In this document: in pieces, positions 1 through 32,498 of the stretch
Layout of the letters: each line of letters begins with the position of its first letter
Numbering within the stretch: the stretch's first letter is position 1
Assembly (NCBI GenBank): GCA_001769505.1
Contig: MEOF01000037.1
Location: 1 to 32,498 of the forward strand
DNA from: Bacteroidetes bacterium GWF2_33_38
Lineage (GTDB): Bacteria > Bacteroidota > Bacteroidia > Bacteroidales > GWF2-33-38
DNA length: 32,498 nucleotides
Direction: 5' to 3'
Notes under the pieces: model-generated
Database searches by the model: none
What the model was told of the DNA's origin: nothing
The model's input: only the letters and a program-made list of their open reading frames with translations
Program-made: the position numbers and the translations under genes

Positions 1-1
1 C

Positions 2-3000
2 ATTACATTTAACGATTCATTGGCAAGCGGCTTAAGTGCCGGCACCTACGATGTAACCGTAACCGATGTCATGGGAGCGAGCAATAGCATAAGCGTAACG
101 ATAGTAGAACCAACCGCCTTAGTAGCGAGCATAAGTGGAATAACCAGCACCGATTGTTTTGGAAGTAGTGATGGAAGCATCAGTGCAAGTGCCATAGGAG
201 GCACCTTACCATACAGCTATGCATGGCCAAGCGGAGCAGGAGCTACCTCAAGCGGATTAATATCAGGTACATATGAAGTCACGGTAACCGATGGTAATGG
301 ATGTACTTCAACCGCATCGGATTTTGTACCGGAACCGACCGACATAACCGCAAGCGTAACGACTACAGATGTGTTGTGTAACGGAGGAAATACAGGCTCT
401 GCAACGGTAATTGCAAGCGGAGGAACAGGAACCTTAGAATACTTGTGGGATGATGCCGATGCACAAGATGTTTCAACAGCATCAAATGTAATAGCTGGAA
501 CATATAATGTAATTGTAACCGATGCGAATGGTTGTACTGAAACAGCTTCGGGAGTTGTAGGCGAGCCCACAGTTTTATCAATATCGGTTTCATTGATAGA
601 CGATGTAAGTTGTAATGGCGGTTCTGACGGTCAAACAACGGTATCTGCTTCGGGAGGAATAAGCCCATATACGTATTCATGGGATGCAGGAAGCACTAAC
701 GACACCTTGTTAACAGCTATGGAAGGAACACAATTTGTTACTATTACCGATAGTAACTTATGTACAATTTCAGGTTCTGTTTTAGTTTCTGAACCTTTAC
801 AGCTTTCAACTTCGTTTGTTGTAACCGATGCTCATTGCGAATTAGCTGACGGAGAGCTTGAGGTAAATGTGGTTGGAGGAGTTACTCCTTATGTTTATGC
901 TTGGAGTAATGGACAATCAACCGATATAGCTTCAAGTATATTTGCAGGTACACACATTATAACTATAACAGATGCCAATTTATGTACTTTTGTTGATACT
1001 GCAACAGTTCTCGATTTACCGGGTGTTACATCTGTAATTTCAACAGTAAACAATGCAAATTGCTATGCTGCTTGTGATGGAACAGCTTTGGTTGTTGGTA
1101 GTGTTGGGGATATTCCTTATACATATTCATGGGATAATGGTCAAACAACAGCCTTGGCAACTGGCTTATGTGCTGGATCTTATTCTGTTACTGTAACCGA
1201 TGTTAATGGTTGTACTCACGATACCATTGCAATTGTTGGACAGCCCGATTCTGTTGATGTAAGCATTTCTGCAAGTACCGATGTGCTATGTTTTGGTCAG
1301 AACAATGGAACAGCAACAGCAACAACTATTGGAGGAACTTCGCCGTACAATTACGTATGGAATGGAGGAAGTACACCAACAGTAGCAACAACAACCGGAT
1401 TAATGGCTGGAACTTATTTTGTTACCGCAACCGATTCAAAAGGTTGTACCGATACAGCTTCGGTTAATATCTACGAACCAACAAGCATAGCTTTAGTAAT
1501 GTCAAGTGTTGATGAGAATTGTGGACAAGCAAATGGAGAGGGCTCTGTGCTTGTTTCTGGCGGAACTTCTCCATACTCATATAGTTGGAATGGAGGAACA
1601 ACTGCTACGTCTTCAACAACGATTGGTTTATCACAAGGAACATACACCGTAAATGTTACCGATGATAATGGTTGTACAGCAAGCAACACCGTTTCTATTA
1701 CAAATATTACTGCAGGAACAGCAAGCATATCCTCCTCTCAAGATGTTTCTTGTTTTGGTTTATGCGATGGCACTGCGGTGGTTTCAATAGGAGGTGGTGC
1801 AAGTCCATATAGTTATTCATGGAGCAGTGGTTCAACAACCACAACCGCAAGTAATTTATGTGCAGGAGACTATGATGTAAGCATTACCGATGCAAACAAT
1901 TGTATAGTCATTGTTGATGTTACTATTTCAGCACCAAGTCAGTTAAGTGTAAGTTTGAACTCTGACCAAGTAACCTGTTTTGGAGGAAGTGATGGTTCTG
2001 CAGAAGCAATTCCATCTGGAGGAGAATCTCCATATACTTATCAATGGGACGATTTATTGTTACAAACAACACAAACTGCTTCTGGGTTAATGATAGGAAC
2101 ATATCACGTAACCGTTGAAGATGACAATGGTTGTGAAGTATATGATGAAGTTACATTGGTACAACCACCGAAAATTACTTTCTCTGATATTGTTTCAGAT
2201 GCAAGTTGTGGACAAGCTGATGGAGCAATTGATTTAACGGTTACCGGAGGAGTTGCTCCATACGTTTACAGTTGGAACAATGGAGTTTATAGCACACAGG
2301 ATATTACCAATATCGTTGCAGGTACATACACTGTTTCTATTATTGATAACAAAAACTGCAGAGAGGACACAACTATTCAGGTTAATAATATCTTAGGCCC
2401 GACAGTTACAATTTCTTCATTTACAAATGCAAGTTGTAATGGGGTTTGTGATGGAACGGCTACGGTATCTGTATCTCAGGGAACATCACCATTCTCTTAT
2501 GAATGGGATAATTCTCAAGTATCTACAATTGCAACAAATCTATGTGACGGCTTACATTCTGTTACGGTTACTGATGCTAACGGCTGCGAAGCATCTGCTT
2601 CAAAAACCATTACCGAACCATTTGCTATTGCTCTGTCAACATCGTTTACTGAACCGTTGTGTAACGATAGTTGTAATGGATCTGCAAGTGTTATTTCGGT
2701 CGGAGGAACTTCTCCTTACTCTTATCAATGGGACGGAAGTTCTGATACAACGAGTACTGTTAGGGATATGTGTTCAGGAACTTACTATGTAACGGTTACC
2801 GATAGCCATGGTTGCGAAGAAATAGCCGATGTCGTAATTTCACAACCTACTATTTTAACTTTTGATATTAGTTCTGTTAAAACATTCTGTTATGGTTCAT
2901 GCGATGGAACGGCAACGGTATCTCCTTACGGAGGAACAGCTCCTTACACACAAGAATGGCAAGGTGGTCAGACCTCAATTACAGCTATAGGATTGTGTGC

Positions 3001-6000
3001 AGGAATGGTAGATGTAACGGTAACTGACGATAATGGTTGTACGGTTTCAGGAGATGTGGAGGTATTATCGCCGACTCAATTGGTTGTTTCAATCGACAAC
3101 TTTCAACATGTTGATTGTTATGGAGATTCTTCGGGTTATGCCGTTCCTACTATCAATGGAGGAACACCAGGATATTCGTATTCGTGGAGCAATTCAACAA
3201 GTTCGGGTTCGTTGTTAGATATTAGTGCAGGCTTGTACAATTTAACCGTAACGGATTCTAAATTATGTCAAGATACAGCAAGTGTATTGATAACTCAACC
3301 GCCTGTTCTAAACATTACGTTATTCTCAGTTGATGAAACTTGTTATGAATACGAAGACGGTTCGATAAACTCAACTATTACAGGAGGAGTATTGCCATAT
3401 AGTTATGCTTGGTCAACAGCTCAAGGAACCGAAGATGTTGCCGATTTGGCTTGTGGTACATATATTTTGACAGTAATTGATGCAAATGGATGTAGAAAAG
3501 TAGCTCGAGATACAATCTTGTGTGCGAACCAACTTATCGTTAGCGAGCAATCGGTAACACCTGCGAATTGTGGATTGGCAACAGGAGGAGCTCAAGTTGG
3601 AGTCATTGGTGGAGAACTTCCTTATACATCATCCATGTGGGAAACAGGAACTACAGGAACGATACTTAGTTATGTTGCATCAGGTCAATATACCTTTACG
3701 GTAGTAGATGCCAAAGGTTGTGTTGATTCGTTGGTTGTCGGAATTAATGACTTAGAAGCTCCTTATATTACTTTATTGGACCCAACAGATGTTTTATGTA
3801 ATGGCGACAGTGATGGTTCTATAAACATGGAATTCGCACAAGCTATTATAGATGCTCCATTTGAAATTGAGTGGTCAACAAGCTTTATCGAAACAGTTAC
3901 AAATCCAATGAGTTCAAGCATTTCCGCTTTATCGGCTACTGAGTATTTCGTAACCATTACCGATGCAAGTGGTTGCCATGAGTATGGTAATGTTGTAGTA
4001 TCTGAACCCGCTCAGTTGCATGCTATTGCTAACAGTATTATTCCAGCAACATGTAACGGATATTCCGATGGTCAAATTAATATTATTACTGCCGGAGGAA
4101 CACCTGCATATTCATATTTATGGACTAATGGAAATCTAACATCGCATCCAAATAATTTATCGGCAAACTTTACTCAATTTGTAACGATTACCGATGCAAA
4201 TGGATGTCAAATAATATTGGATACCATTATTCCGCAACCCGACCCACTTACAATGACTGCTACAGTTGTTGATGCATTGTGTTATGGTTCAGATGAAGGA
4301 AGTAGTATTGATATTTCGGCTGTGGGAGGGAATGGTATTTTCACTTACAACTGGAATCCTTCACAAGGAAGTACTGAGCCTGTTTACAATGTTATGGCTG
4401 GTGATTATTATGTAACTGTAACCGACCATAAAGGTTGTAGAGCCGATGATATGTTCACAGTTGGCGAGCCAACACAGATTCAGCTCACTACTGATAATAT
4501 ACCAACAACTTGTAAATTAAACAACGGAACTGCTATTGTCAATGCACTTGGAGGAACCGGGACTCATTATTCGTATAGTTGGATTCCTAACTTAGGAGCA
4601 TATGAAAATGAAATGGATAGCGTTACCGAAGGTTGGTATAATGTAGTGGTGTACGACGAAAACAATTGTAGTGAAAGCACACAAGTGAAAGTTGATATGG
4701 TGCCTCTACCAGTAATCGAATCAGTTGTAATTACCGATGCAACATGTAATGGCTACGATGACGGGTTTGTTGTTGTGAATCCAAGCTTTGGAACTCATCC
4801 AAGCTCATACACCTTAAATCCAGTTTCTGCTACTGAATATTGGTTGTCTGATTCGGCATATACATTTACTGGCTTAATCGCTGGTCAGTACGTTACTACA
4901 TTGATTGATGTTAATGGTTGCGAAGTTCAACGAACATTTGATGTCGATGAACCAAATGCAATTACAGCTTTTGTTAGTGGAGGAAACAACACGCTTTGTA
5001 TAGGTCAGCAAATACAGTTATCTGCTTATGGTTTGGGCGGAACACCTGACCCATTAAATGGATATAATTATGAGTGGACTACTTTTGGAGAACCAAGTGT
5101 AATTTCTCAAAATTATATACTTGAAGCAAAAGATACCGTTACATATCAAGTATTGATTTCAGACATGAATCATTGCGAAGGCTCGACATCGATAACCGTG
5201 AACGTATTTCCTGAAATTACAATTGAAGTGTCGCCATCTGATACAACTATTTGTCAAGGCGAAACCATAACATTGATTGTTGATGCCGATGGTGGAGACG
5301 GAAGCTCGTATTCATATTATTGGACCGATTTAGGTGTCCCAACATCTATGTTCAGTCGGGTAGTGAGTCCAGTTGTAGGAACAACATATTTTGTTTCGGT
5401 AACTGACGAGTGCAATTCTCCAAGCGATACTTTTGCAGTAAATGTTAATGTTCATCCTATTCCGCAATTACAGTTGGTAGGAGACACAATCGCATCTTGT
5501 CCACCGTTGACGACTACGTTTAGTAATTTGTTTAACGATTCGACATATACTTATGAGTGGAATTTCGGTGATGGTTCTTCAGATGATACTTCAGAAGAGA
5601 TAGCTCCTTCACACGAATTTCTATACACTGGAACTTATAGTGTTTATGTTACGGTAACCGATACAACTTCTGGTTGTTATTACGAAACGGTTTACAGCGA
5701 TTATATTGAAGTTTACCCAGAACCAATCGCAGCTATGTATATTTATCCAAGCACGGTAAATGTATTCGACGGGGGTGTAAATTTCTACAACGAATCAATC
5801 GGTTCTGATGCCGTAGTTTGGAATTTTGGAGATAACGAAGTTTCAACAATCGAAAATCCAGAACATCAATATACGCAACCTGGAGAATTTGAAGTATTGT
5901 TAACAGCTATGACACAGCAAGGTTGTTTGGATACTGTAGTTGGCAACGTAATTGTAAACGAAGGCTTTACATTTTATGCACCAAATGCATTTACACCTGA

Positions 6001-6277
6001 AAGCAATAGGAATGATTATTTCTTCTTTAAAGGAATTGGTATAGACCCAGATAATTTCTATTATGCTGTTTATGACCGTTGGGGCGAGTTAATTTTCGAA
6101 ACCGATGTCTTCTACAACCCAGAATCAGGATATACCGACGTCAAAGGAGCTTGGGACGGAACGGTTCACAATTCAGGAGCATTAGTAGAGATGGGAGTTT
6201 ATACTTGGCGAGTGGTATTAAAAGAAGTTACAGGTAAATCGCATGAAATCGCAGGAACTGTAACCGTAATCAGATAA
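2..6277 (+). CDS. SprB-repeat giant cell-surface adhesin, C-terminal part (5' end outside window)
   Basis: The frame is open to the left edge, so the gene is 5'-truncated by the window. The TTG at 20 is not a credible start: it lies inside a repeat and there is no signal peptide. After one partial repeat I count about 21 SprB-type repeats of roughly 75 residues (Cys-x-Gly-x-x-Asp-Gly, then Gly-Gly-x-x-Pro-Tyr-x-Tyr-x-Trp, then Gly-x-Tyr-x-Val-Thr-x-x-Asp-x-x-Gly-Cys). From about nt 4975 there are two Ig-like segments, then two PKD-like domains (WNFGDGSS near 5560, WNFGDNEV near 5820), then a CHU_C/gliding-motility C-terminal domain (from about 5965; APNAFTPESNRND, YDRWGELIF, GVYTWRV). In known proteins that last domain directs export by the type IX system (type B sorting). 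Likely role: surface adhesion or gliding, by analogy with SprB. Substrate unknown. Confidence 0.92.
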   Translation: MTFNDSLASGLSAGTYDVTVTDVMGASNSISVTIVEPTALVASISGITSTDCFGSSDGSISASAIGGTLPYSYAWPSGAGATSSGLISGTYEVTVTDGNGCTSTASDFVPEPTDITASVTTTDVLCNGGNTGSATVIASGGTGTLEYLWDDADAQDVSTASNVIAGTYNVIVTDANGCTETASGVVGEPTVLSISVSLIDDVSCNGGSDGQTTVSASGGISPYTYSWDAGSTNDTLLTAMEGTQFVTITDSNLCTISGSVLVSEPLQLSTSFVVTDAHCELADGELEVNVVGGVTPYVYAWSNGQSTDIASSIFAGTHIITITDANLCTFVDTATVLDLPGVTSVISTVNNANCYAACDGTALVVGSVGDIPYTYSWDNGQTTALATGLCAGSYSVTVTDVNGCTHDTIAIVGQPDSVDVSISASTDVLCFGQNNGTATATTIGGTSPYNYVWNGGSTPTVATTTGLMAGTYFVTATDSKGCTDTASVNIYEPTSIALVMSSVDENCGQANGEGSVLVSGGTSPYSYSWNGGTTATSSTTIGLSQGTYTVNVTDDNGCTASNTVSITNITAGTASISSSQDVSCFGLCDGTAVVSIGGGASPYSYSWSSGSTTTTASNLCAGDYDVSITDANNCIVIVDVTISAPSQLSVSLNSDQVTCFGGSDGSAEAIPSGGESPYTYQWDDLLLQTTQTASGLMIGTYHVTVEDDNGCEVYDEVTLVQPPKITFSDIVSDASCGQADGAIDLTVTGGVAPYVYSWNNGVYSTQDITNIVAGTYTVSIIDNKNCREDTTIQVNNILGPTVTISSFTNASCNGVCDGTATVSVSQGTSPFSYEWDNSQVSTIATNLCDGLHSVTVTDANGCEASASKTITEPFAIALSTSFTEPLCNDSCNGSASVISVGGTSPYSYQWDGSSDTTSTVRDMCSGTYYVTVTDSHGCEEIADVVISQPTILTFDISSVKTFCYGSCDGTATVSPYGGTAPYTQEWQGGQTSITAIGLCAGMVDVTVTDDNGCTVSGDVEVLSPTQLVVSIDNFQHVDCYGDSSGYAVPTINGGTPGYSYSWSNSTSSGSLLDISAGLYNLTVTDSKLCQDTASVLITQPPVLNITLFSVDETCYEYEDGSINSTITGGVLPYSYAWSTAQGTEDVADLACGTYILTVIDANGCRKVARDTILCANQLIVSEQSVTPANCGLATGGAQVGVIGGELPYTSSMWETGTTGTILSYVASGQYTFTVVDAKGCVDSLVVGINDLEAPYITLLDPTDVLCNGDSDGSINMEFAQAIIDAPFEIEWSTSFIETVTNPMSSSISALSATEYFVTITDASGCHEYGNVVVSEPAQLHAIANSIIPATCNGYSDGQINIITAGGTPAYSYLWTNGNLTSHPNNLSANFTQFVTITDANGCQIILDTIIPQPDPLTMTATVVDALCYGSDEGSSIDISAVGGNGIFTYNWNPSQGSTEPVYNVMAGDYYVTVTDHKGCRADDMFTVGEPTQIQLTTDNIPTTCKLNNGTAIVNALGGTGTHYSYSWIPNLGAYENEMDSVTEGWYNVVVYDENNCSESTQVKVDMVPLPVIESVVITDATCNGYDDGFVVVNPSFGTHPSSYTLNPVSATEYWLSDSAYTFTGLIAGQYVTTLIDVNGCEVQRTFDVDEPNAITAFVSGGNNTLCIGQQIQLSAYGLGGTPDPLNGYNYEWTTFGEPSVISQNYILEAKDTVTYQVLISDMNHCEGSTSITVNVFPEITIEVSPSDTTICQGETITLIVDADGGDGSSYSYYWTDLGVPTSMFSRVVSPVVGTTYFVSVTDECNSPSDTFAVNVNVHPIPQLQLVGDTIASCPPLTTTFSNLFNDSTYTYEWNFGDGSSDDTSEEIAPSHEFLYTGTYSVYVTVTDTTSGCYYETVYSDYIEVYPEPIAAMYIYPSTVNVFDGGVNFYNESIGSDAVVWNFGDNEVSTIENPEHQYTQPGEFEVLLTAMTQQGCLDTVVGNVIVNEGFTFYAPNAFTPESNRNDYFFFKGIGIDPDNFYYAVYDRWGELIFETDVFYNPESGYTDVKGAWDGTVHNSGALVEMGVYTWRVVLKEVTGKSHEIAGTVTVIR

Positions 6278-6290
6278 TAATTTTAGCCCT

Positions 6291-6332
6291 AAAAAAATAG
6301 GCTGAAAAGAATTCTTTTCAGCCTATTTTTTT
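6291..6332. terminator. Bidirectional Rho-independent terminator
   Basis: A perfect 42-bp palindrome centred on GAATTC (6309-6314): A-tract, GGCTGAAAAG arm, mirrored arm, T-tract. It lies 14 bp after the adhesin stop and 22 bp from the stop of the convergent response-regulator gene, so it can terminate both. Confidence 0.93.
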
Positions 6333-6353
6333 CTCCTGAAGGAGGTCGAAAGA

Positions 6354-7052
6354 CTATGGAACGAACTTATAACCAACGCCTTTAATCGTAACAATGTGTT
6401 CATCGCCAATTTTTTCGCGAAGCCTTCTTATATGAACATCGATTGTGCGGTCACCAACAAAACTATTATCGTCCCAAACTTTAGCCATTATTTCATCTCT
6501 GGTAAATACTCGTTCGGGTTTTGATGATAGATAAATCAATAGTTCAAATTCTTTTTTTGGTAAAATAATTTCCTCAGCTCCTCTGCTTATGGTATATCTT
6601 TCGTGATTAATAATTAATTTTTCATTATTCGAAATCTCGATTTCGGCGATTTCTTTTTCCGAGAAGTCTTTTGATTTTCGTTTCAACAAGGCATTTATTC
6701 TAGAAATAAGCAATCGTGGTTTAATGGGCTTAACTACATAATCGTCGGCTCCAGCGTCAAAACCAGCAACTTGCGAATAATCTTCACCGCGTGCCGATAA
6801 AAATAAAATAAGCGTTTGTTCAAGCTTTGAATTCGCTCTTAAGTTTTCACAGGTTTCAATCCCATCCATTTCAGGCATCATTACATCAAGAATAATTAAA
6901 TCGGGAATTACTCTAGTTGCAATTTCAATCGCAGATAAACCATTTGATGCTGTATATACATTATATCCAGCCTCCTTTAAATTATAACTTAGAAAATCGA
7001 GAATATCTTCTTCGTCATCAACAAGTAGTATTTTAAATTTTTTATTCGTCAT
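6354..7052 (-). CDS. OmpR/PhoB-family DNA-binding response regulator
   Basis: 232 residues, the usual length for the family. The receiver domain (about 7-120) has the acidic pair D12-D13, phospho-acceptor D56 in LIILDVMMPEMDG, S86 and K108 (VVKP). The winged-helix effector domain (about 135-232) ends in DRTIDVHIRRLREKIG and IKGVGYKF, typical of OmpR/PhoB proteins. The ATG start directly precedes the receiver. No histidine kinase adjoins it: downstream is a shared terminator and the adhesin, upstream the divergent lipoprotein gene. It therefore looks orphan here, with its kinase elsewhere. Divergent placement suggests it could regulate the lipoprotein/TonB pair (inference). A PhoB-like phosphate role is possible but nothing in the window proves the signal. 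Confidence 0.95.
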   Translation of the reverse strand: MTNKKFKILLVDDEEDILDFLSYNLKEAGYNVYTASNGLSAIEIATRVIPDLIILDVMMPEMDGIETCENLRANSKLEQTLILFLSARGEDYSQVAGFDAGADDYVVKPIKPRLLISRINALLKRKSKDFSEKEIAEIEISNNEKLIINHERYTISRGAEEIILPKKEFELLIYLSSKPERVFTRDEIMAKVWDDNSFVGDRTIDVHIRRLREKIGDEHIVTIKGVGYKFVP

Positions 7053-7154
7053 TTTCTTTGTTTTTGTATAAGCTAATTCCCATCAAATGTGGGGGATTCT
7101 ACATTTCGAAATTAATCTTCAATTCTTACGTGAATGTTACGAATACATTAAATT

Positions 7155-7183
7155 TTAACCCCTTGTGATAACAAAAACTTAAC
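7155..7183 (+). promoter_or_regulatory. Candidate response-regulator operator: three TAAC direct repeats
   Basis: The motif occurs as TTAAC (7155-7159), ATAAC (7168-7172) and TTAAC (7179-7183), spaced 13 and 11 bp. OmpR-family regulators commonly bind head-to-tail half-sites about one helical turn apart. The repeats lie between the regulator gene and the lipoprotein gene, just upstream of the latter's predicted promoter. Assignment as an operator is inference. Confidence 0.35.
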
Positions 7184-7204
7184 AAAAACATAATTTATCA
7201 TTCA

Positions 7205-7234
7205 TTGCCTAGTAATATCCTAAGACTTATTTTG
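7205..7234 (+). promoter_or_regulatory. Predicted Bacteroidota-type promoter of the lipoprotein gene
   Basis: TTG (7205-7207), a 19-nt spacer, then TTATTTTG (7227-7234), a one-base mismatch to the Bacteroidota -7 consensus TAnnTTTG. This predicts a start near 7241 and a leader of about 35 nt before the ATG at 7276. Confidence 0.5.
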
Positions 7235-7275
7235 CATTGTCGAAAAAGCAAATTTTAATTTAACAACTAATAAAA

Positions 7276-8676
7276 ATGGAAAAAAATTATTTAAAAATCA
7301 CAGCTTTGATTTTAATCAGTGCCTTAATTGGTTTAAGTTCTTGTCAAAAAGAAGGTTGCACCGATTCGGAAGCAACAAACTTCGACTCAAAAGCTAAAAA
7401 GGACGACGGAACATGTGTTTATGATACAACCTCTGACGAACATAATATTACCGACGATGGAAGTGGAGTTGGTACAACTACTTGGAAATCTGGCGAAACG
7501 TATATTCTAGAAGGACTTGTTTTTGTTAACGATGGTCAAGTTTTAACGATTGAACCAGGAACGATTATAAAAGGTAAAGACGGACAAGGAGAAGATGCTA
7601 GTGCACTTATCGTTGCTCGAGGTGGTAAAATTATGGCAGAAGGTACAGCAGACGACCCAATTATTTTTACTGCAGAATCTGACGACTTAAATGGTTCGCT
7701 TTCAATTACTGACAGAGGTTTGTGGGGTGGCTTGATTATTCTAGGAAAAGCACAATTGAATTCAACTCCAGGCGAATCGGCAATCGAAGGAATCCCAACA
7801 AACGAAACACGTGGAATATACGGAGGAACAGATGACACTGATGATTCAGGAATACTAAAATATATTTCAATTCGCCACGGAGGAACCGATATAGGCGAAG
7901 GTAATGAAATAAATGGATTGACTCTTGGCGGAGTTGGAAGCGGAACAACCCTAGAATACATCGAAGTTATTGCAAACAAGGACGATGGAATCGAATTTTT
8001 TGGAGGTACTCCACAAATAAAATATGTTGTTGTATCAAATTGTGGTGACGATAGTTTCGATTACGATGAAGGTTTTAGAGGGAAAGGTCAATTTTGGTTA
8101 GCAGTTCAAGACGAAAATGCAGGCGACCGTTGTGGCGAACACGATGGTGGTACTGACCCTGAAACAGCATCTCCTTATGCAACCCCAGAGATTTACAATG
8201 TTACATACATTGGAAGAGGAACTGGTCAAGGTTCAAGAATATTAACTTTCAGAGACAATGCAGGAGGAACTTATGCAAACTCAATTTTTGTCAACCAAGA
8301 GAAAGGTATTGATATCGAATTATTAGAAGGCGAAGGAACGTACGACCGTTTTCAAGCAGGAGAATTGAACTTAGAAGGCAATGTATTTTATAATGTAGCT
8401 GATGGAACTGCAGAAAGTATATTCAAAATATCTTTTGGTGGTGGAGCTTCGGCAAATCCTGATTCAGCAAATGCTGCTTCAACTTTTGCAGCTTACTTTA
8501 CAACAGCAAATAATTCGGTTGAAAATCCCGAAATCGATTCAGTTGACCCAATTCCAGCAAATCCTCAAACCGATAATTTAGCAACATATCCATCATCGTT
8601 GTTTTTTGAAACGGTTAGTTATAAAGGAGCTTTTGACTCAGAAAATTGGGCAGAAGGATGGACATTATTGTACTAA
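7276..8676 (+). CDS. Surface lipoprotein with beta-helix-like repeats, partner of a TonB receptor
   Basis: 466 residues. The N-terminus is a lipoprotein signal with lipobox LSSC, so C23 would be lipidated. It is followed by a short Cys/Asp motif (GCTDSEATNFD, KKDDGTCVY) that recurs at the start of Bacteroidota surface proteins. The rest has regularly spaced Gly/Asp-rich hydrophobic strands (EPGTIIKGKDG, ALIVARGGKIMAEG, WGGLIILGKA, GGTLKYI-like, GIEFFGGT) suggesting a right-handed beta-helix. It lacks SusD-type features. The next gene encodes a TonB receptor 84 bp downstream, so the pair may act like a SusC/SusD unit with a non-SusD lipoprotein. Substrate unknown. Such proteins are sometimes labelled multidrug transporter in databases, which the sequence does not support: there are no transmembrane segments beyond the signal. 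Confidence 0.8.
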   Translation: MEKNYLKITALILISALIGLSSCQKEGCTDSEATNFDSKAKKDDGTCVYDTTSDEHNITDDGSGVGTTTWKSGETYILEGLVFVNDGQVLTIEPGTIIKGKDGQGEDASALIVARGGKIMAEGTADDPIIFTAESDDLNGSLSITDRGLWGGLIILGKAQLNSTPGESAIEGIPTNETRGIYGGTDDTDDSGILKYISIRHGGTDIGEGNEINGLTLGGVGSGTTLEYIEVIANKDDGIEFFGGTPQIKYVVVSNCGDDSFDYDEGFRGKGQFWLAVQDENAGDRCGEHDGGTDPETASPYATPEIYNVTYIGRGTGQGSRILTFRDNAGGTYANSIFVNQEKGIDIELLEGEGTYDRFQAGELNLEGNVFYNVADGTAESIFKISFGGGASANPDSANAASTFAAYFTTANNSVENPEIDSVDPIPANPQTDNLATYPSSLFFETVSYKGAFDSENWAEGWTLLY

Positions 8677-8700
8677 AAAATAAAGCCATTACAATAAAGG

Positions 8701-8730
8701 GGCTGGTAGCAAATTGCTATTAGCCTTTTA
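8701..8730 (+). terminator. Hairpin with short T-run between lipoprotein and TonB receptor genes
   Basis: Arms GGCTGGTAGC (8701-8710) and GCTATTAGCC (8716-8725) pair over 10 bp with two G-U wobbles, 5-nt loop, then TTTTA. It lies 24 bp after the lipoprotein stop and 31 bp before the receptor ATG. It may be a partial terminator that lowers receptor expression relative to the lipoprotein, or an mRNA-stabilising 3' hairpin. Confidence 0.6.
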
Positions 8731-8760
8731 CTGTTTATTAAACAAATAATTATTTTAAGC

Positions 8761-11574
8761 ATGAAAATCAACAAGTTAATATCGACCAGCTTATTCCTCT
8801 TTGCATTTGTAAGTTTTGTTTCTGCACAAAAAGCAAGTATTAATGGTCGTGTAATAGACAAAAACACAAAGGAAGAGCTAATCGGGGTTAATATATTAAT
8901 TCAAGGAACACATATTGGAACAATAACTGATTTTAATGGAAATTTTAGCATTCAAAATATTGAACCAGGAACATACAATATTCAATGTTCATACATTTCG
9001 TATGAGCCACAAGTGTATAATAATCTTGTATTGAAAGCAAATGATGTTTCAACTCTTAATTTTGACATGGAAGAGGCTATGCTTGGAATTAAAGAAGTTA
9101 CCATTGCAGCCAAAACTGTACGAAAAACCGAATCAGCAGTCTTAGCCATGCAAAAAAAATCGGTAGTACTAACTAATGGAATTTCTGCTCAGCAAATGTC
9201 GAAACAAGGAGACAATACAGCAGCTGGAGCCTTGAAGCGAGTTACGGGTTTGTCGATTGAAGGAGGGAAATATGTTTACGTAAGAGGCTTGGGAGATAGA
9301 TACAGCAAAACAGCTCTTAATAATGCTAGTGTACCAGGCTTAGATCCAAACCGAAATTCGGTACAAATGGATATTTTCCCGAGTAATATTATTGAAAACA
9401 TGGTTGTTTATAAAACTTTTTCGCCCGAATTACCCGGCGATTTTTCAGGAGGATTTATCAATATCGAAACCAAAGATTTTCCCGAAAAGCTCCTATTTCA
9501 GTATTCATCATCACTTGGGTACAATACTCAAGCTTCGTTAAATGCAGATTTTTTAACGTATACTGGAGGCAAATACGATTGGCTTGGCTTCGATGATGGT
9601 TCTCGAAGTGTTCCAGAAGGAATGATTCTAGAAGATATTCCATATTATAACAACAATACAAAGCCGACCTTGGATTCAATTACACAATTGTTCAATAAAA
9701 ATATGTCGCCCGAAAAGAAAAAATCATTTTTAAATCAAAGCCATTCAATATCGTTTGGAAATAAATTCAATTTGTTTGGAAAGCCTCTCGGTTTTATAAC
9801 AAGTTTAAGCTACACAAATCAAAATACTTTTTACGAAGAGGGAGAAGTGAGTTATTATAAATTAACCGAAAACAATGCTCAAAACTTAAATAAAGAGTAC
9901 TCTTACAGCGATACACAAGGCGAAAACGAAGTTTTGATTGGAGCATTAATGAGCATGAACTATAAATTTTCAGATAATCATACGATTGGAATGAGTGTTT
10001 TTCGTAATCAAAGCGGAAATAAATCAGCACGATACATGTACGGAGAAAAGCCATCTGACGAGATAGGAATGTATATCGAAACCCGAACGTTACAATATAT
10101 TCAGCGAGCATTGACGTCAACTCAATTACAAGGAAATCACACGTTTAAAAACTTGGCTGATTTGAATATTAAATGGCTAAGTTCATTTACTTCTTCATCT
10201 CAAGACGAACCCGATTTACGATATTTTACCAATAGTCATTACCCCGAATACGAAAATACTTCGCAAGAATACGAATTAACTCCATCGAAATACAAAGTAC
10301 CGACTCGATATTTTCGCGATATGTCGGAAATAAATTTCGATAATAAAATAGACATTACACGACCATTCAAATATTTGGGAGCCGATTCAGAATTTAAGTT
10401 CGGAGCTGCATTTTTGTACAAATATCGTATGTTTAATGAGCAACGAATTAGTTATATACAACAGCAAGATAATTTTAATGGTAGTATTTCTGATTATTTT
10501 TCCGACGATAATCTTGGCTATAACGCCGATCAATCCGCTTTTAATGTTTATGTTCAAGATGCTACCGATGTAAAAAACAGCTATCAAGCCGACCAAAATG
10601 TTACCGCAGGTTATGGAATGGTTAATTTACCTATAAACGAAAAAATAAAAATAAGCACAGGTATTCGGGTTGAAAATACAAACATTTGGATTGCAAGTAT
10701 GGATCGAAAATACAATCCTGGAACCTTGTCAAATATCGATTTACTTCCAGCAATAAATTTAACATACAGCAAAAGTAGCGATATAAAATTTCGGTTAGCC
10801 TATTCTAAAACGGTTGCTCGCCCAACATTCAGAGAGCTTGCTCCGTATGCATCTGAAGATTTTCAAGGGGGTATTACTTATATTGGAAACTCAGAACTCC
10901 AACGTACACAAATCGACAATTTCGACATTCGTTGGGAACAATATCTGAAACCCGGCGAATTGATTTCAATTAGCACGTTTATCAAATATTTTAAAAATCC
11001 GATTGAGTTAGTCGATAATCCAGTTGCTGTAAATCCTGAACTGACTTGGCAAAATGTTGATAATGCAAAACTTTACGGCATAGAACTGGAACTACGAAAA
11101 AATCTTGATTTTATACATTTTCTTCGTAATATAAGCATTGCAGGAAATTACACCTTTGTAAAATCAGTCGTTTCGATTGATTCGCTTGAGCTAAGTTCAA
11201 TTCACGCAACCGACCCCGACCATGCTAGCAATAGGGTTATGTTTGGACAGTCGCCGTATGTAATTAACGGGCTATTAAGTTACAAAAACGACAGCATTGG
11301 TTTATCGGCAAATCTTAGTTATAATGTTACCGGAAAAAAATTGGTTGTGATAATCAAAAATGGAACTCCTGACATTTACGAGCAACCCCGTCACCAACTT
11401 GATTTTAATATTACCAAAGAATTTGGCGAACGAATAAAATTGAAATTTTCGATTGGAAATATTTTAAATTCTGCATACAAAAAGACATACACTTACAACG
11501 ATGAAGAATACATTTTTAACAATAAATATTTAGGACAAACATTTTCGATTAGTTTTAATTACACGATTGAATAA
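8761..11574 (+). CDS. TonB-dependent outer-membrane receptor (carboxypeptidase-regulatory-like N-domain)
   Basis: 937 residues. A signal peptide ends near residue 22 (FVSFVSAQ). Residues about 24-110 form a carboxypeptidase-regulatory-like beta-sandwich (INGRVIDKNTKEELIGVNI, GTITDFNGNFSI), as in many Bacteroidota TonB receptors. A plug domain follows (QQMSKQGDNTAAGALKRVTG, YVYVRGLGDRYS, FSGGFINIETKDF), then a long aromatic-rich beta-barrel with a C-terminal strand ending FSISFNYTIE. Imports a ligand across the outer membrane with TonB/ExbBD energy. Its immediate partner is the upstream lipoprotein, presumably cotranscribed: I find no good promoter in the 30 bp between the hairpin and the ATG. 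Substrate cannot be told from sequence. Confidence 0.93.
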   Translation: MKINKLISTSLFLFAFVSFVSAQKASINGRVIDKNTKEELIGVNILIQGTHIGTITDFNGNFSIQNIEPGTYNIQCSYISYEPQVYNNLVLKANDVSTLNFDMEEAMLGIKEVTIAAKTVRKTESAVLAMQKKSVVLTNGISAQQMSKQGDNTAAGALKRVTGLSIEGGKYVYVRGLGDRYSKTALNNASVPGLDPNRNSVQMDIFPSNIIENMVVYKTFSPELPGDFSGGFINIETKDFPEKLLFQYSSSLGYNTQASLNADFLTYTGGKYDWLGFDDGSRSVPEGMILEDIPYYNNNTKPTLDSITQLFNKNMSPEKKKSFLNQSHSISFGNKFNLFGKPLGFITSLSYTNQNTFYEEGEVSYYKLTENNAQNLNKEYSYSDTQGENEVLIGALMSMNYKFSDNHTIGMSVFRNQSGNKSARYMYGEKPSDEIGMYIETRTLQYIQRALTSTQLQGNHTFKNLADLNIKWLSSFTSSSQDEPDLRYFTNSHYPEYENTSQEYELTPSKYKVPTRYFRDMSEINFDNKIDITRPFKYLGADSEFKFGAAFLYKYRMFNEQRISYIQQQDNFNGSISDYFSDDNLGYNADQSAFNVYVQDATDVKNSYQADQNVTAGYGMVNLPINEKIKISTGIRVENTNIWIASMDRKYNPGTLSNIDLLPAINLTYSKSSDIKFRLAYSKTVARPTFRELAPYASEDFQGGITYIGNSELQRTQIDNFDIRWEQYLKPGELISISTFIKYFKNPIELVDNPVAVNPELTWQNVDNAKLYGIELELRKNLDFIHFLRNISIAGNYTFVKSVVSIDSLELSSIHATDPDHASNRVMFGQSPYVINGLLSYKNDSIGLSANLSYNVTGKKLVVIIKNGTPDIYEQPRHQLDFNITKEFGERIKLKFSIGNILNSAYKKTYTYNDEEYIFNNKYLGQTFSISFNYTIE

Positions 11575-11650
11575 TTGATTCGTCGTAATGAGAAAAAATT
11601 AATTCAGTTGAATATGAGAATTATAACATAATCAATTAATTTATTACGAT

Positions 11651-12511
11651 ATGTCATCATCTCAAAAACTTTATTCCGAAATCCTTTCTGGGATTCATTC
11701 AAACGAATCGAATTTAAAAAATGAGTATATAAAACTTTTTGAGGAAAACAAACTTATGAAAGACAGTTTTGTATATGCTAGCGTACTTCAAAAAGGCATT
11801 CTTGCAAAGCAACGACATTTCGAAAGAGTGTTTTCCGATTCGTTTATTCTGTACAAACCCTTACATTATATTAGTGGCGATTTTTATTGGTTGTCGAAAA
11901 ACGAAAATTTTATATATTTTGCCGCAGCCGATTCAACCGGACATGGCGTTCCAGGAGCGATGCTCTCGATGCTCGGACACGGCTTGTTGAACTACGCCAT
12001 CCTTGACAAAGGTCTTAAAAAATCGAATCAGATTCTAAAAGAAATGGACAAGCGATTGATTGAGTCATTTTCGTTTGAAAATAATAATCTTGTTGTAAAC
12101 AACGATTGGATTGATATTGCACTATGTGTTTACGACGAAAAATCACAAATATTGTCTTTTTCAGGAGCAAGAAGAGATTTACTTTTGATTCGAAATAATA
12201 AACTATTTCACTACAAAGGAGTTCGTTACCCGATTGGTGGTTGGCAACTTGAATCGAACCGTTCTTTTAAAGTTCATAAAATTAAAATTGTAAAAGGCGA
12301 TAAAGTTTATTTAGGTTCTGATGGTTATCAAGATCAATTTGGAGGAGAGCAGAATAGAAAATTCGGCTCTAAAAATTTGCACAATCTTCTTTTTTCAATT
12401 CACCATAAAACAATGTCGGAGCAAAAGCAAATTCTAGACGAAACACTTAATCTGTGGAAACAAAATCACGAACAAACCGACGATATTTGTTTAATGGGCG
12501 TTCAATTATAA
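11651..12511 (+). CDS. SpoIIE/PP2C-type serine phosphatase without sensor domain
   Basis: 286 residues. After a short, possibly coiled-coil N-terminus (about 1-50), the PPM-type SpoIIE domain is complete. It has SGDFYW with metal-ligand D77, AADSTGHGVPGA with D94, WIDIALCVYD (153-162), LGSDGYQDQFGG with D224, and TDDI (276-279). Family members dephosphorylate anti-sigma-antagonist proteins or other phosphoserine proteins. In Bacteroidota this domain is usually fused to 7TM, TPR or two-component sensor regions, which are absent here, so input must come from a partner or from the short N-terminus. No STAS or anti-sigma kinase gene lies in the window. It starts 76 bp after the TonB receptor, with no clear terminator or promoter between. 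Confidence 0.9.
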   Translation: MSSSQKLYSEILSGIHSNESNLKNEYIKLFEENKLMKDSFVYASVLQKGILAKQRHFERVFSDSFILYKPLHYISGDFYWLSKNENFIYFAAADSTGHGVPGAMLSMLGHGLLNYAILDKGLKKSNQILKEMDKRLIESFSFENNNLVVNNDWIDIALCVYDEKSQILSFSGARRDLLLIRNNKLFHYKGVRYPIGGWQLESNRSFKVHKIKIVKGDKVYLGSDGYQDQFGGEQNRKFGSKNLHNLLFSIHHKTMSEQKQILDETLNLWKQNHEQTDDICLMGVQL

Positions 12512-12696
12512 GTCTTTCAGTATATACTCAAATTAATTAGAAACCCGAAAAATTTGTTTATTTGCATATTTGTTGATAATCAGATAAACAAATTCCCCAA
12601 TAACCAAAAATAAAACCGAAACGCAATTTGCAAAGAGTACATTAAAGTAATTTTTTTTAAGTTGCTTCTTAAAAAAAGAGAAATTGCCTGCGATTA

Positions 12697-12840
12697 TACC
12701 AATTCTATTTCTATATGACACATATGTGATTTTTTAGATTCCCTTTTTCAAGGGAATGTGCCTCAAAAAATTATCACATACTCGCAAAAGCGGGTGTCTT
12801 ATTTTTAAATTGCGTCGGTCACATTGAATCGTAATTGGGA
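12697..12840 (+). mobile_element. MITE-like element, copy A (144 bp)
   Basis: Left end TACCAATT (12697-12704), right end AATTGGGA (12833-12840, one mismatch to the inverted left end). Flanked by TTA on both sides (12694-12696 and 12841-12843), as expected of a target-site duplication. The core matches copies at 18744 and 29666; against the 18744 copy I count five substitutions up to the GTAAT near the right end. Non-coding; internal hairpins as described for the 18744 copy. Confidence 0.85.
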
Positions 12841-12877
12841 TTAATCCGTTTATGAAAAATCATAATCATAATTATAT

Positions 12878-12908
12878 TTGAACAGAATCGCTTTTATTCT
12901 TAAGTTTG
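12878..12908 (+). promoter_or_regulatory. Predicted purD promoter
   Basis: TTG (12878-12880), 20-nt spacer, TAAGTTTG (12901-12908), an exact match to the Bacteroidota consensus TAnnTTTG. Transcription would begin around 12914-12916, only about 8 nt before the ATG at 12923. The TTG that could be mistaken for an upstream start codon is the -33 element itself. Confidence 0.75.
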
Positions 12909-12922
12909 CAAAAAAACGACTG

Positions 12923-14194
12923 ATGAATATATTGCTTATCGGAAATGGAGGTCGAGAACATGCAATGGCATGGAAAATATCTCAAAGCAAAAAGCTTACA
13001 AAATTGTATATCGCTCCGGGTAATGCTGGAACTTCATTTGTTGGCGAAAACATTAACATTAACCCATTGGATTTTGTTGCGGTTAAAAATACGGTTCTTG
13101 AAAAAAACATACAATTGGTAATTGTAGGACCCGAAGAGCCTTTGGTAAAAGGAATTCACGACTTTTTTCTTAACGACCACGAATTAAAGAACATTCCTAT
13201 AATCGGACCTCGAAAAATTGCGGCACAGCTCGAAGGAAGCAAAGATTTTGCTAAAGAGTTTATGCAACGACATAACATTCCAACAGCTAAATATTTTACC
13301 GTTTACAAAAATAATTTTAACGAAGGAATTTCATTCCTCGAAACGATGAACCCGCCGTATGTATTAAAAGCAGATGGATTAGCCGCAGGGAAAGGAGTTT
13401 TAATTATTAACTCACTTTTAGAGGCAAAAACATCGTTAAAAGAAATGCTTGATGGTCAGTTTGGTGAAGCGAGCAAAAAAGTTGTTATCGAAGAATTTTT
13501 AAAAGGCATTGAGTTGTCGGTTTTTGTACTAACCGATGGTAATTCATACATTACCTTGCCCGAAGCAAAAGATTATAAAAGAATCGGTGAAAACGACTCA
13601 GGATTAAATACCGGTGGCATGGGAGCTGTTTCGCCTGTTTCGTTTGCCACAAAAGAATTTATGTCGAAAATTGATATTAACATAATTCAACCAACCATAA
13701 ACGGACTAAAAAAAGATAACATTCCATATAAAGGATTTATATTTTTTGGTTTAATAAATGTTGAGGGCGAACCTTTTGTGATTGAGTATAATGTTAGAAT
13801 GGGAGATCCCGAAACCGAAGCGGTTATTCCGAGAATCAAATCGGATATTGTCGAATTATTCGAAGCCGTGGCAAACAATAAAATTCACGAAAAAAGTATC
13901 GAAATTTCAACGGAATATTGTACAACGGTTATGCTTGTTTCGAAAGGATATCCCGAAACTTACGAAAAAGGACACGAGATAAGGCTTAATGAAAAAATTA
14001 ATGATTCTCTAGTTTTTCATGCAGGAACAACATTAGCGAATGGTAAAATAATTACAAGCGGAGGACGAGTAATCGCTGTAAGTTCGTTAGGAAAATCAAA
14101 GAGCGAAGCATTGGCTAAATCGTATGCAAATGCTAATAATATTTTATTCGAAGGTAAAAATTTTAGAAAAGATATTGGGTTTGACTTATTATAA
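12923..14194 (+). CDS. purD: Phosphoribosylamine-glycine ligase (GAR synthetase)
   Basis: 423 residues from the ATG at 12923, the normal length. It ligates glycine to 5-phosphoribosylamine with ATP, the second step of de novo purine synthesis, in the cytosol. The N-terminus is the family signature MNILLIGNGGREHAMAWK. Further markers are VGPEEPLVKG, the ATP-grasp segment VLKADGLAAGKGV, SGLNTGGMGAVSPV, and EYNVRMGDPETEAVIPR near the catalytic metal ligands. A longer frame opens with TTG at 12878, but that codon overlaps the predicted -33 promoter element and the added 15 residues resemble nothing in the family. A membrane-protein gene follows after 6 bp, so the two form an operon. Confidence 0.97.
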   Translation: MNILLIGNGGREHAMAWKISQSKKLTKLYIAPGNAGTSFVGENININPLDFVAVKNTVLEKNIQLVIVGPEEPLVKGIHDFFLNDHELKNIPIIGPRKIAAQLEGSKDFAKEFMQRHNIPTAKYFTVYKNNFNEGISFLETMNPPYVLKADGLAAGKGVLIINSLLEAKTSLKEMLDGQFGEASKKVVIEEFLKGIELSVFVLTDGNSYITLPEAKDYKRIGENDSGLNTGGMGAVSPVSFATKEFMSKIDINIIQPTINGLKKDNIPYKGFIFFGLINVEGEPFVIEYNVRMGDPETEAVIPRIKSDIVELFEAVANNKIHEKSIEISTEYCTTVMLVSKGYPETYEKGHEIRLNEKINDSLVFHAGTTLANGKIITSGGRVIAVSSLGKSKSEALAKSYANANNILFEGKNFRKDIGFDLL

Positions 14195-14200
14195 TTATAT

Positions 14201-15184
14201 ATGCTTTTAAGACTTTTTAAATCAAAACAACCCGTATTATTGTTTTTAGTTCCCGTAATAGCTTTAGCCTTATGGTTAAAAACTATAATTATAACATCGC
14301 ACTCGACTTTACAGCCAAAAGCATCTCAATTACCTTTAAGTAATTTACTTAACTTTTTGTTTCAATACAATTTGCATTTAATTACAATTGTATCGCTTAT
14401 ATTCATTGTATTACTTGGGTACTTGCTTATTAAATTGAATTCGGAGTTTATCAATATTGATGCGAGAGTATCTTTGCCCGCCTTGTTTTATTTGCTAATC
14501 ATTGGGAATAATATCGAACTTCAGCTAAAGTCTGACATGGTATTTCCAACTATTTTTTTATCTCTTTCACTGATTCAGGTTTTTCGAACCTATAAACTCG
14601 AATATGCATTTTCGTATTTGTTTAATGCTGGGTTTTTTATGGCTGTCGGAAGTCTATTTTATGCTAAAATCATTTTCTTTTTTCCAATTTTATGGATTGG
14701 CGTAGGAATTATCAGAACCTATAATTGGCGTGAATGGTCGGTTATGCTTGTTGGTTTTTTGATTCCCTTTTTGATTGCCAGTTCTTATTTTTATATAAGC
14801 GATGAATTAGCAATGTATTCGAAAGGATTTGCCGATGATTTATTTTACAGAAATGCTGTTTTTCAGATTAAACTCCCCGATATTATCTTCTTTTCGTATC
14901 TTTTCATAATCAGTCTTGTTTCTATACTTTACTTCTTTATGGGATATGATGTGAAAAAAATCAGTACTCGAAATAATCTTTTAATCCTTTTCTGGTTTGT
15001 AATACTATCGTTGATTATTTTTTTTGCATTACAAACGAATTCTTTTGAGCTTTTATACTTTTTATCAATTCCTCTTTCCATATTTTTTACAAACTATTTT
15101 ATGACCGAGAGAGATAGTTGGATAAAGGAAGTATTATTCACGATTTTCTTAGCTATTACAGTTTATTCTCAAATTATCGACTAA
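14201..15184 (+). CDS. DUF6427-like polytopic membrane protein
   Basis: 327 residues, very hydrophobic, with roughly nine or ten predicted transmembrane segments and hardly any soluble domain. It starts with an ATG 6 bp after the purD stop, implying cotranscription. In Bacteroidota a membrane protein of this type (DUF6427) is frequently encoded next to purD, and the sequence pattern (short charged N-terminus MLLRLFKSKQPVLLF, Phe/Ile/Leu-rich helices) agrees. The family assignment is from memory of that context and of the sequence style, not from a search. Function unknown; no catalytic motif seen. Confidence 0.7.
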   Translation: MLLRLFKSKQPVLLFLVPVIALALWLKTIIITSHSTLQPKASQLPLSNLLNFLFQYNLHLITIVSLIFIVLLGYLLIKLNSEFINIDARVSLPALFYLLIIGNNIELQLKSDMVFPTIFLSLSLIQVFRTYKLEYAFSYLFNAGFFMAVGSLFYAKIIFFFPILWIGVGIIRTYNWREWSVMLVGFLIPFLIASSYFYISDELAMYSKGFADDLFYRNAVFQIKLPDIIFFSYLFIISLVSILYFFMGYDVKKISTRNNLLILFWFVILSLIIFFALQTNSFELLYFLSIPLSIFFTNYFMTERDSWIKEVLFTIFLAITVYSQIID

Positions 15185-15289
15185 ATTCCATCACATAAAA
15201 ATAAATGAAAAATAAAAAGTTGAGTTATTTGTAACAAGATAAGAATGGCAACTACAGCAACATACCCAGAAACACTCCATCTTGATTAT

Positions 15290-15314
15290 GTAGCGTCCCT
15301 GACGGAGACACTAC
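15290..15314. repeat. Small imperfect GC-rich hairpin
   Basis: Arms GTAGCGTCC and GGAGACACTAC pair around loop CTGAC with one mismatch (C15294/A15310) and a bulge. It stands out by base composition in the AT-rich gap (15185-15468) between two convergent operons. No T-run follows, so it is not a standard terminator; it may be the relic of a dispersed repeat. The rest of that gap shows nothing I can name. Confidence 0.35.
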
Positions 15315-15468
15315 TGAAAAGAAAAAGTCGAAGATTTAAGCTGTAATTTTAAATTGCAAAGTTTAACTTTTTTACAAATACCTCAACCTTTCCTTATCAT
15401 TTTTCACACACAACAGTTTTTTTGTGGGCGTTTAATCAATAATACTCGCCAGCTTTTAACCACAACCC

Positions 15469-16029
15469 TTATGAGACCTTTAAAATGTAATCTATAATTT
15501 GATTTGTGGTATAAATATTCTCAATATTTGCCAGTTTAATTGCCGATTTTGGCATCGTATTTACCTGACATTCTTGAGGGTCTTGAGAGATTGCTATTCC
15601 GCCGAAATCGTTAATCATTTTCATCCCACAAGCTCCATCGCTGTTGGCTCCCGACAAAATAATTCCAATAACTCGGTCTCTGTAAACACTTGCCGCCGAT
15701 GTAAACGTAACATCAATTGAGGGTCTGGAATGATTTATTGGTTCTTCTGTTGTGAGCGAAAATGTTAAATCAGGTGAGATATACAAATGATAATTTGCCG
15801 GAGCTAGATACACGTTTCCATGTTGAATTTTTTCTTTGTCGTTGGGTTCAATAATCGGATTTTTTGAAATAATCGATAATGCTTCTGCGAACCCATGACG
15901 AACGTGTTTTAATCTATGCATACACAAAATAATAGGCGTGTTGTAATTTTTAGGTAATAACGATAATATTTTTGTTACCACCGAAAAACTTCCTGCTGAA
16001 CCTCCAATTATGATTATTTTGTCAGACAT
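15469..16029 (-). CDS. cheB: Stand-alone CheB-type protein-glutamate methylesterase domain
   Basis: 186 residues from the ATG at 16029; a longer frame runs upstream into the preceding gene and is not needed. The catalytic triad of CheB methylesterases is visible: S11 in GGSAGS, H38 in CMHRL, D131 in LSGANSDGACG. NVYLAPANYHL and the C-terminal segment AISQDPQECQVNTMPKSAI are also characteristic. There is no N-terminal receiver domain, so activity would not be controlled by CheA phosphorylation as in classical CheB. It is the third gene of a minus-strand cassette after two CheR-like genes, 7 bp after the second. No receptor, CheA or CheW is in the window. It may demethylate or deamidate an unconventional receptor or hybrid kinase (inference). 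Confidence 0.92.
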   Translation of the reverse strand: MSDKIIIIGGSAGSFSVVTKILSLLPKNYNTPIILCMHRLKHVRHGFAEALSIISKNPIIEPNDKEKIQHGNVYLAPANYHLYISPDLTFSLTTEEPINHSRPSIDVTFTSAASVYRDRVIGIILSGANSDGACGMKMINDFGGIAISQDPQECQVNTMPKSAIKLANIENIYTTNQIIDYILKVS

Positions 16030-16036
16030 ATAAAAA

Positions 16037-16858
16037 TTACTTTTTAATATAAATTTGTTCGTTTTCGTTATATATTTTAAAATCGGGTCTTGTTTCCGAA
16101 ATGCTTTCTTTAATTCCAATTGCCAAAAAACCTCCTTTGTTTAAACTAGCTGAGTAAACATTTAGCAGCTTTTCTTTGCACTCCGAAGTGTAGTACAAGA
16201 ATTTATTTCTGCAAATAACGACATCAATATTTTTTGGGCTTTTACTGGGGATAGAGTTCAATAGCAACAATTCAGTATTTGTTTTTAAATCGGCATTCAT
16301 TTGATATTTGTTTCCAATATCATTACAATATGACATAAAATCGGTCTCAAACCCCTTGTATCTAAAATAATTTTGTTTGTTATGTTCCATTTTTTTAGGG
16401 GTGTAAATACCATCTTTAATAGAACTTAAATTTAATTCGCTATTTGAAGATACAATTACATTAACTCTGTTGTTAAATGATTTTTCGTATAAAATAATGG
16501 CTAACGAATAAAAATCTTCTCCGCTTGTACTTTCGGGCATCCAAATGGTAATTTTTTCTTTTCGCGATAATAAATCAATTAAAATATTATTGGCAAAGAA
16601 AATCCAAAATTCAGGATCTCGAAACATCTCTGTTTCTTCAACGGTTATATCTTTCAAAAAGAATTTAAGCAATTTATTTTCTTTTTCAAGTCGTTGTAAG
16701 AAATCGCTTGTATCTTCAATGTTATGATTTGCAAAAAACACATTTATTCTTCGCTGAAACGACATCGTTGAATAGCCGGAGAGGTCAACAGTAAATCGAC
16801 GCTTTATTCCATCGATTAATAGTTTTGTATCTGTATTTGACAAAAAATCAACTGACAT
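16037..16858 (-). CDS. Degenerate CheR-like methyltransferase homologue
   Basis: 273 residues from the ATG at 16858. A GTG at 16870 overlapping the previous stop (TAGTG) would add four residues and is the alternative start. It aligns throughout with the upstream CheR: helical N-domain with Arg pair (SFQRRINVFF), TEMFRDPEFW, VVICRN and a final beta-strand IGIKES. The SAM-binding motif is altered: the WHAGCSSGQEVYS of its neighbour is WMPESTSGEDFYS here. The ribose-binding acidic motif (GTDLN in the neighbour) has become SSNSELN, and CRNVLIYF is CRNKFLYY. It is therefore probably inactive as a methyltransferase and may act as a binding or regulatory partner of the active paralogue. Loss of activity is inferred from sequence only. 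Confidence 0.82.
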   Translation of the reverse strand: MSVDFLSNTDTKLLIDGIKRRFTVDLSGYSTMSFQRRINVFFANHNIEDTSDFLQRLEKENKLLKFFLKDITVEETEMFRDPEFWIFFANNILIDLLSRKEKITIWMPESTSGEDFYSLAIILYEKSFNNRVNVIVSSNSELNLSSIKDGIYTPKKMEHNKQNYFRYKGFETDFMSYCNDIGNKYQMNADLKTNTELLLLNSIPSKSPKNIDVVICRNKFLYYTSECKEKLLNVYSASLNKGGFLAIGIKESISETRPDFKIYNENEQIYIKK

Positions 16859-16869
16859 TTTCTCTTGCA

Positions 16870-17715
16870 CTATACGTTTCTTTTTTGGTAATACAATTGT
16901 TTTTTATCAAATCGACTTGAGAATGGACCCAAAATGCTTTCGTGCAATCCAATTACTAAATAGCTTTTATCTTTCAGAGAATTATGAAATAACTCAAAAA
17001 CTCTGTTTTGCAATAGTGTATTGAAATAAATTAACACATTCCTGCAAATTATGATATCGAAATTCATGTCAAATTTATTTTTTTCGTTAACTAAATCGTG
17101 TTTTCTAAAAATTGCCTTTCCGGTAATTAACGATTTGGCGACCATTGTATCTTTAGTCTTGTTAATGTCGAAATATTTTTCAAAATCAAGTGGCGATTTT
17201 CTTTTCTTTATTTCTTCTTCGGTATTGAAAATGGCATCAAAATTTTCGATATATATTTTATTAAAAGTGTATTTATAAACCCCTTTTCGGGCTTCATCTA
17301 ATACGGTTGTATTCAAGTCGGTTCCTAAAATATTTGCTTTATGCAATAAATTAAGTTCGTTGAGTAAAATCATCATCGAATACACTTCTTGACCCGACGA
17401 ACATCCTGCATGCCAAATATTTATCATTTCTTTATCCTGAAATTCAGGAAGAATTTTATCCTTTAGCATAATCCAAACATTCGGGTCGCGAAGTAACTCT
17501 GTAGTATTGACAGTAATATCGCGAACCATTTTTTCAAGAAAATCGTCGTCTTTTTCCATTTTTCTGACCAACTCATTAACCGTTAGTCTATTGTCGGCAA
17601 CAACTTTTTCAATTCTGCGTTTGAATGACTTTTCGGTATATTCAGAAAAATCGTAAGCGGAGTTCGATTTCACGGTTTCAATAAACAGTCGAATATCCTC
17701 GTCAATAATTTCCAT
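16870..17715 (-). CDS. cheR: CheR-type protein-glutamate O-methyltransferase
   Basis: 281 residues from the ATG at 17715. CheR methylates glutamates of chemoreceptors using S-adenosylmethionine. Seen here: N-terminal helical domain with FKRRIEK, VNTTELLRDPNVW, the SAM motif IWHAGCSSGQEVYS (about 100-113), acidic GTDLN (about 131-135), and ICRNVLIYF (about 223-231). A TTG at 17751 opens the frame 12 codons earlier, but it lies within the predicted -7 promoter element, so the ATG is preferred. First gene of the cassette with a degenerate CheR (stop and alternative GTG overlap) and CheB. The absence of receptors nearby and of a receiver on CheB suggests a non-classical sensory adaptation module. 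Confidence 0.93.
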   Translation of the reverse strand: MEIIDEDIRLFIETVKSNSAYDFSEYTEKSFKRRIEKVVADNRLTVNELVRKMEKDDDFLEKMVRDITVNTTELLRDPNVWIMLKDKILPEFQDKEMINIWHAGCSSGQEVYSMMILLNELNLLHKANILGTDLNTTVLDEARKGVYKYTFNKIYIENFDAIFNTEEEIKKRKSPLDFEKYFDINKTKDTMVAKSLITGKAIFRKHDLVNEKNKFDMNFDIIICRNVLIYFNTLLQNRVFELFHNSLKDKSYLVIGLHESILGPFSSRFDKKQLYYQKRNV

Positions 17716-17748
17716 TTTTGTTACAGTAATGTGAATTTTATAGTTTAC

Positions 17749-17778
17749 CAAATATAATGATTAATCCATTATTTTCAA
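17749..17778 (-). promoter_or_regulatory. Predicted promoter of the cheR-cheR-cheB cassette
   Basis: Read on the minus strand: TTG (17778-17776), exactly 19 nt, TATATTTG (17756-17749), a full match to TAnnTTTG. The start would be near 17742, about 27 nt before the ATG. Confidence 0.75.
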
Positions 17779-17859
17779 GTTCGAATCCACTTTTATTAAA
17801 AACATGTTGTAAAAAGCTATTTTTCGGCATCAAAAAATGAAAAATTATACAATATTGCA

Positions 17860-17867
17860 TATCTTTG
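17860..17867 (+). promoter_or_regulatory. Predicted -7 element of purQ
   Basis: TATCTTTG matches TAnnTTTG exactly, 25 bp before the purQ ATG. No TTG is found at the expected -33 spacing, so this is weaker than the divergent cheR promoter. Confidence 0.5.
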
Positions 17868-17892
17868 AAAAACAATTTTAAAACAATTTCTC

Positions 17893-18585
17893 ATGAAGTT
17901 TGGAGTAGTAATTTTTCCTGGATCGAATTGCGATGAAGATATGATTTATGTTCTTGAATCAGTTATGGAACAGGAAGTTGTAAGATTATGGCACAAAGAT
18001 ACTGATTTGCAACATGTCGATGGAATATTTCTTCCGGGTGGATTTTCGTTTGGCGATTATTTACGTTCAGGAGCAATTGCAAAATTTTCCCCTATCATGA
18101 AAAGTGTAATTGAGTTTGCTAACAAGGGCGGTTTTGTTTTTGGGGTCTGCAATGGTTTTCAGGTTCTTTGCGAGTCAGGATTGTTGCCAGGTGCTCTTTT
18201 GCATAACGATAATCAAAAATTTATTTGCAAAAATATTTTCATAAAACCCGACAACAATACTTCAGCATTAACGAATTTGATTCCTGAAAAAGCAACGCTG
18301 AAAATTCCAATTGCTCATGGCGAAGGACGCTATTATGCCGATGTCGAAACGCTTAAAAATATGCGACTTAACAAACAAATTTTGTTTAGATATTGTAACG
18401 AAGATGGAAGTATTAATTTAGAGTCGAATCCAAACGGTTCAGTCGAAAATATTGCAGGAGTTTGTAACGAAAAACGAAATGTTTATGGAATGATGCCACA
18501 TCCCGAAAGAGCATCGGACGATGAGCTTGGAAATACCGACGGACGAATTATTTTCGAATCAATCTTGAAATCTTTTATCGGATAA
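17893..18585 (+). CDS. purQ: Phosphoribosylformylglycinamidine synthase, glutaminase subunit
   Basis: 230 residues, normal for PurQ. It hydrolyses glutamine and passes ammonia to PurL, which converts FGAR to FGAM in purine synthesis (with PurS). The class I glutamine amidotransferase triad is visible: C86 in GVCNGFQVLC, H203 and E205 in GMMPHPERASD. Other signatures are FPGSNCDED at the N-terminus, FLPGGFSFGDYLRSGAIA and PIAHGEGRYY. A separate purQ implies the small-PurL/PurS/PurQ arrangement rather than the single long PurL common in many Bacteroidota; purL and purS are not in this window. It is monocistronic here and divergent from the cheR cassette. Confidence 0.97.
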   Translation: MKFGVVIFPGSNCDEDMIYVLESVMEQEVVRLWHKDTDLQHVDGIFLPGGFSFGDYLRSGAIAKFSPIMKSVIEFANKGGFVFGVCNGFQVLCESGLLPGALLHNDNQKFICKNIFIKPDNNTSALTNLIPEKATLKIPIAHGEGRYYADVETLKNMRLNKQILFRYCNEDGSINLESNPNGSVENIAGVCNEKRNVYGMMPHPERASDDELGNTDGRIIFESILKSFIG

Positions 18586-18743
18586 TTTTCCTTGTGTAGC
18601 AATTTGCTTTGATTTTCTGAACATTATTAGGGAAATCTAATCTTTTTTATCACTAAACGCATTGATATTTTCAAGCTTAGACTCTTATTCGATGTCTCTG
18701 TATTAACTTCAAACCTGAAAAATTGCGTCTTTTTTTGAAATCA

Positions 18744-18887
18744 TACCAATTCTATTTCCATATGACACATATGTGATTTTTTAGATTCCCTTTTTCAAGG
18801 GAATGTGCCTCAAAAAATTACCACATACCCGCAAAAGCGGGTATCTTATTTTTAAATTGTGTCGGTCACATTGAATCGTAATAGGTG
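18744..18887 (+). mobile_element. MITE-like element, copy B (144 bp)
   Basis: Left end TACCAATT (18744-18751), right end AATAGGTG (18880-18887, two mismatches to AATTGGTA). Flanked by TCA on both sides (18741-18743, 18888-18890). Internal structure, shared by all copies: palindrome CACATATGTG (18766-18775); hairpin ATTCCCTT/AAGGGAAT with loop TTTC (18785-18804); hairpin TACCCGC/GCGGGTA with loop AAAA (18826-18843). One substitution separates this copy from the 29666 copy across the core. Confidence 0.87.
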
Positions 18888-18971
18888 TCAAATCACCAAA
18901 AATAAAACCGAAGGGCTATTTATATTTGGCTTGATTTTTCTCATCGATTTTAAAATCTTATTCTTTTTGCT

Positions 18972-18979
18972 TAAATTTG
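18972..18979 (+). promoter_or_regulatory. Predicted -7 element of the C39-like peptidase gene
   Basis: TAAATTTG, an exact TAnnTTTG match, 24 bp before the ATG at 19004. No TTG at the expected -33 distance. Confidence 0.45.
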
Positions 18980-19003
18980 AGATGAATAAAAATCAATTAT
19001 ACC

Positions 19004-22000
19004 ATGAGAACAAAATTACTTCTTTTATCAATGCTTATTTCCATAAATTTATTTTCGCAAAACGAAGATTACGATTTTGCATATAGAGCCGAATCCGAAG
19101 GATATTTCACAAATCTTGCACAAAGTTCAAAAGGTCTTGTGTATACCGACAATTATGCTTCGAAACTATATTTGCTCGAAAATGGAGTTTCGCAAGTATT
19201 AGTTTCTTCGCCAGGTTGTGGTAGATACTACAACATTTCGCCCGATAAATCTAAAATAGGATACAAACATATTACCGAAACAGGACTCCAAGCTCCTGCT
19301 ATTTACGATTTGAATACTGGAGATATAAAGTTATTGCATCAACCCGTTAAACTTTGCGGGCAAGTATTTTTTGCCCAAAATGGAACTATTGTTTATACTA
19401 TCGGGACAAAACTTCAAATTTTACAAGATAAGAAAACAAAAGAAGTTGAACTTGGAATTTATGTAAATTATACGCCTATTTCGTCTGATGGAAAATATGT
19501 TGTTGTAAATTCAATCGACGATCAGCTTTCAATATTAAATCTTTCAAGCCTAGAGAAAATACAATTTACAAACAACCTAACTGGATATGTGTATCCTAAA
19601 TGGTCGCCCGATAACAAAAAAATTATGTTTTCATCACTAGATGGTAATTTATATGTGTTCGATTTGCTTGAAAATGCAACGTATGACTTAGGAAGGGGCG
19701 GAAACGCAAATTGGGATAATAACTCGAAAAAAATTTTATTTCAAGAAATATTTTCACAAGATTTTAAATTTTTAGGTTCTGAAATAGTTCGCATTAAATA
19801 TAATGGAACAGAAAAACATTACTTAACACAGACTCCTGAAATCAACGAAATGAATCCGATTATTGGAAACAATAATGAAATATTTTATCACACTTACAAT
19901 CAACGAAAACTTGTGAAAGCAAATCTTAACGCCGATAAATCGGGTCTACTTTCAGAAACGGTTTTGTTTCACGAATCCAATCCGCTTGAAATAGCGTTTT
20001 TCAACACAAATGCATATCAACAAACCAAAGACGAAGTTATCATTCGTATTCCAGGAGAGGTGCCATATGTTCATCAGGTTTATGACACTCCAACTTGGCA
20101 TGCCGGCTGGGGCTCATGTGCTCCAACAACATCGGTAATGGCATTTGCATATTTTAATCGCTTACCAAAATGGCCTACCGAAGTTGACCATGGTCAATCG
20201 TGGGATCCACATACAAACGACTATGGCTCATACGTTGCCGATAGATATCGTTTTCGTGAGGTTTATTACGAATCAACCGAAGATGCTTATGGAACAACTG
20301 CTTACGGCGGATATGGTTACATGTGGACAGGCTCTTATTCGCCAAATTCTCGTATGCGTCAATACATCGAAAACCATGGAATTACATCGAATCAGCTTTG
20401 GACATCAAGTTGTACATATTCATATACCACAACAGAAATTGATTTAGGTTACCCACATCCGCTTTGTAATTATCTTACATCATCGGGGCATTTAACTCTT
20501 GCTATCGGATATTTTCAAGATCAACACACATTAGTATTCAACGATCCTTACGGAAATAAAAATACTCCGGGCTATCCTAGTTACGACGGGCAAGATTCAT
20601 ATTACGATTGGCCTGGCTATAGCAATGGATATCAAAATTTAGATAACGATGGAAGCCATGGAGGAATTGCATGGACAGTTCGTGCCCGCACTACTGAAAA
20701 GGCTTATAACGACACCCTGATTGACGACAACGACTACGAACATGGGTTTTATATTCACAATCAAACCCCTTCGCACCAGCGATATTTTAGATCACAACTG
20801 ATTGGTTATGGTGGTCAGATGTGGTGGACAGGTTCTATGTCAACAGGTTCAGATGTTTGCTATGTTACTTGGACTCCAACCTTGGACGAAGCCGCAGATT
20901 ATGAAGTATTTGCATATATTCCTTCCAATTATGCAACAGCACAAGATTGTCGATATAAAATTCATTTTAATGGAGGAGACACAACTGTAATTGTTGACCA
21001 AGGATTATATTCCGACGAGTGGGTTTCTTTAGGAATTTTCCCTTTTTTACAAGGACAAGAAAGCTCTGTTTATCTTGGCGACTATAATGGCTACGATGGC
21101 GAATATATGGCTTTTGATGCGATTAAGTTTAGTAAAATTCCAAACCAAATTCAATTTGAAGTTACAAATGTTTCATGTCATGGCGGTTCAGATGGGCAGG
21201 TTATAGTAAATATTGCAGGAGGACAATCTCCATATACTTATTCTTGGGATACAACAGGGACTCGTGATGGGTCAACAGTTATAAATGGCTTATCAGCAGG
21301 AACATATTCTGTAACTGTAACCGATGCAAATTTGCTTGAATATATTGCTTCTGTAACTGTTTTACAACCAGACCCTCTTGAAATTACTTTTTCAACATCC
21401 GACCCATTAACAATTGGAGGGAGCAATGGATACATTAATGTTACTGTAAATGGAGGTACTCCTCCTTACACTTACATATGGTCGAATGGAGAGATAACAC
21501 ATAATTTGATAACTCTAATGGCTGGATATTATGAATTGACTGTCATAGATATGAATGGTTGTCAGAAAATACAAGGCACTGAACTTTTTGATCCAACTTG
21601 CAACACTCCAAGTTCTTTGTTGGCGTCTGAAATTAGTCAATCTTCGGTAGAACTAAGTTGGAGCGACGAAAATACGGAATATGGATATCTTTTAATGTAT
21701 CAAATCGATGGAAGCTCTGAGTGGGACAGCCTTAATGTTAATACAAACAACAGTTTTTTAGCGGGTTTAGCAGTAAGCACTTTATACAATTGGCAAATTG
21801 CGAGCATTTGTAACAACGATACTTCGGTTTTTGCAACTTCAAATTTCACAACTTCGGCATTGTTGCCAAGCTATACCTCAACCGCTTGTATAGGAAAGTT
21901 TACCGATACTGGTGGCGAAAACAATTTGTACGACCACAACGAAGATTATACATTTACGATTGCACCAACAGGGGCTACTAAAATCAGCATTTCTTTTTCA

Positions 22001-24163
22001 CAATTCGACTGTGAAGCAGGATACGACACTTTGTGGGTTTACGATGGATCAAACACATCTTCTCCTCTAATTGGAGCATTCAACGGAACAGTATCGCCAG
22101 GAACAATTGTTTCAAGCGGAGGTAGCTTAACTTTTTATTTTTGGTCAGACTATGCAACCGTAACCGATGGTTGGGTAGCAAATTGGATTTCAATAGGTGG
22201 AAATTGTAACATAAATCCAACAACCGAAATTGCAAGCCTAGAAGATTGGCAAACAGATAATTTTACAGTCGATTTTACAGACACTGATTTTGAAGGAGAA
22301 GGTATAAAGAGCAGTTTCTATAATCTAGCTTTTTCTAGCGATACAAATTGGATTTCAAACCCATTAAATGGATTTTTGTATGATGACTTTGAAGACAATT
22401 CGATTACAGATTGGACAAGCTTTTCGGGTACATGGAACACAAATAGTGGTGTTTTGTCTCAGGCTGACGCAGCGGTTCTAAATACAAATTTGTATATTCC
22501 GATAAATCAAGATAGTTTGACCGACTATTTATACAGTTTTAAAATGAAAATTTACAACGATGCAAGCTCTACAACGGAAAGAGCCGGCTTACATTTTTTT
22601 GTCGATAGTCCGGAAGGATTAGAACGAGGAAACTCTTATTTAGCATGGTTTAGACCTAATGAAAACAGATTGCAAATTTGGGAAAATATTAACAATGTAG
22701 ATTATTTAAAAACAAATGATTATGTGCCATTTGCTTTCGATATTTGGCACGATATTAAATTTTATTACAGCTCAAATAGTGGAGAAATTTCCGTTTATGT
22801 TGACGATATTTTATCTTCATCATGGATTGATGAAAATCCATTTAAAGCTGGACAATACATTTCGCTCAGAACTCGCTATTGCAAAGCAGACTTCGATAAT
22901 TTTGTTGTTTACGAATCAAGAAGTATCGACTCGGAAGTAAGTGTCGGAGAAAATATATCAGACGATATTATGGCTCAAAATCTAAGCCCTGAAAATCCAT
23001 CATGCAAAATAAGTTCGATTGTTTTAAGTGAGTTGAACTATTTTTCAGCGACCGACGTCAAAAATCAAAATATTGATTGGTCTTCGCCTTCAAATACCAT
23101 GATGGTTATTGATGGATTGGCAGCAGATATTGACACATCAAATTCAAACAATATATTGTCAGCATGGTGGTTCTCATCAACCGATGCAAATTCGGATATT
23201 AAAAAGTATCATTATGCTATTGGAACAAGTCCAGGAAACAACGATGTTCAAGATTGGCTCGAAAATGGACTTGACACAACTGTAACGGTATCGGGTTTAT
23301 TGTCTCTTCAGAATGGAATGCGATATTATTTTTCGGTTAAAACCGAAAACAATGCAGGATTATTCTCAAACATTGTTTCGTCTGATGGGCAAATTGCAAT
23401 TTTATTACCATCGATTACTTTTGGTGCTGATAATTACGATATTTGTGCAAACGAATCGGTTTCTTTTATTAATATGACAGAAAATGCAAGTTCGTACCAA
23501 TGGATTTTTGAAGGAGGAACTCCTAACACAAGTACCGAAGAATCTCCAATTATTCAATATAATTCATCAGGAACATTTACAGTTACATTAATTGCAATTG
23601 GAAATGCAGGGACCGATACTCTAATTCAAGAAAACTATATCAATGTTAACCCGCTAACGGTATCTTCGTTCGATATATATGACGATACTCTCATCATTTC
23701 AAATCCGACAGGAATTTTTTCAAATAATTCCAGCAATAGTATTTCATATTTATGGAGCTTTGGTGATGGCACAACGTCAACCGACCAAAATCCATATCAT
23801 ATATACACAAACGTGGGAGAATATGCCGTACAATTAATTGCCTACAGCGAAAATTGTGAAAACGATACTAGCGAAAGTATTATACATGTATTGAATACTG
23901 ATGGAATAAATGATTTTAATATCACAAACTTGAATATTTATCCTAACCCATTTAGTATTTCAACAAATGTAAGATTTGAGAACCCGAATGGTTTCCCGTA
24001 TATGTTAAGAATATTTGATATTACAGGAAAAGAATTGCGTGTAATTTCTGATATTAGAACAAACCAATACTCTCTAAATCGAGAAAATCTAGTTAATGGA
24101 GTTTATTTTATCGAACTTATTGGCGATAAGTTATATCGTGGAGTTTTGATTGTTCAAGAGTAA
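19004..24163 (+). CDS. Secreted multidomain C39-like peptidase with type IX (type A) sorting domain
   Basis: 1719 residues. Signal peptide about 1-19 (LLLLSMLISINLFSQ). Residues about 30-310 resemble TolB/PD40 beta-propeller blades (YPKWSPDNKKIMFSS). Residues about 340-560 form a papain-like C39-type peptidase with C372 (WGSCAPTTSVMAF), H496 (GHLTLAIGYF) and N513-D514 (FNDPYGN). A golvesin-like domain follows (RYFRSQLIGYGGQMWW, AFDAIKFSK). Then come two SprB-like repeats (about 720-870), an FN3-like domain, a CUB-like domain from about 960 (DTLWVYDG), a concanavalin-like segment (FEDNSITDW to FDNFVVYESR), another FN3-like segment, and two PKD-like domains (about 1465-1620, WSFGDGTTSTDQNP). 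The type A sorting domain is at the C-terminus (about 1640-1719; NIYPNPF, NGVYFIEL). Probably exported by the type IX system and anchored at the surface; substrate unknown. The combination is what is notable. Catalytic activity is inferred from motifs. Confidence 0.88.
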   Translation: MRTKLLLLSMLISINLFSQNEDYDFAYRAESEGYFTNLAQSSKGLVYTDNYASKLYLLENGVSQVLVSSPGCGRYYNISPDKSKIGYKHITETGLQAPAIYDLNTGDIKLLHQPVKLCGQVFFAQNGTIVYTIGTKLQILQDKKTKEVELGIYVNYTPISSDGKYVVVNSIDDQLSILNLSSLEKIQFTNNLTGYVYPKWSPDNKKIMFSSLDGNLYVFDLLENATYDLGRGGNANWDNNSKKILFQEIFSQDFKFLGSEIVRIKYNGTEKHYLTQTPEINEMNPIIGNNNEIFYHTYNQRKLVKANLNADKSGLLSETVLFHESNPLEIAFFNTNAYQQTKDEVIIRIPGEVPYVHQVYDTPTWHAGWGSCAPTTSVMAFAYFNRLPKWPTEVDHGQSWDPHTNDYGSYVADRYRFREVYYESTEDAYGTTAYGGYGYMWTGSYSPNSRMRQYIENHGITSNQLWTSSCTYSYTTTEIDLGYPHPLCNYLTSSGHLTLAIGYFQDQHTLVFNDPYGNKNTPGYPSYDGQDSYYDWPGYSNGYQNLDNDGSHGGIAWTVRARTTEKAYNDTLIDDNDYEHGFYIHNQTPSHQRYFRSQLIGYGGQMWWTGSMSTGSDVCYVTWTPTLDEAADYEVFAYIPSNYATAQDCRYKIHFNGGDTTVIVDQGLYSDEWVSLGIFPFLQGQESSVYLGDYNGYDGEYMAFDAIKFSKIPNQIQFEVTNVSCHGGSDGQVIVNIAGGQSPYTYSWDTTGTRDGSTVINGLSAGTYSVTVTDANLLEYIASVTVLQPDPLEITFSTSDPLTIGGSNGYINVTVNGGTPPYTYIWSNGEITHNLITLMAGYYELTVIDMNGCQKIQGTELFDPTCNTPSSLLASEISQSSVELSWSDENTEYGYLLMYQIDGSSEWDSLNVNTNNSFLAGLAVSTLYNWQIASICNNDTSVFATSNFTTSALLPSYTSTACIGKFTDTGGENNLYDHNEDYTFTIAPTGATKISISFSQFDCEAGYDTLWVYDGSNTSSPLIGAFNGTVSPGTIVSSGGSLTFYFWSDYATVTDGWVANWISIGGNCNINPTTEIASLEDWQTDNFTVDFTDTDFEGEGIKSSFYNLAFSSDTNWISNPLNGFLYDDFEDNSITDWTSFSGTWNTNSGVLSQADAAVLNTNLYIPINQDSLTDYLYSFKMKIYNDASSTTERAGLHFFVDSPEGLERGNSYLAWFRPNENRLQIWENINNVDYLKTNDYVPFAFDIWHDIKFYYSSNSGEISVYVDDILSSSWIDENPFKAGQYISLRTRYCKADFDNFVVYESRSIDSEVSVGENISDDIMAQNLSPENPSCKISSIVLSELNYFSATDVKNQNIDWSSPSNTMMVIDGLAADIDTSNSNNILSAWWFSSTDANSDIKKYHYAIGTSPGNNDVQDWLENGLDTTVTVSGLLSLQNGMRYYFSVKTENNAGLFSNIVSSDGQIAILLPSITFGADNYDICANESVSFINMTENASSYQWIFEGGTPNTSTEESPIIQYNSSGTFTVTLIAIGNAGTDTLIQENYINVNPLTVSSFDIYDDTLIISNPTGIFSNNSSNSISYLWSFGDGTTSTDQNPYHIYTNVGEYAVQLIAYSENCENDTSESIIHVLNTDGINDFNITNLNIYPNPFSISTNVRFENPNGFPYMLRIFDITGKELRVISDIRTNQYSLNRENLVNGVYFIELIGDKLYRGVLIVQE

Positions 24164-24170
24164 AGAAAAT

Positions 24171-24199
24171 AAAAAAGGCGATTTTTATCGCCTTTTTTT
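24171..24199 (+). terminator. Rho-independent terminator after the C39-like peptidase gene
   Basis: A-tract, GGCGAT (24177-24182), loop TTTT, ATCGCC (24187-24192), T-run. Starts 7 bp after the stop codon. Confidence 0.93.
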
Positions 24200-24219
24200 A
24201 TAAAGCACTATTATTTAAC

Positions 24220-24297
24220 AGATTGCTTCACTACGTTCGCAATGACGTAACTTGCAGACAACTAGTCGCTTTGTCATTGCGAGGAACGAAGCAATCT
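24220..24297. repeat. Inverted pair of a dispersed-type repeat
   Basis: Left arm from AGATTGCTTC through ACGTTCGCAATGACG (24220-24247); right arm GTCATTGCGA, GGAACGAAGCAATCT (24273-24297). The arms are near-perfect inverted complements around a 25-nt spacer. Sequences of the form GTCATTGCGAGGAACGAAGC are familiar as short interspersed repeats in many bacterial genomes (general recollection, not searched). It sits between a plus-strand terminator and the end of the minus-strand ppnP gene, so it could fold in either transcript. Confidence 0.7.
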
Positions 24298-24337
24298 CAA
24301 AATATACAGGACTATATTATTATGAAATGTTGTAAAA

Positions 24338-24619
24338 TTATCGATATAAACACAAGTAGCTGGTGTCTCCATCGATTTTTAATTGGAATTTTTGATTTGC
24401 TTCAACAATAAATGTTTCATTATCGTTAAATACTTTCCAATCGCTTGAGTTTGGAAGTTTAACCGTCATTTTTCCCGATGTTACGGTCATAAATTCTTTT
24501 TGCGAAGTGCCAAATTCGTATTCGCCTTTTGCCATTACACCCACTGTTGCACTTCCTTCTGGCATTTCAAATGCGATTGACTTCACTTTTCCGTCGAAAT
24601 ATTCGTTTACTTTATACAT
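24338..24619 (-). CDS. ppnP: Pyrimidine/purine nucleoside phosphorylase PpnP
   Basis: 93 residues, the typical length of this single-domain cupin family (formerly DUF1255/YaiE). PpnP cleaves a broad range of nucleosides with phosphate to give free base and ribose-1-phosphate. Matches to the family pattern run along the whole chain: [14 protein letters not shown] at the N-terminus, [37 protein letters not shown] and the final TSYLCLYR. It is a single gene divergent from exbB. Its role fits nucleoside salvage alongside the de novo genes purD and purQ elsewhere in the window. No good promoter consensus is seen upstream. Confidence 0.95.
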
Positions 24620-24768
24620 AATACATTTCTTTTAAATTTTTGGTAAAATTAAAAATAATCAGCAATAGAAATCGATTTTTTATCTTGATTTCAGACGAAT
24701 ATGTTTTATATTACCTTAATATGTATCAAACTGTTTCGATTTTTTATATGTATGAATAATTATTTTTT

Positions 24769-24776
24769 TATATTTG
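24769..24776 (+). promoter_or_regulatory. Predicted -7 element of the exbB operon
   Basis: TATATTTG matches TAnnTTTG exactly, 56 bp before the exbB ATG; no TTG at -33. Predicted leader about 50 nt. Confidence 0.5.
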
Positions 24777-24832
24777 CACATTAAGAAATTGACTAATAAT
24801 TATAAATAACTAAAATTTAAATTTTCTAAAAC

Positions 24833-25654
24833 ATGAAAAAACTATTTGGATTTATTGCTATTTTTGGAATGTTAACTATCGGATTGTCTAGCATTTATGC
24901 TCAAAATACCGAATCAACTCCAGTAGAAAAAGAATCAGCTACACCAACAACAGCACCTGCTGCTGACAAAGTTGAAGCCGTTGCTGCAGGCGAAATCGAA
25001 GCAGCTCCAGCAGCCGAAGAAGCTTCTTTTCACCAACAATTAAAACAAAAATTTATCGAAGGTGGTGCTTTATGGATGACCCCGATTTTACTTTGTTTAA
25101 TTGTAGGATTGGCATTAGCTATCGAAAGAGTTATTTATTTAAACCTTGCAACTACCAACACCGAAAAACTTTTAAATAAAGTTGAAAAAGCGTTGAATGA
25201 AGGTGGTGTTGAACAAGCAAAAGAAGTTTGCCGTAACACTAGAGGTCCAATTGCAGGTATTTTCTATCAAGGTCTTGACCGATCTAAAGAAGGAATCGAC
25301 GTAGTTGAAAAAACAGTTGTATCTTACGGAAGCGTTCAAATGGGATTATTAGAATCGGGATTAACTTGGATTTCGTTGTTTATCGCACTTGCACCGATGT
25401 TGGGTTTCTTGGGAACAGTTGTTGGTATGATTCAAGCATTCGATGCTATTCAAGCAGCTGGTGACATTTCTCCAACTCTTGTTGCTTCAGGTATTAAAGT
25501 TGCGTTAATCACAACCGTATTCGGACTTGTTGTTGCAATTATACTACAAATACTTTACAATTACTTATTATCTAAAATCGACGGAATTGTTAATTCAATG
25601 GAAGATGCTTCGATTTCGTTAATCGACATTATTGTTAAATCATCTAAAAAATAG
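24833..25654 (+). CDS. exbB: ExbB/TolQ-family proton-channel protein with signal peptide and Ala/Pro/Glu linker
   Basis: 273 residues. The N-terminus is a signal-like segment (1-23, ending SSIYAQ) followed by a low-complexity Ala/Pro/Glu linker (about 25-65). This is the form seen in long ExbB proteins. Then come three transmembrane helices: about 79-103 (WMTPILLCLIVGLALAIERV), 178-202 (ISLFIALAPMLGFLGTVVGM) and 221-246 (IKVALITTVFGLVVAIILQI). The second and third match the conserved MotA/TolQ/ExbB domain. With ExbD it forms the inner-membrane motor that uses the proton gradient to drive TonB and outer-membrane receptors such as the two in this window. First gene of a four-gene operon. Confidence 0.93.
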   Translation: MKKLFGFIAIFGMLTIGLSSIYAQNTESTPVEKESATPTTAPAADKVEAVAAGEIEAAPAAEEASFHQQLKQKFIEGGALWMTPILLCLIVGLALAIERVIYLNLATTNTEKLLNKVEKALNEGGVEQAKEVCRNTRGPIAGIFYQGLDRSKEGIDVVEKTVVSYGSVQMGLLESGLTWISLFIALAPMLGFLGTVVGMIQAFDAIQAAGDISPTLVASGIKVALITTVFGLVVAIILQILYNYLLSKIDGIVNSMEDASISLIDIIVKSSKK

Positions 25655-25660
25655 ATATTT

Positions 25661-26077
25661 ATGTTTAATTTATCAAAATTTTCATCAATTCTGTTATATG
25701 CATTGATGATATTATCGGTATTAGTTTTTGTGCTTTATGGCTTCGACGTTATTGACGAGGGCTCAATGCTGATTTGGTCATACATACTAATATTTATCGC
25801 AGCAGCAACTTCAATTTTATTTCCAATCGGATATTTTATAGCAAATCCGAAAAAAGCGAAAACAGCATTAATCGGCATAGGTGCTTTTGTTATACTTGGA
25901 GGTATTGCATATGTAATGGCAGAAGATACCATTCCTACATTTCTTGGTGCAGAAGCATTTGAAATTGATCATAGTTCATCGAAAAATATAAGCACGAGTT
26001 TAATCACAACTTATTTGTTGTCGGCAGTTACACTTGGGGTAATTTTATATGCTGAAATTGCAAAATATTTTAAATAA
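25661..26077 (+). CDS. Small four-helix membrane protein in the exbB-exbD operon
   Basis: 138 residues with four predicted transmembrane helices: about 9-28 (LLYALMILSVLVFVLYGF), 39-60, 69-86 (ALIGIGAFVILGGIAYVM) and 113-132 (SLITTYLLSAVTLGVILYA). A polar extracytoplasmic segment (AEDTIPTFLGAEAFEIDHSS) lies between helices three and four. It sits 6 bp after exbB and 9 bp before the first exbD, so translation is coupled to the motor genes. I do not recognise a named family. A role as an accessory subunit of the ExbB/ExbD complex is inferred from position only. Confidence 0.85.
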   Translation: MFNLSKFSSILLYALMILSVLVFVLYGFDVIDEGSMLIWSYILIFIAAATSILFPIGYFIANPKKAKTALIGIGAFVILGGIAYVMAEDTIPTFLGAEAFEIDHSSSKNISTSLITTYLLSAVTLGVILYAEIAKYFK

Positions 26078-26086
26078 TCATAAACT

Positions 26087-26671
26087 ATGGCTAGAAGTAA
26101 AAGAGCAATTCCTGAAATTAATGCCGGTTCAATGGCAGACATTGCTTTTTTGTTACTGATTTTCTTTTTGGTAACAACAACAATGGATGTCGATTCGGGT
26201 TTAACTAGAATGTTGCCACCTCCTGCTGATGCAAATCAAGAGCAAAATGATGAAGTAAAAGAACGTAACGTTTTTGTGGTATTATTAAACAAAGACAATC
26301 GTTTGTTAGTTGAAGGTGAGCCAATGAGTGTAAAACAGTTAAAGGAAAAAACTAAAGATTTTATAGCAAATCCGAAAAATCTTGAAAATTTACCCGAAAA
26401 GAAAGTCTCGGATATTCCGTTTTTCGGGAAGTATGAGGTTTCGAAACAAATTATCTCGTTGCAAAACGACCGAGGAACTTCATATGGAATGTACATAGAA
26501 GTCCAGAATGAATTAATTGCAGCCTATAACGAGCTTAGAGATGAGCTTGCTAATCAAAAATTTGGTAAAGATTTCGATAATTTGAATAAAGAGCAGGCTG
26601 ATGCAGTGAAGGATATTTTTCCACAGCGAATTTCAGAAGCAGAACCTAAAAATATTGGAGGAACTGAATAA
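26087..26671 (+). CDS. exbD: ExbD/TolR-family protein, first copy
   Basis: 194 residues. The cytoplasmic N-terminus (ARSKRAIPEINAGSMA) leads into one transmembrane helix, DIAFLLLIFFLVTTTM, with D18, the proton-carrying Asp typical of the family. The periplasmic part carries a segment of about 90 extra residues (FIANPKNLENLPEKK to GTSYGMYIEVQNE) compared with minimal ExbD. Its final codon overlaps the ATG of the next exbD by one base (TAATG). Together with ExbB and the second ExbD it would energise TonB-dependent transport. Confidence 0.92.
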   Translation: MARSKRAIPEINAGSMADIAFLLLIFFLVTTTMDVDSGLTRMLPPPADANQEQNDEVKERNVFVVLLNKDNRLLVEGEPMSVKQLKEKTKDFIANPKNLENLPEKKVSDIPFFGKYEVSKQIISLQNDRGTSYGMYIEVQNELIAAYNELRDELANQKFGKDFDNLNKEQADAVKDIFPQRISEAEPKNIGGTE

Positions 26672-27141
26672 TGTCAAAATTTAAAAAGAAAACTGGTTCG
26701 GGCTCACAACAGTTGAGCACAGCCTCGTTGCCCGATATTGTTTTTATGCTTTTATTCTTTTTCATGGTAACAACAGTTATGCGTGAAACCGAATTGTTTG
26801 TAATTAACAAATTACCGGGAGCAACCGAAATTAAAAAGTTGGAGAAAAAATCCTTGGTTAGTTATATTTATGTAGGAGCTCCACGACCTGCATTCCAAAC
26901 AACCTATGGAACAGAACCAAAAATTCAATTGAACGATCAATTTGCTAAAGTTAGCGACATTAAAGAATATATTTCGCAAGAACGAGATGCTCGTGACGAA
27001 AGCGAAGTTCCTTTAATGACAACATCGTTAAAAGTAGATGAAAAAACCAAAATGGGGATAGTTACTGAAATTAAACAAGAGTTGAGACAGTGTAATGCCT
27101 TAAAAATTAACTATTCTGCTAGAAAGACTGTTAAAGATTAG
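26671..27141 (+). CDS. exbD: ExbD/TolR-family protein, second copy
   Basis: 156 residues. A basic, flexible N-terminus (MSKFKKKTGSGSQQLSTASL) precedes the helix PDIVFMLLFFFMVTTVM with the conserved Asp at D22. The periplasmic domain ends in EIKQELRQCNALKINYSA. It differs clearly from the first ExbD, so the motor may contain two kinds of ExbD subunit. Last gene of the operon: a strong terminator starts 43 bp downstream. No tonB gene is in the operon or elsewhere in the window. Confidence 0.92.
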   Translation: MSKFKKKTGSGSQQLSTASLPDIVFMLLFFFMVTTVMRETELFVINKLPGATEIKKLEKKSLVSYIYVGAPRPAFQTTYGTEPKIQLNDQFAKVSDIKEYISQERDARDESEVPLMTTSLKVDEKTKMGIVTEIKQELRQCNALKINYSARKTVKD

Positions 27142-27183
27142 TTTTCCTTATCTTAACAAAAAATAAAATTTGATTTTTATATC

Positions 27184-27222
27184 AAGAGTGGTCGGAAGAA
27201 AAATCCGACCACTCTTTTTTTA
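27184..27222 (+). terminator. Rho-independent terminator of the exbB operon
   Basis: Perfect 13-bp stem AAGAGTGGTCGGA (27184-27196) / TCCGACCACTCTT (27204-27216), 7-nt loop, T-run. Confidence 0.95.
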
Positions 27223-27267
27223 TCCTATTTATCCATTATTCGGTCAATTTTTACAAAGGGTTCGTTA

Positions 27268-27390
27268 TACCAATTGCCAATAGTATAAAGATTAGAAATA
27301 AGCCTCTAACTTTGTTTAGCAGTAAATAAGCCTAAAATACAAATTTGCAATCAATTAATTATCAGTCGGTTATGCTTGAGTTAGATAGAT
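27268..27390 (+). repeat. 123-bp direct repeat, left copy
   Basis: Matches 27522-27644 over its whole length with four substitutions, all in a short stretch (about 27333-27350). Begins TACCAATTGCCAATAG and ends TTAGATAGAT. Confidence 0.95.
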
Positions 27391-27521
27391 TCTATTTCCA
27401 TAAGACACATATGTTATTTTTTAGATTCCCTTTTTCAAGCGAATGTGCCTCAAAAAATTACCACATACCCTCAAAAGCGGGTATCTTATTTTTAAATTGT
27501 GTCCGTCACATCGAATCGTAA
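27391..27521 (+). repeat. Core of the 144-bp MITE family, copy C, lacking both ends
   Basis: Follows the consensus from TCTATTTCCA to GAATCGTAA, with about six substitutions against the 18744 copy. One breaks the GGG of the first hairpin. The left end TACCAAT is replaced by the preceding 123-bp repeat (junction microhomology ATT). The right end is replaced by the next TACCAATT. It is the most diverged of the four copies compared with the 18744 copy. Confidence 0.85.
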
Positions 27522-27644
27522 TACCAATTGCCAATAGTATAAAGATTAGAAATAAGCCTCTAACTTTGTTTAGCAGTAAATAAGCCAAAAACACAAAATC
27601 GCAATCAATTAATTATCAGTCGGTTATGCTTGAGTTAGATAGAT
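27522..27644 (+). repeat. 123-bp direct repeat, right copy
   Basis: Second copy of the 27268-27390 unit, here continuing into the complete 251-bp element that ends at 27772. Confidence 0.95.
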
Positions 27645-28014
27645 TGTGTTTCAAAATGATTGTTAAAGAAATTTTGGAACAACAATGGTTAATGCCGATA
27701 TTAAAGCAAAACAAGCATACAGAACGATGTGAAAGTATGCGACATTTTGATGTTTAATCGGTATAATTGGTATTATTCGCACGATTCATCGAGTTGAATC
27801 AAAATCGCAAATATCTAAAAAACAACACGTTTTCATTTCGGCGATAGGAGAAATCTCAAACATGACCAAATTTTTCTGAAATACTTCTAGATGAAAATAC
27901 TATAAAACATTGATATATATAGATATTTCTTGTTTTTCCGATTTATTTGAATTTTCGAGCCCTTTTTTTATCAAAATAAAGAAGTAAATAATTTCTCAAT
28001 TTGAAATTCACATC

Positions 28015-28022
28015 TATCTTTG
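28015..28022 (+). promoter_or_regulatory. Candidate -7 element of the transporter gene
   Basis: TATCTTTG, exact TAnnTTTG match, 142 bp before the ATG at 28164. No well-placed TTG upstream. Confidence 0.35.
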
Positions 28023-28163
28023 TGCAAATTTTTGAGCCTTATTTTTTATTTAATTATATAATTATTTTATAAAATTTACGGATGGTTCAATTTGAGATAC
28101 AATTATGCTTATCAGATGTTTAATGGATTTTCTAGTTTCAACTAATTAAAATATGAAAAATTT

Positions 28164-29594
28164 ATGAAAAGTTTATTGCAGTTTTTTAGAAACAACTTGG
28201 GCATAGCTTTAACGGCTATGTTTATGTTCGTGATTCCATTTATTGCTAGTGCATCAACTCATGCTGGAGTTTCTGGGGCAGAGGCATTTTCGATTTTTGG
28301 AATTCGAATCGAATTTATTTTGTTTGCATTAACCTTGGTTAGTGTTGCATTGTTTCACAAACAAACATTTTGGGTTGCCATTATTGGTTTATCGGCAATT
28401 GTTCTTTACAAATTATTTTTTATTTCGGGTTATCCTTTTGCCGAGCATTTTTTCGGTGGAAATTCGCTAATCGACCAATTTACTGACAAACATATGCGTC
28501 AGGGCGAGTGGGGAATTCTTTTGAATTTGTTGGGTTTATTATTAGGATTTGCCATTCTTGCTAAAATATTTGAAGATTCAGGCGTTCCTGATATTTTACC
28601 AAAATATTTACCAAACGACTGGAAAGGTCCATTTGTCTTATTAATTTTTGTTTTCGTTTTATCATCTTTCTTAGATAATATCGCTGCTGCGATGATTGGA
28701 GGAACCATAGCATTGGTTGTTTTCAAAAATAAAGTACACATTGGTTACATCGCAGGTATTGTTGCGGCAAGTAATGCAGGAGGTGCGGGCAGTGTTGTGG
28801 GCGATACCACTACTACTATGATGTGGATTGATGGAGTTTCTGCATTTAATGTTCTACATGCTTTTATTGCAGCAGGGGCAGCCTTACTAATTATTGCATG
28901 GTTTGCAGCACGTCAACAAGATAAATTTCAACCCATTACTGCTGAGGCAAAACAAGGCGTGAAAGTTGACTGGGGACGATTGTTTATTGTTCTTTTGATT
29001 CTAACGGGAGCTATTGTATCGAATGTATATTACGATATGCCAGCACTAGGTGTTTGGATTGCAATCTTAATCGGAGCAACTTTCCGTAAAATGCCTTGGC
29101 ACGAAATCGGAACTTCAATAAAAGGTTCAATATTCCTTATGAGTTTAGTAACAGCAGCATCAATGATGCCTGTTGAAACATTACCTGATGCTTCTTGGGT
29201 TACCGCATTTATTCTTGGATTTGTATCTGCTGTTTTTGATAACATTCCATTAACTAAGCTATGTTTGCAACAAGGTCATTACGATTGGGGTATGCTAGCT
29301 TACGCTGTCGGTTTTGGCGGTTCAATGATTTGGTTTGGCTCATCAGCGGGTGTTGCCATTACTAATAAATTTCCCGAAGCACGAAATGTTTTGTTATGGA
29401 TACGCCAAGGTTGGCATGTAATTTTAGCATATATTGTTGGATTTTTTGTTTTGTTTTTTGCATGGGGATGGGAGGCAGAAGATAATAAAGAACACAAAGA
29501 ACCGGCACAAAATTGTCCGGTTGAAAATTGCAAAGCCAAAGCACATGCTTTAGGAACAATTGCAGTGAGTGATTCAACGGTAGTAGTCGAATAA
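28164..29594 (+). CDS. NhaD/ion-transporter-superfamily sodium:proton antiporter-like membrane protein
   Basis: 476 residues, about 12 hydrophobic segments. It shows the inverted two-fold repeat of the ion-transporter superfamily: SSFLDNIAAAMIGGTIAL (about 167-184, D171-N172) in the first half and SAVFDNIPLTKLCL (about 355-368, D359-N360) in the second. Each is followed by a Gly/Ser/Thr-rich hairpin (GGAGSVVGDTTTTMMW 206-221; GFGGSMIWFGSSAGVAI 383-399). This pattern is known from NhaD, ArsB and DASS-type carriers. NhaD-type Na+/H+ exchange is the best guess, with citrate or arsenite transport less likely. The C-terminal tail (about 438-476) is hydrophilic and carries NCPVENCKAKAH (C451, C456, H461), a possible metal site. 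Monocistronic, with its own terminator. Confidence 0.85.
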   Translation: MKSLLQFFRNNLGIALTAMFMFVIPFIASASTHAGVSGAEAFSIFGIRIEFILFALTLVSVALFHKQTFWVAIIGLSAIVLYKLFFISGYPFAEHFFGGNSLIDQFTDKHMRQGEWGILLNLLGLLLGFAILAKIFEDSGVPDILPKYLPNDWKGPFVLLIFVFVLSSFLDNIAAAMIGGTIALVVFKNKVHIGYIAGIVAASNAGGAGSVVGDTTTTMMWIDGVSAFNVLHAFIAAGAALLIIAWFAARQQDKFQPITAEAKQGVKVDWGRLFIVLLILTGAIVSNVYYDMPALGVWIAILIGATFRKMPWHEIGTSIKGSIFLMSLVTAASMMPVETLPDASWVTAFILGFVSAVFDNIPLTKLCLQQGHYDWGMLAYAVGFGGSMIWFGSSAGVAITNKFPEARNVLLWIRQGWHVILAYIVGFFVLFFAWGWEAEDNKEHKEPAQNCPVENCKAKAHALGTIAVSDSTVVVE

Positions 29595-29611
29595 TACCAA
29601 ATCATATTTAT

Positions 29612-29651
29612 AAAAAAAGACTGTGAATATTGTATTCATAGTCTTTTTTTT
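29612..29651 (+). terminator. Rho-independent terminator after the transporter gene
   Basis: A-tract then GACTGTGAATA (29619-29629), loop TTG, TATTCATAGTC (29633-29643) with one G-U pair, then a T-run. 17 bp after the stop. Confidence 0.92.
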
Positions 29652-29665
29652 ATGATATATTGTAA

Positions 29666-29809
29666 TACCAATTCTATTTCCATATGACACATATGTGATT
29701 TTTTAGATTCCCTTTTTTAAGGGAATGTGCCTCAAAAAATTACCACATACCCGCAAAAGCGGGTATCTTATTTTTAAATTGTGTCGGTCACATTGAATCG
29801 TAATTGTTA
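29666..29809 (+). mobile_element. MITE-like element, copy D (144 bp)
   Basis: Left end TACCAATT (29666-29673), right end AATTGTTA (29802-29809, two mismatches). Flanked by TAA on both sides (29663-29665, 29810-29812). Core almost identical to the 18744 copy, with one substitution in the loop/stem of the first hairpin. It sits 14 bp after the transporter terminator. Confidence 0.87.
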
Positions 29810-29917
29810 TAAAACACACATTGTGTATAGTGTTAAAATTCAATTAGTTCGTTGGTTAAAGCAATTGATGTTTATCAAAATACACTAAATTATTTTTCAG
29901 ATTCATTTTATAATTTC

Positions 29918-29925
29918 TATTTTTG
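29918..29925 (+). promoter_or_regulatory. Predicted -7 element of the second TonB receptor gene
   Basis: TATTTTTG, an exact TAnnTTTG match, 88 bp before the ATG at 30013. No TTG at the expected -33 distance. Confidence 0.45.
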
Positions 29926-30012
29926 CGACAACAAAATTATAAAAGTAACACGATGAGTGTTTTTTTTATGCAAATTGGGTAACACGAATATTAATTATTT
30001 ATACATCAAAAA

Positions 30013-32391
30013 ATGAAAACGAATGTTTATTTTACAATTATGTTAATGCTTTTAGCAAATTGGGGATTTTCACAAATTTACGTGAAAGGAAAAGTTACTG
30101 ATATTCAATCAGGATTGCCAATTGTAGGAGCAAATATCTATATCAACGAAACTATTCTTGGAACATCTTCTGACATTAATGGAACCTTTGAATTTAAAAA
30201 TTTACAAATCGGAAGATACGAAATAATATGTTCAATGTTGGGCTACAAAAATGTAACACAAATTGTTGATAATAAAGAAAATCAGACGATTGAAATAAAT
30301 TTCGAGATGGAACAAAAGATAAATGATATTGATGAAATTGTTGTTCAAAGCGAACTTCCAAGAACCGCAGCCTCATCAAATCAAATTAGAAAAATTGATA
30401 TTGCACTCAAACCCACACGTTCAACACAAGAATTGTTACAATTGGTCCCAGGTTTAATCATTGCACAACACGCTGGTGGCGGGAAAGCTGAGCAAATTTA
30501 TATTCGAGGTTTCGACTGCGACCATGGAACCGATATTTCGATAAATGTTGACGGTTTGCCTGTAAATATGGTAAGTCACGGACACGGACAAGGATATGCC
30601 GATTTACATTTTTTAATTGCCGAAACTGTTGATGATATTGAAGTAAACAAAGGAACTTATTTTGCAAAATTTGGCGATTTTGCGACAGCTGGAGCCATAA
30701 GCTTAAAAACCAAAGATATTTTAGACGAGAATATTTTGAAACTCGAAATGGGAAGTTTCAATACTCAAAAATATACAATGATGTATCAAATTGACAATGG
30801 CGGAGCTGAACAAAATGCTTACATAGCAACCCAATATTATAAAACCGATGGACCATTTGAAAGTCCGCAACAATTGGAACGTTTTAATGTTTTTGGAAAA
30901 TATTTTTCAAACATTTCAAAAAATAGCAAATTAACAGTTTCTGCTGGCGGATATTCGTCGAGTTGGAATGCTTCGGGACAAATTCCCCAACGTGCAATTG
31001 ATATGGGAATTATTTCTCGTTTCAACGGAATCGATAATTTAGAAGGCGGAATCACTGGACGTCAAAACTTGAGTATGAACTACAAATTTAAAGCAAACGA
31101 TGGAAGTGAACTCGAAATTCAATCGTTTGCAAGTCATTATAACTTTAAATTATTTTCAAACTTTACACTGTATGCTACCGACAGCGTAAATGGCGATATG
31201 ATTGAGCAAATTGATAACCGATATTTATATGGGTTAAATGCCAATTATAAATTTGTGAAAAATTTGAAAAAATTCTCAATTATTAATCGAATAGGTGGCG
31301 GACACCGAAGCGATAATGTAAATGCACAATTATGGCATAGTCCCGACAGAGAAAGATTATCTGTTTTTACAAACGACGATATTGTTGAACGAAATTTCTT
31401 TGCTTGGGCAGAACAAGAATATTTATTTAGTTCAAAATTTAGATTGATTCTTGGTTTGCGACACGATTATTTTTCGTTCGATAAATACGATAATGTTGGA
31501 AATGCCTTGGATTCGATAAATAATGGATTGCCTCACGTTTCGGGAGTTGCACAAAAATCGGTTGTTAGTCCAAAAATCAGTGCAATTTTAAAACCTACAA
31601 AAAATCTGGATGTTTATTTGAATTTCGGACAAGGTTTTCATTCAAACGATGGACGAGATGTTGTAATTGGACAAAAAGTGAATCAATTGGTTGATACTTG
31701 GAAAGAAAAAGGATTCACGAATCAAGAAATTGCAAATATGTTAAGTATGTATAATTTTGATATTGAACAATATAATTCAAATTCGATTCCGAAAGCAACA
31801 GGAGCGGAAATTGGTTTAAGAATCAAACTTTTCAACAAAGTTCATCTTAGTTTCGCAACTTGGTATTTGCATTTAAGTGAAGAATTTGTGTACGTTGGCG
31901 ATGGTGGAACTACAGAATTGAGTAGTCCAACCGAGCGAAAAGGAATTGATTTTGAAACTCGTTATTCGCCATATTCTTGGTTGTGGATTGATGCCGATGT
32001 TTGTTATTCAAAAGGAACAGTTTTGGGTTTGCCCGATGGCGAAAATCACATCCCATTAGCTCCACAACTTACCGCTTCTGGTGGTTTAACTTTTGTACAC
32101 AAATCAGGATTAGATGCAACATTACGTTTCCGACATGTAGGAAGTCGCCCAGCGAATGAAGATAATTCGATAGTTGCTTTGGGTTATACACTTTTAAATT
32201 CTTCATTTTCATATAAATACAAACATTTCAAGTTTTCAGTAAATGTTGAAAATATTTTAAATGTTGATTGGAACGAGGCTCAATTTGCAACCGAAACTCG
32301 ATTGAAAAACGAAACAGAAACTGTTGAAGAATTGTGTTTCACACCTGGTAATCCAAGAAATTTTCAAGTAGGAATTGTGTATTCTTTCTAG
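30013..32391 (+). CDS. TonB-dependent outer-membrane receptor with His-rich plug motif
   Basis: 792 residues. Signal peptide about 1-20 (LMLLANWGFSQ). Residues about 22-105 are a carboxypeptidase-regulatory-like domain (VKGKVTDIQSGLPIVGANI, GTSSDINGTFEFKNL). The plug (about 118-240) contains GGGKAEQIYIRGFDCDHGTD and VDGLPVNMVSHGHGQGYADLHF (about 156-200), with H171, H189, H191, H199, D168, D170 and C169. The barrel follows, ending GNPRNFQVGIVYSF with the terminal aromatic residue usual for outer-membrane barrels. It is a different subfamily from the receptor at 8761: no lipoprotein partner, shorter barrel. The HGTD and SHGHGQGYADLHF segments recall a widespread receptor subfamily whose substrate I cannot name. 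A metal or metal-chelate ligand is a guess. Confidence 0.92.
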   Translation: MKTNVYFTIMLMLLANWGFSQIYVKGKVTDIQSGLPIVGANIYINETILGTSSDINGTFEFKNLQIGRYEIICSMLGYKNVTQIVDNKENQTIEINFEMEQKINDIDEIVVQSELPRTAASSNQIRKIDIALKPTRSTQELLQLVPGLIIAQHAGGGKAEQIYIRGFDCDHGTDISINVDGLPVNMVSHGHGQGYADLHFLIAETVDDIEVNKGTYFAKFGDFATAGAISLKTKDILDENILKLEMGSFNTQKYTMMYQIDNGGAEQNAYIATQYYKTDGPFESPQQLERFNVFGKYFSNISKNSKLTVSAGGYSSSWNASGQIPQRAIDMGIISRFNGIDNLEGGITGRQNLSMNYKFKANDGSELEIQSFASHYNFKLFSNFTLYATDSVNGDMIEQIDNRYLYGLNANYKFVKNLKKFSIINRIGGGHRSDNVNAQLWHSPDRERLSVFTNDDIVERNFFAWAEQEYLFSSKFRLILGLRHDYFSFDKYDNVGNALDSINNGLPHVSGVAQKSVVSPKISAILKPTKNLDVYLNFGQGFHSNDGRDVVIGQKVNQLVDTWKEKGFTNQEIANMLSMYNFDIEQYNSNSIPKATGAEIGLRIKLFNKVHLSFATWYLHLSEEFVYVGDGGTTELSSPTERKGIDFETRYSPYSWLWIDADVCYSKGTVLGLPDGENHIPLAPQLTASGGLTFVHKSGLDATLRFRHVGSRPANEDNSIVALGYTLLNSSFSYKYKHFKFSVNVENILNVDWNEAQFATETRLKNETETVEELCFTPGNPRNFQVGIVYSF

Positions 32392-32498
32392 ATTCCGTAA
32401 TAGAATCGATTAGCTCGTTCATTACAATAGTTCGGTTAATTTTTGTAAGCCTCTTATTTTAAGAACTCATATATAACTCCCCTGTTTCAATATGAGCA

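Follow-up and report, generated by a model that had tools for sequence, protein, structure and literature searches.

Putative gene-less transposable elements with TNA target duplications and a shared bipartite end in Bacteroidota

Element A and a nested composite in the window

The window, as we call the whole stretch of 32,498 nucleotides analysed here, opens with a large T9SS-type protein (20–6277) that contains 13 stretches of SprB repeats together with PKD domains and a CHU_C signal domain. Direct repeats at 624–2963 and at 21189 are likewise SprB-like tandem repeats. Further along, three copies of a repeat that we call element A lie on the forward strand at 12697–12840, 18744–18887 and 29666–29809. 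Each is 144 bp long, which reproduces the positions and the equal length given in the original prediction.

Each of these copies is bordered by its own 3-bp direct repeat of the form TNA. Copy 1 has TTA at 12694–12696 and 12841–12843, copy 2 has TCA at 18741–18743 and 18888–18890, and copy 3 has TAA at 29663–29665 and 29810–29812, so the flanks match within a copy and differ between copies, as had been claimed. The left end is TACCAATT in all three copies, while the right ends, AATTGGGA, AATAGGTG and AATTGTTA, are degraded versions of AATTGGTA; both observations agree with the prediction. An intact AATTGGTA terminates the consensus of A, built from 39 genome copies. The longest stop-free run of this consensus in any frame is 34 residues, in keeping with the earlier statement that no protein is encoded. 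A 31-bp repeat (AATAACCAAAAATAAAACCGAA...), 87% identical between its occurrences at 12599–12629 and 18891–18921, adjoins two of the A copies.

A fourth copy of A is found in the window within a composite element at 27268–27772 on the forward strand. Here a second module, B, is joined to A, and the resulting B-A element measures 260 bp without an insert that interrupts it. The composite is framed by an outer TTA at 27265–27267 and 27773–27775. Its right end is broken at GAATCG-TAA by a 242-bp element at 27522–27763, also on the forward strand, and TAA is present on the far side too (target duplications at 27519–27521 and 27764–27766). This nested element is itself a composite, of B and a third family, C, and its C part belongs to the putative dimer family found across Bacteroidota. 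The original prediction contained neither the fourth copy nor modules C and B, the composites, the bipartite end or the spread in Bacteroidota that are described below.

When the sides of 27522–27763 are rejoined with a single TAA, they read GAATCGTAATTGGTA, the consensus end of A, followed by TTA. Judged from this reconstruction, the nested insertion preserves an empty site within the window. A second nested insertion is likely elsewhere in the genome, where it rests on contig ends: the last features of contig C48 are, in order, A, TTA and B, and those at the start of contig C66 are the end of C, TTA and the remainder of A. The partner of C66 is uncertain because contig C4 also ends in an A copy at the same TTA.

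Copies, target duplications and composites across the genome

The genome of origin comprises 3.93 Mb in 70 contigs. A BLAST search with copy 1 found at least 40 copies of A (the best 40 of 73 candidates), and a 21-base core of A gave 43 matches at up to three mismatches, against none for the reversed pattern. Together the two lists contain at least 45 copies or pieces of A, of which 38 are common to both, two come from BLAST only and five from the core scan only. Base-by-base inspection covered 43 of the 45, omitting those on C4 and C48, which are split or cut by a contig end. Both ends are present in 32, referred to as simple copies; the 11 set aside comprise eight B-module composites and three copies in which one end is lost or decayed (L037, L039 and L132). 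The 8-bp terminal inverted repeats TACCAATT/AATTGGTA are both perfect in 17 of the 32 simple copies, with the left end perfect in 29 and the right end in 20.

Matching TNA flanks, proposed earlier as a genome-wide check, are identical in 27 of the 32 simple copies. Shuffling the right flanks gave a mean of 9.1 identical pairs and a best of 20 in 100,000 shuffles. The matched copies carry TAA (10), TTA (9), TGA (5) or TCA (3), covering all four middle bases, and the five unequal pairs are TAA/TTA (twice), TAA/TCA, TAA/AGC and TTA/TGA. The duplication is exactly 3 bp long, because the three flank positions agree in 31, 27 and 31 of the 32 copies and the neighbours outside them in only 11 on either side. 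Identity between flanks drops to background just beyond these 3 bp, and homology among the copies ends exactly at TACC and GGTA. Placement is strongly biased: only one of the 43 inspected copies overlaps an open reading frame of at least 100 residues and the other 42 are intergenic, whereas 644 of 734 random points from the same stretches fall in such frames. Forty copies have a neighbouring gene on each side; the two genes are convergent for 14 copies, on the same strand for 22 and divergent for four.

Family C is 126 bp long (TACCAATTGTG...TTTAATCGGTA) and has ends of the form TACCRATT-N4-WTCAAAATG. Its flanks are equal in six of seven solo copies (the exception is L045), in a shortened copy of 84 bp (L062) and in all three B-C composites. 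Equal outer flanks are also present in four of the seven B-A composites, those of L053, L057 and L067 being unequal. On the evidence of these flanks, B-A and B-C composites transposed whole, generating duplications of their own at the outer ends, and C follows the target rule of A and has the same kind of end.

Module B (TACCAATTGCC...GATAG) occurs at 16 places in the genome. All 14 B arms with a visible right side show the junction GATAG-ATT, in one orientation. The partner at this junction is the left end of A in four cases, the right end of A in five, the left end of C in four and an unassigned sequence in one. Partner ends lose TACCA at the junction, and the bipartite motif at the left end of B is missing its inner part. 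None of the B places in this genome shows a solo B whose right end is intact. The sole B that is joined to neither A nor C (L056, C43:85392) is followed by ATTATTTTTTCATGC; it could be a solo B minus 6 bases or a B fused to a fourth element.

Folding with DNA parameters separates the three modules. A folds far better than its shuffles (z −4.86, none of 200 as good), and so does C (z −3.17, two of 200), whereas B folds no better than shuffled sequence (z +0.92). The stable folds of A and C, the position of 14 of 40 A copies between convergent genes and a terminator-like hairpin in A at 12778–12797 (one found, 0.3 expected) would suit intergenic or regulatory DNA (a terminator cassette or structured RNA, for example) that was duplicated and dispersed by recombination rather than by transposition. 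Against this origin, homology stops exactly at TACC/GGTA, every copy is bordered left and right by a TNA of its own, and where copies are nested, one interrupts the other by the same TNA rule. Rfam gave no match in the window, none at E ≤ 1 for 27200–27850 and, in 12 related loci, none that falls on an element. As the sole origin of the copies, recombination is refuted by the TNA duplications, and we consider it most improbable; the elements may nevertheless have a regulatory role in addition to being mobile. The constant junction of B raises a separate alternative, in which B would be not a fused MITE but a mobile element of its own, inserting site-specifically 3′ of TACCAATT in the single-stranded manner of IS200/IS605. 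B has no subterminal hairpins to match its lack of fold, and it occurs only behind TACCAATT of an element end and never elsewhere (29 matches), which makes such an origin quite improbable. The sole Rfam match in the related loci, a DUF805 RNA (RF03081) at L201:2143–2210, lies about 3 kb from the element and is unrelated to it.

The absence of genes, the inverted ends, the target duplications and the dispersed intergenic copies support the earlier reading of A as a product of transposition. We conclude, with a probability of roughly 93%, that element A is a non-autonomous transposon of the MITE type. The case is one of sequence comparison, movement itself having not been observed.

A bipartite end shared across Bacteroidota

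The ends of A and C can be aligned as TACCRATT, four free bases and WTCAAAATG. The inner motif is given here in its C form, from which A differs by two mismatches. In the GTDB collection, a scan with TNATACCRATTNNNNWTCAAAATG found at least 106 stretches, 80 of which were made into loci. By title, 73 of these loci belong to Bacteroidota (30 assemblies) and seven to other phyla. One of the seven, from a Chlorobiota MAG, contains an end pair with equal TNA as well as the central motif described below.

To count ends in whole genomes, we allowed up to two mismatches on both strands and used the reversed pattern as a control. The shared end is enriched in nine of ten other genomes, with 15 to 254 ends against 0–2 for the control. 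The counts (control in brackets) are 254 (0) in G065, 193 (0) in G064, 161 (1) in G063, 153 (2) in G067, 79 (1) in G062, 67 (2) in G066, 35 (2) in G060, 35 (0) in G068 and 15 (1) in G061; G069, with 3 (2), is not enriched. These ten genomes give no phylum-wide rate because they were selected for having matches.

In the 80 loci, 60 convergent pairs of ends lie 40–260 bp apart, against two divergent pairs. Pairs were called by the end motif alone, with up to three mismatches and no TNA demanded. The 3-bp flanks are identical in 47 of the 60 pairs (against a mean of 25.2 and a maximum of 40 in 20,000 shuffles), and TNA is present at the left flank of 58 and at the right flank of 57. Because the loci had been picked by TNA at one end, TNA is to be expected there, but agreement between the two ends does not follow from that choice. 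A separate pairing with TNA in the pattern gave equal flanks in 51 of 61, a figure biased by that requirement. At least one pair with equal flanks is present in 18 of the 21 assemblies that supplied the 60 pairs. Together, the enrichment and the equal flanks provide good support for a Bacteroidota-wide superfamily of elements defined by this end.

The two families differ in their distribution. C matches an element in the Bacteroidales MAG GH38 (L263) with 90% identity over 129 columns and one in a Prolixibacteraceae MAG (L197) with 79% over 126 columns, and has weaker matches in many others. In the same comparison A gave a single 26-base match; it is absent from 59 other genomes (two of the same family and 57 of the same order), and its exact 23-base end has no match in the GTDB collection. 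Judged by these matches, A looks specific to this lineage and C does not.

At the centre of C we observe AATGGT-TAA-TGCCGATA, which is close to the abutting ends AATTGGTA-TAA-TACCRATT, and each half of C folds as a separate hairpin. The central motif GGTTAATGCCGAT is present with up to one mismatch in 18 of the 60 elements and with two mismatches in 11 more, compared with none and three, respectively, of 1200 shuffled elements. It is found in 13 assemblies, and the sequence around it mostly retains the layout of an end. The 60 elements are not independent, because many come from few genomes. Smaller elements, of 53–76 bp, consist of one hairpin each, and some of them have equal TNA flanks. C and 29 of the 60 elements thus look like dimers, in which two hairpins would be joined via a decayed pair of ends; we infer this origin of C-type elements from the layout of their centre.

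Two further observations concern individual loci. In two Winogradskyella species (L153 and L178), an end-like TTATACCAATTCAACTTCAAAATG lies beside the same coding sequence, in the same place and without a clear partner end; it is possibly a chance match kept by descent. In G060, two contigs stop inside a shared-end MITE directly after TCATAGCCGTCAGG (L268 and L271), which suggests a further multi-copy insertion at this place.

The missing transposase and relation to known systems

Profiles PF01609, PF13359, PF13340 and PF13586 gave no match at E 0.001 in the genome that carries A. In the genomes of 13 relatives, mostly drafts, PF01609 (DDE_Tnp_1) has 52 matches; inspection of these with their flanks, some of which are cut by contig ends, found none with these ends and matching TNA. 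Four PF01609 loci have a loose end on both sides, none with matching TNA. One of them (L339) is an apparent IS in Labilibacter sediminis (G060:C1:168992–170585; L253:1002–2584) that is really a 158-bp MITE of the shared-end type. It is interrupted by an unrelated IS-like element, which has a 9-bp duplication and encodes a PF01609 transposase in open frames of 98 and 335 residues.

Longer end pairs were also considered as an autonomous partner and rejected. Six convergent pairs more than 260 bp apart are present in 113 stretches: one of 308 bp (L282) with equal flanks and five of 2.5–4.1 kb with unequal flanks. A 929-bp pair in L192 encloses a 241-residue open frame, but its flanks are TGA/TTA and its left end is already part of a 60-bp element. 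Pairs of ATACCAATT that might have framed an IS in the genome of A (C5:18238/19099 and C34:23466/23513) lie inside coding sequence and are attributed to chance; this pairing covered 100 of 178 places, on contigs up to C41. In viral contigs, five matches to the end of A have only 16–17 bases in common and are also attributed to chance, and two scans with the shared end gave 0 and 41 matches, none with a matching partner end. Neither A nor C matched plasmids or phages.

The TNA rule points to relatives of IS5 as a candidate source of the partner transposase. A 3-bp TNA duplication is a hallmark of the IS1031 group of IS5, and A has it. An IS5-family enzyme of the IS1031 or ISL2 type, related to PIF/Harbinger, may therefore move these elements, its IS being lost or missing from the assembly; a multi-copy IS could have dropped out because the assembly has 70 contigs, several of which end inside these repeats. 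The four profiles searched cover IS5-type transposases and found none in the genome of A, and PF01609 is without a match in G061 (15 ends) and G066 (67 ends). In the available text of PMC4482050, moreover, the target of bacterial IS5 is ANT and not TNA, while NuwaII inserts at TNA between C and G (C/TNA/G). On balance an IS5-type source is quite conceivable, if somewhat short of an even chance. A stand-alone, host-kept transposase without these ends, as in the pairing of REP with RAYT, would account for hundreds of ends per genome with no IS-length element bearing them in the 113 stretches or near the 52 transposase genes, and for the many elements that are small hairpins of 53–76 bp or two hairpins. 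The searches made identified no candidate gene for such an enzyme, and the missing IS may be an assembly artefact, most matches being from draft MAGs. RAYT elements are not known to leave a 3-bp duplication, in contrast to the clear TNA duplications observed here, and this second source seems unlikely. The broader account that we tentatively put forward, itself somewhat unlikely in all its parts, is that of an old Bacteroidota-wide superfamily of gene-less elements with TACCRATT-N4-WTCAAAATG ends and TNA targets. Its successful form would be a two-hairpin dimer whose inner ends decayed to AATGGT-TAA-TGCCGATA, with the outer ends alone being cut, and it would be moved by a transposase that is not carried on an element with the same ends.

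In our main reading of A and C, one transposase acting in trans would bind the bipartite end, that is, TACCRATT, four free bases and WTCAAAATG or a variant of it. It would cut at TACC/GGTA and join both ends to the target with a 3-bp stagger at TNA; a DDE enzyme making 3-bp staggered cuts would be the most likely type. Adjacent insertions with one TNA between them would create the palindrome ATTGGTA-TNA-TACCAAT of abutting ends. Where this palindrome was lost or decayed, the two elements could merge into a single longer one, mobilised through its outer ends, and a loss between the two ATT would leave the junction GATAG-ATT. Fusion of adjacent elements would explain the B-A and B-C composites, with their GATAG-ATT junction, as well as the dimeric C.

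The nested and fused copies illustrate stages in a possible growth of short mobile elements through joining. If the shared end holds, one simple pattern finds mobile repeats in many Bacteroidota genomes, with up to 254 ends in a genome of 3.1 Mb. Such repeats break assemblies and put hairpins between genes. Which enzyme moves gene-less elements that have no transposase-bearing relative at hand also becomes a testable question.

Among known systems, REP/REPIN sequences with RAYT resemble A and C in being short palindromic units, often paired, in many copies and with no linked transposase. A and C differ from them: their targets show clear duplications of 3 bp, and their TACCRATT ends are bipartite. 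The IS1031 group of IS5 shares with A a 3-bp duplication with a free middle base. The same is true of the ISL2 group and of the eukaryotic PIF/Harbinger elements, as far as the available text of PMC4482050 describes them. This likeness concerns the duplication, and no such transposase was found in our searches.

Literature searches found no paper naming these ends, a weak result in view of their scope (open-licence PMC texts) and of the noise matched by 8-letter strings such as TACCAATT. The prokaryotic MITEs covered in the consulted part of PMC10969869 are, like A, short and gene-free, with inverted ends, a target duplication and many intergenic copies; no named family there matches the A and C ends, the TNA rule or the composite and dimer build, and the elements described here have no known parental IS. 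Within Bacteroidota, the endosymbiont Cardinium carries MITECca01/02 in 169 copies of about 240 bp. According to the part of PMC9769881 at hand, this is likewise a MITE burst, mostly intergenic and also within other mobile elements. Unlike A, it derives from an IS982-family element in the same genome and is confined to one Cardinium lineage, and that part of the source mentions no TNA rule. BrickBuilt of Porphyromonas gingivalis is, as excerpted from PMC4596501, another Bacteroidota MITE without a transposase, but it has IS5-like ends (of the AAGACCTTTGCA type), a minisatellite and flanks of 2–7 bp that differ between copies. Set beside these systems, the A and C elements form a branch that is new and unnamed within a known kind of element.
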